DNA of 64,000 nt, taken from Streptosporangium saharense (GTDB lineage: Bacteria > Actinomycetota > Actinomycetes > Streptosporangiales > Streptosporangiaceae). Made by a program: the position numbers and the translations under genes. Within the stretch, counting starts at the first letter, position 1. Every line of letters starts with the position of its first letter. The notes below the pieces were generated by a model that ran no database searches, had not been told where the DNA came from, and worked only from the letters and a program-made list of their open reading frames with translations. The stretch is from positions 62,001 through 126,000 of the forward strand of contig NZ_JACHJP010000010.1 of the NCBI RefSeq assembly GCF_014203715.1. Direction: 5' to 3'. Of this stretch, positions 1 to 64,000 are shown piece by piece.

Positions 1-667
1 TGGTCTCGCGCGGGCCGGGGAAGACGGGGGAGGAGCGTAGGACCACCGCGTCCAGGAAGGCCTTGGCGGTGGCGCCGAACTCGCGGACGGCACCGGCGTA
101 GGTGGTCGAGGCCCATCGGGTGGCCGAGTCGTCGCCGACGCCGAACGTCTCCAGGCCCGCCGCTCGGCACAGCGTCACGGCCCTGGGCAGGTGGAAGAGC
201 TGGGTCACCACGGTCACCCTGCTCGCCCCGAACACCTGGCGGGCCCGCACGCACGAGTCCCAGGTGTCGAAGCCCGCGTAGTCGAGCACCAGGGCACGCG
301 CGGGAACGCCACGGGCGAGCAGGTAGTCGCGCATGGCGGTCGGCTCGTCGTAGTCCTTCCTGCCGTTGTCGCCGGACAGCAGCAGGGCCCGGACCCTGCC
401 CGAGCGGTACAGCTCGGCGGAGATGTCCAGCCGCCTGGCCAGCATCGGCGAGGGCTGACCCCCGGGGGCGGCGGCCCCGAGGACCAGCGCCGTGGGGGCC
501 GCGGGGACCTCGGAGGTCCAGGAGGGAGAGGAGTCGGCGACCGCCGTGTGCCCCGAGCTGGACAGCCAGGCCCAGGTCAGCGGGGCGAGCGCCAGCACGC
601 TCAGCAGGACGCCGCCCTGGTAGAGACGCCGCGCGGTGGGACGCGACAGCGAGAAGATGCCGGTCAT
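1..667 (-). CDS. SanA/YdcF/ElyC-like DUF218 membrane protein (3' end outside window)
   Basis: The ATG is at 665-667 and the reading frame stays open to the window edge, so the C-terminus is missing (about 222 residues visible). After a short basic N-terminus there is one hydrophobic segment (about residues 14-32), which would anchor the protein and leave the rest outside the cytoplasm. The following domain has the DUF218 pattern: an LVLGAA strand, a Ser/Gly LLLSGDNG segment, a conserved YDEP-TAMRDYL stretch, and VVTQLFHLPRA near the end. Family members (SanA, YdcF, ElyC) are linked to envelope integrity and cell-wall precursor metabolism in other bacteria; the exact reaction is unknown. It stands alone, downstream of the heme A synthase gene on the same strand. 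Confidence 0.8.
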   Translation of the reverse strand, partial: MTGIFSLSRPTARRLYQGGVLLSVLALAPLTWAWLSSSGHTAVADSSPSWTSEVPAAPTALVLGAAAPGGQPSPMLARRLDISAELYRSGRVRALLLSGDNGRKDYDEPTAMRDYLLARGVPARALVLDYAGFDTWDSCVRARQVFGASRVTVVTQLFHLPRAVTLCRAAGLETFGVGDDSATRWASTTYAGAVREFGATAKAFLDAVVLRSSPVFPGPRET

Positions 668-716
668 ACGACAATTCTCACCGAGTTTTACCGATATTTC
701 GTGATCTTTGGGGAGA

Positions 717-1685
717 TCAGGGGGAAGCGAGCGCCTCGGTGCCGAAGGCTCCCCGTGAGCGCAGCGTGAACACCACCCGCAGCGTGCAGATCCACACCAG
801 CGTCGAGCCGAACACGTGCAGGCCGACCAGGAAGGCGGGCAGCGCCAGGAAGTACTGGACGTATCCGATGATCCCCTGGGCCAGCTCCACACCCAGCAGC
901 GTCAGCGCCGCGCGCCTGGCGGCCACCGGCGCCTTGGTGACGTGGAGCGCGAACAGCAGGGCGAAGGTGAGCCCGACCACCACGTAGACCACGTCGGCGT
1001 GGATCCTGGCCACGGTCTCGATGTCGAAGGCGAAGCGGGAGGCGGCCTCGTCCCCCGAGTGCGGCCCGGTGCCGGTCACCACCACGCCCGCGACGAGCAG
1101 GAGGGCGACCGAGGGCACGAGCGCGAGGCCGAGCGTGCGGATGGCCGGGTGGACCAGCGGCTCGGGTGCCGCGTTCCCCTCCTGGGAGCGGGCGAGGAAG
1201 ACGACGGCGGCGGCGAGCATGCCGATGGACAGCAGGAAGTGCACGCTCACGGTCACCGGGTTGAGCATCGTGCGCACGACCAGGCCGCCCCACAGCGCCT
1301 GCGCGGCCACCCCGACCGGCTGGATCCAGGCCAGCGTCACCAGGTCACGGCGCCGGGGACGCAGCCGCATGGCGGATATCAGGCAGGCCAGGCCGACGAT
1401 CAGGACCACGAAGCTCAGCAGCCGGTTGCCGAACTCGACGGCCATGTTGAGCGGGGAGATGTCGGCGTGCGCGACCGGGACGAAGCTGTCGGCGGTGCAC
1501 CGGGGCCAGGTGGGACAGCCGAGGCCGGAGCCGGTGACCCGCACGACGGCGCCGGTCACCACGATGCCCACGTTGACGGCGACGGTCGCCAGCGCCCACC
1601 GGCGCATGGTCACGGGCGTGGGCGACCACACCCCGGGCAGGAGGCTCAGGGCACGCGGGCGCGCCTGGTCGAGGAGCTGGTTCAC
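717..1685 (-). CDS. ctaA: Heme A synthase, COX15/CtaA family
   Basis: This 322-residue polytopic membrane protein (about eight hydrophobic segments) matches heme A synthase, which oxidises the C8 methyl group of heme O for cytochrome aa3 oxidase. Visible signatures are the first extracellular loop with its Cys pair (GLGCPTWPRC), the conserved Glu in EFGNR, and heme-ligand His candidates in SVHFLL, RIHADV and GLHVFG. The usual first-helix EXXHR motif reads EFGNR, so Asn replaces the first His; the Glu that matters for catalysis is kept. The GTG start at 1685 lies exactly 7 nt after a TAGCAT hexamer on the same strand, suggesting a leaderless mRNA; an internal ATG at 1607 is the alternative. 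It is divergent from the hydroxyproline operon. Confidence 0.93.
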   Translation of the reverse strand: MNQLLDQARPRALSLLPGVWSPTPVTMRRWALATVAVNVGIVVTGAVVRVTGSGLGCPTWPRCTADSFVPVAHADISPLNMAVEFGNRLLSFVVLIVGLACLISAMRLRPRRRDLVTLAWIQPVGVAAQALWGGLVVRTMLNPVTVSVHFLLSIGMLAAAVVFLARSQEGNAAPEPLVHPAIRTLGLALVPSVALLLVAGVVVTGTGPHSGDEAASRFAFDIETVARIHADVVYVVVGLTFALLFALHVTKAPVAARRAALTLLGVELAQGIIGYVQYFLALPAFLVGLHVFGSTLVWICTLRVVFTLRSRGAFGTEALASP

Positions 1686-1692
1686 GGCTCAC

Positions 1693-1698
1693 ATGCTA
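1693..1698 (-). promoter_or_regulatory. -10 hexamer of a leaderless ctaA promoter
   Basis: TAGCAT on the minus strand ends 7 nt before the GTG start of ctaA. This is the spacing expected when transcription starts on the first base of the start codon. No convincing -35 element was recognised. Confidence 0.5.
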
Positions 1699-1808
1699 GG
1701 TGGCGTGGGTGGTGGTCCCGCCGCTGCCCCACACGCTCGGCCGACCGATTGATCCCCTCAAAAGCATGTGACATGGTACTGATAGGTCGATCCGGAACGA
1801 GGTGGATC

Positions 1809-2972
1809 ATGCCGGACGTCGTGGTGATCGGCGCGGGGGCCGTGGGGGCCGCCTGCGCCTACTACGCGGCACGCGCGGGGCTGGACACCCTCGTCGTCGA
1901 CCGGGGCTCGGTCGCGGCGGGCACCACGGGGGCGGGGGAGGGCAACGTCCTGGTCTCCGACAAGGCGCCGGGCCCCGAACTGGCCCTGGCCCTGCTCTCC
2001 CGCGACCTCTGGCTCGGCCTGGCCGAGGACGGCGTCGGCGACGGCGGGTTCGAGTACGAGCCGAAGGGCGGACTGGTGGTCGCCAGAACCCCTCACGAGC
2101 TCGCCGCCCTCACCGCCCTGGCCGGGGCGCAGGCGGAGCAGGGGGCCGAGCACGTCGTCGTCCCCGCCGACGCGCTCACCGACCACGAACCCCACCTGGC
2201 CCCCGGCCTGGCCGGAGGTGTGCTCTACCCGCAGGACGCCCAGGTCCAGCCCGCGCTCGCGGCGGCCAGGCTGATCCGGCGCGGCGCGGAGCGCTTCGGC
2301 AGAGGCACCCTGATGCTGCGCACCGGCGTCACCGTCACCGGCCTGCTGCGCGCGGGGGAGCGGGTCACCGGCGTCGCGACCGACCACGGCGACATCCTCG
2401 CCGGGGCCGTCGTCAACGCGGCGGGCACCTGGGGCGGTGAGATCGCCGCCATGGCGGGCACCCCCCTGCCGATCCTGCCGAGGAGGGGGTTCGTGCTGGT
2501 CACCGAGCCGATCAGGGAGCCGCTGATCAGGCACAAGGTCTACACCGCCGCCTACGTCACCGACGTGGCCAGCGACTCCGAGGACCTGGAGACCTCCGCC
2601 GTCGTCGAGGCGACCCCCTCGGGACCCGTGCTCGTCGGCGCCAGCCGGGAGCGCGTTGGCTTCGACCGCACGACCTCGGTCCCGGTGCTGGAACGCCTGG
2701 CCCGCCAGGCCGTCGAGCTGTTCCCCGTCCTCGCCGGGCTCAGGGCGATCCGGGCCTACTGCGGTTTCCGGCCCTACTGCCCCGACCACCTGCCCGTGAT
2801 CGGGCAGGACCCCGCCGTCCCCGGCCTGCACCACGCCTGCGGGCACGAGGGCGCGGGCATCGGCCTGGCCCCCGCCACCGGCCACCTGATCGCCCAGACC
2901 CTGACCGGCGCCGTCCCCGACCTGGACCTGCGCCCCTTCCTGCCAGGCCGATTCCAGGAGGCCCGCCGATGA
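1809..2972 (+). CDS. FAD-dependent D-hydroxyproline dehydrogenase subunit (DAO family)
   Basis: This 387-residue flavoprotein begins with a dinucleotide fold (VVVIGAGAVGAACAYYAARAG, of which GAGAVG is the FAD loop) and belongs to the glycine/D-amino-acid oxidase (DAO) family. A CGFRPYCPDHLPVIG segment and a GHEGAGIGLAP segment near the C-terminus are typical of these enzymes. In hydroxyproline catabolism the DAO-type protein works with a small [2Fe-2S] protein and a second flavoprotein as a heteromeric D-hydroxyproline dehydrogenase that makes pyrroline-4-hydroxy-2-carboxylate. Both partners follow directly. The ATG at 1809 starts the family-like N-terminus; the frame upstream is open but lies across the divergent ctaA gene. 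The stop overlaps the next start by 4 nt (ATGA). Confidence 0.85.
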   Translation: MPDVVVIGAGAVGAACAYYAARAGLDTLVVDRGSVAAGTTGAGEGNVLVSDKAPGPELALALLSRDLWLGLAEDGVGDGGFEYEPKGGLVVARTPHELAALTALAGAQAEQGAEHVVVPADALTDHEPHLAPGLAGGVLYPQDAQVQPALAAARLIRRGAERFGRGTLMLRTGVTVTGLLRAGERVTGVATDHGDILAGAVVNAAGTWGGEIAAMAGTPLPILPRRGFVLVTEPIREPLIRHKVYTAAYVTDVASDSEDLETSAVVEATPSGPVLVGASRERVGFDRTTSVPVLERLARQAVELFPVLAGLRAIRAYCGFRPYCPDHLPVIGQDPAVPGLHHACGHEGAGIGLAPATGHLIAQTLTGAVPDLDLRPFLPGRFQEARR

Positions 2973-3235
2973 GACCCGTGGATCGCGAGTTCGAGATCAC
3001 CGTGGACGGCGTGGCCGTCCCCGTCGTCCCGGGGCAGAGCGTCGGCGCCGCCCTGCACGGCGCGGGCATCCGCTCCTGGCGCCGTACCCGCCGTGAGGGA
3101 CGGCCACGTGGGCTGTTCTGCGGCATCGGCGTCTGCTTCGACTGCCTGGTCACGGTCAACGGTGTCCCGTCCCTGCGGGCCTGCCTCACCGAGGCGCGCC
3201 CCGGCGACCGGATCACCACGGAGAACGAGCGGTGA
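2969..3235 (+). CDS. Small [2Fe-2S] protein of D-hydroxyproline dehydrogenase
   Basis: This 88-residue protein resembles the small ferredoxin-like subunit (HcnA/LhpE type) of heteromeric opine, octopine and D-hydroxyproline dehydrogenases. Four Cys residues are placed as in a plant-type [2Fe-2S] fold: C51, C56 and C59 in a CGIGVCFDC cluster, then C72 in LRAC. It has no transmembrane segment. It probably carries electrons between the two flavoprotein subunits encoded on either side. Its ATG overlaps the stop of the upstream gene and its own stop overlaps the GTG of the downstream gene, so the three subunits are tightly translationally coupled. Confidence 0.88.
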   Translation: MRPVDREFEITVDGVAVPVVPGQSVGAALHGAGIRSWRRTRREGRPRGLFCGIGVCFDCLVTVNGVPSLRACLTEARPGDRITTENER

Positions 3236-4602
3236 CCGGCACCTACGACCTCGCCGTCGTCGGAGCGGGTCCCGCCGGGGTCGCCGGGGCCCTCAGCGCC
3301 TGCCTGGCCGGGCTGGACGTCGTGCTGATCGACGGGGCCACGAGTCCGGGCGGCCAGTACTTCCGCGGCTTCGGCGCTCCCAACCGGGCGACCCCGGGCT
3401 CCGCCAGGTTCGCCAGGCAGTGGGAGACGCTCACCGCCCGCGCCGCCGTACTGCTCGGGCACCGTGTCTGGGCGGTCGAGCACACCGGCGACGGGTTCGC
3501 CGTACGCTGCCTCGAAGGCGACCGCGAGGAGCGGCCCCGCACGGTCACCGCCAGGGCGCTGCTGTTCGCCACCGGCGCCCACGACAGGCCGCTGCCCTTC
3601 CCCGGCTGGGACCTGCCGGGCGTGCTCACCGCCGGTGGGGCGCAGGCCCTGCTCAAGGGCGACCTCGTCGTCGCGGGCAGGCGGATCGTGGTCGCCGGGA
3701 CCGGGCCGTTCCTGCTGCCGGTGGCCACGGGCCTGGCCCGCGCCGGTGCGGACGTGCGCGGCGTCTACGAGGCGAACGGCCGTCTCGGCCTGGCGAGACA
3801 CCCACTGCTCACCGCGGGCAGGGCCGCCGAGGCCCTCGGGTACGGCCTGGGCCTCGCCAGGCACCGCATCCCCTACCTGGGCCGTCACGCGGTCATCGAG
3901 GCACACGGCCACGACGCGCTGACCCACGTCACGGTGGCCAGGCTGGACGCCGGCTGGCGCCCCCTGGCCACCAGGACCGTCGAGTGCGACACCCTCGCCT
4001 ACGGGTACGGCTTCGTCCCCCAGATCGAGCTGCCCGTCCAGCTCGGCTGCCTGACCCGTCAGGGGACAGACGGTGCTCCCGTCGTCGCGGTGGACGCGGG
4101 CATGCGCGCCAGCGTGCCCGGCGTCTACGCGGCCGGGGAGACGACCGGGGTCGGCGGAGCGCCGCTCGCCGAGGCGGAGGGACGCCTCGCGGGCCGGGCC
4201 GCCGCCGCCGACCTGGGCCGTCACGTCCCGCCGCTGCCCGCCCTCTCCCGGCGCGCGGCCCGCCTGTCCGCCTTCGCCGCCGCGCTGGCCCGTGCCTATC
4301 CGGTACGGCAAGGCTGGCAGGACTGGCTGCGTGACGACACGTTGGTCTGCCGGTGCGAGGAGGTGCCCCTGTCGGCCGTGCGGGAGGCGGTCTCCCTGGG
4401 CGCCCGCGACGCCCGCGCCGTGAAACTCCTGGCCAGGCCCGGTATGGGCTGGTGCCAGGGCCGGATGTGCGGTCACGTCGTCGCCGCCCTCGTGGGTGAC
4501 GACCCCGAGCCGCCCCGGCGCCCGATCGCCCAGCCCGTACGGCTCGGCGACCTGGCGAACGCCTCCCCGCAAGCCCCCGAGCCTCCAGGAGGACCCCGAT
4601 GA
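3232..4602 (+). CDS. FAD/NAD(P)-binding subunit of D-hydroxyproline dehydrogenase with C-terminal BFD-like [2Fe-2S] domain
   Basis: This 456-residue flavoprotein starts at GTG 3232. It has an N-terminal FAD loop (VVGAGPAGVAGAL), the TGAHDRPLPFPGWDLPGV segment typical of HcnB-like subunits, and a second nucleotide-binding loop (VVAGTGPFLLPVA). The C-terminal part is a BFD-like [2Fe-2S] domain with CRC at residues 373-375 and C408/C413 in CQGRMC. Together with the DAO subunit and the small ferredoxin it should form the membrane-peripheral D-hydroxyproline dehydrogenase. The order DAO, small 2Fe-2S, HcnB-like matches characterised lhp/hyp clusters. The stop overlaps the next ATG. Confidence 0.87.
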   Translation: MTGTYDLAVVGAGPAGVAGALSACLAGLDVVLIDGATSPGGQYFRGFGAPNRATPGSARFARQWETLTARAAVLLGHRVWAVEHTGDGFAVRCLEGDREERPRTVTARALLFATGAHDRPLPFPGWDLPGVLTAGGAQALLKGDLVVAGRRIVVAGTGPFLLPVATGLARAGADVRGVYEANGRLGLARHPLLTAGRAAEALGYGLGLARHRIPYLGRHAVIEAHGHDALTHVTVARLDAGWRPLATRTVECDTLAYGYGFVPQIELPVQLGCLTRQGTDGAPVVAVDAGMRASVPGVYAAGETTGVGGAPLAEAEGRLAGRAAAADLGRHVPPLPALSRRAARLSAFAAALARAYPVRQGWQDWLRDDTLVCRCEEVPLSAVREAVSLGARDARAVKLLARPGMGWCQGRMCGHVVAALVGDDPEPPRRPIAQPVRLGDLANASPQAPEPPGGPR

Positions 4603-5489
4603 CGAAGCCCTGGCACGGCGTGATGGTCGCCACCGCGCTGCCCCTGACGGACGAGCTGTCCATCGACCTGGACGGCTACGCGGCCCACTGCGGAAAGCTG
4701 ATCGACGAGGGCTGCGACGGCGTCGTGCCGAACGGCTCCCTGGGCGAGTACCAGACACTGACGCCGCAGGAACGGGCCCGGGTGGTCGAGACGGCGGTGG
4801 CGGCCGTGGGCGGGGAGCGCGTCATGCCGGGGGTCGCCGCCTACGGCGCCCCTGAGGCGCGCCGCTGGGCCGAACAGGCCCGCGAGGCCGGGTGCGGTGC
4901 GGTGATGCTGCTGCCACCGACCGCCTACCGGGCCGACGAGCGCTCCGTGGTCGAGCACTACCGCGAGGTGGCCAGGGCGGGCCTGCCGGTCGTGGCCTAC
5001 AACAACCCCCACGACACCAGGGTCGATCTCACCCCCGATCTACTGGCCAGGCTGTACGGCGAGGGCCTGGTCGTCGCGGTCAAGGAGTTCAGCGGCGACG
5101 TCCGCAGGGCCTACCGGATCGTCGAGCTGGCCCCCGGCCTCGACCTGCTCGCGGGCGCCGACGACGTGCTGCTCGAACTGGCCGTCGCGGGTGTGACGGG
5201 CTGGGTCGCCGGGTTCCCCAACGCGCTGCCGGGACCCTGCGCCGCCCTGTACCGTGCCGCCGTCGCGGGCGACCTCGCCGTGGCGCTGCCGCTGTACCGC
5301 GCGCTGCACCCGCTGCTGCGCTGGGACTCGGAAACCGTGTTCGTCCAGGCCGTCAAGCTGGCCATGGACCTGGCGGGACACCGGGGCGGGCCGTGCCGTC
5401 CCCCCAGGCTGCCGCTGTCACCGGAGCAGGAGACGGCCGTGCGCGAGGCGACACTGCGGGCACTTATCGCTATAAAAGAGGACTTATGA
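4599..5489 (+). CDS. DHDPS/NAL-family pyrroline-4-hydroxy-2-carboxylate deaminase
   Basis: The 296-residue product is a TIM-barrel of the dihydrodipicolinate synthase/N-acetylneuraminate lyase family. The Schiff-base Lys is K162 in VVAVKEFSGD and the proton-relay Tyr is Y134 in VVAYNNPHD; the phosphate-type loop reads PNGSLGEY. In this operon context it most likely deaminates the dehydrogenase product to alpha-ketoglutarate semialdehyde rather than making dihydrodipicolinate. The end of the gene is odd: the last sense codon is TTA (5484-5486), a codon that is scarce here, and its final A is the first base of the downstream ATG. The adjacent ATC GCT ATA AAA stretch also departs from local codon use. 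Confidence 0.85.
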   Translation: MTKPWHGVMVATALPLTDELSIDLDGYAAHCGKLIDEGCDGVVPNGSLGEYQTLTPQERARVVETAVAAVGGERVMPGVAAYGAPEARRWAEQAREAGCGAVMLLPPTAYRADERSVVEHYREVARAGLPVVAYNNPHDTRVDLTPDLLARLYGEGLVVAVKEFSGDVRRAYRIVELAPGLDLLAGADDVLLELAVAGVTGWVAGFPNALPGPCAALYRAAVAGDLAVALPLYRALHPLLRWDSETVFVQAVKLAMDLAGHRGGPCRPPRLPLSPEQETAVREATLRALIAIKEDL

Positions 5490-6487
5490 GGACGAAACGG
5501 GTCTTCCACGCGGTCGACTCCCACACCGAGGGTATGCCGACCCGCGTGATCACCGGGGGAGTCGGTGTCGTCCCCGGCGCGACCATGGCCGAGCGCCGCC
5601 TGCGCTTCATGGCCGAGATGGACCACGTCAGGACCCTGCTCATGTACGAGCCGCGCGGCCACTCGGCGATGAGCGGGGCGATCCTGCAGCCGCCGACCCG
5701 CCCCGACGCCGATTTCGGGGTCCTCTACATCGAGGTCTCCGGCTGCCTGCCCATGTGCGGGCACGGCACCATCGGCGTGGCGACCGTCCTGGTCGAGACC
5801 GGGATGGTCGAGGTCACCGAGCCGGTGACGGTCGTGCGCCTGGACACCCCCGCCGGGCTGGTCGTCGCCGAGGTCCGGGTCGAGGACGGCGCCGCGACCT
5901 CGGTGACCATCACCAACGTGCCCTCCTTCGTCGTCGGTCTGGACCGTACGGTCCGGGTGGCGGGGTTCGGCGAGGTCGTCTACGACCTGGCCTACGGCGG
6001 CAACCACTACGCGATCCTGCCGGTCGAGTCCGTCGGCCTGCCGTTCGACCGCGCGCACGGGCGGCACATCCTCGACGCGGGCCTGGCGATCATGGAGGCG
6101 ATCAACGAGCGGGACGAGCCGGTGCACCCCCTCGATCCCGCGATCAGGGGCTGCCACCACGTGCAGTTCCTCGCCCCCGGCTCGGATGCCCGCCACTCGC
6201 GGCACGCGATGGCCATCCACCCCGGCTGGTTCGACCGCTCGCCGTGCGGCACCGGCACCAGCGCCAGGATGGCCCAGCTGCACGCCAGGGGTGAGCTCGC
6301 CCCCGGCGCCGACTTCGTGAACGAGTCGTTCATCGGCACTCGTTTTGCCGGCAGGATCACCGGGGAGGCGAGCGTCGCGGGACTGCCCGCGGTGGTCCCG
6401 GCCATCACCGGCAGGGCGTGGATCACCGGGACCGCGCAGTACTTCCTCGACCCCCGAGACCCCTTCCCCGAGGGCTTCCTGCTGTGA
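5486..6487 (+). CDS. 4-hydroxyproline 2-epimerase (proline racemase family)
   Basis: The 333-residue protein belongs to the proline racemase/hydroxyproline epimerase family, which interconverts trans-4-hydroxy-L-proline and cis-4-hydroxy-D-proline without a cofactor. Both catalytic cysteines are visible: C91 in PMCGHGTIG and C254 in SPCGTGTSA. A two-Cys arrangement excludes the dehydratase subfamily, in which one Cys is replaced by Thr. The neighbours (D-hydroxyproline dehydrogenase and deaminase) make hydroxyproline the likely substrate rather than proline. The ATG overlaps the upstream stop. The enzyme would be the first step, feeding D-hydroxyproline to the dehydrogenase encoded upstream. 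Confidence 0.92.
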   Translation: MRTKRVFHAVDSHTEGMPTRVITGGVGVVPGATMAERRLRFMAEMDHVRTLLMYEPRGHSAMSGAILQPPTRPDADFGVLYIEVSGCLPMCGHGTIGVATVLVETGMVEVTEPVTVVRLDTPAGLVVAEVRVEDGAATSVTITNVPSFVVGLDRTVRVAGFGEVVYDLAYGGNHYAILPVESVGLPFDRAHGRHILDAGLAIMEAINERDEPVHPLDPAIRGCHHVQFLAPGSDARHSRHAMAIHPGWFDRSPCGTGTSARMAQLHARGELAPGADFVNESFIGTRFAGRITGEASVAGLPAVVPAITGRAWITGTAQYFLDPRDPFPEGFLL

Positions 6488-6815
6488 CCGCCGTACACCC
6501 CCGGGATTCCCCGCTTCGAGAGTAGGCTGACCCGCGACGAGCTACCGTGGTCGCGGCCGATTCCCGCGAGCCGTCCGCCGGATACGGCGGAGCGCGTACC
6601 GCGGTCGCCGAGGGCCCGCGTGCGGGGGTCGGTTCATCCCGCTGCGGAGCGATATGATCACCACCGGTCATCCGGCCGGGAACCCGGGAAACCGGTCGCC
6701 GGTGCCTCACGGCGCGGGGCCCGGGCGTTCGAGAACGTGAGCAAGGAGCGGGGAGGCCCCTGGCGGGCGTCCGCCGTCTGCAAAGGTGGACGAGGGCGAG
6801 ACGAGAGGCATGGGA
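6488..6815 (+). other. Intergenic region upstream of the GntR regulator
   Basis: No gene is evident. A good -10-like TATGAT lies at 6653-6658, followed directly by an imperfect inverted repeat (ATGA, 10 nt, TCAT at 6655-6672), which could be an autoregulatory operator. A six-base-pair hairpin (TCCGCC, GGATAC, GGCGGA) lies at about 6579-6596. If TATGAT is the promoter, the regulator mRNA has a leader of roughly 150 nt. Confidence 0.35.
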
Positions 6816-7493
6816 ATGGCTCCTTCGGCGCAGGACCGGCTCGACCTGCCGGCCGTGGGCGAGCGGCAGAGCCTGCGCGAGCAGGTCGCCCACGCGCTGC
6901 GGGCCGCTCTGATCACCGGTGAGATGCGGCCGGGCGTCATCTACTCGGCGCCGGTGCTCGCCGCCCAGTTCGGGGTCTCCGCGACCCCGGTGCGCGAGGC
7001 GATGCTCGACCTGGCCAAGGAGGGCTTGGTCGAGGCGGTGCGCAACAAGGGCTTCCGGGTCACCGAGCTGTCCGAACGCGACCTGGACGAGATCACCGAG
7101 ATCCGCAGGCTCATCGAGGTGCCCACGGTGGCGCGGCTGGCCGACGTGGACCGCGCGGAGAGCTTCGAGGCGCTGAGGCCCGTGGCGCAGGAGATCGTCG
7201 ACGCGGCCGAGCGCGGCGACCTGCTCGCCTACGTGGACGCCGACATCCGCTTCCACGTGGACCTGCTGACGCTCGCGGGCAACACCCACCTCGTTGACGT
7301 GGTTCGTGACCTGCGCAAACGCGCCCGTCTCTACGGTCTGTCCGCCCTGTCGGCCCGTGGCGCCCTGGTCGGCTCGGCCCGCGAGCACCTGCAGCTCCTC
7401 GACCTGCTCGCCGCCGGTGACACCCAGGGCTCGGAACAGTTGATGAGCGAGCACATCCGGCACGTCAGGGGCATCTGGGCCAAACCCGACTAG
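6816..7493 (+). CDS. GntR-family (FCD) transcriptional regulator of hydroxyproline catabolism
   Basis: The product is a FadR-type GntR regulator. It has an N-terminal winged helix-turn-helix (LREQVAHALRAALITGEMRPG and ATPVREAMLDLAKEGLVE are the typical segments) and a C-terminal all-helical FCD effector domain with His/Asp residues that can bind a metal or ligand. The start is chosen at ATG 6816 because a GAGAGG ribosome-binding site at 6803-6808 gives 7-nt spacing; GTG 6786 and ATG 6810 are in-frame alternatives. Being on the same strand just downstream of the hydroxyproline genes, it probably senses hydroxyproline or an intermediate and represses the operon. The ligand is inference. Confidence 0.85.
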   Translation: MAPSAQDRLDLPAVGERQSLREQVAHALRAALITGEMRPGVIYSAPVLAAQFGVSATPVREAMLDLAKEGLVEAVRNKGFRVTELSERDLDEITEIRRLIEVPTVARLADVDRAESFEALRPVAQEIVDAAERGDLLAYVDADIRFHVDLLTLAGNTHLVDVVRDLRKRARLYGLSALSARGALVGSAREHLQLLDLLAAGDTQGSEQLMSEHIRHVRGIWAKPD

Positions 7494-7506
7494 CTAGGGG
7501 TACGGC

Positions 7507-8436
7507 TCAGCCGGGTGCTCCTCCCGAGGTGCGGGTGGCGCCGACGCTGGCGATGACCACGCAGCCGATGGCCGCCCACTCGCGCACCTGGAGCACCTCA
7601 CCCAGCACCAGCAGGCCGACCAGCGCGGCGACCGCGGGCTCCAGGCTCATCAGGATGCCGAAGACTCTCTTGGGCATCCTGCGCAGCGCCTCCATCTCGA
7701 TCGAGTACGGGATCACCGAGGACAGCAGGCCGACCCCGAGGCCGATCAGCAGGATCTCGGGACGCAGCAGGTCGGCACCCCCGGCCGCGATCCCCGCCGG
7801 GGCGGCCAGCAGGACCGAGATGATCATCGCGAAGGACAGTCCGGTGGCGCCGGGGAAACGGCGCCCCGCGGCGGCGGCCAGCAGGATGTAGCCCGCCCAG
7901 CAGACCGCGGCGATCAGGGCGAATCCGATGCCTACCCAGCTGATGCGCGAGGCCGAGGTTCCCCACGGCGCGAGCAGCACCACGCCGGAGCCCGCCAGGA
8001 CGACCCACAGCAGGTCGAGGCGGCGGCGCGAGGCGGCGACCGCGACCCCGAGCGGGCCGAGGAACTCGATGGCGACCGCGATGCCCATGGGCAGCTCGGC
8101 CAGCGCCTGGTAGAACGACAGGTTCATCACGCCCAGCGTCACGCCGAACCCGATCCCGACCCCGAGGTCGGAGCGGCTCAGCCCCCGCAGTTTGGGCCGC
8201 GCGACCAGGCCGATGACCACCGCGCCCGTCGCGATCCGCAGGAAGACCACCGCGCTCGGCGGCAGTTGGGCGAACAGGTCCTTGGCGAACCCCGCCCCCA
8301 ACTGGACGGACAGGATCGCCAGCAGCACCAGCCCCGACGGCGGGATGGCGTCCGAAGCGTTCCGAAGCAGCGCTCCCGCCCTGGGCATGCCGGACTTGTA
8401 CGGCTCGGCGGGCCCCTGCAGGGCGTCGGCGGTCAT
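7507..8436 (-). CDS. EamA/DMT-family exporter, RhtA-like
   Basis: The 309-residue protein has ten hydrophobic segments and two EamA repeats, as in the RhtA branch of the drug/metabolite transporter family (amino-acid and metabolite efflux). Segments such as ELPMGIAVAIEFLGPLGVA and the C-terminal LEPAVAALVGLLVLGE are typical of RhtA-like exporters of threonine and homoserine, but the substrate cannot be read from sequence. The ATG at 8436 has a GAGGAG ribosome-binding site 8 nt upstream. It converges with the GntR regulator gene with only 13 bp between stops. Confidence 0.88.
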   Translation of the reverse strand: MTADALQGPAEPYKSGMPRAGALLRNASDAIPPSGLVLLAILSVQLGAGFAKDLFAQLPPSAVVFLRIATGAVVIGLVARPKLRGLSRSDLGVGIGFGVTLGVMNLSFYQALAELPMGIAVAIEFLGPLGVAVAASRRRLDLLWVVLAGSGVVLLAPWGTSASRISWVGIGFALIAAVCWAGYILLAAAAGRRFPGATGLSFAMIISVLLAAPAGIAAGGADLLRPEILLIGLGVGLLSSVIPYSIEMEALRRMPKRVFGILMSLEPAVAALVGLLVLGEVLQVREWAAIGCVVIASVGATRTSGGAPG

Positions 8437-8495
8437 GGAACGAACTCCTCGCGTCAGGAATCACACGGGCGTTCACACCTTACCGGCTGAGTGGG

Positions 8496-9263
8496 TCACT
8501 CCCAGCGGAATGTCCGGGATGCGAGACCGAGGGTCAGCGCGGCCCACGCCACCAGCACGAGCACCGCCCCGAGCGGCAGCCCGGCGCCCGAGGTGAGGAC
8601 CGAGCGGAGCCCCCCGGTCAGCGCGCTGATCGGCAGCAGCCGCAGCGCGGGCTCGACCGAGTCGGGGAAGACCGAGAGCGGGAAGACGACCCCGCCGCAG
8701 CCGAGCAGGACCAGGTAGACCAGGTTGGCCCCGGCGAGCGTCGCCTCGGCGCGCAGCGTGCCCGCCATCAGCAGCCCGAGCCCGCTGAAGGCCGCGGTGC
8801 CCAGCAGGAGCAGCAGCGCCGCGGCGAACGGGGATCCCGTGGGGCTCCAGCCCAGGACGAGCGCCACCACGCACAGGATCGCGATCTGGAGGGCCTCGAC
8901 GGCGACGACCGCGAGCGTCTTGGCCAGCATCAGCCCCGTCCGCGACAGCGGGGTCGCACCGAGCCGCTTCAGCACGCCGTACCTGCGCTCGAAGCCGGTC
9001 GCGATGGCCTGCCCGGTGAAGGCCGTGGACATCACGGCGAGCGCGAGCACCCCGGGGGTGACGAAGTCGACCCGGGAACCGCCGCCGACGTTCACCAGCG
9101 GCGCGGCCGAGAAACCGACGAGCAGCAGCACCGGGATGATCAACGTCAGCAGGAGCTGCTCCCCGTTGCGGAGCGTGGCTCTGATCTCCGCCCCGGTCTG
9201 CGCGAGCACCATCCGGCTCAGCGGCGCGGCGCCGGGGGCGGGGGTGAGGTCCAGGGTGGTCAC
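8496..9263 (-). CDS. ABC-2 type exporter permease
   Basis: The 255-residue permease has six hydrophobic segments of the ABC-2 (drug/polysaccharide exporter) type, with a characteristic ERRYGVLKRLGATPLSRTGLMLAK loop between the second and third. GTG 9263 is preferred because AGGAG lies 6 nt upstream; the frame is open a little further, to 9320. The gene is in one operon with the ATPase gene upstream on the same strand. In M. tuberculosis a similar ATPase/permease set (Rv1457c/Rv1458c) sits next to ctaA and sufR; the substrate is not known. Confidence 0.9.
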   Translation of the reverse strand: MTTLDLTPAPGAAPLSRMVLAQTGAEIRATLRNGEQLLLTLIIPVLLLVGFSAAPLVNVGGGSRVDFVTPGVLALAVMSTAFTGQAIATGFERRYGVLKRLGATPLSRTGLMLAKTLAVVAVEALQIAILCVVALVLGWSPTGSPFAAALLLLLGTAAFSGLGLLMAGTLRAEATLAGANLVYLVLLGCGGVVFPLSVFPDSVEPALRLLPISALTGGLRSVLTSGAGLPLGAVLVLVAWAALTLGLASRTFRWE

Positions 9264-9306
9264 TGCGTTCTCCTGCTGGTCTGACACGGGCCGGGCTCGG
9301 GGAGGG

Positions 9307-10215
9307 TCACCGCAGCTCACGTCCCGTCAGCTCCAGGAAGACGTCCTCAAGGGTGCGGCGCTCGATGCTCAGGTCGTCGGCGGTGACCCCCTCGGCGGCG
9401 CACCAGGTCGTCACGGTGGCCAGCAGCTCGGGCACGACCTGCCCCTCGATGATGTAGTGCCCCGAGGGCGACTCCTTGGCCGCGCTTCCCGAGGGCAGCG
9501 CGGTGAGCAGCTCGTCCAGGGCGAGGCCGGGGCGGGCGCGGAAGCGCAGCTGCCGTTCTGCGCCGGTGAGCGAGGCCGGGGTGCCGTCGGCGACGACCCG
9601 GCCGCGGTCGATGATCACGACCCGGTCGGAGAGCTTCTCCGCCTCGTCCATGTGGTGGGTGGTGAGCACCACGGACACTCCGGCGGCGCGCAGGTCGCCG
9701 ACCAGCTCCCAGCAGGCGTGCCGCGCCTGCGGGTCGAGACCCGCGGTCGGCTCGTCAAGGAAGACCAGCTCGGGACGGCCGATGACGGACGCGGCCAGTG
9801 AGACGCGCTGCTGCTGGCCCCCGGACATCCTGCGGTAGGGCGTGCGGGCGTGCTCGGACAGGCCGAGCCGTTCCAGCAGGGCCGCGGGGTCGAGCGGGTG
9901 GGCGTGGAAGCGGGACATCAGGCGCAGCCACTCACCGCAGCGCGCCGCCGGGGGAACCCCTCCCGCCTGCGGCATCACCCCGACCCTGGCGCGCAGCTCG
10001 GGCCTGGACGGGTCGAGCCCGAGCACCCTGACCGTGCCGCCGTCGGCTTTGCGGAACCCCTCGCAGATCTCGATGGTCGAGGTCTTGCCCGCGCCGTTCG
10101 GCCCGAGGATGGCGGTCACGGCGCCCCGGGCCGCGCCCAGCGTGAGGCCGTCGATCGCGGTCGTGCGGCCGTATCTCTTGACCAGATCGCTGATCTCGAC
10201 GGCTGGGGATTCCAT
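9307..10215 (-). CDS. ABC exporter ATP-binding protein
   Basis: The 302-residue cytoplasmic ATPase has Walker A GPNGAGKTS, signature MSGGQQQRVSLA, Walker B LVFLDEPTAGLD and switch His in VLTTHHMDEAE. A C-terminal extension of about 90 residues is typical of DrrA-like drug-exporter ATPases. It pairs with the permease encoded 43 bp downstream. ATG 10215 is used; a GTG two codons earlier is possible and no good ribosome-binding site precedes either. The context (next to the SUF operon and ctaA) is conserved in actinobacteria, but a direct link to Fe-S or heme assembly is not shown. Confidence 0.92.
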   Translation of the reverse strand: MESPAVEISDLVKRYGRTTAIDGLTLGAARGAVTAILGPNGAGKTSTIEICEGFRKADGGTVRVLGLDPSRPELRARVGVMPQAGGVPPAARCGEWLRLMSRFHAHPLDPAALLERLGLSEHARTPYRRMSGGQQQRVSLAASVIGRPELVFLDEPTAGLDPQARHACWELVGDLRAAGVSVVLTTHHMDEAEKLSDRVVIIDRGRVVADGTPASLTGAERQLRFRARPGLALDELLTALPSGSAAKESPSGHYIIEGQVVPELLATVTTWCAAEGVTADDLSIERRTLEDVFLELTGRELR

Positions 10216-10429
10216 GGGCACGAGTTTAGGGACTCGCCGGGGCGGTCACGCTGGCGGACCTGAGCCGGGGAGCGCACCGTCGCCTCCGCGCCCGTCACGG
10301 CCATGTCCGGTCAAAGCCCGGTCAAAGGCTCGGAGCGGATCGCACCAAGGCTCTTGATCGTCTCCGGGCCCTCGCGACCACGCGTGCCACGCTGAGCCTG
10401 TCCCGAATCATGACATGAGGAGGCTCGGT

Positions 10430-11170
10430 ATGTCCGAGTGGAGTGGCCACGAACCGGGTGCCCCCTGCTGGGCTGAGCTGTCGAGCACCGACGTCACCCT
10501 GTCGGTGCGGTTCTACCGGGAGGTCTTCGGCTGGGAGGCGGTCTTCGACCCGCGTCCCGAGTCCGGCGGACGCGGCAGGTTCACCCTGGACGGCAGGGTG
10601 GTCGCGGGCGTCGGCCCAGGAGACGGACTTTCCTGCGCCTGGAACACCTACGTGGCCGTCGCCGACGCCGCTGCCGCGACCGCCAGGGCACGCGCGGCGG
10701 GAGGCGCCGTCGTCCTCGAACCCGCCCCGGTCCTCGACGAGGGGATCGCCGCGACCGTGCGGGACTCCGCGGGCGCCTGCCTCATCCTCTGGCAGGCCGT
10801 ACGGCACGCGGGGGCCGAGGTCGTGGGCGAGGCGGGCACGCTCGCGTGGAGCGAGCTGGTCACCGGGGAGACGGCAGTCCGGGAGGACTTCTTCTATCGT
10901 GCGGTCTTCGACTGGACCGTCAAGGACGCCGGAGGGTACGGGTGGTGGTGCCTGCACGGCCGCCCCGTCGCGGGCCTCACCGGGCCCGAGCCGCTGGCCC
11001 ACTGGCGGAGCTGCTTCGCGGTCTCCCGCCTCGACGCCGCGGTGGCCAGGGCGGCCGAGCTGGGCGCCCGCGTGCTGGTGCCGCCGTCGATGACGCCGCA
11101 GGGGCTCAGGGCGGTGCTCGCCGACCCGCAGTCCGCGGTCTTCGGGCTGGTCGAGGCCGCTCGCGGGTGA
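10430..11170 (+). CDS. VOC-family protein with two glyoxalase/bleomycin-resistance-like domains
   Basis: The 246-residue protein consists of two tandem VOC (betaalphabetabetabeta) modules: residues about 1-120 (begins PCWAELSSTDVTLSVRFYREVFGW) and 130-246 (AWSELVTGETAVREDFFYRAVFDW). The repeats are recognisably related to each other. Proteins of this build are often annotated as hydroxylase or 27-kDa antigen Cfp30B-like. The substrate is unknown. ATG 10430 has GAGGAGG at 10417-10423 as ribosome-binding site. It is transcribed divergently from the ABC exporter. Confidence 0.85.
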   Translation: MSEWSGHEPGAPCWAELSSTDVTLSVRFYREVFGWEAVFDPRPESGGRGRFTLDGRVVAGVGPGDGLSCAWNTYVAVADAAAATARARAAGGAVVLEPAPVLDEGIAATVRDSAGACLILWQAVRHAGAEVVGEAGTLAWSELVTGETAVREDFFYRAVFDWTVKDAGGYGWWCLHGRPVAGLTGPEPLAHWRSCFAVSRLDAAVARAAELGARVLVPPSMTPQGLRAVLADPQSAVFGLVEAARG

Positions 11171-11513
11171 GGTCCCAGGGGAAGTTCCGCTGAGCAAAGT
11201 CTTCTTTGGGGAGATTTTTCACGTCCGGGAACCGGGCGGCCCGGTCCGTGAGGGACCGGCATGACCGCGACCGTCACAGGGACGGATGGGGTGCCGCCCG
11301 CCGTACGGGACGAAAGGCTGTCTCCGATCGGTGCGAGACAGGAGATACGAGGACATACCGGTCGTACGACGCTCTTCTATGGCTTGCCGCGTGCGCGAGC
11401 CCCCGGATGACGTTTCCGCAGCTTAGGTAAGGCTTACCTGCGTGATAAATCGCATTCTCCGCAAGCCGGACGACGGTTTGTAAGCGGGGAAGCAATTACG
11501 GCACACTGATGTT
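11171..11513 (+). other. sufR upstream region
   Basis: I see no convincing gene. Short open frames on both strands have no ribosome-binding site and no codon bias. The region becomes more AT-rich towards sufR and contains the iron box at 11423-11441. Confidence 0.5.
11423..11441 (+). promoter_or_regulatory. DtxR/IdeR/DmdR-type iron box upstream of sufR
   Basis: The 19-bp sequence TTAGGTAAGGCTTACCTGC contains a perfect 7-1-7 palindrome (AGGTAAG, G, CTTACCT) and agrees closely with the actinobacterial iron box (TTAGGTTAGGCTNNCCTAA). It lies 72 bp upstream of the sufR start. This would let an iron-dependent DtxR-family repressor act on the SUF operon in addition to SufR itself. Confidence 0.8.
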
Positions 11514-12319
11514 GTGAAATACGTGGCCAAGATGTCAGGCACGGATGAGACCGCCCCCGCGCGGCTCTCAGGCGTGTCCGCCGAGCGCAGCACGCGAGCG
11601 CGTGTCGCCCGGCTCATCCTGGAGCACGGACCGATCACCGCCGCCGCCCTCGGCGAGCGGCTCGGCCTCACCCCCGCCGCGGTCCGCCGCCATCTGGACG
11701 CGCTGCTCGCCGACGGGATGATCGAGCACCGTACGGCGCGCCCCCGAGGCCAGCGCGGAAGAGGACGGCCGGCGAAGCTGTTCGCCATAACCGACGCGGG
11801 CCGCAGCGCCTTCGAGCACGCCTACGACGGGCTCGCGGGCAACGCGCTGCGCTTCCTGGCCGAGCGGGCGGGCGAGGGGGCCGTCGCCGAGTTCGCCAGA
11901 TCACAGGTGGCGGGCCTGGTCCGGCGCCTGCGCCACGAGCTGCGTGACGTCCCCGCCGACCAGCGGGTGCGTTTCCTGGCCGAGGCCCTGTCCGCCGACG
12001 GCTACGCGGCCTCGGCGAGCAAGGCGAGCCTCGGCGGTGAGCAACTGTGTCAGCACCACTGTCCGGTGGCGCACGTCGCCGCCGAGTTCCCTCAGCTCTG
12101 CGAGGCGGAGACGGAGGCTTTCGCGCAGATCCTCGGCACTCCCGTGCAGAGGCTGGCGACCATCGCCCACGGCGACGGGGTGTGCACCACCCACGTGAGT
12201 CCCCGCAGAGGGGACGGCCGGACCCGTGACGACCGCGTGGCAGGCGCGGCGACGGATCCGCGGGATGACGCCCCGGCAACCCATGAAGTGATCGACGAAA
12301 CGAGCAAGGAGACCGGAAG

Positions 12320-12323
<4 letters not shown>
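11514..12323 (+). CDS. sufR: SufR, iron-sulfur cluster-sensing repressor of the SUF operon
   Basis: The 269-residue protein has an N-terminal winged helix ([24 protein letters not shown]) and a C-terminal sensor with the SufR cysteines: C179, C183, C196 and C224 (CQHHCP, LCEAE, GVCTTH). In cyanobacteria and mycobacteria SufR binds a [4Fe-4S] cluster and represses the suf operon when cluster supply is sufficient. GTG 11514 is the first start; GTG 11523 and ATG 11532 are alternatives, and no good ribosome-binding site is seen. A tail of about 40 charged residues follows the last Cys. The stop overlaps the sufB GTG by 4 nt. Confidence 0.93.
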
Positions 12324-13731
<1,408 letters not shown>

Positions 13732-13732
<1 letters not shown>

Positions 13733-14862
13733 TGGGTCTCGAAACAGCCTCTCAGACGAAGCCCCTGTCGACCCTCCACGAGAAGGCCTCCTTCGACGTC
13801 GCGGACTTCCCCGTTCCGACGGGCCGCGAGGAGGAGTGGCGCTTCACGCCGCTGTCGCGTCTGAAGGGCCTGCACACCGGCGCCGCCGCCTCGGGTGGCG
13901 TCGTGGTCAGGGTCGATGCCGCGCCCGAGGTCACGGTCGAGACCGTGGGCCGTGACGACGAGCGGCTCGGCAGGGCCTACGTGCCCGCCGACCGGGTCAG
14001 CGCCCAGGCCTACAGCTCCTTCGAGAAGGCGACCGTCATCACCGTGCCGCGCGAGGCGGTCGCCTCCGCCCCGACCGTCGTCACCGTGACCGGTTCCGGC
14101 GACGGCGCCGCCTACGGCCACACCCTGGTCAGGCTGGAGCCGATGGCCGAGGCCGTCGTCGTCCTGGAGCACCAGGGCAGCGCGGTCTACGCCGACAACG
14201 TCGAGTTCGTCGTCGGTGAGGGCGCCACGCTCAAGGTCGTCAGCCTGCAGGAGTGGGACGACGACGCCGTCCACGTCTCGCACCACCACGCCCTGCTCGC
14301 CAAGGACGCGACCTTCCGCAGCTTCGTGGTCACCCTCGGCGGCGATCTGGTACGGCTCTCGCCCTCGGTCTCCTACGAGGGACCGGGCGGGGACGCCGAC
14401 CTGACCGGCCTGTACTTCGTGGACGCGGGCCAGCACCTTGAGCACCGCCTGCTGGTCGACCACTCCACGCCCAACTGCAGGAGCAACGTCGTCTACAAGG
14501 GCGCGCTGCAGGGTGAGGACGCGCACGCCGTGTGGATCGGCGACGTGATCATCCGGGTCGAGGCGGAGGGCACCGACACCTACGAGCTCAACCGCAACCT
14601 CCTGCTCACCGACGGCGCCCGCGCCGACTCGGTGCCGAACCTGGAGATCCTCACCGGGGAGGTCGCGGGAGCGGGCCACGCCAGCGCCTCAGGCCGTCTC
14701 GACGACGAGCACATCTTCTACCTCCAGGCCCGTGGCATCCCGTTCGAGGAGGCCCGCCGCCTGGTCATCAGGGGCTTCTTCAAGCAGCTCCTGGAGAAGA
14801 TCGAGCTCGACGAGTTGCGTCAGCGGGTGTTCGCCAAGGTCGAGGCGGAGCTGGAGAAGTGA
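13732..14862 (+). CDS. sufD: SufD, Fe-S assembly complex subunit
   Basis: The 376-residue protein is the SufD partner of SufB, with the beta-helical core and the C-terminal FYLQARGIPFEEARRLVIRGFF helix region shared with SufB ([21 protein letters not shown]). It has the N-terminal EEEWRFTPL motif common in SufD. It helps iron acquisition and completes the SufBC2D scaffold. The ATG overlaps the sufB stop by one base and its stop overlaps the next GTG. Confidence 0.96.
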
Positions 14863-15176
14863 CGTTCGAGAAGGTCTGCAAGATCACCGACATCCCGGAC
14901 GACGGGGTGATCGGCGTCGAGGTCGAGGAGACCCCCGTCGCCCTGGTCCGCAGGGGCGCCGAGGTCTACGCCCTGCACGACGTGTGCTCACACGCCGAGG
15001 TGAGGCTCAGCGAGGGCGAGGTCTACGACGGCACCCTTGAGTGCTGGCTGCACGGCTCGTGCTTCGACCTGCGTTCCGGCAAGCCAACCGGGCCTCCCGC
15101 CTCCAAGCCCGTCCCCGTCTACCAAGTGAAGATCGACGGCGATGACGTCCTCGTCTCGCTCTCGAAGGAGTCGTAA
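14859..15176 (+). CDS. Rieske-type [2Fe-2S] ferredoxin of the SUF operon
   Basis: The 105-residue protein is a soluble, non-heme Rieske ferredoxin. The cluster ligands are C43 and H45 (CSH) and C62 and H65 (CWLH), with the usual spacing. Such a gene sits between sufD and sufC in many actinobacterial SUF operons, though not in M. tuberculosis; an electron-transfer role in cluster assembly is likely but not proven. GTG 14859 overlaps the sufD stop by 4 nt. Confidence 0.93.
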
Positions 15177-15178
15177 CA

Positions 15179-15952
15179 GTGTCTGATTCGAGCCGAGTCC
15201 GCCCGGGTTCCACCCTTGAGATCCGTGACCTGCATGTCGCGGTCGACGACAAGGAGATCCTGCGCGGGGTCAACCTCACCGTGCGGGCGGGCGAGACCCA
15301 CGCCATCATGGGCCCCAACGGTTCGGGCAAGTCCACGCTCGCCTACGCGATCGCCGGCCACCCGAAGTACACAGTCACCGGCGGGCAGGTCCTGCTCGAC
15401 GGCGTCGACCTGCTGGAGCTGTCGGTCGACGAGCGCGCCCGCGCCGGACTGTTCCTGGCCATGCAGTACCCCGTCGAGGTCCCCGGGGTCAGCGTCTCCA
15501 ACTTCCTGCGCTCGGCCGTCACCGCCGTGCGCGGCGAGGCGCCGAAGCTCCGCGAGTTCGCCAAGGACCTCAAGTCCGGGATGGACGCGCTGTCCATCGA
15601 CGCCGCCTTCGCCCAGCGCAACCTGAACGAGGGCTTCTCCGGCGGCGAGAAGAAGCGCCACGAGATCCTCCAGCTTGAGCTGCTCAAGCCGAAGATCGCC
15701 GTCCTCGACGAGACCGACTCCGGTCTCGACGTCGACGCGCTGCGGGTGGTCTCCGAGGGCATCAACCGCTTCCGCTCAACCGGCGAGACCGGCGTGCTGC
15801 TCATCACCCACTACACCCGCATCCTGCGCTACGTGAAGCCGGACTTCGTCCACGTCTTCGCGGGCGGCCGCATCGTCGAGCAGGGTGGCCCCGAGCTGGC
15901 CGACAAGCTGGAGGCCGAGGGCTACGAGGCGTACGTGAAGGCCTCCGCCTGA
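15179..15952 (+). CDS. sufC: SufC, ABC-type ATPase of Fe-S assembly
   Basis: The 257-residue cytoplasmic ATPase has Walker [10 protein letters not shown], signature [13 protein letters not shown], Walker [14 protein letters not shown] and switch His in [10 protein letters not shown]. The ETDSGLD Walker B/D-loop variant is diagnostic for SufC as opposed to transport ATPases. It powers conformational change in the SufB-SufD scaffold. GTG 15179 lies 2 nt after the Rieske gene stop; the stop overlaps the sufS ATG by one base. Confidence 0.97.
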
Positions 15953-17211
15953 TGGAAACCGGATTCGACGTGGAGAGGATCAGGAAGGACTTTCCCGCCC
16001 TCTCCCGCGAGCTGCCCGGCGGCAGGCCGCTGGTCTATCTCGACTCGGCCAACTCCTCGCAGAAGCCGACGCAGGTCATCGAGACCATGCGTGAGCACTT
16101 CACGACGCACTACGCCAACGTCGGCCGCGCCATGCACGTGCTCGGCGCGGAGTCGACCGAGGCCTACGAGGGCGCCCGCGACAAGGTCGCCGCCTTCGTC
16201 GGGGCGCCGAGCCGTGACGAGATCGTCTTCACCAAGAACGCCTCCGAGGCGCTCAACCTGGTCGCCTACGCCTTCGGCAACCCGGCGGGCGACGACCCCA
16301 GGTTCAGGATCGGCCCCGGCGACGAGGTCGTCATCTCCGAGATGGAGCACCACTCCAACATCGTGCCCTGGCAGCTGCTCGCGCAGCGCACCGGCGTCAC
16401 GCTGCGGTGGTTCTCCGTCACCGACGAGGGCCGCCTGGACCTGTCGAACCTCGACGAGCTCGTCACCGAGCGCACGAAGATCGTCTCCATCGCGCACCAG
16501 TCCAACGTGCTCGGCACGGTCAACCCGGTCGATCGCGTGGTCGCCAGGGCCCGCGAGGTCGGCGCGCTGACGATGCTCGACGCCTCCCAGTCGGTGCCCC
16601 ACCGGCCGGTCGACGTCACCGAGCTCGGCGTCGACTTCCTCGCCTTCACCGGCCACAAGGCCGTCGGCCCCTCGGGGATCGGCGTGCTGTGGGCGCGCGG
16701 CGAGCTGCTTGAGGCCATGCCGCCGTTCCTGGGTGGCGGGGAGATGATCGAGGCGGTCTGGATGGACCACTCGACCTACGCCCCCGCGCCGCACAAGTTC
16801 GAGGCGGGCACCCCGCCCATCGTCGAGGCCATCGGTCTCGGCGCGGCGCTCGACTACCTGTCGGCGGTCGGACTGGACGCCGTGGCCCAGCACGAGCGCG
16901 AGCTGACCGGCTACGCCCTGGAGGCCCTGCGGGAGATCGAGGGGCTGCGGGTCATCGGCCCGGAGAACCTCGATGAGCGCGGCGGGGTGGTCTCCTTCAC
17001 CCTGGAGGGGATTCACCCGCACGACGTCGGGCAGATCCTCGACGACAACTTCGGGGTGGCCGTGCGGGTCGGGCACCACTGCGCCCGTCCGCTGCACCTG
17101 AGGTTCGGGATTCCCGCGACGACGCGGGCCTCCTTCTATCTTTACAACACCCCGGCCGAGATCGACGCCCTGGTCCGCGGCCTCCACCACGTGCGGAAGG
17201 TGTTCGCCTAG
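15952..17211 (+). CDS. sufS: SufS, group II cysteine desulfurase
   Basis: The 419-residue PLP enzyme mobilises sulfur from cysteine as a protein persulfide. The PLP Lys is K236 in FTGHKAVGPSG and the catalytic Cys is C377 in RVGHHCARPLH, the group II (SufS/CsdA) pattern that depends on a sulfur acceptor such as SufU. That acceptor is encoded immediately downstream. The protein is of normal family length. Confidence 0.97.
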   Translation: METGFDVERIRKDFPALSRELPGGRPLVYLDSANSSQKPTQVIETMREHFTTHYANVGRAMHVLGAESTEAYEGARDKVAAFVGAPSRDEIVFTKNASEALNLVAYAFGNPAGDDPRFRIGPGDEVVISEMEHHSNIVPWQLLAQRTGVTLRWFSVTDEGRLDLSNLDELVTERTKIVSIAHQSNVLGTVNPVDRVVARAREVGALTMLDASQSVPHRPVDVTELGVDFLAFTGHKAVGPSGIGVLWARGELLEAMPPFLGGGEMIEAVWMDHSTYAPAPHKFEAGTPPIVEAIGLGAALDYLSAVGLDAVAQHERELTGYALEALREIEGLRVIGPENLDERGGVVSFTLEGIHPHDVGQILDDNFGVAVRVGHHCARPLHLRFGIPATTRASFYLYNTPAEIDALVRGLHHVRKVFA

Positions 17212-17230
17212 CCATGCCGGAGCAGCCCAG

Positions 17231-17668
17231 ATGATCGCCGAGTCCATGTACCAGGAGCTGATCCTGGAGCACTACAAGCATCCCCAGGGGCGGGGACTCC
17301 GAGACCCGTACGACTCCGAGGTTCACCACGTGAACCCGACGTGCGGCGACGAGATCACCATGCGCGTGAAACTGGGCGACGGCGGCAAGGTCGAGGACGT
17401 GTCCTACGACGGCCAGGGGTGTTCGATCAGCCAGGCGGCGGCCTCGGTGCTGTACGAGCTGGCCACGGGTTCGACGGTCGAGGACAGCCTCGCCGTCGTC
17501 GAGGAGTTCACCCGGCTCATGCAGAGCAGGGGACAGGTCGAGGCGGACGAGGACGTTCTTGGCGACGCGGTGGCCTTCGCCGGGGTCGCCAAGTTCCCCG
17601 CGCGCGTCAAGTGCGCGCTCCTCGCCTGGATGGCCTACAAGGACGCGGTTGTGAGGAGTACGGAATGA
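17231..17668 (+). CDS. sufU: SufU, zinc-dependent sulfur acceptor
   Basis: The 145-residue protein is SufU, which takes persulfide sulfur from SufS through a Zn-ligand exchange. The expected ligands are present: C38 and D40 (NPTCGDE), C64 (GQGCSIS) and C128 (ARVKCALLAW). The insertion that separates SufU from IscU is present (residues about 85-110). ATG 17231 has GGAG 8 nt upstream. The stop overlaps the next ATG by 4 nt. Confidence 0.95.
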   Translation: MIAESMYQELILEHYKHPQGRGLRDPYDSEVHHVNPTCGDEITMRVKLGDGGKVEDVSYDGQGCSISQAAASVLYELATGSTVEDSLAVVEEFTRLMQSRGQVEADEDVLGDAVAFAGVAKFPARVKCALLAWMAYKDAVVRSTE

Positions 17669-18030
17669 GCAAGCCTGTTGAGACGCCGACCTCGGCGTAC
17701 GACGGGGAGACCACCCTTGAGGAGGTCATGGAGGCCCTCAAGGACGTGGTCGACCCCGAGCTCGGCATCAACGTCGTCGATCTCGGCCTGATCTACGGGA
17801 TCAACCTGGACGAGACCGAGGCGGGCGGCGCGCCGATCGCCACCATCGACATGACGCTGACCAGCGCGGCCTGCCCGCTGACCGACGTCATCGAGGACCA
17901 GGCGCACTCCGCCCTGGACGGCATGGTCTCCGACGTGAAGATCAACTGGGTCTGGCTCCCGCCGTGGGGTCCCGACAAGATCACCGACGAGGGGCGTGAC
18001 CAGCTGCGCATGCTCGGTTTCAACGTCTGA
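17665..18030 (+). CDS. sufT: SufT, MIP18/DUF59-family Fe-S carrier
   Basis: The 121-residue DUF59 protein has the signature DPELGINVVDLGLIYG and the cysteine motif TSAACPLTDVI. SufT proteins support Fe-S cluster maturation, probably as carriers. It is the last gene of the operon, overlaps sufU by 4 nt, and is followed by a strong hairpin terminator. Confidence 0.94.
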   Translation: MSKPVETPTSAYDGETTLEEVMEALKDVVDPELGINVVDLGLIYGINLDETEAGGAPIATIDMTLTSAACPLTDVIEDQAHSALDGMVSDVKINWVWLPPWGPDKITDEGRDQLRMLGFNV

Positions 18031-18042
18031 CCCACGTCTCCG

Positions 18043-18078
18043 GTACGGCTCGCGCCCGAAAACGGGTGCGGGCCGTAC
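18043..18078 (+). terminator. Hairpin terminator of the SUF operon
   Basis: A 16-bp stem (18043-18058 with 18063-18078, two G-T wobbles) closes a 4-base AAAA loop. It starts 13 bp after the sufT stop. There is no U-tract, as is common in actinobacteria. Confidence 0.85.
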
Positions 18079-18391
18079 AAGAATGTGTGAGAGAATGCCC
18101 AGGCCGGGAAGAAAGGCCTGGCTGCGGAGCGTTGACTTCGTGACGGACAAGCGTCGGCCCGTGCCGTACGCCCCGGCCGGACCTGGCACTGCGAACGCCG
18201 GGTATGCTTGATCGTGGTTTGACTGCGTGCGGGTATGATTGACCCGTTTCGTGCGGTGCGCCTCGACTTGCACCGCACCACCGCCCCCACAGTGGGCGTA
18301 GATCGAGCGTGACCTCAGGTCACGCGTTCCAGGCTCGTCCTTTCGCAGAAGTGACGTGCCCCCGTCCTTCTATCGAAAGGCACGAATCTTC
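18079..18391 (+). other. Long upstream region of the DEAD-box helicase gene
   Basis: No gene is recognised. Two TATGNT hexamers (TATGCT at 18203-18208 and TATGAT at 18234-18239) could be -10 elements; an mRNA from there would have a 150-190 nt leader. A GTGACCT/AGGTCAC inverted repeat lies at about 18309-18323. Long leaders with structure-dependent control are common for DEAD-box helicase genes, but nothing specific was identified. Confidence 0.35.
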
Positions 18392-20125
18392 GTGACCATG
18401 CTTGACGCTGCCCTGCCCGAAATCACCGAGATCTCCGAGACTCCGTCTGACGTGTCCGAGTTCACCCTCCTCGGCCTGCCCAAGCCGCTGGTGAACGGGC
18501 TCGCCCGTCAGGGCATCGACAGCCCCTTCCCCATCCAGCGGGCCACCATCCCCGACATTCTCGCGGGTAACGACGTTCTCGGTCGCGGCCAGACCGGCTC
18601 GGGCAAGACGCTGGCCTTCGGCCTGCCGATGATGGCCCGTATCGCCGGGGGCAAGGCCCGTCCCGGCCGCCCGCTGGCGGTCGTCCTGGTGCCGACCCGC
18701 GAGCTTGCCATGCAGGTCACCGACGCGCTGGAGCCGCTTGGCCGTGGCCTGTCGCTGCGGATGAAGACCGTCGTCGGCGGCATGTCCATGGGCCGTCAGA
18801 TCGAGGCGCTGCGCCGCGGCGTCGAGGTCGTCGTCGCCACCCCCGGTCGTCTCACCGACCTGATCCAGCAGGGTGAGTGCACGCTGGACGAGGTCCAGGT
18901 GACCATCCTGGACGAGGCCGACCACATGTGTGACCTGGGCTTCTTCCCGGTCGTCAGCGCGATCCTGCAGCAGACGCCCTCCGACAGCCAGCGGCTGCTG
19001 TTCTCCGCCACCCTCGACGGTGACGTGGACAAGCTGGTGCGGCGCTTCCTCACCGACCCGATCACCCACTCGATGGCGCCGCCCGCCTCCTCGGTCGAGA
19101 CCATGGAGCACCACGTGCTCGAGGTCCACCGCGACGACAAGTTCCCGGTGACCGCCGAGATCGCCAACCGCGAGGGCCGCACCATCATGTTCGTGCGCAC
19201 CCAGCACGGGGTGGACCGGCTGTGCAAGCAGCTCGCCCAGGTCGGCGTCAAGTCCGGCGGTCTGCACGGCGGCAAGCGCCAGAACCAGCGGACCCGCATC
19301 CTCGCCGAGTTCAAGGAAGGCGAGATCAACGTCCTGGTCTGCACCGACGTCGCCGCCCGTGGCATCCACGTCGACAACATCAGCCTGGTGCTGCACGTGG
19401 ACCCGCCGCAGGACCACAAGAGCTACCTGCACCGCGGCGGCCGTACGGCGCGCGCGGGGGAGAAGGGCACCGTCATGACGCTGGTGCTCCCCAACGAGCG
19501 CCGCTCGACCGACGCGATGACCCGCCGCGCGGGCATCAAGCCCTTCCGCCTCAAGGCCACCCCGGGCCACCCGCGCCTGGAGGAGGTCGCCGGGGCGCGT
19601 CAGCCCAGCGGCGAGCCGATCCCGGTCTGGGAGCCCGCGGCCCCGGTCGCCAAGCAGCGCGAGCGGCGCGGCGGCTTCGGCGGGGGACGTGGCCCGCGCC
19701 GCTTCCGTGACCGTCCCGGTCACGGTGGCGACGGCTACCAGCCGCGCGAGCGTTCCGCCGGTGAGGGCGGGCGCGCCGAGCGTCCCTACCGCGCCGAGCG
19801 CCCGGAGCACTCGGAGTTCCGCTCCGAGCGTCCCGAGCACCGGCAGGAGCGTCGTTTCGACGGCCGTCCCGAGAGCCGCGGCACCGGTGGCTACCGTGGC
19901 GGCGAGCGCAGGGAGCCCTTCCGTGGCGGCGGCGAGCGTCCCTTCCGCGCCGGTGGGGAGCGTCCCTTCAGGTCCGCGGAGCGTCCCGCTGCCGATCGCG
20001 GCGAGCCCTTCCGCGGTGGCGAGCGCCGGGAGCCGTTCCGTGGCGGCGAGGCCCGTGGCGGCGAGTTCCGCTCGGGCGGCCGTCCCGAGAGCAGGGGAAG
20101 GCGCGGCGGCTACCACGGTCGCTGA
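18392..20125 (+). CDS. DEAD-box ATP-dependent RNA helicase with RGG/RE-rich tail
   Basis: The 577-residue protein has the two RecA-like domains of DEAD-box helicases: Q-motif region, motif I GQTGSGKT, motif Ia PTRELA, Ib TPGR, motif II DEAD, motif III SAT, and C-terminal HRGGRTARAG (motif VI HRxGRxxR). Roughly the last 150 residues are low-complexity, rich in Arg, Gly, Glu and Pro, with repeated GERREPFRGG, ERPFR and AERPEH units, likely disordered and RNA-binding. The role is probably RNA unwinding in mRNA decay or ribosome assembly. GTG 18392 is chosen; GTG 18356 and ATG 18398 are in frame. Confidence 0.9.
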   Translation: MTMLDAALPEITEISETPSDVSEFTLLGLPKPLVNGLARQGIDSPFPIQRATIPDILAGNDVLGRGQTGSGKTLAFGLPMMARIAGGKARPGRPLAVVLVPTRELAMQVTDALEPLGRGLSLRMKTVVGGMSMGRQIEALRRGVEVVVATPGRLTDLIQQGECTLDEVQVTILDEADHMCDLGFFPVVSAILQQTPSDSQRLLFSATLDGDVDKLVRRFLTDPITHSMAPPASSVETMEHHVLEVHRDDKFPVTAEIANREGRTIMFVRTQHGVDRLCKQLAQVGVKSGGLHGGKRQNQRTRILAEFKEGEINVLVCTDVAARGIHVDNISLVLHVDPPQDHKSYLHRGGRTARAGEKGTVMTLVLPNERRSTDAMTRRAGIKPFRLKATPGHPRLEEVAGARQPSGEPIPVWEPAAPVAKQRERRGGFGGGRGPRRFRDRPGHGGDGYQPRERSAGEGGRAERPYRAERPEHSEFRSERPEHRQERRFDGRPESRGTGGYRGGERREPFRGGGERPFRAGGERPFRSAERPAADRGEPFRGGERREPFRGGEARGGEFRSGGRPESRGRRGGYHGR

Positions 20126-20169
20126 CCCTCCTGCCGTGCCTTTCACGAGGCACGACGCATGACGACCCC

Positions 20170-20207
20170 GACGGGGCCGGTACGGCACACGCCGTACCGG
20201 CCCCGTC
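20170..20207 (+). terminator. Strong hairpin terminator after the helicase gene
   Basis: A perfect 17-bp stem (20170-20186 with 20191-20207) closes an ACAC loop, 44 bp after the helicase stop. It is GC-rich and lacks a U-tract. Confidence 0.88.
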
Positions 20208-20284
20208 CGGCGTTCGGCGGCGGACCCGGAACACGCGGGATGTCCAGAGCGTGGACTCTCATCCACCGCGGTCCGCGAGGCCGT

Positions 20285-20290
20285 TAGGCT
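20285..20290 (+). promoter_or_regulatory. Candidate -10 element for hisE
   Basis: TAGGCT lies 33 bp upstream of the hisE ATG. No clear -35 hexamer was found at the usual distance. Confidence 0.35.
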
Positions 20291-20323
20291 TGGCAGCGAC
20301 ATCCCACGACGCCGAGAGAGACC

Positions 20324-20587
20324 ATGAAGACCTTCGAAGAGCTGTACGCCGAGCTGTCAGACAAGGCGCGCACCCGCCCCGAGGGGTCGGGCACCGTGGC
20401 CGCGCTGGACGCCGGAGTCCATGCCATCGGCAAGAAGGTCGTCGAGGAGGCCGCGGAGAGCTGGATGGCCGCCGAGCACGAGTCGAACGAGCGGGCCGCG
20501 GAGGAGATCTCCCAGCTGCTCTACCACGTGCAGGTCCTCATGCTCGCCAAGGGGATCGGGCTGGACGAGGTCTACAAGCATCTGTGA
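20324..20587 (+). CDS. hisE: Phosphoribosyl-ATP pyrophosphatase
   Basis: The 87-residue all-helical protein is HisE, which hydrolyses phosphoribosyl-ATP in the second step of histidine synthesis. The metal-binding segment [14 protein letters not shown] carries the conserved Glu residues, followed by [14 protein letters not shown]. As in most actinobacteria it is a stand-alone protein, not fused to HisI, and is paired with hisG, which starts 57 bp downstream. Confidence 0.95.
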
Positions 20588-20644
20588 GCCGGTGCGCCCG
20601 GCTCACGTTCCCAGACCGCAGACCAGTCCAAGGAAGCCACAGCC

Positions 20645-21490
20645 ATGCTCCGTCTCGCCGTTCCCAACAAGGGCGCCCTCAACGAGGCAGCCCAGACCAT
20701 CCTCAAGGAAGCCGGATACCGTTCCCGCAAGGACAGCAAGGAGCTCGTGGTCGTCGACCCGGAGAACTCCTGCGAGCTGTTCTTCCTACGCCCGAAGGAC
20801 ATCGCCGTCTACGTCGGCGAGGGCACCCTCGACGCGGGCATCACGGGTCGTGACATGCTCCACGACTCGGGCGCGCAGGTCGAGGAGATCATGCCGCTCG
20901 GCTTCGGCGCCTCGACCTTCCGCTTCGCGGCCAATCCGGGCGCCTTCGCCTCGGTCATGGACCTCAAGGGCAAGCGCGTCGCCACCTCCTACGCCGGTCT
21001 GCTCAGCGCCTACCTCGGAGAACAGGGCGTGGACGCCCGGGTGATCAAGCTGGACGGCGCGGTCGAGACGGCGATCAGGCTGGGGGTCGCCGACGCGGTC
21101 GCCGACGTCGTCGAGACCGGCACCACGCTGCGCAACATCGGCCTTGAGGTCTTCGGCGAGCCGATCGCCACCTCCGAGGCCGTGCTGATCAAGCGGACCG
21201 GCACCGGGGACAGCCCCAGGGTGCAGCAGCTCGTCCGCCGCCTGCAGGGCGTGCTGATGGCACGTGACTACGTGATGATGGACTACGACATCAGGGTCGA
21301 GCGCATCGAGGAGGCCATCGCCCTGACCCCCGGCATGGAGGGGCCCACGGTCTCCCCGCTGCACCGGGAGGGCTGGGTCGCGGTCCGCGCCATGGTGCCG
21401 CGCAAGGGCCACCAGCAGGTGATGGACCAGCTCTGGGAGATCGGCGCCAAGGCCATCCTGGTCACCGCCATCTTCGCCTGCCGCGTCTGA
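20645..21490 (+). CDS. hisG: ATP phosphoribosyltransferase, long form
   Basis: The 281-residue protein is the long, HisZ-independent form of HisG, the first committed enzyme of histidine synthesis. It shows PNKGALNEAA, the DAGITGRDML segment, the PRPP loop VETGTTLRNIGLEV, and a C-terminal ACT-like domain (about residues 205-281) that binds histidine for feedback inhibition. The ATG at 20645 follows the hisE gene in the conserved hisE-hisG pair. Its stop codon overlaps a TGACA-AA-TGTCA palindrome that probably belongs to the downstream exporter promoter. Confidence 0.96.
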   Translation: MLRLAVPNKGALNEAAQTILKEAGYRSRKDSKELVVVDPENSCELFFLRPKDIAVYVGEGTLDAGITGRDMLHDSGAQVEEIMPLGFGASTFRFAANPGAFASVMDLKGKRVATSYAGLLSAYLGEQGVDARVIKLDGAVETAIRLGVADAVADVVETGTTLRNIGLEVFGEPIATSEAVLIKRTGTGDSPRVQQLVRRLQGVLMARDYVMMDYDIRVERIEEAIALTPGMEGPTVSPLHREGWVAVRAMVPRKGHQQVMDQLWEIGAKAILVTAIFACRV

Positions 21491-21499
21491 CAAATGTCA
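21488..21499 (+). promoter_or_regulatory. Candidate operator for the DesR-like response regulator
   Basis: TGACAAATGTCA is a palindrome with perfect 5-bp arms around an AA centre. It sits about 67 bp upstream of the start of the exporter operon, a position suited to activation by a NarL/LuxR-type response regulator. The cognate regulator would be the one encoded at 24342-24947. Confidence 0.55.
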
Positions 21500-21523
21500 T
21501 CGTCAAGGCGGGATCACCGGCAC

Positions 21524-21553
21524 TGACGCCGTAGGCGGGCCCGCTTCTAGCGT
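21524..21553 (+). promoter_or_regulatory. Promoter of the ABC exporter/two-component operon
   Basis: A -35-like TGACGC (21524-21529) and -10 TAGCGT (21548-21553) are separated by 18 bp. The -10 ends 7 nt before the ATG at 21561, so the transcript is probably leaderless. Confidence 0.55.
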
Positions 21554-21560
21554 TACGTCC

Positions 21561-22445
21561 ATGAACGCCATCGCCTTCACCGACGTGAGCAGGTCCTACG
21601 GGAACGTGCTCGCCGTCGACGGCCTGAACCTCACCGTGGAGACGGGCAGGACCGTCGCGCTCCTCGGCCCGAACGGGGCTGGGAAGTCCACGTCGATCAA
21701 CATGCTGCTTGGCCTGATCCGTCCGAGCGGGGGCCGGATCGAGCTGTTCGGACGTCCCCCGGAGCAGGCCGTCGCCAGGGGTGAGGTCGGCGCCATGCTG
21801 CAGGACGGTGAGCTGATTCCCGAGCTCACCGTCAGGGAGCTGGTCGACTTCGTGCGCGGGCTCTACCCGGAGCCGCTCGACCTGGACGCGATCCTCCAGA
21901 TGGCCGACCTCACCGACCTGGCGGGACGCAGGGCGGGCAAACTGTCCGGCGGGCAGAGCCAGCGGGTCAGGTTCGCCCTGGCCGTCGCGGGCGCCCCCAG
22001 GCTGCTGGTGCTCGACGAGCCGACCGCGGCCATGGACGTGGAGTCGCGGCAGCGGTTCTGGGCCGCCATGCGCGACTACGCGGCGGGCGGCCGTACCGTC
22101 CTGTTCGCCACCCACTACCTGGAGGAGGCCGACGAGAACTCCGACCGGGTGATCGTGGTCGCCAGGGGACGGGTCGTCGCCGACGGCACCGCGGCGCAGA
22201 TCAAGGCGAAGGCGGGCGGGCACGCCGTCCGCTTCACCCTCGACGGGCAGTCCGCTGCCGGACTGGACGCCCTGCCCGGTGTCTCGGCGGTCGAGGTCAC
22301 GGGGGGTACGGCGACGCTGCGTACCGCAGACCCCGACGCGACCGTGGCCGCCCTCTACCGGGGCACCTCGCTGGAGATCCGCGACCTCAGGCTCGCCGGA
22401 GCCGACCTCGAAGACGCCTTCCTCGCCCTCACCCGGGAGCCGTGA
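21561..22445 (+). CDS. ABC exporter ATP-binding protein
   Basis: The 294-residue ATPase has Walker A GPNGAGKSTS, signature LSGGQSQRVRFAL, Walker B LLVLDEPTAAMD and switch His in FATHYLEEAD, followed by a C-terminal regulatory extension. It is the first gene of a four-gene operon with the permease, a histidine kinase and a response regulator. This arrangement is known from DesKR-like and NatRK-like systems, in which the two-component system controls its own exporter. The substrate is unknown. The ATG at 21561 is probably also the transcription start. Confidence 0.93.
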   Translation: MNAIAFTDVSRSYGNVLAVDGLNLTVETGRTVALLGPNGAGKSTSINMLLGLIRPSGGRIELFGRPPEQAVARGEVGAMLQDGELIPELTVRELVDFVRGLYPEPLDLDAILQMADLTDLAGRRAGKLSGGQSQRVRFALAVAGAPRLLVLDEPTAAMDVESRQRFWAAMRDYAAGGRTVLFATHYLEEADENSDRVIVVARGRVVADGTAAQIKAKAGGHAVRFTLDGQSAAGLDALPGVSAVEVTGGTATLRTADPDATVAALYRGTSLEIRDLRLAGADLEDAFLALTREP

Positions 22446-23179
22446 TGCCGAACCACATCAGGGTCGAGATCCTGAGAATGCTGCGCAACAAGCGCTACGT
22501 CATCTTCGTCGTGGCCTTCCCCGTGGTGCTCTACGTGCTCTTCTGCAACATCGTCGCGGGCCAGGCGAGCTCCGGTGGAGGAGGGGCCGCGGCCTATCTG
22601 ATGGTGTCCATGGGCGCCTACGGCGCGCTCTCGGCCTCCATCATGAGCACCGCCGTACCCTGGGCGCAGGAGAGGCAGGCCGGGTGGCTGCGTCAGCTCC
22701 AGATCACCCCGCTGCCGGGCTGGTCGATCATCCTGACCAAGCTGGTCTCCACGCTGCTGCTGGCGCTGCCCTCGCTGGCGCTGGTCTTCGTGGTCGCCAT
22801 GACGACGCAGGGGGTCTCGCTGGCGCCGGGGCGGTGGGCCCTGCTGTTCCTGGGCATGTGGATTGGCATCCTGCCCTTCGCCGCGCTCGGCCTCGCCGTC
22901 GGCTCGCTGGTCCCCCCGGACACCGCCCAGCCGGCCGCCATGATCGGCATGTTCGGGCTGGCGATCCTGGGCGGCCTGTGGTTCCCTGTTGACACCATGC
23001 CCGCGACCATGCAGACCATCGCCCACGCGCTGCCCTCCTTCTCGTACGCGGACATCGGCTGGAACCTCGTCTCGGGGCAGGCGCCGCCGCTCCAGGATGT
23101 GGTCACGACCCTGGTCTGGGCCGTCGTTCTCGGCGCAGCCGCCGTGTTCGCCTACCGCAGGGCGACAGCACGGGCATGA
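22445..23179 (+). CDS. ABC-2 type exporter permease
   Basis: The 244-residue membrane protein has six hydrophobic segments and the ABC-2 loop QERQAGWLRQLQITPLPGWSII after the second. A GLWFPVDTMPATMQ segment before the last helices is typical of this permease family. It pairs with the ATPase encoded immediately upstream (ATG overlaps the upstream stop by one base; GTG 22442 is an alternative). The stop overlaps the kinase gene. Confidence 0.92.
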   Translation: MPNHIRVEILRMLRNKRYVIFVVAFPVVLYVLFCNIVAGQASSGGGGAAAYLMVSMGAYGALSASIMSTAVPWAQERQAGWLRQLQITPLPGWSIILTKLVSTLLLALPSLALVFVVAMTTQGVSLAPGRWALLFLGMWIGILPFAALGLAVGSLVPPDTAQPAAMIGMFGLAILGGLWFPVDTMPATMQTIAHALPSFSYADIGWNLVSGQAPPLQDVVTTLVWAVVLGAAAVFAYRRATARA

Positions 23180-24345
23180 CGAGAGGCCTGAGGTTCCTCA
23201 CCGAGGAGGTCCAGACGGGGACGGACGGTCCCCAGCCCCGCTGGAAGCGGATCGGCTGGCTGTCCATCGGCATGGTCTACCTGTTCTTCCCCGTCTCGGA
23301 GATCGCCTCGGGGAAGTTGCGGGGTCCCCAGGCGGTGTGGGCCGTGCTCGGTCTGGGCGTCTTCGTCCTCGCCTACCTCGGGGCCGCGCTGAGCCGCTGG
23401 CAGGACGGGGAGGACGGCGAGGGGCGGGTCGGCCCCGTGACCTACACCATGGTCGCGGTCGCCACCGTGCTGGCGGTCGTGCTGCCGGTGGCCTTCGGCG
23501 GCGGCTGGCTGACCCTGCCGATCTACACGACCGTGATCTACAGCATGGCGTTGAGCTCACGGGTCTCGGCCGTCGCCGCCGTCGCGATGGGGACTGTCGT
23601 CCTGCTGATCGGCCTGCTGAAGGACCACGACCTCGGCAGCACGGTGGTGCTCGTCTTCCAGGTCCTCACCCTGACGGTCCTGTTCACCCGGGTGCGCAGG
23701 ACCAAGATCCTGGTGGTCCAGCTCCGTCAGGCGCAGCGGGAGGTGGCGCGGCTGGCCGCGGGGGAGGAGCGGCTGCGCATCGCCCGTGACCTGCACGACC
23801 TGCTCGGCCACAGCCTCTCCCTGATCGTGCTGAAGAGCGAGCTGGCCGGGCGGCTTGCCGAGAGCGGCTCTGAACGCGCGCTGCCGGAGATCCGCGACAT
23901 CGAGTCCGTCGCCAGGCAGTCGCTGGTCGAGGTGCGCGACGCCGTCACCGGCTACCGGCAGCGCGGCCTGTCCGGCGAGCTCGACGGGGCCAGGGCCGCG
24001 CTTGAGGCGGCGGGGACGCGGGTCAGCGTCAGGCTCGCGGGCACCCCGCTGCCCGACCACCTCGACGGGCTGCTCGGCTGGGCGGTGCGCGAGGGGGTCA
24101 CCAACGTCATCAGGCACGCCGGGGCTGACAGCTGCGCGATCGAGGTCAGCTACGACGGCAGCACCGGCGTCCTGGAGATCGTCGACGACGGGGACGGGGC
24201 CGTGCCGTACGGGACGGAGCAGGGCAACGGGCTGGCCGGGCTCGCCGAGCGGGTCGAGGCGGCGGGCGGCACGGTGTCCGCGGGCCCCCGCGGCGGGGGC
24301 TTCGCGCTGCGGGTCGCGGTGCCCTCCGCGGGGGCGGGCGCGTGA
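23176..24345 (+). CDS. DesK-like sensor histidine kinase
   Basis: The 389-residue kinase has about five N-terminal membrane segments (residues 25-170), a dimerisation/phosphoacceptor domain of the HisKA_3 type with H207 in RDLHDLLGHSLS, and a HATPase domain ending in GNGLAGLAERVEAAGG and GGGFALRV. The absence of a large extracellular domain suggests that the signal is sensed in the membrane, as in DesK. It overlaps both neighbours by 4 nt. Confidence 0.93.
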   Translation: MTRGLRFLTEEVQTGTDGPQPRWKRIGWLSIGMVYLFFPVSEIASGKLRGPQAVWAVLGLGVFVLAYLGAALSRWQDGEDGEGRVGPVTYTMVAVATVLAVVLPVAFGGGWLTLPIYTTVIYSMALSSRVSAVAAVAMGTVVLLIGLLKDHDLGSTVVLVFQVLTLTVLFTRVRRTKILVVQLRQAQREVARLAAGEERLRIARDLHDLLGHSLSLIVLKSELAGRLAESGSERALPEIRDIESVARQSLVEVRDAVTGYRQRGLSGELDGARAALEAAGTRVSVRLAGTPLPDHLDGLLGWAVREGVTNVIRHAGADSCAIEVSYDGSTGVLEIVDDGDGAVPYGTEQGNGLAGLAERVEAAGGTVSAGPRGGGFALRVAVPSAGAGA

Positions 24346-24947
24346 TCAGGGTCCTGCTGGTCGAGGACCAGGCGATGGTCAGGGGCGCGCTGGCCTCGCT
24401 GCTGGGGCTCGAACCCGACATCGAGGTGGTCGGCGAGGCCGCCTCGGGTCACGAGGCGCTCCAGGTCGCCCTTGAGACGCGCCCCGACGTCGTGCTGCTC
24501 GACATCGAGATGCCCGGTGGGGACGGGATCACCGCCGGGGCGGGCATCCGCGAGGCGCTGCCCGGCTGCCAGGTCATGATCCTGACGACCTTCGGCCGTC
24601 CCGGCTACCTGCGGCGGGCGATGGAGGCCGGGGCGGTGGCCTTCCTGGTGAAGGACAGCCCGGCCCGGGAGCTCGCCGCCGCCATCCGCCGGGTCCGCGC
24701 CGGTGAGCGGGTCATCGACCCGGGGCTGGCCGCCGCCGCGCTGAGCGCCGGGCCCAATCCGCTCTCACCGAGAGAGCGTGACGTCCTGGCCGCGGCGGCC
24801 GACGGCTCGACCGTCGGCGACATCGCGCTGAACCTGCACCTGTCGGAGGGGACGGTCCGCAACTACCTGTCCTCGGCCATCCAGAAGACCCAGGCCCGCA
24901 ACCGCATCGAGGCGGTACGGCGCGCCCAGGCGCAGGGCTGGCTCTGA
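24342..24947 (+). CDS. NarL/LuxR-family response regulator
   Basis: The 201-residue protein has a receiver domain with phosphoacceptor D54 (VVLLDIEMPGG), conserved Lys in VAFLVKDSPA, and a C-terminal LuxR-type helix-turn-helix (LSPRERDVLAAAADGSTVGDIALNLHLSEGTVRNYLS region, about residues 135-190). It is the partner of the kinase encoded just upstream (GTG overlaps the kinase stop). It probably binds the TGACA-TGTCA palindrome ahead of the operon. Confidence 0.94.
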   Translation: MIRVLLVEDQAMVRGALASLLGLEPDIEVVGEAASGHEALQVALETRPDVVLLDIEMPGGDGITAGAGIREALPGCQVMILTTFGRPGYLRRAMEAGAVAFLVKDSPARELAAAIRRVRAGERVIDPGLAAAALSAGPNPLSPRERDVLAAAADGSTVGDIALNLHLSEGTVRNYLSSAIQKTQARNRIEAVRRAQAQGWL

Positions 24948-24961
24948 TCCGCCCGCCCGCG

Positions 24962-25804
24962 TCAGGACGACAGGCTCGCGGCCTCCTCTTCCTCGATCTG
25001 CCGGTTCCAGTCCTGCTTGACGGCGCGCCACGTCTCGTCGTCGCGGCCGACCCGCCAGTAACCGGAGATGGACAGCCGTGACAGCGGGATCCCGCGCTCG
25101 GCCCGCAGGTGGCGGCGGAGCGTCCTGACGAAGGCCGCCTCGCCGTGCACGAAGGCGTGCGGGGTGCCCTCGGGGAAGTCCAGCTCGCGCACCGCGGTGA
25201 CCAGCGCGTCGCCGACCGGCGCGTCGCCCCGGTGGAACCAGACGATCTTCGTGTCGCCGGGGGAGTCGAGCCGCTGCTCCTCCTGCGGGCCCGCGACCTC
25301 GACCAGCACGTGGGCCAGCACGCCGGAGGGCAGCCGCTCAAGGGAGGCCGCGATGGCGGGAAGCGCGCTCTCGTCGCCGACGAACAGGTGCCAGTCCGCC
25401 TCGGGGTCGGGGGCGTACCCGCCGCCGGGGCCGAAGAAGTGGATCTCCTCCCCGGGCTGTACGGCCGCCGCCCAGGGGCCCGCGATGCCGCTGTCGCCGT
25501 GGTGGACGAAGTCGATGGCCAGTTCGAGCGTCTCGGGGTCCCACGAGCGCACGGTGTAGGTGCGGGTGGTCGGCCACTGTTCGCGGGGAAGTTCGTTCTG
25601 GATCCGTTCCAGATCGAACGGCCCGGAATAGGTCACCCCGTGTGGGGGGAACAGAAGTTTGACGTAGTGGTCGGTGAACGCGCCCGCGCCGAAACCCGCG
25701 AGTCCCTCGCCGCCGAGCACCACGCGGATCATGTGCGGCGTGATCCACTCGACCCGTTTCACCTGGCCACGGATGGTCTTACGCGCAGGTCTGCCCTCTG
25801 CCAT
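24962..25804 (-). CDS. Siderophore-interacting protein (FAD-dependent ferric-siderophore reductase)
   Basis: The 280-residue protein belongs to the SIP/ViuB family, which reduces ferric siderophores in the cytoplasm. The FAD-binding segment RTYTVRSWD and the NAD(P)H-domain pieces LFVGDESALPAI and AFVHGEAAFVRTLRRHL are characteristic, as is the C-terminal ISGYWRVGRDDETW. The ATG at 25804 is preceded on its own strand by a near-consensus iron box (25825-25843), so expression should rise under iron limitation. No siderophore transporter genes are next to it. Confidence 0.94.
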   Translation of the reverse strand: MAEGRPARKTIRGQVKRVEWITPHMIRVVLGGEGLAGFGAGAFTDHYVKLLFPPHGVTYSGPFDLERIQNELPREQWPTTRTYTVRSWDPETLELAIDFVHHGDSGIAGPWAAAVQPGEEIHFFGPGGGYAPDPEADWHLFVGDESALPAIAASLERLPSGVLAHVLVEVAGPQEEQRLDSPGDTKIVWFHRGDAPVGDALVTAVRELDFPEGTPHAFVHGEAAFVRTLRRHLRAERGIPLSRLSISGYWRVGRDDETWRAVKQDWNRQIEEEEAASLSS

Positions 25805-25824
25805 AGGTAACTCCCCGATGGTCG

Positions 25825-25843
25825 TTAGGTTAGGTTGCCCTAA
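25825..25843 (-). promoter_or_regulatory. DtxR/IdeR/DmdR-type iron box upstream of the siderophore-interacting protein gene
   Basis: The plus-strand sequence TTAGGTTAGGTTGCCCTAA is a near-exact match to the actinobacterial iron box. It lies 20 bp upstream of the start codon of the minus-strand gene, where repressor binding would block transcription. Confidence 0.88.
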
Positions 25844-25939
25844 GTAGTAGCATACGGTGATTTAAGTGGCATAGCCGTTTGATGGTTTCTTTGAGTAGCC
25901 CCTGGCACCCATCGCCATAAATCCCTTTTGTGGATCAAT

Positions 25940-25955
25940 ATCCCTATATAGGGAT
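25940..25955. repeat. Perfect 16-bp AT-rich palindrome
   Basis: ATCCCTATATAGGGAT is a perfect palindrome within an AT-rich island (about 25845-25970) between the divergent siderophore-interacting and SnoaL-like genes. It may be a dimeric repressor site or a transcribed hairpin. Its owner is unknown. Confidence 0.6.
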
Positions 25956-26041
25956 CGTCGGCGAGTGCCTGGAGTCCGCTTCCCTGTCCTTTCTCGGCCA
26001 CACGTCTCGTCCGCACGGCCCGCACGTGTCCCGGCCGTGCC

Positions 26042-26074
26042 TACTCTGGAGTACTATTCTGGAGAGAAGTCTCT
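26042..26074 (+). promoter_or_regulatory. Two tandem short palindromes in the SnoaL-like gene promoter
   Basis: TACTCTGGAGTA (26042-26053) and AGAGAAGTCTCT (26063-26074) are both 5-2-5 palindromes, starting 21 bp apart (two helical turns). A -10-like TACTAT lies between them at 26052-26057. This is a plausible operator pair for the gene starting at 26093. Confidence 0.4.
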
Positions 26075-26092
26075 AAAACTACCGGAGGTTCC

Positions 26093-26479
26093 GTGAACGC
26101 CGTAGACCGTCTGTACCGGGGCTTCGCCGCCCGCGACCCCGAGGCGATCCTGGGCGCGCTCCACCCGGAGTTCGTCGGCACCGTGAGCGCGGGCATGCCG
26201 CTGGGCGTCGGCGGCACGCACACGGGTCCGGCGGCGATGCTCGGCGACTGCTGGGGAGTGGTCTTCACCCACCTGGACACCGCGCCGTACCCCGAGGAGC
26301 AGGTCTGGTCGAACCCCGAGCGGGTCGTGGTGTTCGGGCACTACCGGGGGACGGCCCGCGCGAGCGGCCGCGCGCACGAGGCGGCCTTCGCCCATGACCT
26401 GCGCGTCAGGGACGGCCTGGTCGCCTCGCTGGTCCAGATCACCGACACCGCCAGGTGGGTTGAGGCCCTCGCTGATTGA
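26093..26479 (+). CDS. SnoaL/NTF2-like domain protein
   Basis: The 128-residue protein has the compact alpha+beta cone fold pattern of NTF2/SnoaL-like proteins: N-terminal helix with VDRLYRGFAARDPEAILGALHPEF, a central TAMLGDCWGVVF-like helix, and C-terminal strands (VVVFGHYRGTAR, LRVRDGLVASLVQITDTARWVEAL). The substrate is not predictable. GTG 26093 has GGAGG at 26082-26086. It lies divergent to the siderophore-interacting gene and convergent to the EAL-CBS gene. Confidence 0.8.
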   Translation: MNAVDRLYRGFAARDPEAILGALHPEFVGTVSAGMPLGVGGTHTGPAAMLGDCWGVVFTHLDTAPYPEEQVWSNPERVVVFGHYRGTARASGRAHEAAFAHDLRVRDGLVASLVQITDTARWVEALAD

Positions 26480-26496
26480 TCTACGATGTAAAGGTG

Positions 26497-27663
26497 TCAG
26501 CGCTGCGCGGCGACCTGCCGGATCAGGTCGGCCACCCGGACGATGCCCATGCAGCGGCCGAACTCGTCCACCACGACCAGGTCGTCGTAGACCCGCTCCG
26601 CGTCACGCCCCGCGACCTGCATGGCGGCGATGACCGGGATGGTCTTGGGGGCGTTGCGGGGCGCGTCCGCCAGGCGCAGGGCGGGCTTCTTGCCGTGCAG
26701 GGCGTGGCCGAAGCGGCTGGCGATGGACAGCAGGAAGCGGCTGCGGTCGAGACTGCCCTTCGGACGCTGGTACTCGTCCACCAGGATCACGCTGGTGATG
26801 GACGGGTCGGTGCCGAAGGCCTCGACGACCTCCTCGGCGGTCGCCTCGACGGGCACGGTCATCGCGGGCAGCAGGAACTCCTGGACGCGGGGACCCCGCA
26901 GCGCCTGCGACGGCTCCTGCCTGGGGGCCGCGATGGGCACGTGGACCCTCCCCGAGGGGCCGGGGACCAGCAGCGGGCCCTGCGCCAGCCGTACCCCCCA
27001 GGAGCGCAGCGCGGTGAGCTGGACCTCCTCGGACACGCCGGGGGCCAGCACGTGGGCGCCGATCCCGCGGGCGAGCGTGGCCAGCGACTCGGCCAGGGCC
27101 GCGCGGCGCGGGTCACGCGGCATCCTGGCGACCAGGTCGGGGGAGAGCACGGCGAGGTACGGCGCCGCGTCGGTGAGCAGGTCCAGCGGGATGTAGGCGG
27201 TGCCCAGGTCGCCGACCGCGATCAGGTAGCCGATGGCGCGCAGCCCGTCGAGCCCGGTGACCAGGGACTGCCGCTCGACCTGCGCGAAGTCGCCCCTGAC
27301 CATCAGGATGACCTCGCGCGGCCTGCGGCCCGCGGTGCGCAGCGCCTCGTGGAGCGGGGCCAGCGCGGCCGACCCGCCGATCACCGCGGAGGAGGGGATC
27401 GGCAGCACCAGGGGGAGCAGGGCCTCACTCCTGGAGACCTGCAGGACCGTGCGGACGGCGGAGGAGATGTTGCCGTGACCGTCACCGGGAGCCTGGAGGG
27501 CGATGACGCCTCCGGTGTCGAGGTCGACGATCGGGGTGACGTCCGAGAGGGACGTCGCGGTGGGCCCCGCTGTGGCCGCTGTGGCGGCTGTCGCGGTGCC
27601 CGGCGGGAGGAGACGTGTTCTGCTCGACACGTACAGAGAATGAACCATCGTCAGCAGCCGCAT
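26497..27663 (-). CDS. Degenerate EAL domain fused to paired CBS domains
   Basis: The 388-residue protein has an N-terminal EAL-like region (about residues 40-245) and a C-terminal pair of CBS motifs (about 260-385, ending in DDLVVVDEFGRCMGIVRVADLI). The EAL signature is degraded: the expected metal-binding Glu-Ala-Leu is IAL (DTGGVIALQAPGD), and the later Asp-Asp segment reads AVGDLGTAY. It therefore probably does not hydrolyse cyclic di-GMP; the CBS pair could bind an adenine nucleotide. ATG 27663 gives the longest product; ATG 27648 is an alternative. It is divergent to the VLRF1 gene. Confidence 0.8.
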   Translation of the reverse strand: MRLLTMVHSLYVSSRTRLLPPGTATAATAATAGPTATSLSDVTPIVDLDTGGVIALQAPGDGHGNISSAVRTVLQVSRSEALLPLVLPIPSSAVIGGSAALAPLHEALRTAGRRPREVILMVRGDFAQVERQSLVTGLDGLRAIGYLIAVGDLGTAYIPLDLLTDAAPYLAVLSPDLVARMPRDPRRAALAESLATLARGIGAHVLAPGVSEEVQLTALRSWGVRLAQGPLLVPGPSGRVHVPIAAPRQEPSQALRGPRVQEFLLPAMTVPVEATAEEVVEAFGTDPSITSVILVDEYQRPKGSLDRSRFLLSIASRFGHALHGKKPALRLADAPRNAPKTIPVIAAMQVAGRDAERVYDDLVVVDEFGRCMGIVRVADLIRQVAAQR

Positions 27664-27735
27664 AAGTGACGTTCAGCGATGTTCACCGATATTTCGCTGT
27701 TCGTTGAAGGCGGACCGCCCGGGGAGGAGCCGGTA

Positions 27736-28404
27736 GTGTCCCGTCACATGACGTCACGACCGGCGAAGGGGGGCGGACGCTGGGTCCAGGTCGGCCCCGC
27801 CCGCCTCGGCCGCTGGATCGACGGTTTCGTCGAGCGGCACGGGCCGCCCTCGGTGACGGCGCAGGAGAAGGTCGTGCGGCTGCTCGGCGCGGACGGCGCC
27901 GTCGCCGAGTGCCAGGTGCCCTTCCCGCCGCTGACCGCCTCCGGTGGCGGCCCGCTGGCCCGCCTCATCACCCACGCGCGCACCGAGCGCAGGATCGGCG
28001 TCTTTCTCGTACGGCTCGGCGGCCACGCGGCCGGGATCTTCCACGGCGAGGAGCTGTTGTCCTCGAAGGTGGGCTCCCGGCAGGTCCACGGCCGCAGCGC
28101 GGCGGGCGGCTGGTCCCAGCAGAGGTTCGCCAGGCGCAGGGAGAAGCAGGTCGGCCAGGCGCACGAGGCGGCGGCGGAGGTGGCGCTGCGCGTCCTCGGG
28201 CCGCACGTGGCGGAGCTTGAGGCCGTGGTCCTCGGCGGGGACAGGAGGGCGGTGGACGCGCTGCGCGCCGACCGCAGGCTCGCCCCGGTCTTCGCGCTGG
28301 AGGCGGAGCCCTTCCTGACGGTGCCCGACCCCCGGCTCGTGGTGCTCGCGGGAACCCCCGCCGAGTTCCGCGCCGTCAGGATCAGGGTCACCCACCCGGA
28401 CTGA
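27736..28404 (+). CDS. acVLRF1, actinobacterial Vms1/eRF1-like peptidyl-tRNA hydrolase
   Basis: The 222-residue protein matches the actinobacterial VLRF1 family, bacterial relatives of the release-factor-like domain of eukaryotic Vms1/ANKZF1, which frees stalled nascent chains in ribosome quality control. The signature loop GSRQVHGRSAAGGWSQQRFARR (split here at residues 113-134) carries the catalytic Gln candidates Q128/Q129 and is followed by basic residues. GTG 27736 is chosen since GGGGAGGAG ends 6 nt upstream; ATG 27748 is often used by annotators. A translation-rescue role would fit the ABC-F gene located just downstream, but a functional link is inference. Confidence 0.85.
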   Translation: MSRHMTSRPAKGGGRWVQVGPARLGRWIDGFVERHGPPSVTAQEKVVRLLGADGAVAECQVPFPPLTASGGGPLARLITHARTERRIGVFLVRLGGHAAGIFHGEELLSSKVGSRQVHGRSAAGGWSQQRFARRREKQVGQAHEAAAEVALRVLGPHVAELEAVVLGGDRRAVDALRADRRLAPVFALEAEPFLTVPDPRLVVLAGTPAEFRAVRIRVTHPD

Positions 28405-28475
28405 GCGCGAGCCGTACGGCGTCGCCGGGCCGGTCACCGGCGCTTCGGGGAGGTCGGGGCTGTGCGGGCGCGCCG

Positions 28476-28481
28476 TACACT
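28476..28481 (+). promoter_or_regulatory. -10 hexamer of the ABC-F leader transcript
   Basis: TACACT ends exactly 7 nt before the ATG of a five-codon open frame, so transcription is expected to start on that ATG. Confidence 0.5.
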
Positions 28482-28488
28482 GATCGGT

Positions 28489-28506
28489 ATGCGCACTTCC
28501 GACTGA
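28489..28506 (+). CDS. Putative leaderless leader peptide MRTSD upstream of the ABC-F gene
   Basis: The open frame ATG-CGC-ACT-TCC-GAC-TGA encodes MRTSD and sits 7 nt after a TANNNT hexamer, the leaderless arrangement seen at several other genes here. Its stop codon directly abuts a 9-bp stem. It lies 115 bp upstream of the ABC-F start. Short upstream open frames that control drug-responsive ABC-F genes by ribosome stalling are well known. No direct evidence for translation is available from sequence. Confidence 0.45.
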   Translation: MRTSD

Positions 28507-28563
28507 CGCCGCCCCCCGATGAGGCGAGACAGCCGGGCCGGAGCCGGGAGACACGGGGCGGCG
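28507..28563 (+). promoter_or_regulatory. Candidate attenuator stem-loop upstream of the ABC-F gene
   Basis: CGCCGCCCC (28507-28515) can pair perfectly with GGGGCGGCG (28555-28563). The 39-nt interior contains GCCGGG/CCGGAG elements that could form an alternative hairpin. The stem begins on the first base after the leader-peptide stop, so a ribosome paused on the leader would block it from forming. Confidence 0.4.
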
Positions 28564-28621
28564 GCGGGTTCGGCCAGTGAGGTGAGCCGGTTTATGTCCA
28601 TTCTGGGAGTGTTCTCCAACC

Positions 28622-30220
28622 ATGATCGTAGCTTCTGACATCGAACTTCGCGCCGGGGCCCGGCTGCTCATCGAAGGGGCCTCCTTCCGGATCGGCCCCG
28701 GCGACAAGGTCGGTCTGGTGGGCCGCAACGGCGCGGGCAAGACCACCCTGACCAGGGTGCTCGCGGGTGAGGGCCTGCCCGCCGCGGGCACGGTCTCGAC
28801 GACGGGCTCCGTCGGCTACCTGCCGCAGGACCCGCGCACCGGCGACCTCCAGGTGCTGGCCCGTGACCGCATCCTGTCGGCGCGCGGGCTCGACGAGGTC
28901 CTGCGCGAGCTGCGCGAGGCCGAGCAGGGCATGGCCTCGGAGGACCGGCGCACGAGGGACCGCGCGGTGCGCGCCTACGGCCGCCTTGAGGACCGGCTGC
29001 ACGTCCTGGGGGGCTACTCCGCCGAGTCGGAGGCCGCCTCGATCGCCTCCAGCCTCGGACTGCCCGCCCGGGTGCTCGGACAGCCGCTGGAGACGCTGTC
29101 AGGAGGCCAGCGCAGGCGGGTCGAGCTGGCCCGGATCCTGTTCTCCGGAGCGGAGACTCTCCTGCTTGACGAGCCGACAAACCACCTCGATGCAGACTCA
29201 ATTGGGTGGCTTCGTGATTTTTTACGATCCCATCAGGGCGGTTTGATCATTATCAGCCACGACGTCGGGCTTCTTGAAGCGACGGTAAACCGGGTCCTGC
29301 ACCTGGACGCCAACCGGGCGGTGATCGACACCTACAACGTCGGCTGGAAGGCCTATCTGACCCAGCGGGAGACCGACGAGAAGCGCAGGAGGCGCGAGCG
29401 GGCCAACGCCGAGAAGCAGGCCTCGGCGCTGATGTCGCAGGCCGACAAGATGCGGGCCAAGGCGACGAAAGCCAAGGCGGCACAGGACATGCAGCGTCGC
29501 GCCGAGCGGCTGCTGTCCGGTCTTGAGGCCGAGCGGCGCAGTGACAGGGTGGCCAAGCTGCGCTTCCCCGAGCCCGCCCCCTGCGGCCGCACGCCGATCA
29601 GCGCGGAGGGCCTGTCGAAGTCCTACGGCTCGCTTGAGGTCTTCACCGACGTCGCCGCGGCCGTGGACAGGGGCAGCAGGGTCGTCATCCTGGGCCTGAA
29701 CGGCGCGGGAAAGACCACTCTGCTGCGCATTCTGGGCGGCATCGAGGAGCCCGACACCGGGGAGGTCAGGCCGGGCCACGGGCTCAAACTCGGCTACTAC
29801 GCCCAGGAGCACGAGACGATCGACCCGTCGAGGACCGTGCTGGAGAACATGCGCTCCGCGGGCGGGGAACTGGCCGACTCCGACCTGCGGAAGGTTCTCG
29901 GGTCGTTCCTGTTCACCGGGGACGACGTGGACAAGCCCGCGGGGGTTCTCTCGGGAGGGGAGAAGACGCGGCTCGCCCTGGCCACGCTGGTGCTTTCGTC
30001 CGCCAACGTTCTGCTGCTCGACGAGCCGACGAACAACCTGGACCCGGCCAGCAGGGAGCAGGTTCTATCTGCACTAAGATCCTATTCTGGGGCGATTGTC
30101 CTTGTTACGCATGATGAGGGGGCTGTAGAGGCTCTACGACCCGATAGGGTGATCTTGCTACCAGACGGAGTCGAAGACGCTTGGAGCGAGGAATTTTCCG
30201 ATCTTGTGGCACTTGCCTGA
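28622..30220 (+). CDS. ABC-F family ATP-binding ribosome-associated protein
   Basis: The 532-residue protein has two ABC cassettes and no membrane segments: Walker A GRNGAGKTT and GLNGAGKTT, signatures LSGGQRRRVELAR and LSGGEKTRLAL, Walker B LLLDEPTNHLD and LLLDEPTNNLD, joined by a charged helical linker (about residues 240-310) that reaches into the ribosome in this family. Members act as translation factors or protect ribosomes from antibiotics; the M. tuberculosis counterpart Rv1473 has similar neighbours. Codon use changes sharply just after each Walker B: codon 201 is TTA (29222-29224), and the last 50 codons contain CTA, AGA and other rare codons. Confidence 0.92.
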   Translation: MIVASDIELRAGARLLIEGASFRIGPGDKVGLVGRNGAGKTTLTRVLAGEGLPAAGTVSTTGSVGYLPQDPRTGDLQVLARDRILSARGLDEVLRELREAEQGMASEDRRTRDRAVRAYGRLEDRLHVLGGYSAESEAASIASSLGLPARVLGQPLETLSGGQRRRVELARILFSGAETLLLDEPTNHLDADSIGWLRDFLRSHQGGLIIISHDVGLLEATVNRVLHLDANRAVIDTYNVGWKAYLTQRETDEKRRRRERANAEKQASALMSQADKMRAKATKAKAAQDMQRRAERLLSGLEAERRSDRVAKLRFPEPAPCGRTPISAEGLSKSYGSLEVFTDVAAAVDRGSRVVILGLNGAGKTTLLRILGGIEEPDTGEVRPGHGLKLGYYAQEHETIDPSRTVLENMRSAGGELADSDLRKVLGSFLFTGDDVDKPAGVLSGGEKTRLALATLVLSSANVLLLDEPTNNLDPASREQVLSALRSYSGAIVLVTHDEGAVEALRPDRVILLPDGVEDAWSEEFSDLVALA

Positions 30221-30334
30221 TCTTAATTTGAGCGGGTACGGATCTTTTCCCATGGAGTAGGTAGCCGATCTCGCAGAAATGACTGATCATGGCGTGAGTA
30301 ACGCTGCGGAAGTCTGGCACTACAGGAGGTACTC

Positions 30335-30550
30335 GTGGCCGAGACTCTCAAGAAGGGCACCCGGGTGACCGGGGCCGACCGTGAAAAACTGGCCGCCGAT
30401 CTGAAGAAGCGCTACAGCGCCGGTGAGAGCATCCGGGCGCTGGCCGCTTCAACCGGCAGGTCATACGGCTTCATCCACCGCATCCTCAGCGAGTCCGGTG
30501 TGACTCTGCGTGGACGCGGCGGCGCCACCCGAGGTAAGTCGAAGCGCTGA
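30335..30550 (+). CDS. Small helix-turn-helix protein (Rv1473A-like)
   Basis: The 71-residue basic protein has a central helix-turn-helix (LKKRYSAGESIRALAASTGRSYGFIHRILSESGV spans it, residues about 23-56) and a Gly/Arg/Lys-rich tail. It resembles small actinobacterial HTH proteins such as Rv1473A, which also follows an ABC-F gene. It could regulate the neighbouring genes or act as a nucleoid-associated protein. GTG 30335 has AGGAGG at 30324-30329. Confidence 0.85.
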   Translation: MAETLKKGTRVTGADREKLAADLKKRYSAGESIRALAASTGRSYGFIHRILSESGVTLRGRGGATRGKSKR

Positions 30551-30678
30551 CCCCGCCTCGGAAACGCGCGACCGCAGCCGCTCGTCCTCCGCTGACACGT
30601 CCCGCTCGGGCCTGTAGAACCTCCTTCTAGAGAGTCGATAGGCTCGGGCGAGACGCACACGACAGCTTGGAGCGGGCG

Positions 30679-31488
30679 ATGGCGGAAGCGGCGATCGGGG
30701 GGAGCGCGGAGAAGGTCTCTCACGAGGAGGCCGGTCTGCGCTTCGAGGTGGACGGCGAGATCGCGACGATCACGCTGGACCGGCCGGAGAAACGTAACGC
30801 ACAGACGTTCGTTACCTGGTCGGAGCTGGCTCGCATCGGTGACACCCTGCCGCAGCAGGTGAGGGTCGTCGTGGTCCGAGGTGAGGGGCCGTCCTTCTCG
30901 GCAGGTATCGACCTGCGTCTGCTCGCCCCCGAGGGAATCCCGGGTCAGGGCTCGCTCGCGACTCTCGCGGCGGCCGAAGACCCCATCTTCGAACAGCGGA
31001 TAGCCCAGGCACAGCAGGGGTTCCTGTGGCTGCGCCGCCCGGACATCGTCTCCGTCGCCGCCGTCAACGGGCACGCGATCGGAGCCGGATTCCAACTGGC
31101 CCTGGCCTGTGACCTGAGGATCCTGGCCGAGGACGCCACACTGTGCATGAGGGAGCCCGCCCTGGGGCTGGTCCCCGACCTGACGGGCACCAAGCCACTG
31201 GCCGACCTGGTCGGCCTGCCAAGGGCCCTTGAGATCTGTCTCACCGCCCGTGCCGTGGGGGCGCGGGAGGCGCTCGCCCTCGGTCTCGCCGAACTGGTCG
31301 TCGCCCCGCACGAGCTGACGCGGGCCGTACAGGACCTGGCAGCCGCGTTGCTCTCCGTCGACAGGGGCGCCGCGACCGCGACAAAGCGCCTGCTCCAGGG
31401 GGCGCGGGAGCGCACGCTGGAGGAGCAGGCCGCAGCCGAGCGTCAGGAGCAGATCGCCCGGGTCAGGGCGTTGTTCGCCGGTAGCTGA
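30679..31488 (+). CDS. Enoyl-CoA hydratase/isomerase family protein (EchA12-like)
   Basis: The 269-residue protein belongs to the crotonase superfamily. The N-terminal ITLDRPEKRNAQ segment, oxyanion-hole regions SFSAGIDLRLLA and NGHAIGAGFQLALACDLR, and the AEDATLCMREPALGLVPDLTGT active-site segment are present. One catalytic Glu position is kept (REP); the second active-site acid appears as Asp (VPD). Substrate unknown. The order ABC-F, small HTH, echA mirrors the Rv1472-Rv1473-Rv1473A region of M. tuberculosis. ATG 30679 has GGAG 6 nt upstream. Confidence 0.88.
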   Translation: MAEAAIGGSAEKVSHEEAGLRFEVDGEIATITLDRPEKRNAQTFVTWSELARIGDTLPQQVRVVVVRGEGPSFSAGIDLRLLAPEGIPGQGSLATLAAAEDPIFEQRIAQAQQGFLWLRRPDIVSVAAVNGHAIGAGFQLALACDLRILAEDATLCMREPALGLVPDLTGTKPLADLVGLPRALEICLTARAVGAREALALGLAELVVAPHELTRAVQDLAAALLSVDRGAATATKRLLQGARERTLEEQAAAERQEQIARVRALFAGS

Positions 31489-31540
31489 CGCAAGGAATGC
31501 CAGGGGCCGCCGCGGTGCTCACACCGGCGGAGGAGGCCAC

Positions 31541-33451
31541 ATGACGATGATGGGCGGGGGGTTCGGACCCCAGGCGATGCGTTCCCTGCGGCGCGACAGC
31601 TCGGTGACCAAGGAGCGGCTCACGCCGGGCACGGTCGGGCGCATCGCGCGCTACGCGCGTCCCTTCACCCGGCACATCCTCGCCTTCCTCACGCTGGTCG
31701 TGGCCGGATCCGTCATCGTGGTCGTCAACCCGCTGCTGATGAAGGCGATCATCGACGACGGCATCACCCCGGGCCGCTCCGGCGTCGTGGTCACCCTGGC
31801 CGCGGTCATCGCGGCGCTCGCGGTCGCCGACGCGGCCCTGACGCTGGCGCAGCGCTGGTTCTCCTCCAGGATCGGCGAGGGCCTGATCTACAACCTGCGC
31901 ACCGAGGTCTTCGACCACGTGCAGCACATGCCCGTGGCCTTCTTCACCCGCACCCAGACCGGCGCCCTGGTCTCCCGGCTCAACAGCGACGTGATCGGCG
32001 CGCAGCGGGCGCTGACGAGCACGCTGTCCTCCGTCGTGTCGAACGTGGTCATGCTGGTGCTCGTCCTGGGCGCCATGCTGGTGCTGTCCTGGCAGATCAC
32101 GCTCGTCGCGCTGGTGCTGCTCCCGCTCTTCCTGCTGCCCGCCAGGTGGATCGGCAGGAAGATGTCCGGGCTCACCCGCGAGCAGATGCAGCTCGACGCC
32201 GAGATGAGCTCCATGATGACCGAGCGGTTCAACGTCGCGGGCGCGACCGTCGTCAAGCTGTACGGCAGGCCGCACGAGGAGGCCGAGTCCTTCGGGCGCA
32301 GGGCGGGCCGGGTGCGTGATGTCGGCGTCGTCGTCGGGATGTACGGGACGGTCTTCCGGGTCGGCCTCGGCCTGGTCGCCGCGCTGGCCACCGCCCTGGT
32401 CTACGGCGTCGGTGGCGTGCTGGCGGTCGGCGGCGCCTTCGAGCTGGGCACGCTCGTGGCGCTGACCGCCCTGCTGATGCGCCTGTACGGCCCGCTGACC
32501 AGCCTGTCCAACGTGCACGTGGACGTGATGACCGCGCTGGTCAGCTTCGACCGGGTCTTCGAGGTGCTCGACCTGCGGCCGATGGTCGCCGAGCGGCCGG
32601 ACGCGGTCGCCGTCCCGCCGGGGCCGGTGACCGTCGAGTTCGAGGACGTCCGCTTCCGCTATCCGGCGGCCTCCGAGGTCTCGCTCGCCTCCCTTGAGGC
32701 GGTGGCCCGCCCCGAGACCTCTCCCGGGCAGGAAGTGCTGCGCGGGGTCTCCTTCACGGCCAGACCAGGGGAGATGGTCGCGCTCGTCGGTCCCTCGGGG
32801 GCGGGCAAGACTACCGTCACGAGCCTGGTCTCCCGGCTCTACGACGCGACCGAGGGCACGGTCAGGATCAACGGCCTCGACGTCCGCGACGCCACCTTCG
32901 CCTCGCTGCGCGAGAACGTCGGCGTCGTCATGCAGGACGCCCACCTCTTCCACGACACCATCGGGGCCAACCTCACCTACGCCAGGCCGGGGGCGACCGA
33001 GGCGGAGATCTGGGAGGCCCTGCGCGCCGCGCAGATCGCCGACCTGGTCTCGGCGCTGCCCGAGGGGCTGGAGACCGTGGTCGGCGACCGGGGGCACCGG
33101 CTGTCCGGCGGGGAGAAACAGCGTCTGGCGCTGGCCAGGTTGCTGCTCAAGGCGCCCGGGGTGGTCGTGCTCGACGAGGCGACCGCGCACCTGGACTCCG
33201 AGTCCGAGGCCGCGGTGCAGCGGGCCCTGAAGAGCGCGCTGGCCGGGCGGACCTCACTGGTCATCGCCCACCGGCTGTCCACCGTCCGCGAGGCCGACCA
33301 GATCCTGGTCCTCCAGGAAGGCCGCGTCGTGGAGCGGGGCCGCCACGAGGAGCTGCTCGCCGGGGGCGGCCTCTACGCCGAGCTGTACCGCACCCAGTTC
33401 AGCTCCCCGGCGGCCTCCGCGGACGCGCCGCGGGAGACGGCTCAGCGGTAG
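31541..33451 (+). CDS. ABC exporter with fused membrane and ATPase domains
   Basis: The 636-residue half-transporter has six membrane segments (about residues 45-330) and an ATPase domain with Walker A GPSGAGKTT, Q-loop VVMQDAHLFHD, signature LSGGEKQRLALARL, Walker B VVVLDEAT and switch His in VIAHRLSTV. It should work as a homodimer exporting lipids, peptides or drugs. An insertion between the NBD A-loop and Walker A (SLASLEAVARPETSPGQE) is unusual but mild. The end overlaps the convergent sulfotransferase gene by 10 bp. Confidence 0.93.
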   Translation: MTMMGGGFGPQAMRSLRRDSSVTKERLTPGTVGRIARYARPFTRHILAFLTLVVAGSVIVVVNPLLMKAIIDDGITPGRSGVVVTLAAVIAALAVADAALTLAQRWFSSRIGEGLIYNLRTEVFDHVQHMPVAFFTRTQTGALVSRLNSDVIGAQRALTSTLSSVVSNVVMLVLVLGAMLVLSWQITLVALVLLPLFLLPARWIGRKMSGLTREQMQLDAEMSSMMTERFNVAGATVVKLYGRPHEEAESFGRRAGRVRDVGVVVGMYGTVFRVGLGLVAALATALVYGVGGVLAVGGAFELGTLVALTALLMRLYGPLTSLSNVHVDVMTALVSFDRVFEVLDLRPMVAERPDAVAVPPGPVTVEFEDVRFRYPAASEVSLASLEAVARPETSPGQEVLRGVSFTARPGEMVALVGPSGAGKTTVTSLVSRLYDATEGTVRINGLDVRDATFASLRENVGVVMQDAHLFHDTIGANLTYARPGATEAEIWEALRAAQIADLVSALPEGLETVVGDRGHRLSGGEKQRLALARLLLKAPGVVVLDEATAHLDSESEAAVQRALKSALAGRTSLVIAHRLSTVREADQILVLQEGRVVERGRHEELLAGGGLYAELYRTQFSSPAASADAPRETAQR

Positions 33452-34323
33452 CCGAGGCGGGTCAGCTCCTCACGGGCGACCTTCCCGACGAGCTCGGCGT
33501 CGGTGCCGCGCAGCCGGGCGCGCCAGACGCCCACCTGCGGCGCGTGCCTGCCGTACAGGCCGATCTTGGAGACCCGGGTGCCCAGGAAGTCGGACAGGCC
33601 CTGGGCGGCCTCCGCAGGAGAGGTGGCGAGGTCCTCGTAGCGCAGGGTCAGCAGCTGCTCGCGGGGCAGCTCCCTGTGGAGCGTGGCCGACAGGCGTACG
33701 GCGCTGCGCCAGCGCAGGGCGCACTTTCCCGCCGTCGGCATGGCCTTCCAGCGCTCCCCGTGCTCGCCGGAGTTGACGCCGAGGAAAGGGTTGGGGAACT
33801 CGGTCTCCTCGCTCAGCATGGCGGGCCTGAACCACGACAGCACCGCGGGATCGGCCATCATGTCGGCCGCCACGTCACGGCCGTCCCTGATGAGCTGGAC
33901 GAACCTGGCGTCGGGGAAGGCCTGCAGCAGCACCGAGGCGCTGTAGATCAGGTCGGGGCTGGCGTCACCGAACCGGGCCACAGAACCGGAGGTCACGCAC
34001 GGCCCCTCCCCGGTCACCCCGCCCGCCTCCCGGCAGGGGGCCGGGCACTCCAGGCACGCGCCGGGCAGGATCTGCCACGACTCGGCCAGGGCGTCGCGCA
34101 GCACCCGGGTCGCGCCCATGCCCCTGCGGGTGATGGAGGGACGCCTGGCGAAGGCGTACACGACATGGGTCACCGAGGCGCGCCCCATCGTGACGTGGAA
34201 GCCGGGGGAGCGCTTGAGGGCCCGGGCAAGCAGGTCCGAACCGGAGTGCGGGGCGGCGAGCACGAACACCGGCTGGCGGACCTTGATGCCGTTGACCACG
34301 AGGATGTGGGTCGGAGGTCGCAT
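33442..34323 (-). CDS. Sulfotransferase-family protein
   Basis: The 293-residue protein resembles PAPS-dependent sulfotransferases: a 5'-phosphosulfate loop candidate VLAAPHSGSDLLARALKRSP near residue 23-42 and a 3'-phosphate segment FVQLIRDGRDVAADMM. The canonical loop Arg/Lys before Ser-Gly is His (PHSGS), so activity and donor need testing. A four-Cys stretch (CLECPAPCREAGG then GPC) in the middle could bind a metal or form disulfides and is not part of the basic fold. Start ATG 34323 is only 30 bp from the divergent carboxypeptidase start. Confidence 0.78.
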   Translation of the reverse strand: MRPPTHILVVNGIKVRQPVFVLAAPHSGSDLLARALKRSPGFHVTMGRASVTHVVYAFARRPSITRRGMGATRVLRDALAESWQILPGACLECPAPCREAGGVTGEGPCVTSGSVARFGDASPDLIYSASVLLQAFPDARFVQLIRDGRDVAADMMADPAVLSWFRPAMLSEETEFPNPFLGVNSGEHGERWKAMPTAGKCALRWRSAVRLSATLHRELPREQLLTLRYEDLATSPAEAAQGLSDFLGTRVSKIGLYGRHAPQVGVWRARLRGTDAELVGKVAREELTRLGYR

Positions 34324-34353
34324 ATGTGAGCCCAGTGTGGCACCGTTTGGGGG

Positions 34354-35286
34354 ATGAGCGAACCGGTCGCGCCCGATCCGGTGACCGTCCCGCGCAGGCT
34401 CCGCCCCGGTGACCTGGTCGCGGTCGTCGCGCCCTGCGGGCCTCCCGACCCCGAGCGGCTCGCCCGTGGGGCGTCACTGCTGCGGGAGCTGGGGCTTGAG
34501 GTCGTCACCGGTGCCCACGTGCTCGACCGGGAGGGCTACCTCGCGGGGACGGACGCCGCGCGGGCGGCCGACCTGCAGGCGGCCTGGTGCGACCCCGACG
34601 TGGCCGCGGTGCTGTGCGCCAGGGGCGGCTACGGGGCGACGCGGGTGCTCGAACTGCTCGACTGGGAGGCCATGCGGGCCGCGGGGCCCAAGACGCTGGT
34701 CGGTTCGAGCGATGTCACCGCGCTGCACCGGGCCTTCTCCGTCATGCTGGGCGTCGCCTCGTGGTTCGGGCCGATGCCCGCCTGCTCGACCCTCAGCGAC
34801 CCCGAGGGGCCGGAGCCGCGTACCCTCGAACACCTGGCCGCCGCCCTGTTCGGCACGCCCGCGCCGGTCGTGGGGGACCGGGTGATCGTCCCGGGACGGG
34901 TCGAGGCGCCGGTGACCGGGGGGAACCTCAGCCTGCTCGCGGCGCTGTGCGGCACGCCGTACGAGCTGAGGGCGCGGGGGAGGATCGTGCTGCTTGAGGA
35001 CGTCACCGAGGCGCCCTACCGGATCGACCGGATGATCACCCAGCTGCTCATGTCGGGGGCGCTGGACGGGGCGGCCGGGTTCGCCCTCGGCTCCTGGGTC
35101 CGCTGCGGCGACCCCTACCCGGTGTTGCGGGAGCGGCTTGAACCGCTCAGGGTGCCGGTGATCGCCGGTCTTCCCGTGGGGCACGGCACACCACAGCTGA
35201 GTGTGCTCTTAGGGGCACTTGGTGCTATTGATGCAGAATCGTGCTCTCTGACCGGCTCAAACACCGCCCCCGTGAAGGCAGTCTAG
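34354..35286 (+). CDS. LD-carboxypeptidase, peptidase family S66
   Basis: The 310-residue protein belongs to family S66 (muramoyl-tetrapeptide LD-carboxypeptidase or MccF-like). The nucleophile Ser is in VGSSDVTALH, and the catalytic Glu and His are in LLEDVTEAPYRID and LPVGHG. It would trim the terminal D-alanine of peptidoglycan stem peptides or cleave related amide bonds. No signal peptide is seen. Codon 286 is TTA (35209-35211), and the last 25 codons contain unusually many A/T-ending codons. An inverted repeat (CTAGGT, GCGG, ACCTAG; 35283-35298) overlaps the stop. Confidence 0.9.
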   Translation: MSEPVAPDPVTVPRRLRPGDLVAVVAPCGPPDPERLARGASLLRELGLEVVTGAHVLDREGYLAGTDAARAADLQAAWCDPDVAAVLCARGGYGATRVLELLDWEAMRAAGPKTLVGSSDVTALHRAFSVMLGVASWFGPMPACSTLSDPEGPEPRTLEHLAAALFGTPAPVVGDRVIVPGRVEAPVTGGNLSLLAALCGTPYELRARGRIVLLEDVTEAPYRIDRMITQLLMSGALDGAAGFALGSWVRCGDPYPVLRERLEPLRVPVIAGLPVGHGTPQLSVLLGALGAIDAESCSLTGSNTAPVKAV

Positions 35287-35324
35287 GTGCGGACCTAGGA
35301 GGAGAGAGCAGAGGGGATGGGCGT

Positions 35325-36260
35325 GTGAGGCTGTTCCGGCGGCGTCGTGACCGGCAGACGAGGAGAGCCGCGCGGCCGGTCGAAGACGTCGATCTCGACT
35401 CCCTGCTCGCCCTGGTCGCCGACAGCCTCGGCTACGCCTGCGCCTTCTCCGCCGACGGCGGCACGCTGACCCTGACGTCGGACGAACAGCAGACCGGGCA
35501 CACGGTACGGCTGGCGGGGCTGCGGGCCGAGGCGCGCAGGCGCTCGCGCGAGGACTGGCCGGTGCTCGTCTCCGGGCACCTGTCCCACGTGCTGGCCACG
35601 GCGGGGGAGCCCTTCGACGCCTGCGACCTGGACCAGGTCCGCCCGCTGCTGCGCACCAGGCTCCGGCCCGCCGACGACGCCGAGACCGGTGTCGTTGGCC
35701 GCCACCTCAGCGCCGACCTGGTCGAGGTGCTCACCGTCGGGTACGGCGAGGCCGCCAGGCCGGTCCGCCCGGAGGAGGTCGGCTGCTGGCCGATCGCCGC
35801 CGCGCAGGCCCTTGAGGAGGCCGTGGGCAACGCGGCGCGCGACGGGCGGCTCTCGGTTGAGGCGATCGACCTCGGCGGCGCGACCGCGCTGCGGCTGAGC
35901 GGCACCACCGGAAGCGCCGCTGCCCACCTGCGCCGCCTCGGCGACTATCTCCGCGTGCCCGCCGACGGCGTGCTGGTCGCCCTGCCGAGCCACTCGGCGA
36001 TGGTCGTCCACCCGGTCGAGGGCATCGAGGTCGTCCGCGCGATCGAACGGCTGCGGCTGTTCGCCCAGCGCGAGTGCGACCCGGAGGCCGGCGGGCTCAG
36101 CCCCCAGGTCTACTGGTGGCACGACGGCAGGCTCACCCTCATCAGGGCCGACCTCGTCAGCCAGGACGGGCAGGTCCGGCTGGTCGTCGCCCCACCTCAG
36201 GCGTTCGCGCGGGTGCTCGCCGCCCTGGCGGCCCGTCCGGAGGGCGGTCCCGGAGGCTGA
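35325..36260 (+). CDS. Hypothetical protein upstream of the Hsp70-like gene
   Basis: The 311-residue soluble protein starts at GTG 35325 (GAGGGG 8 nt upstream) with a very basic stretch RLFRRRRDRQTRR, then an acidic/hydrophobic region (EDVDLDSLLALVADSLGY). I do not recognise a family with confidence; the C-terminal LPSHSAMVVHPV and QVYWWHDGRLTL segments look like a compact alpha/beta domain, faintly similar to DUF1444/YtpQ. It has no membrane helix or catalytic signature. Its position 190 bp before the Hsp70-like gene on the same strand may link it to that module, but this is inference. Confidence 0.7.
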   Translation: MRLFRRRRDRQTRRAARPVEDVDLDSLLALVADSLGYACAFSADGGTLTLTSDEQQTGHTVRLAGLRAEARRRSREDWPVLVSGHLSHVLATAGEPFDACDLDQVRPLLRTRLRPADDAETGVVGRHLSADLVEVLTVGYGEAARPVRPEEVGCWPIAAAQALEEAVGNAARDGRLSVEAIDLGGATALRLSGTTGSAAAHLRRLGDYLRVPADGVLVALPSHSAMVVHPVEGIEVVRAIERLRLFAQRECDPEAGGLSPQVYWWHDGRLTLIRADLVSQDGQVRLVVAPPQAFARVLAALAARPEGGPGG

Positions 36261-36450
36261 GAACGATCCCCGGAGGGACGCCACGGGATCACCGTGGGAG
36301 CTCGGGGAACCGTAAGATGGTGCCTTCCCGCCCCGCACTCACCCCGAGGAGCCTCCCGCGCACCCCGGCCGTCCCTCCGGCGTGCCCGCCACGATCGGCC
36401 GCGGCCCGTGAATGCGGGATGACCGGGTCCGCATCTACGAGGAGTGGCAA

Positions 36451-38922
36451 ATGGCGCAGTGGTGCCTCGGTGTCGATCTCGGGACGAGTTTCTCCGCCGG
36501 GGTCATAGCCGCCGAAGGGCGCTTCGACGTCCTGGAGGTCGAGGGGGAGCGGCGCATCCCCTCGGCCGTCATGCTCGACGAGCGCGGCACGCTGGTCGCG
36601 GGCCGCGTCGCCCAGCGGGGCATCGCGCTCAACCCGGAACGCGTCGAGCGCAACCCCAAGCGCTACGTCGGCCGGGGCCGGATGCTGCTCGGCGGGGTGC
36701 CGGTCGCCGTCGCCGACGCCATGGCGGCGCTGCTCGAACTGTTCGTCAGCGAGGGCAAACGGCGCTTCGACGGCGCCCCGCCCGACTGCATCGCGCTGAC
36801 CCACCCCGTCGCCTGGGGAGAGGACCGCAAGGCCGTACTGCTGGAGGCCGCCAGGCAGGTCGTACGCGGGGTGCGGATCGTGCTCGTGGACGAGCCCGTC
36901 GCCTCGGCCCGCTACTTCGCCGGGGCCGGGCGGGCGGGCGGCTCGCACCTGGCCGTCTACGACCTCGGCGGCGGCACGTTCGACGCCGCCGTCCTCACCG
37001 TGGACGGCAGCGACTTCAAGGTCGTCGGCGAGCCCGGCGGCAGCGACGAGATCGGCGGGGAGGTGTTCGACGAGCAGGTCTTCGCCTTCCTCGGCACGCA
37101 GATCGAGCGCCTGGACGCCGAGTGGTGGCAGCAGGTGACCACCAACCCGGAGCGCCGCTACGTGAGCTACGCCGCCGACCTGCTCAAGATGGCCAGGGAG
37201 GCCAAGGAGGCGCTGTCGAAGTTCGACACCTCCTCCCACTACGTGGTCGGCATCAACGAGGACGTGCACATCGCCAGGGGCGACCTGGAGGACCTCATCG
37301 GGACCGAGATCGTCAAGACGGTCGACATCCTGGAGGAGACGATCCGCGGCGCCGGGATCACCCGGGACGAGCTGGCGGCGGTGTTCATGACCGGTGGCGC
37401 GAGCCGGATGCCGCTGGTCCAGGAGGCCGTGCGCGACCGGCTCGGCGACCGGGTGCGCACCTACGACGACCCGAAGATCGTCGTCGCGTACGGCGCCGCC
37501 CAGCTCGCCTGGAAGCTCAAGGTCGAGCAGCGCGACCCCGAGCAGTCCCAGAGCCTGCCGGTGAGCCGTGTCGAGCCGACCGGCGGGCAGCGGACCTTCA
37601 CCGGCCCCGCGGGCGGGCACACCGGGGGCCACCCGGTCCCCGAGGGCGGCCCCAGGGCGAGGCCACAGGTCGCGCAGCCGGGCGGGCCGGTCGTCCCCGG
37701 CGTCGCCAAGGTGCTGGACGGCGTGCTCGACGCCCGGGTGGAGGGGGGAAGGGTCTTCGTCCACCAGGCCTTCGACAGCGGCCACCTGCTGCGCAGGCTC
37801 GACGGCGTCGAGGGGAGATACGACCGGGAACTGCGCTTCGGCAGGCTGGTCGAATGGGCCGTCTCCCGCGAGGGCGTCGCCGCGGTCGAGCAGGTCGGCC
37901 CGGCGCAGACGCTGGTGCGCGTCCTCACCCCCGACCTGGCCATCCGCGGCACCCACCCGCTCCAGGTGTGGGGCAACCCCACGGTGCTCGCGCACGGCCG
38001 TACCTCGTGGGTCTTCTTCCAGCCGCGCCAGCCGACCCCGGTGGACAGCTCGGTCGGCCTGCCCTGGGGCGAGACCGGCCAGCTCTCGGTTGTGGAGTTC
38101 GACCTGGGCGGGGGCTTCATGTTCCAGGCGCCGCAGCCACGCGACCTGGGACCGTACACCCAGTGGTTCCTCAACGAGGACAACCGGCTGCGGCGGCTCG
38201 TGGACCAGGAGGGGCCGAGCGGCAACGACCCCGCGCCCTCCGTCGGGGCGCCCGGCTGCACGGTGGTGCTCGGGCAGTTCAGCAGCAACAAGCCGATGTT
38301 CCAGAACAGGCACCACGACTTCAGGCCCTGGCAGGTGCTGTGCCTGATCGACCCGGGCGGCGTCGTGCGCCCGACGGTCAGGGAGCCGGGGCGTAGCTGG
38401 CTGCACCAGGTCGTGCTGCACAACGGCAGGTGGTTCACCTCAAGCTCGGCAGGACTTGAGGCCGACGCCGCCGACGGCAGGACCAAGCTCGTCATGCCCA
38501 GGCCGAGGGCGGGCGCCCTGCGCTGGGTCCCCGCGGGCGGCCAGATCTACGCGGTCGGCACCGACCAGGTGAGTCCCGCGCGGGGCTGGTCGGTCGGGAT
38601 CTTCAACCAGCGCTCGCACACGCTGGAGTTCCTGATGGGCAAGCAGTCGGCGACCCTGGCCGGGCACCTGACCTCGCGTCACCGCTGGGAGCGGCCCAGG
38701 CTGGTGGCCGACGGCGACTCGATCTGGCTGACCATGCTGGACGCGGGCCGCAGCAGGCTCGTGCACGTCACCCCGGCGGGGGCGCGGGAGGTGCACCGCA
38801 CGCCGGGGCTGTTCGAGCCGGTCGTGCGGGTTCCCAGTGGCCTGCTGTGCCTGCACCGGCCCGGGGACACCACCGGGGCGACCCGCGACCAGCCCGCGGC
38901 CCTGGTGCACCTGCCGTTGTGA
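36451..38922 (+). CDS. Hsp70-like ATPase with a novel C-terminal domain instead of the substrate-binding domain
   Basis: Residues 1-356 of this 823-residue protein form an Hsp70 actin-like nucleotide-binding domain: phosphate-1 GVDLGTSFS (7-15), DEPVAS (147-152), phosphate-2 YDLGGGTFD (170-178) and adenosine motif VFMTGGASRM (312-321). There is no DnaK linker or beta-sandwich substrate domain. A Pro/Gly-rich linker (about 361-420) leads to roughly 400 residues with repeated W/F and G-rich strands (QVWGNPTVL, TSWVFFQP, DSIWLTMLD, GRSRLVHV) that may be a beta-propeller; I do not recognise the family. ATG 36451 has GAGGAG 6 nt upstream. It converges on two dynamin-like genes. Confidence 0.88.
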   Translation: MAQWCLGVDLGTSFSAGVIAAEGRFDVLEVEGERRIPSAVMLDERGTLVAGRVAQRGIALNPERVERNPKRYVGRGRMLLGGVPVAVADAMAALLELFVSEGKRRFDGAPPDCIALTHPVAWGEDRKAVLLEAARQVVRGVRIVLVDEPVASARYFAGAGRAGGSHLAVYDLGGGTFDAAVLTVDGSDFKVVGEPGGSDEIGGEVFDEQVFAFLGTQIERLDAEWWQQVTTNPERRYVSYAADLLKMAREAKEALSKFDTSSHYVVGINEDVHIARGDLEDLIGTEIVKTVDILEETIRGAGITRDELAAVFMTGGASRMPLVQEAVRDRLGDRVRTYDDPKIVVAYGAAQLAWKLKVEQRDPEQSQSLPVSRVEPTGGQRTFTGPAGGHTGGHPVPEGGPRARPQVAQPGGPVVPGVAKVLDGVLDARVEGGRVFVHQAFDSGHLLRRLDGVEGRYDRELRFGRLVEWAVSREGVAAVEQVGPAQTLVRVLTPDLAIRGTHPLQVWGNPTVLAHGRTSWVFFQPRQPTPVDSSVGLPWGETGQLSVVEFDLGGGFMFQAPQPRDLGPYTQWFLNEDNRLRRLVDQEGPSGNDPAPSVGAPGCTVVLGQFSSNKPMFQNRHHDFRPWQVLCLIDPGGVVRPTVREPGRSWLHQVVLHNGRWFTSSSAGLEADAADGRTKLVMPRPRAGALRWVPAGGQIYAVGTDQVSPARGWSVGIFNQRSHTLEFLMGKQSATLAGHLTSRHRWERPRLVADGDSIWLTMLDAGRSRLVHVTPAGAREVHRTPGLFEPVVRVPSGLLCLHRPGDTTGATRDQPAALVHLPL

Positions 38923-38928
38923 ACGCGT

Positions 38929-38960
38929 GTGCCCCCGGCGGACGAATCCGCCGGGGGCAC
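38929..38960. terminator. Bidirectional hairpin terminator between Hsp70-like and dynamin-like genes
   Basis: A perfect 13-bp stem (38929-38941 with 38948-38960) closes an ACGAAT loop in the 52-bp gap between the two convergent stop codons, so it can end both transcripts. Confidence 0.88.
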
Positions 38961-38974
38961 AGCCGTACAGGGCC

Positions 38975-40906
38975 TCAGGAGACCGGCGCGGGAGCCGCAG
39001 CGGGGGCCGCGCCGAGGGCGGCGACCGCGGTGGCCAGTTCCTCGCGCAGCGCGTGGCCGCGCCTGGTGAGGGTGTTGATCGCGGAGATGCGGTCCTGACC
39101 GGACTGCCGTGACTTCTGGCGGTCGGCGGCGGAGCGGGCCGAGGCGGACTTCAGCTCCGCCCGCCTGCTCTCCAGCTCCTTGCGCCGCCGCGTCAGGCTG
39201 TCGTCGGCCGCCTGCTCGACGCCGACCCGCCAGGTGGCGACCATCCGCTCCAGGTCGAGGGTCATCTCCCTGGCCACGACGGAGAACTGGTCTCGCAGCG
39301 CCCCCCTGATCGCGGCCTGGTTGCGCTGCACCTTCTCCAGCGAGCGCCGCCCGAGGAAGATGGAGGCCCCGATGGCCGGGGCCACCAGAAGGAAGCCGAT
39401 GGGGCCGAGCATGGCCGCGGCCAGGCCACCGAACGAGGCGGCCATCGAGATCGAGGGCAGCACGTCCCGCACCATGTCCACGTCGACTGGCGCGTCCGCG
39501 GCCTGGTCCCCCTTGACCTGGACCTGCGACAGGTTGGGCATCCCGCTCCTGTCCGCCGACAGCTCGACAGGGCCGAGGCCCAGGTCGCGGGCGAAGGCGT
39601 CCAGGGTGGTCCTGGCCAGCTTCTCCACGTCGAAGACGATCTGCGACCAGGCGGCCTCAAGGGAGCGCTGGACGCTCTCCGGCAGCTCCGCCATGTATCT
39701 GTCGATCTGCTCCTGCTTCTTCAGCGTGGCGATCGCGTTCTCGTACGGCTGGCGGATCTCGGCCACCCTGGCGGCCACGATGCCGCCGACCTCGCGACCG
39801 AGGAAGGTGTTGGCCACCGCCCCCGCCCTGCGCCTGGCCACCAGCTCCCCGAGGGCGGCCAGCTCCGCGTCCAGCTCGGCGAGCCTGGCGGTGACGTCCC
39901 CGGCGTCGTCGGAGCCCGCGGCGACGTCGTCCTGCGCCCCGGTCGCCAGCGCGTTCAGCACGGAGAGCGCGGCGGAGACCACGGTCGCGCCGCGTGCCGA
40001 CTCCCTGCCCTCGGCGAACCCGCGCAGGTGCCGCTCCAGCACGTCCATGCCGCTGCGGGCCCGTAGCGCGTCGGCCCGCTCGGCGCGGCCCTCCCTGCGC
40101 TTGGCCGCCGCGGCCTCGGCGAGCTTCGAGCTGACCGGGATCCAGGGGGCCCGCAGCAGCGGGCTCAGCGTCGCCGCCCTGCCGGGGTCGGCGGCGATCG
40201 CCTCGGTGACGAAGGTCCGCAGCCTGGCCTGGTTCTCCTCCTGAAGGCTCCGCCAGTTGGTCGAGTCCTCCACCTTGGTCAGCACGAACACGATCGCCTG
40301 GACCCGTTCCGCGGCCTCGGCGAGGAACTCGAGTTCGTGCCTGAGCACCGGCTGGTCCTGCGCGCTGAGCGTGAACAGCAGCGCGTCGGCCCGCTGGAGC
40401 ATGGCCACGGTCACCTGCCTGTGCCCGACGGTCAGACTGTCGACGCCGGGGGTGTCGAGCAGGCGCAGGCCGTCGAGCAGCGGGTTGTCCAGGGTGATGT
40501 CCACGCTGACGACGTCGCGCCGCTTGCCCGCGTCGCCGCGCATCGAGGCGTAGTCGGGGATCGACTCGACGGTGATCGGCGTCTCGACAAGCCCGGTGCC
40601 GGTGTTGCGGTGCACGACGGCGGTGAGGCGGGGCCCGCGCCGCAGGGACAGGAAGCAGTTGGTCGCGACGTCGGCATCCACGGGCAGCAGGTCGGGGTGG
40701 CCGACGAGCGTGTTGAGCAGGCGGCTCTTGCCCCGCTTCTGCGCGCCCGCGACCACGATGTCGGTGCACTCGTCCTTCCACCTGGCCGCGCTCGCGGCCA
40801 GCACCTCGGCCAGGTCCTGCCTGCCGCAGCGGCCCGCAAGGCCGTGGACCTCGTTGGCGTAGCGCAACAGCCGGGCCACCGGGCCCGCCTGCTCGGGGGT
40901 GGTCAT
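38975..40906 (-). CDS. Dynamin-family GTPase (IniA-like), second gene of pair
   Basis: The 643-residue protein has a dynamin-type GTPase domain: P-loop GAQKRGKS (54-61), switch-I Thr T82, DTPG (151-154) and TKVED (210-214). A strongly hydrophobic stretch at residues 484-518 (SISMAASFGGLAAAML, GPIGFLLVAPAIGASIF) fits a membrane-inserting paddle, and a basic coiled-coil tail follows (RRRKELESRRAELKS). Bacterial dynamin-like proteins such as mycobacterial IniA remodel or protect the membrane. ATG 40906 has AGGAG upstream. It lies 38 bp downstream of a second dynamin-like gene, as in IniA/IniC pairs that may hetero-oligomerise. Confidence 0.9.
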   Translation of the reverse strand: MTTPEQAGPVARLLRYANEVHGLAGRCGRQDLAEVLAASAARWKDECTDIVVAGAQKRGKSRLLNTLVGHPDLLPVDADVATNCFLSLRRGPRLTAVVHRNTGTGLVETPITVESIPDYASMRGDAGKRRDVVSVDITLDNPLLDGLRLLDTPGVDSLTVGHRQVTVAMLQRADALLFTLSAQDQPVLRHELEFLAEAAERVQAIVFVLTKVEDSTNWRSLQEENQARLRTFVTEAIAADPGRAATLSPLLRAPWIPVSSKLAEAAAAKRREGRAERADALRARSGMDVLERHLRGFAEGRESARGATVVSAALSVLNALATGAQDDVAAGSDDAGDVTARLAELDAELAALGELVARRRAGAVANTFLGREVGGIVAARVAEIRQPYENAIATLKKQEQIDRYMAELPESVQRSLEAAWSQIVFDVEKLARTTLDAFARDLGLGPVELSADRSGMPNLSQVQVKGDQAADAPVDVDMVRDVLPSISMAASFGGLAAAMLGPIGFLLVAPAIGASIFLGRRSLEKVQRNQAAIRGALRDQFSVVAREMTLDLERMVATWRVGVEQAADDSLTRRRKELESRRAELKSASARSAADRQKSRQSGQDRISAINTLTRRGHALREELATAVAALGAAPAAAPAPVS

Positions 40907-40944
40907 CTGAGGTGTTCTCCTGTCGGGATCGTGCCGGTGGGGGG

Positions 40945-42780
40945 TCACGGGCCGTCCGGCCGGTCGCAGCGCGCCCAGATGGCCTCGTAGGCCTCGCAGA
41001 GGGTCTCGGCCGCCCTGCGCTGCCTGATGGGGAGCGGTCTGTGGGTCAGCACGCGGAACCTGGCGGCCAGCGCGGCGGCGTAGCCGGCCAGTTCCGTGCG
41101 GGGGGCCGAGGGAGGAGCGCCGAGCTGGACCGCCAGCTCGGTCCCGCTCAGCAGCAGTTCGAGGGCGCGCCGGTCGTCCACGGGGACCATCGGGGACAGG
41201 CGCAGCGCCTCGGCCGCCGCCCGGTCGACGGAGACCGGGGGAAGCGGCCCCCCGCCGGTGGCCGTGGCCGGTTTGCGGTCCTCGGCGAGTGCCGCGCCGA
41301 CGACGTCCTCAAGGACGGTCAGCACGTCCCTGGCCCGGTGCCCTCCGGTACGGCCCTCGCTCATCATGGCCAGGGTGCGCCAGCGCATCGAGGCGGCGGT
41401 GGCCGCGGTCGCGATCTCCGGCTTCGGTGCCCCCGCGGCCAGCCCGAGCTGTTCCGCGGGGTCGTCGTGGCGGGCCATGCGCAGCAGTTCGGCCGTCATC
41501 TCCTCGTTCAGGACGAGCGTGCCCCTGCCGAGCGCCTCGGCCGCGGCGAAGATCCGCAGGCCGCCGAGCGCGGTCGCGATGGGCTTGTTCTCGTCGAGCT
41601 GGGCCGCCAGCGCGTCCAGGGTGGAACGGTCCGAGCCGAGCGCGGGGGTGCGGGCTATGGCGCGCAGCCTGGTCAGGGCGTCGAGCGCCTTCAGGTGGTC
41701 GGCGCGGCGGGCGAAGTGGGCGATGCCCGCGGCGACCGAGCCGGTCGCGGCCCGTCCGGCGGAGGCGTATCCCGACCGCTCAAGCAGGTGCGCCGCCAGC
41801 CCCTTGGGGTCGCTGACGACGCCCTCGCGCAGGGCGCGCACCGCGGTCATGATGCCGTAGCGGTGCAGCCGCTCGACCAGGCGGTGCCGTACCTCGGAGG
41901 AGACGGGCAGGTCGGGGGCGGTGCGGAAGTCTTCCAGGTCGAGGAGATAGTCCTCCAGGTCGTCCTCGTCCATCCCGGCCAGCGTGGACAGCGCCGCGAA
42001 CTCCTCGGCGCCCGGTGGGCACGCCCGCGCGGTCTCGGCCAGCAGGCCGATCACCGGGACCACGTCGAAGACGGAGGTCCGCAGGTCCTGGTAGCCCTTG
42101 GCCGCGAGGCGCCGCGCGGTCGGCCAGGGGTCGTCCTCGTCACCGCGCCGGTCAACCTGGCCGAGCACGGCCAGGGTGTTGACGCAGCTCATCCCGCAGG
42201 CGCCGGTGAGGCCGCGGAACTCGGCGAGGGTGGTGTCGTCGAACTTCTGGACGTAGCGCAGCACGTAGATCATCGCCTGGGCGCGGTCGTCCTCGTCCCC
42301 CGAGCCGAACAGCATGCTCCTGGCGGCCTGCTCGTTGGCGGCCGTCACCGTGTTCATGCCGGGGGTGTCGACGATGGTGACCGTGCGCAGGGAGGGCTGG
42401 TCCAGCGTGACGCGCAGCCGCCGGATCCTGGAGACCTCGACCCCCAGGTCCGAGGGCAGCCGGTGGCCGGGCAGCAGCCGTGAGTGGGCGACCTCGCCGT
42501 CCCGCAGCTCGATCGTGATGTGGCCGTCGTCGGTGCCGTACTCGTACTGGGTGACGACGAAGGTGCACTCGCCCGCGTCGACCGGGGCAACGGGCAGTCC
42601 GAGCAGGGCGTTGACCAGGGTCGACTTGCCGCTGCTGACCGCGCCCGCGACCGCGACCCGCAGCGGGGCGTCAAGGCTCGCGCGCACCTGGGCGACCCGC
42701 TCGCGCAGCTCGGCCCCGGCGAGCCTGGCCGAGGTGGAGTCGCAGAGGCGGCGCAGCAGGTCCGCGGGGCCCGCCGTCAC
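40945..42780 (-). CDS. Dynamin-family GTPase (IniC-like), first gene of pair
   Basis: The 611-residue protein has P-loop GAVSSGKST (46-54) and DTPG (138-141); the G4 base-specificity motif is GQVD (207-210) rather than N/TKxD, so guanine selectivity could be relaxed. Unlike its partner it has no long hydrophobic paddle, only helical regions, so it may depend on the second GTPase for membrane binding, as proposed for IniC-like proteins. GTG 42780 is the first start. It is transcribed before the partner gene and divergently from the sigma-factor gene. Confidence 0.88.
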   Translation of the reverse strand: MTAGPADLLRRLCDSTSARLAGAELRERVAQVRASLDAPLRVAVAGAVSSGKSTLVNALLGLPVAPVDAGECTFVVTQYEYGTDDGHITIELRDGEVAHSRLLPGHRLPSDLGVEVSRIRRLRVTLDQPSLRTVTIVDTPGMNTVTAANEQAARSMLFGSGDEDDRAQAMIYVLRYVQKFDDTTLAEFRGLTGACGMSCVNTLAVLGQVDRRGDEDDPWPTARRLAAKGYQDLRTSVFDVVPVIGLLAETARACPPGAEEFAALSTLAGMDEDDLEDYLLDLEDFRTAPDLPVSSEVRHRLVERLHRYGIMTAVRALREGVVSDPKGLAAHLLERSGYASAGRAATGSVAAGIAHFARRADHLKALDALTRLRAIARTPALGSDRSTLDALAAQLDENKPIATALGGLRIFAAAEALGRGTLVLNEEMTAELLRMARHDDPAEQLGLAAGAPKPEIATAATAASMRWRTLAMMSEGRTGGHRARDVLTVLEDVVGAALAEDRKPATATGGGPLPPVSVDRAAAEALRLSPMVPVDDRRALELLLSGTELAVQLGAPPSAPRTELAGYAAALAARFRVLTHRPLPIRQRRAAETLCEAYEAIWARCDRPDGP

Positions 42781-42902
42781 GTGGCACCGCCGGGTGCGGG
42801 CCGTACATGGAGGGCGGGGGACGAGAACGTCCGCGGGAACATGGGCAGATTCTCCTCCTGTGTCGGGTTCCTGGTCGTCCCGGAGGGGAGTCGACGCAGG
42901 TC

Positions 42903-42919
42903 AGTCAGGTTGTCTGACT
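42903..42919. promoter_or_regulatory. Inverted repeat between the dynamin pair and the sigma-factor gene
   Basis: AGTCAG, GTTGT, CTGACT forms a perfect 6-bp inverted repeat in the 263-bp divergent region. It could be a regulator site for either side. No convincing -10/-35 pair was found nearby. Confidence 0.4.
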
Positions 42920-43043
42920 CGTCACGGGACGATCCGAGGGGGGGATTATCACGGTCCAATATCATGGCGGACCACCGCATACCGGGCGATCGTGGGACGT
43001 GATGTCATTGGCTGATTTTCCGCTCCCGGACGATGGGTGACCG

Positions 43044-43604
43044 ATGACGAGCGTGTCGTTGGGCGGGGCCGTGAAGGACGGAACCGAGGACGAGAGCCTG
43101 CTCGTCGCCGCGGCCCGCCGGGGTGACGAGAGCGCCTTCGCGGAGCTGTGGTCGATGGCGCGGAGCCCGGCCTTCGGCGTCTGCTACCACCTGACCGGCA
43201 ACCGCGCCGACGCTCTCGACGCGCTCCAGGACACGCAGTTCGCGGCCTGGCGCAACCTGTCGGGCTTCCAGGGCAGGTCGCCCTTCAGGGCCTGGGTGCT
43301 GGCCATCGCGCGCAACGCCTCCCACTCGGTGATCAGGCGCCGTCCTCCCCTCGGCGCTCACATGGCCGAGGTCGCCGAGGAACTGCTGGTCGCCGACCCC
43401 TTCGAGGACTCGGTCGCCCGGCTGGCCGACCTGCGCAGGGCGCTCGCCGGTCTGCCCGCCTCCCACCGGGAGGCACTGCTGCTGTGGGCGGGTGGTCTGA
43501 CCTACGAGCAGGTCGCGCTCTCGCTCGGGGTGCCGCTGAACACGGTCAGGACCTGGATTCACCGTGCCAGAGGACGGCTGCGGACCGGCCTGGCCGACGG
43601 CTGA
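43044..43604 (+). CDS. ECF-type RNA polymerase sigma factor
   Basis: The 186-residue protein has sigma region 2 (AFAELWSMARSPAFGVCYHLTGNRADALDALQDT, residues about 31-65, with the FRAWVLAIARNASHSVIRRR segment following) and region 4 (LPASHREALLLWAGGLTYEQVALSLGVPLNTVRTWIHRAR, about 132-172). No C-terminal extension is present. An obvious anti-sigma gene is missing next to it; the membrane-anchored GrpE-like protein encoded convergently 2 bp away is not a zinc anti-sigma factor. It may control the Hsp70-like/dynamin module, which is inference. Confidence 0.9.
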   Translation: MTSVSLGGAVKDGTEDESLLVAAARRGDESAFAELWSMARSPAFGVCYHLTGNRADALDALQDTQFAAWRNLSGFQGRSPFRAWVLAIARNASHSVIRRRPPLGAHMAEVAEELLVADPFEDSVARLADLRRALAGLPASHREALLLWAGGLTYEQVALSLGVPLNTVRTWIHRARGRLRTGLADG

Positions 43605-43606
43605 TC

Positions 43607-44443
43607 TCACCCCGCACTCTCGCTCCTGGGCGCCTCGTGGCGGTAGACGGCGACCTGCGGTACGCGGATCACCCGGCCGCCGTCGGCGTAGCCCTTCTTG
43701 ACGGTCTCGGCGACCGTGTCGTGCAGTTCCGGCCGGTCGGTCGGCTCGGTGCCGAACGCCTCGTGCAGGCGCGGGTCGAACCGCTGCCCGTCCGGGACGA
43801 TCTCCCGCACCCCGGCCCTGTTCAGGCCGTCCCCGAGGACGTCGGCCAGCCGGGGATGGCGTTCGGCGACCTGGTCGCGGCAGCCGATGCAGGCCTCGAC
43901 CAGGGCCTGCCTGCCCGGATGCCCCCCGGAGAACAGCCGCTCGACCTGCTGGGTGAGCGCCTGGCTGATCCCGCTGCCCGCGACCTCGGTGAGCGCCTCG
44001 GCCAGCGGATCTCTTTCCGGTACGGCGGGCGGCGCCGGCGAGGGGGAGGGCTGCCACGGGTACGGCGGCGCCCCGGGAGCCCCCTCAGGAGCCACGGGGG
44101 CGCCCTGCCAGGAAGCCGCGGGGGAGGCCGTCCGCCGACCCCGTGACCACAGATAGAAGCCTCCCGCGCCCGCCACGGCGAGCGCGGCGGCGAGTGCGAC
44201 CAGCAGGGGGACGGGGAGCGGGAACGGTCCGCCCGGCGTCCCCGCCTCGCCGGGCGTCACCCCCTGCCCCCTGCGCAGGGGCCGTACGGCCTCTCCCTGG
44301 GAGACGTCCGGCCCCTCGGGCTCCGATGAGGTGGCGACGGTCCGCGTCCGCCCGTCCGCCGCCCCTCCCACGAGGCCGCAGGCGCCGAGCGCCGCGCAGG
44401 CCAGCAGGAACAACAGGGGCAGGAGCGCGCGTCGGTCTCTCAT
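43607..44443 (-). CDS. Membrane-anchored GrpE-like protein
   Basis: The 278-residue protein starts with a signal sequence containing a lipobox-like LGAC (C22), then a Pro/Gly-rich segment, one membrane helix (about 75-98), a disordered Pro/Ala region and a C-terminal domain (about 190-268). That domain resembles the beta-domain of GrpE, the Hsp70 nucleotide exchange factor: GVREIVPDGQRFDPRLHEAF, then VAETVKKGYADGGRVIRVPQVAVY. The topology would place it in the cytoplasm. The long GrpE coiled coil is absent. It is a plausible exchange factor for the Hsp70-like ATPase at 36451-38922. Confidence 0.8.
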   Translation of the reverse strand: MRDRRALLPLLFLLACAALGACGLVGGAADGRTRTVATSSEPEGPDVSQGEAVRPLRRGQGVTPGEAGTPGGPFPLPVPLLVALAAALAVAGAGGFYLWSRGRRTASPAASWQGAPVAPEGAPGAPPYPWQPSPSPAPPAVPERDPLAEALTEVAGSGISQALTQQVERLFSGGHPGRQALVEACIGCRDQVAERHPRLADVLGDGLNRAGVREIVPDGQRFDPRLHEAFGTEPTDRPELHDTVAETVKKGYADGGRVIRVPQVAVYRHEAPRSESAG

Positions 44444-44527
44444 CGGGTGTCTTTCTCGTCTGTCGCCCGTGTGGATCGCGACCGGGTTCCCCCCTGGTGG
44501 TCACACGGGCTCACGCTGCTCGTGCGG

Positions 44528-44776
44528 TCAGGCGGTGGGGAAGGGGCCCGAGGTCTGGGTGTAGTCGGCGACGCCGTCGCCGTCGTAGTCGATCCGCGCC
44601 TCGTCGATGTAGCCGTCACCGTCGTTGTCGAGGTAGACGACGTCGGTCACCCCGTCGCCGTCGGTGTCGTAGCGCTCCTCGTTGGCGTAGCCGTCGCCGT
44701 CGGTGTCGATCAGCTGGGCGTCGGCGCTGCCGTCACCGTCGTAGTCGACCAGGTCGGAGGTGGCGAAGTCGCTCAT
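44528..44776 (-). CDS. Small acidic protein of five DxDGDG repeats
   Basis: The 82-residue protein consists almost entirely of five 13-14-residue repeats (DYDGDGSADAQLI, DTDGDGYANEERY, DTDGDGVTDVVYL, DNDGDGYIDEARI, DYDGDGVADYTQT). Each has the Asp spacing of calcium-binding EF-hand or thrombospondin type 3 loops. There is no signal peptide or membrane helix, so it appears cytoplasmic unless exported by an unusual route. ATG 44776 has AAAGGAA upstream. It precedes the GrpE-like gene on the same strand with an 84-bp gap, so they may share a transcript. Confidence 0.82.
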   Translation of the reverse strand: MSDFATSDLVDYDGDGSADAQLIDTDGDGYANEERYDTDGDGVTDVVYLDNDGDGYIDEARIDYDGDGVADYTQTSGPFPTA

Positions 44777-44909
44777 GTTCGTTCCTTTCGGGTGGTGTTC
44801 AACAGGTGAGAGTGACCTTGGCCGTGTTTAGTTGCACCCGAGGGGGAAAATTTTTTCACGACTTTTCCGACCTTCCGGATCTGCCGCATTCTGGCTCGTC
44901 AGGACCGGT

Positions 44910-46670
44910 TCAGCTCAACGCGCGGGCCACATGGATCAGCGGGACGTGACTGAAGGCCTGCGGGAAGTTGCCGACCATCCGGCCGTAGCGGGGGTCGTAC
45001 TCCTCGGCGAGCAGCCCGACGTCGTTGCGTAGCGCCAGCAGGCGCTCGAACAGCTCGACGGCCTCCTCCTTGCGCCCGATCATCGCCAGCGCCTCGGCCA
45101 GCCAGAAGCTGCACGCCAGGAACGCGCCCTCACCCCCGGGCAGGCCGTCCACGTCGTTGTCCTCCTGCACCGGATAACGCAGCACGAAGCCGTCCACCAT
45201 CAGCTCGCGCTGGATCGCCTCGATGGTGCCGACCACCCTGGGGTCCTCGGGGGGCAGGAAGCCGACCATGGGGATCATCAGCAGGGAGGCGTCCAGCTCC
45301 GCCGAGCCGTACGACTGGGTGAAGGTGCCGCGCGCGGTGTCGAAGGCCTTGTGGCAGATCTCGGCGTGGATCCGGTCGCGCAGTTCCCGCCAGCGCTCGA
45401 CGGGGCCCGTCCTGCCGAACCGCTCGACCTGCCTGACGGCCCGGTCGAGGGCGACCCAGCACATCACCTTGGAGTGGGTGAAGTGCCTGCGCGGCCCCCT
45501 GACCTCCCACAGGCCCTCGTCGGGCTCGTCCCAGTGGGCCTCCACGTAGCCGATCAGCTCACGCTGGATGGTCCACGCCCTGTCGTCGGGCTCCATGCCC
45601 GAGACGCGCGACAGGTACAGGGAGTTCATCACCTCGCCGTAGACGTCGAGCTGGAGCTGGGTGACCGCGTCGTTGCCGATCCTGACCGGGCGGGAGGCCT
45701 CGTAGCCGGGCAGCCAGGACAGTTCGAGCTCGGTCAGCCTGCGCTCGCCGGTCACGCTGTACATGATCTGCAGGTCCTGGGCGCGGCCCGCGATGGCGCG
45801 CAGCAGCCACGCCCGCCAGGAGCGGGCCTCGTCCAGGTAACCGGCGCCGATGAGCGCTTCGAGCGTCATGGTCGCGTCACGCAGCCAGCAGTAGCGGTAG
45901 TCCCAGTTGCGGACCCCGCCGAGGTCCTCGGGCAGCGAGGTGGTCGGGGCGGCCACGATGCCGCCGGTCGGGGCGTAGGTGAGCGCCTTGAGCGTGATGA
46001 GCGAGCGGACCACGGCGTCGCGCCACGGGCCCTGGTAGGTGCACTGGCCGAGCCACTCCTCCCAGAGCTGCTCGGTCTGGGCGAGCTGCTCGAAGGGGTC
46101 GATCTCGACGGGCCTGGCCTCGTGGGAGGGGTGCCAGGTGAAGACGAAGGCCAGACGGTCGCCCTCGTTGACGCGGAACCTCGCCTTGTGGGCGTAGTCG
46201 CCGCCGTGCAGCGGGACGGGGGAGTGCAGCCACACCGAGTCGGGGCCGCCGACGGCCTGCAGCAGCCCGTCGCTGCGGCGCACCCAGGGCACGATGCGGC
46301 CGTAGTCGAAGCGGATGCGGATCTCGGTGGCCATCTCGACGGTGCCGGAGACGCCCTCGACGATCCTGACCAGGTCGGGGTTGACGTGCCTGGTCGGCAT
46401 GAAGTCCGTGACGCGGACCGTGCCCGTCGGGGTGTCCCACTCGCTCTCCAGCACCAGGGACTCACCCCGGTAGCTCCGCCGGGTGGCGTCGGCCCGCCCC
46501 GTGTCGGCGGGGCCGAGCCACCACTGCCCGTGGTGCTTGTCGCCGAGCAGCGCCGCGAAGCACGCCGGTGAGTCGAACTTGGGCAGGCAGAGCCAGTCGA
46601 TGGAGCCGTTGCGGCCGACCAGGGCCGCCGACTGCATGTCGCCTATGAGGGCGTAGTCCTCGATCCGCAT
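44910..46670 (-). CDS. Glycoside hydrolase family 15 protein (trehalase/glucoamylase-like)
   Basis: The 586-residue cytoplasmic protein has an N-terminal beta-sandwich (about 1-220) and an (alpha/alpha)6 barrel. Catalytic acid and base candidates are E389 in DEGLWEVRG and E556/E557 in LLAEEYDP. The WDYRYCWLRDA motif is typical of this GH15 subgroup, which includes mycobacterial trehalase. No signal peptide is visible, favouring an intracellular substrate such as trehalose. ATG 46670 is used. Confidence 0.92.
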   Translation of the reverse strand: MRIEDYALIGDMQSAALVGRNGSIDWLCLPKFDSPACFAALLGDKHHGQWWLGPADTGRADATRRSYRGESLVLESEWDTPTGTVRVTDFMPTRHVNPDLVRIVEGVSGTVEMATEIRIRFDYGRIVPWVRRSDGLLQAVGGPDSVWLHSPVPLHGGDYAHKARFRVNEGDRLAFVFTWHPSHEARPVEIDPFEQLAQTEQLWEEWLGQCTYQGPWRDAVVRSLITLKALTYAPTGGIVAAPTTSLPEDLGGVRNWDYRYCWLRDATMTLEALIGAGYLDEARSWRAWLLRAIAGRAQDLQIMYSVTGERRLTELELSWLPGYEASRPVRIGNDAVTQLQLDVYGEVMNSLYLSRVSGMEPDDRAWTIQRELIGYVEAHWDEPDEGLWEVRGPRRHFTHSKVMCWVALDRAVRQVERFGRTGPVERWRELRDRIHAEICHKAFDTARGTFTQSYGSAELDASLLMIPMVGFLPPEDPRVVGTIEAIQRELMVDGFVLRYPVQEDNDVDGLPGGEGAFLACSFWLAEALAMIGRKEEAVELFERLLALRNDVGLLAEEYDPRYGRMVGNFPQAFSHVPLIHVARALS

Positions 46671-46703
46671 GTGCTTGACGCTAACGCCTCCGCGGCGCCC
46701 CGA

Positions 46704-47327
46704 TCAGTCCTTGGGCCGCATCAACGGCATGAAGAACTGGGTCAGCGGGCCGATGGCCAGCGCGAAGACCAGGGTGCCAAGACCCACGGTTCCGCCGAGC
46801 AGCCAGCCCACGGCCAGCGCGGTCACCTCGATGAGGGTCCTGGCCGAGCGGATGGACAGGCCCAGGCGGTTCAGGCCGGTCATCAGGCCGTCGCGCGGCC
46901 CGGGCCCCAGGCCCGCGCCGATGTACAGGCCGGTCGCCGCACCGGTCGCGACGACGCCGAGCAGCAGATACGCCCACCGTACGGCCAGCGGTCCCGGCTC
47001 CGGAGCCAGCCACATGGCGGCGTCGGCGAACAGCCCGAGGAACAGGACGTTGCTGAGGGTGCCGATGCCGGGCCGCTGCCTGAGGGGGATCCACAGCAGC
47101 ATGACCGCGGCGCCGACCAGGATGATCCAGGTGCCGATGGACAGGCCGAGGTGGATGGACAGTCCCTGGTGGAAGACGTCCCACGGGCTGCCGCCGAGCC
47201 GTGACTCGATCTGCAGGCCGATGCCGACGCCGTAGAGCGCCAGCCCGGAGTACAGGCGCAGGAGACGACCGGGGAACGACCCGAGGGTGGGAAGAGAAGC
47301 CTCGCTCATAATGGCCTTATCGTCCAT
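46704..47327 (-). CDS. YczE-family membrane protein
   Basis: The 207-residue protein has five hydrophobic segments and the YczE pattern (LYSGLALYGVGIGLQIESRLGGSPWDVFHQGLS, residues about 22-54, and GLGPGPRDGLMTGL). YczE proteins are usually encoded beside a MocR-type regulator, as here. The transported molecule is unknown. ATG 47327 is chosen because GAGGAG lies 7 nt upstream; an earlier start at 47354 would run into the divergent promoter. Its first codons overlap one of the direct repeats that probably bind the regulator. Confidence 0.88.
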   Translation of the reverse strand: MDDKAIMSEASLPTLGSFPGRLLRLYSGLALYGVGIGLQIESRLGGSPWDVFHQGLSIHLGLSIGTWIILVGAAVMLLWIPLRQRPGIGTLSNVLFLGLFADAAMWLAPEPGPLAVRWAYLLLGVVATGAATGLYIGAGLGPGPRDGLMTGLNRLGLSIRSARTLIEVTALAVGWLLGGTVGLGTLVFALAIGPLTQFFMPLMRPKD

Positions 47328-47373
47328 GCCATTACTCCTCACCAAAAGGGCCAATCCCGAAAAATGGCCTTAT
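47310..47373 (+). promoter_or_regulatory. Direct-repeat operator for the MocR-type regulator
   Basis: AATGGCCTTAT occurs at 47310-47320 and 47363-47373, in the same orientation and 53 bp apart (about five helical turns). A related inverted half (AAAAGGGCCAAT, 47344-47355) lies between. The second copy overlaps the -10 TATAGT of the regulator gene. Direct repeats with an inverted third element are typical for MocR-family regulators. Confidence 0.6.
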
Positions 47374-47376
47374 AGT
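47371..47376 (+). promoter_or_regulatory. -10 hexamer of the MocR-type regulator gene
   Basis: TATAGT ends 7 nt before GTG 47384, supporting a leaderless start there. It overlaps an AATGGCCTTAT repeat, so the regulator may repress itself. Confidence 0.55.
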
Positions 47377-47383
47377 GGGTGAG

Positions 47384-48817
47384 GTGGACCGCTACATGAG
47401 CGGCGTCCAGCTCGCTCGCCTCCTGGCGATCGACCCCGGCGCCAAGCCGTACTACAGGACCCTGGCCGAGACCGTGAGATCGCTGATCCTCGACGGGCGG
47501 CTGCCCGTGCGGGTGCGCGTCCCCGCCGAGCGGCACCTCGCCGAGGCGCTCGGCGTCAGCCGTACGACCGTGACCTCCGCCTACGACCGGCTGCGCGAGC
47601 AGGGTTACCTGGAGAGCAGACAGGGGGCGGGAAGCTGGACGGCGCTGCCGGACGCGGGCTCGCTGGGCGCGGAGAACCCCTGGATCGCCGCCGAGGACGA
47701 CGGGATGATGCCGCTGCACTGCGCGGCCCCCTCGGCGTCCAGGACGCTGCCCGCCGCCATCGCCGCGGCGGGGGAGAGCTATCCGCGCTACACGCTCGGC
47801 ATGGGCTACGACCCGGTCGGGATCGCGCCGCTGCGCCAGGCCATCGCCGACCGCTACTGCGAGCGTGGGCTGGCCACCAGGCCCGAGCAGATCTTCGTCA
47901 CCGCGGGCGCCCAGCACGGCCTCCACCTGCTGGCCATGGCACTGCTCTCGCCGGGCGACCCGTTCCTGATCGAGTCGCCGACCTACCCGCACGCGATCGA
48001 CGTGGCCAGGGAGCGCGGCGCCAGGATCGTCCCGGTCGGCATCCCCGACGACGGCTGGCACCTGGACCTGCTCACCTGCGCGATGCGCCAGTCCGCGGCC
48101 CGCCTGGCCTACGTCATCCCCGACTTCCACAACCCCACCGGGCACCTGATGGACGACGCCACCAGGGCCGGGCTGGTGGGCGCGGCCAGGAGATACGACA
48201 CCACGCTGATCGTGGACGAGACCTGGAGCGAACTGGACATCGACGAGGTGCCCAGGACCAGCCCGCTGGCCGCCTTCGACACCGACGGCAGGGTGATCAG
48301 CCTGGGCTCCGCCTCCAAGCTGTGGTGGGGCGGCCTGCGCATCGGCTGGATCCGCGCCGGGTCCGCCATGGTGCGCCGCCTGGCCACCCTGCGCGCCTTC
48401 GTCGACATCGCCAGCTCCCTGTTCGAGCAGCTCGTCGTGGCCAGGCTGTTCGAGGACATCGAGGAGACCAGGGCCGAGCGCCGCCGCGGCCTCGGCGCCT
48501 CCAGGACCGCCCTGGTCACCGCGCTGGCCGAGCACATGCCCGACTGGGACTTCACCGTGCCCAAGGGCGGGGGCTCGCTGTGGGTCAGGCTGCCGGAGCC
48601 CTCGGGCAGCCTGCTGGCCGAGGCCGCCGCCTGCCAGGGTGTACGGCTCGCCCCCGGCACCTGGTTCGGCGTGGACGGCACGCTCGAAGGCAGGCTGCGC
48701 CTTCCCTTCACCCAGTCACTGCAGGTCGTCACGGAGGCGGTCGCCCGCATCGCCGAGGCCAGGATCAGGGGCCCGTACGGCACCCGCCACGCCCCGCCGC
48801 TGACCCCCGCCCTGTGA
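47384..48817 (+). CDS. MocR/YczR-type GntR regulator with aminotransferase-like domain
   Basis: The 477-residue protein joins an N-terminal GntR winged helix (about residues 15-85: VRVPAERHLAEALGVSRTTVTSAYDRLREQGYLE) to a fold-type I aminotransferase-like domain. The PLP Lys is K312 in SLGSASKLWWGGLRIGW; the PLP ring-stacking region and the DFHNPTG segment are present. These regulators sense PLP or amino-acid adducts. It is divergent to a YczE gene, the classic YczR-YczE pair. GTG 47384 is preferred; GTG 47375 and ATG 47396 are alternatives. Confidence 0.93.
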   Translation: MDRYMSGVQLARLLAIDPGAKPYYRTLAETVRSLILDGRLPVRVRVPAERHLAEALGVSRTTVTSAYDRLREQGYLESRQGAGSWTALPDAGSLGAENPWIAAEDDGMMPLHCAAPSASRTLPAAIAAAGESYPRYTLGMGYDPVGIAPLRQAIADRYCERGLATRPEQIFVTAGAQHGLHLLAMALLSPGDPFLIESPTYPHAIDVARERGARIVPVGIPDDGWHLDLLTCAMRQSAARLAYVIPDFHNPTGHLMDDATRAGLVGAARRYDTTLIVDETWSELDIDEVPRTSPLAAFDTDGRVISLGSASKLWWGGLRIGWIRAGSAMVRRLATLRAFVDIASSLFEQLVVARLFEDIEETRAERRRGLGASRTALVTALAEHMPDWDFTVPKGGGSLWVRLPEPSGSLLAEAAACQGVRLAPGTWFGVDGTLEGRLRLPFTQSLQVVTEAVARIAEARIRGPYGTRHAPPLTPAL

Positions 48818-49054
48818 TCAGGCGGCCTCGGCCGCCTGTCCCGCCTCCTGCAGGGTGTGGGACCGGTGCTGCTCGGAGAGCAGGTGACCGACGCCGACGA
48901 CGACCGCGACGGGCCAGTCGATGATCTCCAGGGCGCCGAGTACCCCGAGCACCGCGTAGAAGGCCAGCCGTTCCGGCGGCGGCACCTTCACCGTCCCCGC
49001 CAGCGGCAGTGTGACCTCGTGGGGCCAGCCCCCGGACTTCTTCGCCTTGGCCAT
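48818..49054 (-). CDS. Small hypothetical protein with one membrane segment
   Basis: The 78-residue protein begins MAKAKKSGGWPHEV, has a hydrophobic segment at about residues 32-55 (AFYAVLGVLGALEIIDWPVAVVVGV) and an alanine-rich charged tail (HLLSEQHRSHTLQEAGQAAEAA). ATG 49054 has GGGAGG 5 nt upstream. It is convergent with the MocR gene; the stop codons abut. I do not recognise a function; similar small proteins are widespread in actinomycetes. Confidence 0.75.
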   Translation of the reverse strand: MAKAKKSGGWPHEVTLPLAGTVKVPPPERLAFYAVLGVLGALEIIDWPVAVVVGVGHLLSEQHRSHTLQEAGQAAEAA

Positions 49055-49160
49055 GGTGGCCTCCCGTGAGTTGGGGCGCCTACCGGCGCGATGCCCGGGC
49101 TGATAGGCCGCGTAACGCGACTTGACCAGGCTTTTCACCACACGGGCCGTTCGGGGGGCG

Positions 49161-49772
49161 CTACTCCGAGGCGACGCCCCTGGCGAGCGGGGCGCGCCAG
49201 CGCAGCCGCATCGCGGCGATGCGCAGCCCGAACCCGAGCACGGCCGCGGCCAGCGTCGCGGGCCATCCGTGCAGGTCCATGCTGTAGAGCACGGCCATCA
49301 CCGCCGAGCAGAACAGGGCGGGCACCGCGTAGAGCTGGCGGTCGTACAGCAGGATGGGGATCTGCCCGGACAGGACGTCGCGCAGCACGCCGCCGCCGAC
49401 GCCCGTGGTGACCCCGAGCAGCGTCGCGTGCAGCGGGCTCAGGCCGTAGCTCAGCGCCTTCTCCGTGCCCACCACGGAGAACAGGCCGAGACCGGCCGCG
49501 TCGAACACGTTGACGGCGGGCATCACCCGCTGCACGTGCGGATGCCAGAAGAACACGATGCCCGTCGCGATCACGGGGGCGAGCACGTAGCCGGTGCTGG
49601 TGAAGGCGGCGGGCCGCACGTTGAGGATCAGGTCGCGCAGGATGCCGCCGCCGAGCGCGGTCATCTCCGCCAGTACGGCCATGCCGACCACGTCCAGTCG
49701 CCTGCGGACTCCCACGAGCGCCCCGGAGAGAGCGAAGACGAATATTCCGACGAGGTCGAGCAGCTGATTCAC
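49161..49772 (-). CDS. TRIC/UPF0126-family membrane protein
   Basis: The 203-residue protein has seven hydrophobic segments and two inverted repeats, each with the glycine-rich motif of the family (ALGGGILRDLIL and GVGGGVLRDVLS). Prokaryotic TRIC proteins form trimeric cation channels. ATG 49772 gives the normal family length and N-terminus (MNQLLDLVGIFVFALSGALVG). The neighbours give no clear functional clue. Confidence 0.93.
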   Translation of the reverse strand: MNQLLDLVGIFVFALSGALVGVRRRLDVVGMAVLAEMTALGGGILRDLILNVRPAAFTSTGYVLAPVIATGIVFFWHPHVQRVMPAVNVFDAAGLGLFSVVGTEKALSYGLSPLHATLLGVTTGVGGGVLRDVLSGQIPILLYDRQLYAVPALFCSAVMAVLYSMDLHGWPATLAAAVLGFGLRIAAMRLRWRAPLARGVASE

Positions 49773-49810
49773 TGATAAATCATCCCATGACCGGCTCTAT
49801 GGGTTTTACG

Positions 49811-51313
49811 TCACATTTCCGAGGTTCTGGGGGCTGTGTGGTCATGTTCCCGCATCAGCACCCGCAGCCGTGGCACGAACAGGAACAGCAGCACGCCCGC
49901 CACCACCGCGATCGCCGCCAGCGTGAGGAAGTAGGCCGGATCTGACATGTACTCCCTGAGCCTGCCCGTCTGCCCGCCGACCGCGTCGCCGATCGAGATG
50001 GCGATGAACCAGACGCCGAGCATCTGCCCCTTGAACGCCTGGGGGGCGAGCTTGCTGGTGACCGAGAGCCCGACTGGGCTCAGCGCCAGCTCCCCGAAGA
50101 CCTGGACGAGGTAGACCGGCACCAGCCACCACACCGAGACCCGCCCGCTGCCGGCCAGCGTGGAGGCCACCGCCATGATCACGAAGCTCAGGCCGACCAT
50201 GAGCAGCGCGAAGGCGAACTTCTGCGGGGCCGTGACCCGCTCGCCCAGCTTCACCCACAGCGCCGCGAAGACCGGCACCAGGAGCATGATGAACAGCGGG
50301 TTGAACGACTGCGTGGCCGCCGCGGTGATGCGCACGCCGAACAGCGTCAGGTCGGTGTGGTCGTCGGCGAAGAACAGCAGCACGGTCGGGGCCAGGTCGT
50401 AGATCATCCAGAAGACGGCCGCGGCGGCGAACAGCCAGATATAGGCCCGCATCCCCGCGCGCTCCGCCGGGGTCAGGTTGTGGCTGCCCAGCAGGATGTA
50501 GCCGAAGTAGACCACCGGGACGATCACGATCACCACGGTCAGCGCCAGCGCGAAGGCGTCGAGGCTGAAGGTGCCCGAGGCCGCCCAGAGCGCCAGGACC
50601 ACGGCGACCGCCACGGCCGAGCCGACGGCGACGAGGGTGAAGCGCCCGCGCTCGGCGGGGGTCAGCCGGTGCCCCGGCTCGTCGCCGACCCCCCGCAGGT
50701 GGGAGCGGCCCGCCACGTACTGCACCAGGCCCAGGGCCATCCCGACGGCCGCCGCCCCGAAGCCCAGGTGCCAGCGGTCGCCGGAGGCGAGCCAGCCGAC
50801 CACGAGCGGGGCGATGAAGGCCCCCAGGTTGATGCCGAGGTAGAACAGGGAGAAGCCCGCGTCCCTGCGCGCGTCGGCGTCCTCCGGGTAGAGCTTGCCG
50901 ACCATCGCGGAGATGTTCGGCTTCAGCAGCCCCGTCCCGGCGATGATGAGCAGCAGGCCAAGGGCCACGAAGACGCCCGTCCCGACCGGGATCGCCATGC
51001 TGATGTGCCCGAACATGATGACCAGGCCGCCCCACAGCACCGCCCTGCGGGCGCCGAGGACCCGGTCGGCGATCCAACCGCCGGGCAGGGCGACCAGATA
51101 GATCAGGGCGCCGTAGACGCCGACGAGCGCCTGCGCGGTCCCCTTGCCCATGCCCAGCCCGCCGACGGCGGGGGAGGCGGCCATGAAGGTGGCCAGGATC
51201 GCGCGCAGGCCGTACCAGCTGAAGCGTTCCCACATCTCGGTGCCGAACAGTGTGGCGAGGCCGCGTGGATGCCCGAAGAAGGTCTTATCGTCCGCCTTTG
51301 TCCCCGATGTCAT
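49811..51313 (-). CDS. POT/PTR2-family proton-coupled oligopeptide transporter
   Basis: The 500-residue protein has 12-14 membrane segments. The POT signature ExxERFxYY appears as EMWERFSWYGLRA near residue 26, and the second conserved block (GTGLLKPNISAMVGKLY, with LFYLGINLGAFIAPL nearby) is present. It should import di- and tripeptides with protons. ATG 51313 is preceded by GGGAGG; the reading frame is open further upstream but crosses the divergent promoter region. Confidence 0.94.
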   Translation of the reverse strand: MTSGTKADDKTFFGHPRGLATLFGTEMWERFSWYGLRAILATFMAASPAVGGLGMGKGTAQALVGVYGALIYLVALPGGWIADRVLGARRAVLWGGLVIMFGHISMAIPVGTGVFVALGLLLIIAGTGLLKPNISAMVGKLYPEDADARRDAGFSLFYLGINLGAFIAPLVVGWLASGDRWHLGFGAAAVGMALGLVQYVAGRSHLRGVGDEPGHRLTPAERGRFTLVAVGSAVAVAVVLALWAASGTFSLDAFALALTVVIVIVPVVYFGYILLGSHNLTPAERAGMRAYIWLFAAAAVFWMIYDLAPTVLLFFADDHTDLTLFGVRITAAATQSFNPLFIMLLVPVFAALWVKLGERVTAPQKFAFALLMVGLSFVIMAVASTLAGSGRVSVWWLVPVYLVQVFGELALSPVGLSVTSKLAPQAFKGQMLGVWFIAISIGDAVGGQTGRLREYMSDPAYFLTLAAIAVVAGVLLFLFVPRLRVLMREHDHTAPRTSEM

Positions 51314-51491
51314 GTCGCCTCCCGGCCTCGCCCTGTGATCGCACTGTAACTCTGTGTGTCCGTTCCGGCGAGGGCGGACCGAAAGGTCGTACGTGGTTGG
51401 TCCCTTAACGCCGAAGGTCTTGTTCCCCCGTATCCCGTGTGATGCGATGCATGCCTCACAAGGCGAGTGAGCACTTCCAGGAGGCGCTTCG

Positions 51492-53336
51492 ATGGCCGGT
51501 GTCCTTGAGGAGCGGGCCGCGATCGAACGGGAGATCGCGGGCCGTACCGTCTGTGCCCAGTTGTGGGAGGCGGCCGAACGGGACGCGGGGGCACCCGCAT
51601 ACTCCGACCCCTCGGGGCCCTCAGGGCAGGGCTGGACGACCATGACCTACGGCGAGGTCAGGCGGCGGGTGCTGGAGATCGCCGCGGGGTTCACGGTCCT
51701 CGGGCTGCGCGAGGGCGAGGCGGTCGCGCTGATGATGGCCAACCGCAGCGAGCACGTCCTGGCCGACCTGGGCGCGGTGCACGCCGGTGGCGTCTCGTGC
51801 TCGGTCTACCCCACCTTCGCCCCCGAGCAGGTCGCCTTCGTCGCCGTCGACGTGGGCGCGCGGATAGCGGTGCTCGGTGGCCCGGACGACCTGGCCAGAT
51901 GGGAGCCGGTCCTGCGTGACCTGCCCGCGCTGGGCAGGATCGTCATGCTGGAGGGCGCCCCGAGGGACGAGCGCTTCGTCACCTGGGACGACCTGCTGGC
52001 CCTGGGCCGCGAACGGCTCGCCGCCGAGCCGGGCGAGGTCGAGGCCCGCTGGCGCGCGGTGAGCGCCGACGACGTCCTGACGGTCCTGTACACCTCCGGC
52101 ACGACCGGCAACCCCAAGGGCGTGCCGCTCACCCACGCCAACGTCTTCTACGAGGTCGTGGCGACCGACCGGCTGGCGAAGGTGCCCGAGCGCGGCACCC
52201 AGATCTCCTACCTCACCTACGCGCACATCGCCGAGCGGGTGCTCAGCCTCTACCTGCCGCTCTTCAAGCTCTCCCACACCTACTTCTGCACGGACATGTC
52301 CCAGCTCGGCACGGTCCTCGGCCAGGTCAGGCCCGCGCTGTTCTTCGGCGTCCCGCGCGTGTGGGAGAAGATGATGGCGAAGCTCCAGGCCGTGCTGTCC
52401 GTGCAGCCGCGCGAGCGGCGCGAGCAGGCGCGCCTGGCCATGGCCGCCGGTCTCGCCCACGTCGAGGCCTGCCAGTACGGCCGCACGCCCTCACCGAAGG
52501 TCATCGAGGCCTACGCGCGGGCCGACGCCGCGCTGCTGTCCGGCGTGCGCTCGATGATCGGCCTGGACAACGCGGGCTGGCTCGCCACCGCCGCCGCGCC
52601 GATGCCGCGCGAGGTCCAGCGCTTCTTCGCCGGTCTCGGCCTGCGCGTCCTGGACGTGTACGGCATGACCGAGACGACGGGCGCCTTCACGGCCAACGCC
52701 CAGGACCGTTTCAAGCTCGGCACGGTCGGGCAGGCCGGGCCCGGGGTCGAGATCCGCGTCGCGGACGACGGGGAGATCCTCACCCGCAGCCCGGCCAACG
52801 CCGTCGGCTACCTCAACCGGCCCAGGGAGACCGCCGAACTGCTCGACGAGGACGGCTGGCTGCACACCGGCGACGTCGGGACCGTCGACGCGGACGGCTT
52901 CGTCAGCATCCTCGACCGCAAGAAGGAACTGATCATCACCGCGGGAGGCGAGAACATCTCCCCGGCCAACATCGAGGGCCTCCTGCGGGAGCACCCCCTC
53001 GTCGGCCAGGCCCTGGCCTACGGCGACGGCAGGCCGTACCCGGTGGCGATCCTGACCCTCGACGGCGAGACGGCTCCCGTCTGGGCGAAGGAGCGGGGCA
53101 TCGGGTTCACCGACCTGGCCGACCTGGCCGGGCATCCCGAGGTCGCCGAGCAGGTCGCGGGGGCGGTCGCCGCGGCCAACGGGCGCCTGGCCCGGGTGCA
53201 GCAGGTCAAGCGCTGGCGGCTGCTGCCGGTGGAGTGGACGCCGGAGAGCCAGGAGCTGACGCCGAGCCTGAAGCTCAGGCGCAGGGTCATCCATGCCCGG
53301 TACGCGCGGGAGATCGACGGTCTGTACGCGTCCTGA
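51492..53336 (+). CDS. Long-chain acyl-CoA synthetase (AMP-forming)
   Basis: The 614-residue adenylate-forming enzyme has the P-loop-like YTSGTTGNPKGVPLTH motif, the acyl-adenylate motif VYGMTETTG, and C-terminal GWLHTGDVG and DRKKELIITAGGENISP motifs. It belongs to the FACL group that activates fatty acids to CoA thioesters in the cytoplasm. The final catalytic Lys is in the SLKLRRRVI segment. ATG 51492 has AGGAGG upstream. It is divergent to the peptide transporter gene. Confidence 0.94.
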   Translation: MAGVLEERAAIEREIAGRTVCAQLWEAAERDAGAPAYSDPSGPSGQGWTTMTYGEVRRRVLEIAAGFTVLGLREGEAVALMMANRSEHVLADLGAVHAGGVSCSVYPTFAPEQVAFVAVDVGARIAVLGGPDDLARWEPVLRDLPALGRIVMLEGAPRDERFVTWDDLLALGRERLAAEPGEVEARWRAVSADDVLTVLYTSGTTGNPKGVPLTHANVFYEVVATDRLAKVPERGTQISYLTYAHIAERVLSLYLPLFKLSHTYFCTDMSQLGTVLGQVRPALFFGVPRVWEKMMAKLQAVLSVQPRERREQARLAMAAGLAHVEACQYGRTPSPKVIEAYARADAALLSGVRSMIGLDNAGWLATAAAPMPREVQRFFAGLGLRVLDVYGMTETTGAFTANAQDRFKLGTVGQAGPGVEIRVADDGEILTRSPANAVGYLNRPRETAELLDEDGWLHTGDVGTVDADGFVSILDRKKELIITAGGENISPANIEGLLREHPLVGQALAYGDGRPYPVAILTLDGETAPVWAKERGIGFTDLADLAGHPEVAEQVAGAVAAANGRLARVQQVKRWRLLPVEWTPESQELTPSLKLRRRVIHARYAREIDGLYAS

Positions 53337-53404
53337 CCTGCTGCGGGAACGGCCTTTTGCCCAACGGGCGCGTGTCCGTCCCCCGGCCATTACCGCGCCG
53401 TTCC

Positions 53405-53410
53405 TAGCGT
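53405..53410 (+). promoter_or_regulatory. -10 hexamer for the secreted protein gene at 53419
   Basis: TAGCGT ends 8 nt before the ATG, which suggests a leaderless or nearly leaderless transcript. Confidence 0.45.
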
Positions 53411-53418
53411 CCTGGATC

Positions 53419-54168
53419 ATGAGAGTCCTTTTCGCGTTGCTGACGGCGACGGCCGCCCTCCTGCCCGCCCCGGCGGGAGCGGCCGTGACCGAGGAGCCGG
53501 TGATCCGCTCGGTGACCATGACCCCGCGCTCACCCGTGGTCGGGCCGTCCGGGTCGGTGCGGCTGGTGATCGAGGTGATCGCCGCGGGGATCGTCGGGCC
53601 GGACGGGGTGACGATCGAGGTCGAGCCGGGCACCCCGGCCGCGAACGGTGAGCCGATCCCCCCGCTGATCCAGGGGGACCCGGAGGAGCCCGTGACACCG
53701 GGGGAGACGCCGCCCCCTGGACGGGAGTGGGAGACCTGGCGGTTCGTGCCCGACAGGGAGCTGACCCGCTGGTATCCCGCGGGACGCTGGACCGTCACGG
53801 TGACCGCCAGGGGCGCCGACGGCGTGGCCGTCACCGGGCGCGCCTCCTTCTGGCTGCGGCGGGAGACGAGGTTCAGCGCGGTGCGGGCGGTCGCGGGGGA
53901 GGCGGGCGTGCGGGTCCGCGGAGTCCTGAACCGGGTCGATCCGCAGGGCTACCTGGACTACGCCCCCTTCCCCGGCCAGCCGGTGGACATCCTGTACCGG
54001 CGTGATCCGGCGGAGGACTGGCAGACCGTGGCCTCGGCGACCACGGACGCGCAGGGGCGTTTCATCAGGGACGTGCCGGGGGTGGGGAACGGGCAGTGGC
54101 GCATCGTGTTCGCCGGGACGGGACACTACGCGGGCAGACGTAGCATCATCCACTCGACCATCTCATAA
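53419..54168 (+). CDS. Secreted protein with beta-sandwich-like domains, paralogue of the next gene
   Basis: The 249-residue protein has a Sec signal peptide (residues 1-21, ending APAGA) and an Asp/Pro-rich extracellular region. Two beta-rich parts are seen: about 25-145 (VIRSVTMTPRSPVVGPSG start) and 150-249, the latter with QGRFIRDVPGVGNGQWRIVFAGTGHYAG. That C-terminal pattern (DGRF..dv.v...GtWRvvFaG) recurs in the gene at 54319, so they share a domain. No enzymatic motif is visible. Confidence 0.8.
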   Translation: MRVLFALLTATAALLPAPAGAAVTEEPVIRSVTMTPRSPVVGPSGSVRLVIEVIAAGIVGPDGVTIEVEPGTPAANGEPIPPLIQGDPEEPVTPGETPPPGREWETWRFVPDRELTRWYPAGRWTVTVTARGADGVAVTGRASFWLRRETRFSAVRAVAGEAGVRVRGVLNRVDPQGYLDYAPFPGQPVDILYRRDPAEDWQTVASATTDAQGRFIRDVPGVGNGQWRIVFAGTGHYAGRRSIIHSTIS

Positions 54169-54318
54169 ACGCATTTATCGGGACAAAACGCCATATCTCT
54201 ATTCCATTTGATGTGGCTAATTTCCGGTTTACTGTGACTTTTCCTTATGTTGAAGCGTCTTTGACGGTAGGCGCGCCTCGCCGTGAGGCGCGTCCTTCAA
54301 CGGGGAAGGAAGTACCAG

Positions 54319-54822
54319 ATGTTGCGACGCATCGCGACAGTCCTGGCCACGGCGGCGCTGGGCGCCTCCGCTCTCGCGCTCACCACACCGGCGCAGGCCG
54401 CGACCACCCAGGCCGTGACCGCGCAGACCGCGAGCCGGGCCACCGAGACCCGCATCTCCGGCTTCTACGCCGACCCCAACCCGGTCCGCAGGTTCCACCG
54501 CATCACGCTGGGTGGCCAGCTCCAGGTCGGCGAGGAGTGCAACCCGCACGAGCGCGGGCCCGGTCTCGCCACCCGCCACAACCCCTGCGACAGCAGCAGG
54601 ACCCAGTGGGCGGGCTCGGCCGGCTGGCAGAAGATCGTGGTGCTGTTCCGCGCGAGCGGCAAGAGCAGGTGGGAGTTCGTCGACGCGATCGAGACCGGCC
54701 GTGACGGACGTTTCGCCACGGACGTCCGCGTCTACACCTCCGGCACCTGGCGCGTCGTCTTCGAGGGCGCCAGGGGCCTGGCGCCGTCCGAGGCCAGGGA
54801 CTGGGTCAGGGTCGTCCGCTGA
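54319..54822 (+). CDS. Small secreted protein with a calcium/carbohydrate-binding-like beta domain
   Basis: The 167-residue protein has a Sec signal peptide (1-27, ending TPAQA). The mature part begins TRISGFYADPNPVRRFHRITLGGQLQ and ends with VYTSGTWRVVFEGARGLAPSEARDWVRVV, an Ig-like beta-sandwich pattern common in secreted actinomycete proteins. One Cys pair (EECNPH and NPCDSS) probably forms a disulfide. ATG 54319 follows AAGGAAG. Function unknown; likely a surface or envelope protein. Confidence 0.82.
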   Translation: MLRRIATVLATAALGASALALTTPAQAATTQAVTAQTASRATETRISGFYADPNPVRRFHRITLGGQLQVGEECNPHERGPGLATRHNPCDSSRTQWAGSAGWQKIVVLFRASGKSRWEFVDAIETGRDGRFATDVRVYTSGTWRVVFEGARGLAPSEARDWVRVVR

Positions 54823-54858
54823 CCCCCTCGGTCCGCTGACCACGGGGTGAGAACCCAG

Positions 54859-54884
54859 GACCGCCCCGCCCACGCGGGGCGGTC
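54859..54884. terminator. Bidirectional hairpin terminator
   Basis: An 11-bp stem (54859-54869 with 54874-54884) closes a CCAC loop between the convergent genes ending at 54822 and 54900. Confidence 0.85.
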
Positions 54885-54899
54885 CGCCGCACGGGAACC

Positions 54900-55913
54900 T
54901 CACGAAAGAGCGTGCACCGCGGCCCCGAACAGGGCGGGCAGCCGCCGCGCCGCGGGGACGATCAGCCGCCCGGCCACCCGGTGCCGCCGCGTCTCCAGCA
55001 ACGCCCCGGTCAGCAGCCGGTGCCTGCGCGAGAGCCGCAGCCAGGCCCCCTCGTAGGAACGCGGATCCCCGGAGCGCAGGCAGCCGACGAGCACCGGCGC
55101 CGACAGCAGCGCCAGGGAGAGCCCCTCACCGGTGAGGGCGTCGGTGTAGCCCGCCGCGTCGCCGACCAGCAGCACCCGCCCCGCGACCCGGGAACGCACC
55201 CGCTGGCGCAGCGGCCCGGCTCCCCGCACCCTGGTCGCCGCGGGACCCGTGAGCCTGGCCGCCAGCTCGGGGAAGTCCGCCAGGTGCTCCTGGTAACCCC
55301 GCCGCCGCGAGCTGAGCACGGCCACCCCGACCAGGTCCGCGCCCACCGGCGTCACGTACGCCTCCGACTCCTCGGCCCAGTGCACCTCGACGAAGTCCGT
55401 CCACGGGGCGACGGGGTAGTGCCGTCGCAGGCCGTACCTGCGGGGACGGGTGTCGGGCAGTTGGAGCCCGAGCAGGGCGCGCAGCGGGGAGTGCAGGCCG
55501 TCCGCGGCCACCAGCCACCTGGCTCGCAGCCCCGCGGCCTCGATGCCGTCGTGGCGCTGCCGTACCTCGTCGACCCTGCCCCGCACGACCCGCACGCCGA
55601 CCTCGGCGGCGCGCCGTGACAGCGCGTCGTGCAGGGCGGTGCGCCGCACCCCGAGCCCGCTGCCCTTCCTGAACTCCGCCTGGACCCGGTCCTCGCCGGC
55701 CACGTAGCGGATCCCCGCCAGCGCCCTGCCCTCGGCCCGCACGCCAAGCGCCCGCAGCGCCGCGGCACCGCTGGGCATCAGCCCCTCACCGCACGCCTTG
55801 TCGACCGGGCCGGGCCTGGGCTCGACCACGACGGCCTCCATCCCGGCCAGCGCCGCGTGGATGGCGGTGGCGAGACCCGCGGGCCCGCCGCCCGCGACCA
55901 GGACGTCGATCAC
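54900..55913 (-). CDS. FAD-dependent oxidoreductase of the type III polyketide locus (geranylgeranyl reductase-like)
   Basis: The 337-residue flavoprotein has the FAD loop GGGPAGLATAIHAAL, the DGLHSPLR motif and the second FAD motif GRVLLVGDAAGYTDALTGEGL, as in the geranylgeranyl reductase/aromatic hydroxylase group. In SrsA-SrsB-SrsC-like loci of Streptomyces a flavoprotein hydroxylates an alkylresorcinol methyl ether to a hydroquinone; a similar role is inferred here. GTG 55913 overlaps the stop of the methyltransferase gene, so the two are coupled. Confidence 0.86.
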   Translation of the reverse strand: MIDVLVAGGGPAGLATAIHAALAGMEAVVVEPRPGPVDKACGEGLMPSGAAALRALGVRAEGRALAGIRYVAGEDRVQAEFRKGSGLGVRRTALHDALSRRAAEVGVRVVRGRVDEVRQRHDGIEAAGLRARWLVAADGLHSPLRALLGLQLPDTRPRRYGLRRHYPVAPWTDFVEVHWAEESEAYVTPVGADLVGVAVLSSRRRGYQEHLADFPELAARLTGPAATRVRGAGPLRQRVRSRVAGRVLLVGDAAGYTDALTGEGLSLALLSAPVLVGCLRSGDPRSYEGAWLRLSRRHRLLTGALLETRRHRVAGRLIVPAARRLPALFGAAVHALS

Positions 55914-56455
55914 GCCGGAGCCCGCCCCGGGGACGGCGCCGGGGAGAGCGTGGCCAGGGCGGCCTCCTCGCAGCGGATCCGCACCACCATGAGCGCGGCG
56001 TTCAGCACCGTGAAGGTCAGCGCGGTGACCCAGGCGCCGTGCACCAGCGGCAGCGCCAGGCCCTCGGCCGCGACCGCCACGTAGTTGGGATGGCGCAGCC
56101 ACCGCAGCCGGTACGGCCCGCGCGTCACCGGCGACAGGCCGGGAACCACGATCACCTCGGTGTTCCACTGCCTGCCCAGGGTGACGATGCACCACCAGCG
56201 CAGTCCCTGGGCCGCCACCACCAGGGCGAACATGGGCCAGCCGAGCGCGGGGACGAAGGGCCGTCCCGCCAGGCCCACCTCAAGGACGCATCCGGCCAGC
56301 AGCCCGGTGTGCAGGACGACCATCCACGGGTAGTGGCCGCGTCCGTGGACGACCCCTCCGCGCGCCAGGCTCCAGCGCGCGTTGCGGCGGGCGACCACCA
56401 GCTCGGCCAGCCGTTCCACGCCGACGAGCAGGACGAGCGACAGATACCAGGACAC
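55910..56455 (-). CDS. ICMT-like membrane methyltransferase
   Basis: The 181-residue protein has four to five hydrophobic segments and the isoprenylcysteine carboxyl methyltransferase family signature: GLRWWCIVTLGRQWNTEV, then GPYRLRWLRHPNYVAV. In bacterial type III polyketide loci such enzymes (SrsB) O-methylate the phenolic lipid. It lies between the synthase and flavoprotein genes and is transcribed with them. Confidence 0.88.
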   Translation of the reverse strand: MSWYLSLVLLVGVERLAELVVARRNARWSLARGGVVHGRGHYPWMVVLHTGLLAGCVLEVGLAGRPFVPALGWPMFALVVAAQGLRWWCIVTLGRQWNTEVIVVPGLSPVTRGPYRLRWLRHPNYVAVAAEGLALPLVHGAWVTALTFTVLNAALMVVRIRCEEAALATLSPAPSPGRAPA

Positions 56456-56470
56456 CGTTCCCCCTACCGG

Positions 56471-57529
56471 CTACCAGCGCAACAGGACGAGTTCCGAGCA
56501 GAAGCCGGGGCCCATCGCGATGAGCAGCCCCGGCGTCCCCGGGGGAGGCGGGCGCAGGGCGAGGGTGTCCCGCAGGACGTGCAGCACCGAGGAGGACGAC
56601 AGGTTGCCGACCGAGGCCAGCGAGCGCCAGGTGAGTTCGAGCGCCTCCTCCGGTAACGCGAGTGTCTCCGCGACGGCCTCAAGCACCTTCGGGCCGCCCG
56701 GATGGCACACCCAGGCCGTCACGTCCTGCCTGGTCAGCCCGTGGTCGGCGAGGAAACCGTCCACGTCGTCCGCCAGGTAGGTCCGCACCACGTCCGGGAC
56801 GCTCGCGTCGAGCACCACCTGGAAACCGGTGTCGCCGACGTCCCAGCCCATGACGTGCTCCGAGCCGGGATACAGGTGGCTCCTGGTCGCCACGACCGTG
56901 GGGCCGTCCCCTCCGGGGAGCCTGTCGGCGCCGCAGGCGACGACGGCCGCGGCGCCGTCGCCGAACAGCGCGCCCGCGACCAGGTTGGCGACCGAGGAGT
57001 CGTCACGCTGCAGGGTCAGCGAGCACAGCTCGACCGACAGCAGCACCGCCACGTGCTCCGGCCAGCCGCGCAGGTAGTCGTGCACCCGGGCGATCCCCGC
57101 CGCCCCCGCGACGCAGCCGAGCCCGAAGATCGGCACCCGCTTGACGTCGGGCCGGAACCCCAGGCGGCCCGCCAGCCTGGCGTCGACCGAGGGCGCGGCC
57201 AGGCCGGTCACCGACGTGAACATGATCATGTCCACGTCCCCGGGGGTGAGCCCCGCGGCGTCGAGCGCGGCCCCGACCGCCTCGGCGCCGAGTTCGACGG
57301 CGCACTCGACGAAGACGTCGTTGGCCGCCCCGAACCCGTCGAGCTTGGCGTAGCGGTCCAGGGGCAGCGCCAGGTGCCGGGAACGCACCCTGGCGCTGGC
57401 GTGCAGCCGGTCGAGCACCCGCCGGTCGGCACCCTCGGGCAGGCACAGCCGCGCGATGGCGTCGGTGATCTCGGCCTGGGAGTGGCGGTTCGGCGGGAGC
57501 GCGCCGCGGACGGCGGCGATTCGCGTCAT
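56471..57529 (-). CDS. Type III polyketide synthase
   Basis: The 352-residue enzyme has the chalcone-synthase-like catalytic triad: C139 in FGLGCVAGAAG, H276 in WVCHPGGPKV and N309 in SVGNLSSSSV, plus the C-terminal GPGFCSE motif. Bacterial enzymes of this type make resorcinols, pyrones or tetrahydroxynaphthalene from malonyl-CoA. The neighbouring methyltransferase and flavoprotein favour an alkylresorcinol-derived product. ATG 57529 matches the family start; an in-frame upstream extension to 57604 has no support. Confidence 0.93.
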   Translation of the reverse strand: MTRIAAVRGALPPNRHSQAEITDAIARLCLPEGADRRVLDRLHASARVRSRHLALPLDRYAKLDGFGAANDVFVECAVELGAEAVGAALDAAGLTPGDVDMIMFTSVTGLAAPSVDARLAGRLGFRPDVKRVPIFGLGCVAGAAGIARVHDYLRGWPEHVAVLLSVELCSLTLQRDDSSVANLVAGALFGDGAAAVVACGADRLPGGDGPTVVATRSHLYPGSEHVMGWDVGDTGFQVVLDASVPDVVRTYLADDVDGFLADHGLTRQDVTAWVCHPGGPKVLEAVAETLALPEEALELTWRSLASVGNLSSSSVLHVLRDTLALRPPPPGTPGLLIAMGPGFCSELVLLRW

Positions 57530-57629
57530 CAGAGGGTTACTCCCGGGCCTCGTCAGGAAGGGGGGTGCGGACACCTGGCTTCTGCCCGCCCACGCTCGTG
57601 GCAAGCCTTCCGCCGGACGGTGGTGTGCC

Positions 57630-57635
57630 TACCAT
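57630..57635 (+). promoter_or_regulatory. -10 hexamer of the UbiA prenyltransferase gene
   Basis: TACCAT ends exactly 7 nt before GTG 57643, indicating a leaderless transcript. Confidence 0.5.
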
Positions 57636-57642
57636 CGACTCT

Positions 57643-58536
57643 GTGACGAGCCGGTGGGCGGGACGGGTGCGGACGGCGGACAGGCCGGGGGGCGGGTTCG
57701 CGACGGCGGTGGCGACGGCGGTGGCGCTGGCGCGCGCCTGCCATCCGGGGCCGACGGTGGCCGTCACCGTCCTGGTGACCGCGCTGGCCCTGGCCTGCGG
57801 GCACGACGCGCGTGGCTGCGCCCTGGCGGCCATGGCCGTGCTGACGGGACAGCTCTCGGTCGGCTGGTGCAACGACGCGGCCGACGCGGCCAGGGACGTG
57901 GCGGCGGGCCGTACGGACAAGCCGGTCGCCGAGGGCGCGCTCGCCCCGCGCACGGTGTGGGCCGCGGCGTGGACGGCCCTCGCGCTCTGCGTGCCGCTCT
58001 CCCTGGCCTTCGGCCCGGCGGCGGGGATCGTCCATCTCGTAGGCGTCGCCGCGGCCTGGGCGTACGACCTGGGCCTCAAGGCGACCGTGTTCTCGTGGCT
58101 GCCGTACGCGGTCGGTTTCGGCAGCCTGCCGCCGTTCGTGACGCTGGGCCTGCCCGGCGCGCCGTGGCCCGCGTGGTGGGCGGTGCTGGCCGCGGCCCTG
58201 CTCGGCTGCGGGGCGCACCTGGCGAACGTGCTGCCCGACATCCAGGACGACCTCGCGACCGGCGTCAGAGGCTGGCCGCAGCGGCTCGGCGCCGCGCGGG
58301 TGCGCGTGCTGGTCCCCGCCCCGCTGCTGCTGGCGACCGTGCTGCTCGTCCTGGGGCCGCCGGGGGCGCCGGGACCGGGCGGATGGGCCGCGCTCGCCGT
58401 CGCGACGGTGTTCGCCTGCGCCGGGCCACTGCTGGCCGGGCGGTGGCCGAAGGCGCCCTTCGCGGGAGCCGTGGCCGTCGCGGCGGTCGACGTCCTGCTC
58501 CTGCTCGCCATGGGAACCACGATCACCGCGTCCTGA
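57643..58536 (+). CDS. UbiA-family prenyltransferase
   Basis: The 297-residue membrane protein has eight to nine hydrophobic segments and both Asp-rich motifs of UbiA prenyltransferases: NDAADAARDVAAGRTDKP (first, N/D-rich) and DIQDDLATGVRGWPQRLG (second). It transfers an isoprenyl group to an aromatic or other acceptor. Being divergent to the type III polyketide genes, it may prenylate the polyketide-derived ring, but it could also serve another quinone or lipid. GTG 57643 is the leaderless start. Confidence 0.9.
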   Translation: MTSRWAGRVRTADRPGGGFATAVATAVALARACHPGPTVAVTVLVTALALACGHDARGCALAAMAVLTGQLSVGWCNDAADAARDVAAGRTDKPVAEGALAPRTVWAAAWTALALCVPLSLAFGPAAGIVHLVGVAAAWAYDLGLKATVFSWLPYAVGFGSLPPFVTLGLPGAPWPAWWAVLAAALLGCGAHLANVLPDIQDDLATGVRGWPQRLGAARVRVLVPAPLLLATVLLVLGPPGAPGPGGWAALAVATVFACAGPLLAGRWPKAPFAGAVAVAAVDVLLLLAMGTTITAS

Positions 58537-58576
58537 CGCCGAGGGCCACCGCGCATACTGCGATCTTGCGGGAGAA

Positions 58577-58608
58577 CGGCGGGCGGGGCAAGATCCCCAC
58601 GCCCGCCG
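58577..58608. terminator. Bidirectional hairpin terminator
   Basis: CGGCGGGCG (58577-58585) pairs with CGCCCGCCG (58600-58608), extended inward by GGG/CCC with one bulge. It lies between the convergent prenyltransferase and rtcB genes. Confidence 0.8.
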
Positions 58609-58613
58609 TACGG

Positions 58614-59768
58614 TCAACCCTTGTAGTTGAAGATCTGACGCAGGGTGTGCTGGACCTCGACGAGGTCCTTCTGGTCGGCCATGACCTGGTCGATGGGCTT
58701 GTACGCCTCGGGGTGCTCGTCCACCAGGGACGCGGCCCGGTCGGCGTTCCACGTACGGCCCCGCATCGCCTGGGTGAGCGAGTCGGCCGACAGCTCCCGC
58801 TTGGCCTTCGTCCGCGACATCCGGCGTCCTGCCCCGTGCGAGCAGGAGGTGTAGGACTCCACGTTCCCCAGACCGCGGACGATGTACGAACGGGTGCCCA
58901 TCGAGCCCGGGATCACGCCCTCGTCCCCGGCGTCGGCCTTGATGGCGCCCTTACGGGTGATCCACAGGGACTTGCCGTAGTGCGTCTCCCGCTGGGTGAA
59001 GTTGTGGTGGCAGTTGATCGTGCGGACCCGCCGCCCGGCGCCGACGACGTTGAACAGGGCGTTGACCAGCACCCTGTCCATCCGGGCACGCGAGGCCATG
59101 GCGTAGCGCTGGGCCCACAGCATGTCCTCGATGTAGGCGGTGAACTCCGGCGTGTCCTGGACGAGGTAGGCCAGGTCCGGGTCCTCAAGGCCGACGGCCT
59201 GCTTCTTCATCATCCGCTTGGCGCCCGTGATGTGCATCGTGGCGAGCTGGTTGCCGACGCCACGCGACCCCGAGTGGAGCACGGTCCAGACCCGGTCACG
59301 CTCGTCGAGGCAGACCTCGACGAAGTGGTTGCCCGAGCCGAGCGTCCCGAACTGCTCGGCGACCTTCTTCTCCTGCCTGGGATTCAGGTCCGTGTACGGC
59401 AGGCCGAGGTCGTCGAGCGCCCGGTCGATGGACGGGTCGCTGTGTCCCTTGCCGACCCCGGCGGGGATGCGGCGCTCGACCATCGGCATCAGCGCGGCGA
59501 GGGTCTCCGGCAGGTCGGCGGCGGTGAGTGTCGTCTCGGTCGCCACCATGCCGCAGCCGATGTCCACCCCGACGGCGGCGGGGATGATGGCGTTCTCGGT
59601 GGGGATCACCGAGCCGACGGTCGCCCCGATGCCGACGTGCGCGTCTGGCATGAGAGCCACGTGTCCGGAGACGAACGGAAGACGGGCGGTGCGTGCGGCC
59701 TGCATGATCGCGCCTTCGTCGATCTCGCTGGCCCACGACAGCAGGTTCGGTGCGGGCTGGTTCGGCAT
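58614..59768 (-). CDS. rtcB: RtcB-family RNA ligase
   Basis: The 384-residue protein is RtcB, a Mn-GTP-dependent ligase joining RNA 3'-phosphate or 2',3'-cyclic phosphate to 5'-OH ends. Metal ligands and active site are visible: C72 in VDIGCGM, GTLGSGNHF, HSGSRG, CHHNF, and the guanylylated His H311 in CSHGAGRRMSR. It serves RNA repair rather than splicing in bacteria. No archease, rtcA or rtcR gene is next to it. The ATG at 59768 is used. Confidence 0.95.
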   Translation of the reverse strand: MPNQPAPNLLSWASEIDEGAIMQAARTARLPFVSGHVALMPDAHVGIGATVGSVIPTENAIIPAAVGVDIGCGMVATETTLTAADLPETLAALMPMVERRIPAGVGKGHSDPSIDRALDDLGLPYTDLNPRQEKKVAEQFGTLGSGNHFVEVCLDERDRVWTVLHSGSRGVGNQLATMHITGAKRMMKKQAVGLEDPDLAYLVQDTPEFTAYIEDMLWAQRYAMASRARMDRVLVNALFNVVGAGRRVRTINCHHNFTQRETHYGKSLWITRKGAIKADAGDEGVIPGSMGTRSYIVRGLGNVESYTSCSHGAGRRMSRTKAKRELSADSLTQAMRGRTWNADRAASLVDEHPEAYKPIDQVMADQKDLVEVQHTLRQIFNYKG

Positions 59769-59869
59769 CGTGTGAATCTCCTTGAACTGGCTGTTGATCA
59801 GTGTGGCGGTGCCAGAAAGGAAATCCCACTCATTTTACCGTTCGCCGGATTATCACCCGCATTCCTCGA

Positions 59870-60352
59870 TCAGGTAGGCCTCTCCCTGTCTTCGTCCTCC
59901 GGGAGGTCGGGCCGCCGCCTCGAACGCTCAAGCCGGGACCTCCTGCTCCGCTCGGCGCGCAGGTTGGCCCGCAGCGTCCCCCGGAAGACCAGGACGACGG
60001 CCAGCAGGATCACCCCGGAGGCGATGAGGAAGGGAACGGCCTGGATCGCGTCCTCCTCCTCTGCGGGGTTCCACCAGTCGGCCACGCCGTACCCAGGTAT
60101 GGAAACGGCGAGATTCGTCACACCGGCCGGGAGTACGGCGCGCGGAGTCGGCCCCGGGGGAATCCCGAAAGACGATTCCAGGATTTTTCCGGAAAATTCG
60201 TTCTTTGCCGCTTCCGGTGATGTTCCCCGGCCCGGGGTCGCGGCCCCTCCTACGGAGGCGACGGCGGGGCCGGAGAGCAGGATGGGGACGGTCATGAGCA
60301 GGGGCGCCACGAGGATCAGCGCGCGCAGGCGGTTGTCCGGTACCGGTCTCAC
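59870..60352 (-). CDS. Hypothetical membrane protein
   Basis: The 160-residue protein has an N-terminal hydrophobic signal-like segment (about residues 9-32), an extracellular part (about 33-100) and a second membrane helix (AVPFLIASGVILLAVVLVF) followed by a very basic, then acidic, cytoplasmic tail (RSRRSRLERSRRR). GTG 60352 is preferred over GTG 60373, because the latter overlaps its own GGAG. No family is recognised. Several AT-leaning codons (TTC TCC GGA AAA ATC) make the middle differ from neighbours. Confidence 0.65.
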   Translation of the reverse strand: MRPVPDNRLRALILVAPLLMTVPILLSGPAVASVGGAATPGRGTSPEAAKNEFSGKILESSFGIPPGPTPRAVLPAGVTNLAVSIPGYGVADWWNPAEEEDAIQAVPFLIASGVILLAVVLVFRGTLRANLRAERSRRSRLERSRRRPDLPEDEDRERPT

Positions 60353-60373
60353 GGGCTCCGGCTCCCTTCGCAC

Positions 60374-60733
60374 TCCCGGGGTCGTCGCTACGGATTATGG
60401 GTGTGCCCTCCGGGATTTCCCCGGCGCGCGGAGGCCTTGGCACCAAAGCGTTATGCGATAATTAGACATATATCCATGAATCACCTGAATGCTTTCTTGT
60501 GATTTGTGTGGGATTTCGCGGCTCATGTGATGATTTCGGCAGGCGAGCCGCCCGGTCCTGACGGGGAGAGCGTTCCCAGTGTCTGGACATGTCATCCTTT
60601 TGAGGGCTTTGGAGGAATCAACCCCTCGACGGTGATGTTGTCGCCAGGAGGAGACCCGTACGGGATCCCGGCGGGTACCGGGCTTAGGCTTGGCCCCCAG
60701 CCGGAGCGGACAGATGTGAGGAGGTGACGACCC
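60374..60733 (+). other. moaA upstream region
   Basis: The region is AT-rich up to about 60540. A -10-like TAGGCT lies at 60684-60689, and inverted repeats (CCCGTACGGG and CCCGG...CCGGG) at about 60656-60681 could form leader hairpins. I did not recognise a molybdenum-cofactor riboswitch. A 73-codon open frame (60506-60727) ends 7 nt before moaA but has weak GC3 bias and is not called. Confidence 0.4.
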
Positions 60734-61723
60734 ATGCTGCGGGACTCGTTCGGCCGGGTGGCGACTGACCTGCGGGTGTCCCTCACGGACCGCTGCAACC
60801 TGCGCTGTTCCTACTGCATGCCCCCGGAGGGGCTTGAGTGGCTGCCGAAACCCGAGCTGCTGACCGCCGACGAGATCGTCAGGCTGGTGACCCTCGCCGT
60901 GGAGCGGCTCGGAGTCACCGAGGTCCGCTACACCGGTGGTGAACCGCTGCTGCGCCGCGAACTGGTCGACATCGTTGCCCGCACCTCGTCCCTGCGCCCG
61001 GCGCCCCAGGTCTCCCTGACCACGAACGGCATCGGGCTGGTCAGGCTGGCCGCGCCCCTGGCCGAGGCGGGTCTGAGCCGGGTCAACGTCTCCCTCGACA
61101 CCCTCGACCGTGAGACGTTCAGGAAGCTCGCCCACCGCGACCGGCTGCACGACGTGCTCGACGGCCTGGCCGCCGCCGACGCCGCGGGACTGCGCCCGGT
61201 GAAGGTCAACTCCGTGCTGATGCGCGGGGTCAACGACCACGAGGCCGCCGCGCTGCTGCGCCACTGCCTGGAGCGGGGCTACGAGCTGCGCTTCATCGAG
61301 CAGATGCCGCTGGACGCCCAGCACGGCTGGAGCAGGGAGAACATGATCACGGCCGAGGAGATCCTCGCCGCGCTGCGCCAGGACTTCGACCTGACGGACG
61401 CCGACCCGGGGGAGCGGGGCAGCGCCCCCGCCGAGCTCTTCCTGGTCGACGGCGGCCCCGCGCGGGTCGGCGTGATCGGCTCGGTCACCCGCCCGTTCTG
61501 CGGCTCCTGCGACCGGGTACGGCTGACCGCCGACGGCCAGGTCCGCAACTGCCTGTTCGCCACCGACGAGTCCGACCTGCGCTCGGCGATGCGCGCGGGC
61601 GCCAGCGACGAGGAGCTCGCCGAGCGCTGGCTGGCCGCGGTGCGGATCAAGAAGGCCGGGCACGGCATCGACGACCCGTCCTTCCTGCAGCCGTCCCGCC
61701 CGATGTCCGCCATCGGCGGATGA
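60734..61723 (+). CDS. moaA: GTP 3',8-cyclase (MoaA)
   Basis: The 329-residue radical-SAM enzyme starts molybdopterin synthesis. The N-terminal cluster ligands are C21, C25 and C28 (DRCNLRCSYCMPPEG); the C-terminal [4Fe-4S] cluster uses C256, C259 and C273 (FCGSCDR, VRNCLF). The protein ends in the Gly-Gly motif (AIGG) needed for catalysis. ATG 60734 follows GAGGAGG. mobA overlaps the end by 4 nt. Confidence 0.97.
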   Translation: MLRDSFGRVATDLRVSLTDRCNLRCSYCMPPEGLEWLPKPELLTADEIVRLVTLAVERLGVTEVRYTGGEPLLRRELVDIVARTSSLRPAPQVSLTTNGIGLVRLAAPLAEAGLSRVNVSLDTLDRETFRKLAHRDRLHDVLDGLAAADAAGLRPVKVNSVLMRGVNDHEAAALLRHCLERGYELRFIEQMPLDAQHGWSRENMITAEEILAALRQDFDLTDADPGERGSAPAELFLVDGGPARVGVIGSVTRPFCGSCDRVRLTADGQVRNCLFATDESDLRSAMRAGASDEELAERWLAAVRIKKAGHGIDDPSFLQPSRPMSAIGG

Positions 61724-62295
61724 CCGCGCGTCACGACGCCTGCGTCCTCGCGGGCGGTATGGCGAGAAGGCTCGGCGGCCGGGACAAACCCGGCCTGCGC
61801 GTCGGAGGACGCCCGCTGGTCGAGCGGGTCGCGGCGGCCGTCCCCGGCGCGGAGCGACTGATCGTCGTCGGCGCCCCCCGCCCCGGCCTGCCCGGCGCCG
61901 TCTTCCTGCGCGAGGACCCCCCGGGCTCGGGCCCCGTCCCCGCGCTGCGGGCGGGCATGACCGCGGTCACCGCCCCCTGGGTCGTCCTGCTCGCCGCCGA
62001 CCTGCCGTTCCTGACGCCCGGACACGTCTCGGCCCTGCTCGACGCGGCCGAGGGAGCCGCGGGCGCGGTGCTCCTCGACGACGAGGACAGACCGCAGTGG
62101 CTCGCCGGAGTCTGGCGTACGGCCCGGCTCACCAGGGCGCTCGACGGCTACGAGGGACGGTCGCTGCACGGGCTGCTCGGCCCGCTCGAACCCGTCGGGC
62201 TCCGCCTTCCCGGCAGACCGTGGTTCGATTGCGACACGCCGGATGATCTGTTGCGTGCCGGAGGCGACGCGCCGGGCACGGCGGCACCGGCATGA
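61720..62295 (+). CDS. mobA: Molybdenum cofactor guanylyltransferase-like protein
   Basis: The 191-residue protein has the nucleotidyltransferase start CVLAGGMARRLGGRDKPGLRVGG and the LLAADLPFLTP metal-binding segment of MobA, and ends with FDCDTPDDLLRA. It attaches GMP to molybdopterin. ATG 61720 overlaps the moaA stop by 4 nt, so the two are coupled. MocA-type cytidylyltransferase is a less likely alternative. Confidence 0.93.
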   Translation: MTARHDACVLAGGMARRLGGRDKPGLRVGGRPLVERVAAAVPGAERLIVVGAPRPGLPGAVFLREDPPGSGPVPALRAGMTAVTAPWVVLLAADLPFLTPGHVSALLDAAEGAAGAVLLDDEDRPQWLAGVWRTARLTRALDGYEGRSLHGLLGPLEPVGLRLPGRPWFDCDTPDDLLRAGGDAPGTAAPA

Positions 62296-62346
62296 CCGCG
62301 TGGGCACCCCGCCCGCGCGCGGACGACCACGGACGAGGAGTGAGCG

Positions 62347-62586
62347 ATGAACGTGCTGGCGGAGTGGACCGAGCTGGTCTGCCGGGAACTCGGCATCGAC
62401 CCGGCGCGGGTCGACAGGGACGCCGTGCTCGACCTGACGAAGGAGGTCGCCCACGGGGTGGCGCGCCCCGCGGCTCCGCTGACGGCCTACCTGCTCGGAC
62501 TGGCCCAGGGAGCGGGCACGGCGAACGAGGACACGCTTGAGCGACTAGTCGAGCTCGCGAAGAACTGGGAGAAGACCGAGGACTGA
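62347..62586 (+). CDS. DUF6457-domain protein
   Basis: The 79-residue helical protein matches DUF6457, a small actinobacterial family usually encoded after mobA and sometimes fused to it. Typical segments are DLTKEVAHGVARPAAPLTAYLLGLA and LERLVELAKNWE. The role is unknown but the conserved position points to molybdenum-cofactor metabolism. ATG 62347 is preceded by GAGGAGTGAG. Confidence 0.9.
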   Translation: MNVLAEWTELVCRELGIDPARVDRDAVLDLTKEVAHGVARPAAPLTAYLLGLAQGAGTANEDTLERLVELAKNWEKTED

Positions 62587-62591
62587 GGCCT

Positions 62592-62711
62592 GAAAAGAGA
62601 AGGGCGACGCCGGGTGGTTACGGGGGCAAACCACCCGGCGTCGCTTCATCGGCGTTCCGACGGGGGCCCGGAACGCCGGCACCAGTGCCCCGACGGGGGA
62701 CCAGGGCACTT
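62592..62711 (-). ncRNA. 6C-like structured RNA
   Basis: Read on the minus strand, three hairpins in a row have C-rich loops ending in CCCCCGT: 62710-62684 (stem AGTGCCC/GGGCACT), 62677-62651 (stem GGCGTTCC/GGAACGCC) and a terminator hairpin 62644-62604 (16-bp stem, loop TGCCCCCGT) followed by a pyrimidine-rich tail. This fits the actinobacterial 6C RNA, whose defining hairpins carry C-rich loops, although here each loop has five rather than six Cs. A minus-strand promoter (TTGACG 62744-62749, TACGCT 62718-62723, 20-bp spacer) lies at the right place. On the plus strand the long stem also serves as terminator for DUF6457. Confidence 0.72.
62604..62644. terminator. 16-bp hairpin terminator shared by the 6C-like RNA and DUF6457
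   Basis: A perfect 16-bp stem (62604-62619 with 62629-62644) with a 9-nt loop. It can end the moaA-mobA-DUF6457 transcript on the plus strand and the 6C-like RNA on the minus strand. Confidence 0.85.
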
Positions 62712-62717
62712 GCTTAA

Positions 62718-62749
62718 AGCGTACACCTCCAACCCCTGAGATGCGTCAA
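62718..62749 (-). promoter_or_regulatory. Promoter of the 6C-like RNA
   Basis: Minus strand: -35 TTGACG (62744-62749) and -10 TACGCT (62718-62723). The 20-bp spacer is longer than ideal. Transcription should start near 62711, just before the first hairpin. Confidence 0.5.
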
Positions 62750-62756
62750 GAGTTAG

Positions 62757-63068
62757 TCACGACCCGATCTCGCGTCGGTGGCGTGGAATCTCGTTCTGGC
62801 TGTCATCCGTAATGTCGAAGGTGCTTTCCGCCCCGCGACGCGGTGCGTTGGCCCCGATCACGGCAACGTACGGTAAAAAGATCGCACCGGCGAAGAGCAG
62901 CAGCCGTACGGGCAGCGGGGCGGGCACGGTGAAGGCGAGGACGAGGCAGAGCAGCCGGATCCCCATCTTGATGAGGTAGTTCCGCTCGCGCCTGCCGATG
63001 TCCTCGCTCAGGGAGGGCTGCGCGTTGGTCACCTGGTGGACCTGCTGGCGTCTGTGCCATTTCCTCAC
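62757..63068 (-). CDS. DUF3099-domain membrane protein
   Basis: The 103-residue protein has the DUF3099 signature VTNAQPSLSEDIGRRERNYLI followed by two hydrophobic segments (about 37-53 and 56-71) and NAPRRG. Its function is unknown; it is widespread in actinobacteria. GTG 63068 is the first start; a later GTG beginning VTNAQPSL is possible. The stop lies only 8 bp from the -35 of the 6C-like RNA, so readthrough between them is conceivable. Confidence 0.88.
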   Translation of the reverse strand: MRKWHRRQQVHQVTNAQPSLSEDIGRRERNYLIKMGIRLLCLVLAFTVPAPLPVRLLLFAGAIFLPYVAVIGANAPRRGAESTFDITDDSQNEIPRHRREIGS

Positions 63069-63141
63069 CCCTCCAACCTAGACCTCGCCTCCGGCGAGGG
63101 TGAAAGCGCGTGCGACCATGGCCTTCGGCAAGGAGGTCGCG

Positions 63142-63354
63142 ATGACGGATCGTACGTACCGGGTGACCGAGATCGTGGGCACGTCGGAGGAGAGCATCGA
63201 GGCGGCCGTGCGCAACGGCGTCCGGCGTGCCGCGCAGACCCTGCGTCACCTCGACTGGTTCGAGGTGACCGAGGTCAGGGGGCACATCGTGGACGGGGAG
63301 ATCGGGCACTTCCAGGTCGGCCTGAAGGTCGGCTTCCGCCTTGAGGACACCTGA
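63142..63354 (+). CDS. Dodecin
   Basis: The 70-residue protein is a dodecin, a small flavin-storing protein that forms dodecamers. It has the pattern YRVTEIVGTSEESIEAAVRNGV, the flavin-stacking Trp in LDWFEV, and the C-terminal GHFQVGLKVGFRLE. ATG 63142 has AAGGAGG 5 nt upstream. Confidence 0.95.
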   Translation: MTDRTYRVTEIVGTSEESIEAAVRNGVRRAAQTLRHLDWFEVTEVRGHIVDGEIGHFQVGLKVGFRLEDT

Positions 63355-63367
63355 CCTGAGACACCCG

Positions 63368-63395
63368 GGGCCGTCCCGGCGTGGGAGGACGGCCC
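63368..63395. terminator. Hairpin terminator between dodecin and TldD/PmbA genes
   Basis: GGGCCGTCC (63368-63376) pairs with GGACGGCCC (63387-63395) around a 10-nt loop, between two convergent stop codons. Confidence 0.8.
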
Positions 63396-63405
63396 AGAAC
63401 GATCG

Positions 63406-64000
63406 TCAGCTTGCCTGGCTGACCGTCGACATGTTGAAGTCGGGGACCCGCATCGCGGGCATGACGGCGCGGGTGAAGTAGTCGCTCCACTCGCGGGGCA
63501 GGGTCGGCTCTGAGGCGCCGACCTCGGTGACGCGGCCGAGCAGGCCCACCGGGCTCTCGTTGAAGCGGAAGTTGTTCACCTCGCCCACGACCTCGCCGTT
63601 CTCGACCAGGTAGACGCCGTCACGGGTCAGGCCAGTCAGCAGCAGGCTCTGCGGATCGACCTCGCGGATGTACCACAGGCACGTCAGCAGCAGCCCGCGC
63701 TCGGTCGAGGCGACCATCTCGTCGAGCGAGCGGCCGTCCCCCGGCCCCGTCATGATCAGGTTGTCCGTCGCCGGGGTCACCGGCAGGTTGGTCAGCTCCG
63801 CCGAGTGCCTGGTCTGCAGCAGGCTCGCCAGCCTGCCGTCCGTGATCCAGCCGGTCGGCGCCAGCGGCAGCCCGTTGTCGAAGACCGAGCTCTGCCTGCT
63901 CGACGAGTGCGCCACCACGAAGGGCGCGGACTCGACGCCGGGCGCCCAGGGGTCGCTGCCCAGGCCGACGGGCAGCGGGCAGAGCGTGTCCCCGACGCGG
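63406..64000 (-). CDS. TldD/PmbA-family protein, C-terminal part (5' end outside window)
   Basis: About 197 residues are visible, reading into the window edge without a start. Segments such as LLLTCLWYIREVDPQSLLLTGLTRDGVYLVENGEVVGEV and FRFNESPVGLLGRV are typical of the C-terminal half of TldD/PmbA (TldE) proteins, which form a metallopeptidase complex that trims peptides such as microcin precursors. In actinobacteria tldD and tldE homologues are normally adjacent; the partner would lie outside the window. Confidence 0.88.
   Translation of the reverse strand, partial: RVGDTLCPLPVGLGSDPWAPGVESAPFVVAHSSSRQSSVFDNGLPLAPTGWITDGRLASLLQTRHSAELTNLPVTPATDNLIMTGPGDGRSLDEMVASTERGLLLTCLWYIREVDPQSLLLTGLTRDGVYLVENGEVVGEVNNFRFNESPVGLLGRVTEVGASEPTLPREWSDYFTRAVMPAMRVPDFNMSTVSQAS

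Follow-up and report, generated by a model that had tools for sequence, protein, structure and literature searches.

An Hsp70-like ATPase, an IniA/IniC-like dynamin pair and a membrane-anchored mini-GrpE form a gene block in Streptosporangium saharense and suggest ATP-driven control of bacterial dynamins

The 64 kb stretch of DNA analysed here (the window) carries, at positions 36451–44776, six genes lying side by side, all of them in the place and orientation reported in a preliminary description, which had singled them out as unusual. The interval 36000–45000 contains no Rfam match. The features are as follows, in window coordinates:

36451..38922, + strand: Hsp70-like ATPase without a substrate-binding domain (PF00012, E = 2.2e-32, ATPase region only; P-loop, Lys, Glu, GGGTFD and GGxSR motifs intact)
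36451..37554, + strand: its ATPase (nucleotide-binding) domain (residues 13–381 of the 836-aa frame covered by the family profile)
37687..38919, + strand: its C-terminal domain, 411 aa, fold unassigned (82–89% identity within the genus)
38975..40948, − strand: dynamin-like GTPase 1, IniA-like (Dynamin_N, E = 1.1e-16; IniA 6j72 the best PDB sequence match, E = 6e-18)
40945..42780, − strand: dynamin-like GTPase 2, IniC-like (Dynamin_N, E = 1.6e-13; common profile with the IniC-position genes of iniB loci)
43044..43604, + strand: ECF sigma factor, an optional part (TIGR02937, 70 bits against a cut-off of 42.9)
43607..44443, − strand: membrane-anchored mini-GrpE (PF01025, E = 6.5e-13, profile positions 100–163 of 165 only; lipobox and second hydrophobic segment)
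43628..43912, − strand: its GrpE C-terminal domain (family profile; FDPxxHEA and GYxxxxRxxRxxxV motifs)
44528..44776, − strand: DxDGDG repeat protein, five 13-residue units (repeat pattern)
44807..44836, − strand: promoter-like element TGCAACTAA...ACTCTCA upstream of the repeat gene (pattern made from an alignment)

The start given earlier for the Hsp70-like gene is preceded by a GAGGAG-type site that is kept in related loci. Its product matches the Pfam HSP70 model at 112.5 bits, with the best stretch ending at residue 367. As in DnaK, the ATPase domain has intact catalytic motifs; an Hsp70 substrate-binding domain was not found by Pfam, and the profile of the DnaK C-terminus sets canonical DnaK apart from these Hsp70-like proteins. 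The last 411 residues of the window's copy match nothing in Pfam or among PDB sequences. This C-terminal domain was found in one of 296 genomes of the phylum, and 18 further loci of the same family carry it. The C-termini of related Hsp70-like proteins contain WD40, PQQ and other propellers. For the window's own domain, a beta-propeller was considered but is not supported: there was no Pfam, PDB-sequence or profile match and no self-repeat, and Pfam gave a Kelch match of only 0.17 in 2 of 10 members.

The two GTPase genes stand in tandem with a 4-base overlap. GTPase 1 is closer to M. smegmatis IniA (6e-18) than to Nostoc BDLP (1.1e-9) among its PDB matches. GTPase 2, which has GQVD in place of the usual NKxD, shares a profile and a tree with the IniC-position genes, and the single PDB matches of that profile slightly favour Nostoc BDLP. 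Further dynamin matches of the pair are Campylobacter 5owv, Nostoc 2j68 and the Leo models. Judged by sequence, the two are an adjacent dynamin-family pair with a closer kinship to IniA/IniC than to other bacterial dynamins. The coverage of the PF01025 model in the mini-GrpE similarly points to the Hsp70-contacting C-terminal domain of GrpE; model positions before 100 are unmatched, so that the long N-terminal dimerisation helix is not seen, and the N-terminal part consists instead of a signal, a linker and a hydrophobic segment. A predicted hydrophobic segment is absent from the mini-GrpE of loci L045, L060, L083–L085, L149, L150/L151 and L152. The preliminary description had spoken of an Hsp70-like ATPase lacking the substrate-binding domain and carrying a novel C-terminal domain, of dynamins comparable to IniA/IniC, and of a membrane-anchored GrpE-like protein, and all three portrayals agree with these matches.

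The sigma factor had likewise been counted as part of the module. We rejected it as a core part, as its gene is present in seven of the ten block-bearing genomes of the genus and in none of the six block-less ones, and the three block-bearing genomes that lack it have no match elsewhere at E ≤ 1e-30. The promoter-like element, which matches once in the window, is kept in all ten block-bearing genomes, including those without the sigma gene, and in 6 of the 9 loci L141–L149. The repeat protein has no match above the Pfam cut-off to any calcium-loop family (EF-hand_5, with E = 0.012, stays under the curated one). Both the sigma factor and the repeat gene vary outside the window's family; a DGDG pattern match in L081 proved to be an artefact of a low-complexity frame.

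Are the six genes more than neighbours? Ten of the 16 genomes of the window's genus carry the block, and the other six have none of its six genes and show the flanking genes next to each other, so that, the sigma gene excepted, the block is all-or-none within the genus. Genes for a GH15/trehalase-like protein, an S66 peptidase and a 339-aa protein were rejected as parts of the block, as they remain where it is absent. The co-occurrence check proposed earlier was run, and the six families do recur together outside the window. They were found together in 7 of the 10 block-bearing genus genomes, in 8 of 16 stretches from the window's family and in one distant Actinomycetota MAG (L082), and the Hsp70-like gene, both GTPases and the mini-GrpE recur together in L058, L087 and L093. 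The block or related loci are also carried on plasmids, and their presence in the genus is patchy. The six genes are a real unit; their grouping is not due to chance, since it is all-or-none in the genus apart from the sigma gene and since the Hsp70-like/dynamin pairing recurs across the phylum.

The association of Hsp70-like and dynamin genes is conserved across Actinomycetota. In a sample of 296 actinobacterial genomes, a non-DnaK Hsp70-like gene lies near the IniC-like gene in 12 of 13 loci; the same holds for 31 of 42 further named loci and for 15 of 16 stretches of the window's family, compared with none of the 28 control loci (other dynamin loci or weak hits). Conversely, 9 of 10 non-DnaK Hsp70-like matches adjoin an IniC-like gene. 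One Hsp70-like gene (G232, 5.83 Mb) is without a dynamin in its vicinity. No such Hsp70-like gene was found nearby in the remaining 11 named loci, several of whose stretches are short or cut, or in G306, and L081 and L083–L085 have the mini-GrpE and the dynamins with no Hsp70-like gene within the fetched stretch. Canonical dnaK-grpE genes do lie near L061, L063, L068, L114 and L118; they were rejected as the cause of the pairing, being separated by the DnaK C-terminal profile and the tree. Three entries of the first ATPase tree (own_L001, own_L003 and own_L006) were disregarded, as they are longest frames that probably are not the gene's frame.

Other actinobacterial IniA/IniC loci, including those with iniB, usually have an Hsp70-like gene, and the neighbourhoods fall into two kinds. 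IniB and the mini-GrpE never occur in the same locus among 84 loci, the ten block-bearing loci of the genus contain no IniB N-terminal domain, and the mini-GrpE rows lie on one side of a tree branch (97/92). Among the rows listed, each readable GrpE-type ATPase retains Lys, Glu and GGGTxD, compared with degenerate motifs in 17 of the 28 readable IniB-type rows; ATP turnover is therefore not required everywhere. A transmembrane segment follows the ATPase domain in 4 of 24 GrpE-type versus 27 of 29 IniB-type proteins. The GrpE-type Hsp70-like protein is usually soluble, whereas in IniB-type relatives the membrane anchor usually lies within the Hsp70-like protein itself.

Could the Hsp70-like protein serve as the ATP-driven switch of the dynamins? 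With a probability of roughly one half, we propose that a system widespread in actinobacteria joins a dynamin pair of the IniA/IniC kind to an Hsp70-like ATPase of its own, which probably controls the pair, and that the block represents the GrpE-type branch of this system. Dynamin assembly at the membrane would then be governed by an Hsp70/GrpE ATP switch dedicated to it. The Hsp70-like protein would act as the nucleotide switch, and the C-terminal domain that replaces the peptide-binding domain might bind a fixed partner, either the dynamins or the repeat protein. The mini-GrpE, anchored in the membrane with its GrpE domain presumably in the cytoplasm, would recruit the Hsp70-like protein and reset it by nucleotide exchange. 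By analogy with Hsc70 on clathrin, the ATP cycle may load dynamin oligomers at the membrane or strip them from it, and the pair would then remodel, vesiculate or seal the membrane, most likely when the envelope is stressed. The DxDGDG protein, small and acidic, may act as a regulator or client, possibly a metal-binding one, in roughly the role of IniB, and the sigma factor, where present, would tune expression. The proposal is supported by the all-or-none distribution in the genus, the Hsp70-like/dynamin association, the separation of mini-GrpE and IniB loci, the intact GrpE-type ATPase motifs, the different placing of the transmembrane segment and the propellers of relatives. Against it count the loci in which no Hsp70-like gene was found near the dynamins, the Hsp70-like gene of G232, the mini-GrpE copies with no predicted hydrophobic segment and the degenerate ATPase sites of many IniB-type relatives. 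More tentatively, and with somewhat more doubt than belief, we consider a class of machines spread through the phylum, each coupling a dedicated Hsp70-family ATPase to a dynamin pair at the cell membrane, which the ATPase drives or releases. The class would exist in two forms: in the first, IniB is present and the Hsp70-like protein holds the anchor; in the second, the mini-GrpE holds the anchor and the Hsp70-like protein is soluble and often bears a propeller. Mycobacterial iniBAC would be a reduced form in which the ATPase is either absent or a decayed pseudo-enzyme.

The block might instead serve in conflict or in phage defence. Invasion would then be sensed by an NTP-dependent threshold switch made up of the Hsp70-like ATPase and the GTPases, and this switch would set off dynamin-driven damage or sealing of the membrane, as in GTPase-centred conflict systems with HSP70 and GrpE. 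The PADLOC Leo models match both GTPases (2.8e-21 and 2.2e-13), the Nonomuraea locus is flanked by caspase-domain and LuxR-type ATPase genes, patchiness and plasmid carriage fit as well, and the available text of PMC7159879 reports paired GTPases with HSP70, GrpE and an HSP70 without a peptide-binding domain. However, the Hsp70-like, GrpE-like and 339-aa proteins match no defence model, the structure of the block is constant in the genus rather than hypervariable, and both GTPases are IniA/IniC-related dynamins whose Pfam matches do not include the GTPase family named in that text. We regard this explanation as unlikely. We give slightly less credit to a folding helper, a dedicated Hsp70-like/GrpE chaperone that folds unstable dynamins or keeps them soluble. 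The association with IniC-like genes would suit it, as would the instability of IniC, which according to the accessible part of PMC6715688 was too great for purification and study; the missing substrate-binding domain (Pfam), the degenerate IniB-type ATPases and the C-terminal domains, which differ between loci (propellers, transmembrane tails or unassigned), do not.

An actin-like filament, formed by MreB- or ParM-like polymerisation of the ATPase domain and serving to position the dynamins, is quite improbable: the Pfam MreB_Mbl match (27.8 bits) is just above its 27.0 cut-off, HSP70 is far ahead, and the presence of a GrpE domain in the locus speaks for a cycle of the Hsp70 type. A gene order due to chance or inheritance, with no functional link, would fit the variable sigma factor and repeat gene outside the window's family and the canonical dnaK-grpE operon that gene order places near iniA/iniC in some Mycobacteriales. 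It is contradicted by the absence of the whole block from six congeners, by recurrence in distant lineages and on plasmids and by the control loci, and we give it almost no credence.

Since related Hsp70-like/dynamin pairings recur across actinobacteria, these results suggest an ATP-driven system for the control of bacterial dynamins, one that has so far gone almost unnoticed. How bacterial dynamins load and release is unclear, and a conserved Hsp70-like partner lets the effect of its ATP state on assembly be tested. IniA and IniC are induced by cell-wall drugs in mycobacteria and, as stated in the available part of a review (PMC8017856), are needed for mycobacterial vesicle release. If the proposal is true, an Hsp70 domain has been turned from a chaperone into a membrane-remodelling switch, and a GrpE has been reduced to the domain that contacts Hsp70 and anchored in the membrane.

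Several known systems resemble parts of this arrangement. The clathrin coat is taken apart by the ATP cycle of the Hsp70 protein Hsc70, with auxilin as the recruiting partner. The likeness, an Hsp70 ATP cycle that dismantles a membrane coat (PMC4436892, in its accessible part), would be an analogy of mechanism only, as the block has no clathrin and no identified J-domain protein. Campylobacter DLP1/2, LeoABC and cyanobacterial BDLP resemble the block in their paired dynamin genes and sequence matches. They differ in that none of the 28 other bacterial dynamin loci or weak hits has an Hsp70-like gene nearby, a set that does not include the Campylobacter, Leo and Nostoc loci themselves. In the available text of PMC6104087, a partner gene of the Nostoc dynamin encodes a DnaJ-like domain at its C-terminal end, to which DnaK may bind, and the cyanobacterial case may thus serve as a precedent, by analogy, for a chaperone link. 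The DO-GTPase/GAP1 conflict systems, as described in the accessible part of PMC7159879, share with the block a pair of (there paralogous) GTPases, Hsp70, a GrpE and an Hsp70 without a peptide-binding domain. On the other hand, their GTPase family is called previously unrecognised there, the paper nowhere uses the word dynamin, and the block's proteins have no match in Pfam of the GAP1 type or of that GTPase family. The preliminary description knew of no described system with this combination. Neither the phylum-wide pairing nor the mini-GrpE branch was found in the open-access literature searched; one case of the Hsp70 link has been published, a dnaK-like gene that lies by iniR in M. smegmatis (PMC5760070). 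With mycobacterial iniBAC/iniR the block shares a dynamin-like GTPase pair of the IniA/IniC kind. It differs in having no detected iniB or iniR-like gene and in carrying the mini-GrpE, the repeat protein, a soluble Hsp70-like protein whose ATPase motifs are intact, and the sigma factor in seven of ten genomes.

All six genes named in the preliminary description were found side by side, occupying the interval between a 339-aa gene and a GH15/trehalase-like gene:

35241–36260, + strand: 339-aa gene, no family; left boundary of the block interval
36451–38922, + strand: Hsp70-like protein
38975–40948, − strand: GTPase 1, dynamin family; overlaps GTPase 2
40945–42780, − strand: GTPase 2, dynamin family; overlaps GTPase 1
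43044–43604, + strand: ECF sigma factor
43607–44443, − strand: GrpE-like protein
44528–44776, − strand: DxDGDG repeat protein
44910–46670, − strand: GH15/trehalase-like gene; right boundary of the block interval

The Hsp70-like gene converges on the two GTPase genes across a gap of 52 bases.

Do these genes behave as a unit? Among 16 genomes of the genus, the window included, an IniC-like gene was present in 10, and the C-terminal domain of the Hsp70-like protein in the identical 10. The order Hsp70-like, both GTPases, GrpE-like, repeat was kept in all nine other carriers, three of which lack the sigma gene. In the six block-less genomes, the 339-aa gene adjoins the GH15 gene (43–172 bp between aligned ends); none of the six block genes was detected in this stretch, and genome-wide searches at the limits used detected neither the IniC-like gene nor the Hsp70-like C-terminal domain nor this sigma factor. 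Because the order is kept in the carriers and the genes were undetected in the six others, the block is all-or-none apart from the sigma gene, being gained or lost as one unit. The flanking 339-aa product, with zero Pfam/NCBIfam matches, was found in 16/16 genomes. According to the title of PMC5760070, IniR responds to trehalose; a functional link of the adjoining GH15/trehalase-like gene to the block is unlikely, since this gene persists where the block is absent. A promoter-like element, occurring once in the 64 kb window, precedes the repeat gene in 10/10 carriers of the genus and in 6/9 related loci (L141–L149), counts that are descriptive rather than an independent test, as the pattern was derived from the same alignment. 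The three sigma-less genomes keep the element as well, so its presence alone is not enough to link promoter and sigma factor.

How widely are IniC-like and Hsp70-like genes paired? Profile A1, built from six IniC-like proteins, was searched in 296 evenly drawn actinobacterial genomes and had matches at E ≤ 1e-10 in 41. Loci of at least 200 bits were taken (13 loci in 12 genomes: G000, G025, G102, G178, G306, G141, G065, G114 (twice), G263, G060, G125 and G232), and all reading frames in the surroundings of IniC-like loci were scored with family profiles, canonical DnaK being distinguished from Hsp70-like proteins by its C-terminal domain. A non-canonical Hsp70-like gene lay near the IniC-like gene in 12 of the 13 loci (11 of 12 without the window); near that of G306 (L063), on a stretch ending at the contig end, only canonical dnaK was found. 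An Hsp70-like gene also lay near a partial match in G193 (108 bits), which was excluded from this count. A scan of public genomes gave at least 54 loci; among the matches listed, 31 of the 42 loci at E ≤ 3e-20 (L081–L122) had an Hsp70-like gene, and 4 of the 11 negatives were on brief stretches (L092, 7.7 kb; L097, 11.8 kb; L113, 14.5 kb; L083, 16.7 kb). The window's family had it in 15 of 16 stretches (L141–L156; G387 counted twice, weak match L157 excluded), and it was present in 61/74 IniC-like loci with nine congeners and L151 dropped. As a control, 28 other-dynamin or weak dynamin loci (L050–L057, L073–L080, L123–L134; 20 passing the dynamin threshold, 12 on stretches under 17 kb) had no Hsp70-like gene nearby.

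In the opposite direction, a profile of Hsp70-like proteins searched at E ≤ 1e-65, a limit that misses the divergent mycobacterial type, gave 11 matches in 10 of the 296 genomes. One, in G208, was canonical DnaK, and 9 of the remaining 10 adjoin an IniC-like match; the count is 7 of 8 without G000 and G025, which belonged to the profile. No dynamin was detected within the fetched 20 kb around the Hsp70-like gene of G232 at 5.83 Mb. Canonical dnaK and grpE also lie near L061, L063, L068, L114 and L118, whose DnaK proteins share a clade with own_L002, the genome's own dnaK. L088, on a contig assigned to an Acidobacteria MAG, is an iniB-iniA-iniC-type locus whose Hsp70-like gene is close to those of actinobacteria, which would be a gene transfer or a misbinning.

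The 84 IniC-like loci carried the IniB N-terminal domain in 26 cases, a mini-GrpE (C-terminal GrpE domain only) in 31 and both in none (Fisher p = 2e-5 on 74 dereplicated loci, uncorrected for ancestry). One branch of the IniC tree (29 rows, support 97/92) separates the 24 mini-GrpE rows, all on the same side, from the 26 IniB rows. The GGGTxD motif is intact in 24/24 readable rows among the GrpE-type Hsp70-like proteins listed (one a duplicate; one further row is a gap); among 28 readable IniB-type rows, counted by eye, 11 are intact and 17 degenerate, the latter, where named, mostly from Mycobacteriaceae, Nocardiaceae and Gordoniaceae, plus Modestobacter and Aeromicrobium. Simple hydropathy, with congeners and one duplicate removed, predicted a transmembrane segment behind the ATPase domain in 4/24 GrpE-type versus 27/29 IniB-type proteins; that of L082 may be a false call within a propeller. 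The membrane anchor thus tends to belong to the Hsp70-like protein or else to its GrpE partner, though with exceptions: several mini-GrpE frames (L045, L060, L083–L085, L149, L150/L151, L152) have no predicted hydrophobic segment. Degenerate-motif Hsp70-like genes lie near iniB-iniA-iniC in L061, L101, L103, L106, L116 and other Mycobacteriaceae-type loci; their products are apparently pseudo-ATPases with a transmembrane segment.

In the window's Hsp70-like protein, both phosphate motifs and the adenosine motif of Hsp70 are retained, as are the positions of the catalytic Lys and Glu. The HSP70 model match ends at residue 367; beyond it come a linker rich in Pro and Gly and then a 411-residue domain, 82–89% identical across the genus, whose window copy had no Pfam match and whose profile had no match among PDB sequences. 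When 55 of 65 listed C-terminal parts of relatives outside the genus were scanned, the best 25 of 69 families included Beta-prop_THOC3 (6/55), PD40 (6/55), WD40 (5/55) and PQQ_2 (4/55). Single scans placed WD40 at the C-terminus of one L151 protein, L154 and L071, PQQ in L082, L093 and L152, PD40 in L100, a Vgb/YNCE propeller in L048 and CD225 (interferon-induced transmembrane) in L058; another L151 protein, L110 and L149 gave no match. The window's own domain could be a propeller too; direct profile comparison for propeller likeness gave no matches, with scores at the level of shuffled controls.

GTPase 1 best matches M. smegmatis IniA (6j72, E = 6e-18) and has a hydrophobic stretch at about residues 490–525, as read from the sequence; GTPase 2 has GQVD at the usual NKxD position. 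The GrpE-like protein comprises, in order, a lipobox-type signal, a second hydrophobic segment, RGRR and the C-terminal GrpE domain. By the positive-inside rule of membrane topology, this domain would be cytoplasmic. The lipobox was found close to the N-terminus in 15 of 19 GrpE-like proteins (window, L039–L047, L141–L149) and missed in L041, L045, L148 and L149; the divergent proteins of the window's family in L150/L151 and L152 are without it. The suggested exchange-factor activity is putative, as is calcium binding by the repeat protein, which consists of five 13-residue units with no visible signal peptide.

DxDGDG proteins with such 13-residue units also occur in a Rhodococcus pyridinivorans plasmid, Gordonia plasmid pGKT3, Millisia, MAG L082 and the window's family. 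The Rhodococcus plasmid (L060) has the order repeat protein, 105-aa GrpE, 402-aa Hsp70-like, sigma factor, with no dynamin detected in the fetched stretch; pGKT3 (L059) has an Hsp70-like gene with a dynamin pair. Other plasmids, among the matches listed, have an Hsp70 family protein beside a GTPase. In L112, L115 and L119, longer TSP3-like repeats lie directly upstream of the dynamin pair, the position of IniB elsewhere. One dense cluster (L150 and L151; G387, contig C1, ~3.178–3.206 Mb) holds three IniC-like genes, further dynamins, a mini-GrpE and six Hsp70-like genes, the sixth clipped at the stretch end and at least one with WD40 repeats. In Nonomuraea gerenzanensis (L058, 2829–16148), a compact IniC-GrpE-IniA-Hsp70 run, the last being the CD225 protein, has as its neighbours two caspase-domain proteins and one LuxR-type ATPase.

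Could the Hsp70-like protein work as a switch? Several features point to a nucleotide switch that has a fixed partner and is reset at the membrane: its ATPase motifs are intact, a GrpE contact domain is retained in the locus, the peptide-binding domain is lost and a dynamin pair lies close by. The Hsp70-like protein would form a complex with this partner, mini-GrpE exchange activity would reset it at the membrane, and the switch would control dynamin assembly, presumably in a stress role. Hsc70 with auxilin strips clathrin (see the abstract of PMC4436892), and this is the nearest working analogy. The PADLOC Leo matches of both GTPases, the caspase-domain neighbours of the Nonomuraea locus and the patchy presence of the block count for a conflict system; we retain that reading because of them, and consider it less probable than a membrane-reset switch.

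One prior printed remark concerns the Hsp70 link, in a single species: passages of PMC5760070 describe iniR and iniBAC and remark on a dnaK-like gene by iniR in M. smegmatis. In those of PMC6715688, IniA is a membrane-fission dynamin and IniC too unstable for study, and the terms Hsp70 and chaperone were not found; an excerpt of PMC8017856, citing a preprint, states that vesicle release requires IniA and IniC. We found no account of the phylum-wide Hsp70-like/dynamin pairing or of the mini-GrpE branch in the open-access library searched. The portion of PMC6104087 consulted emphasises pairwise action of bacterial dynamins and mentions a Nostoc dynamin bearing a DnaJ-like domain, a possible DnaK binder. 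The system of PMC7159879, from the text available, resembles the block in its paired GTPases with HSP70, GrpE and an HSP70 without a peptide-binding domain, but its GTPases are of another family and the word dynamin is absent there. The block is a real, conserved module, and a fresh variant of the IniA/IniC-type dynamin systems rather than an entirely new kind.
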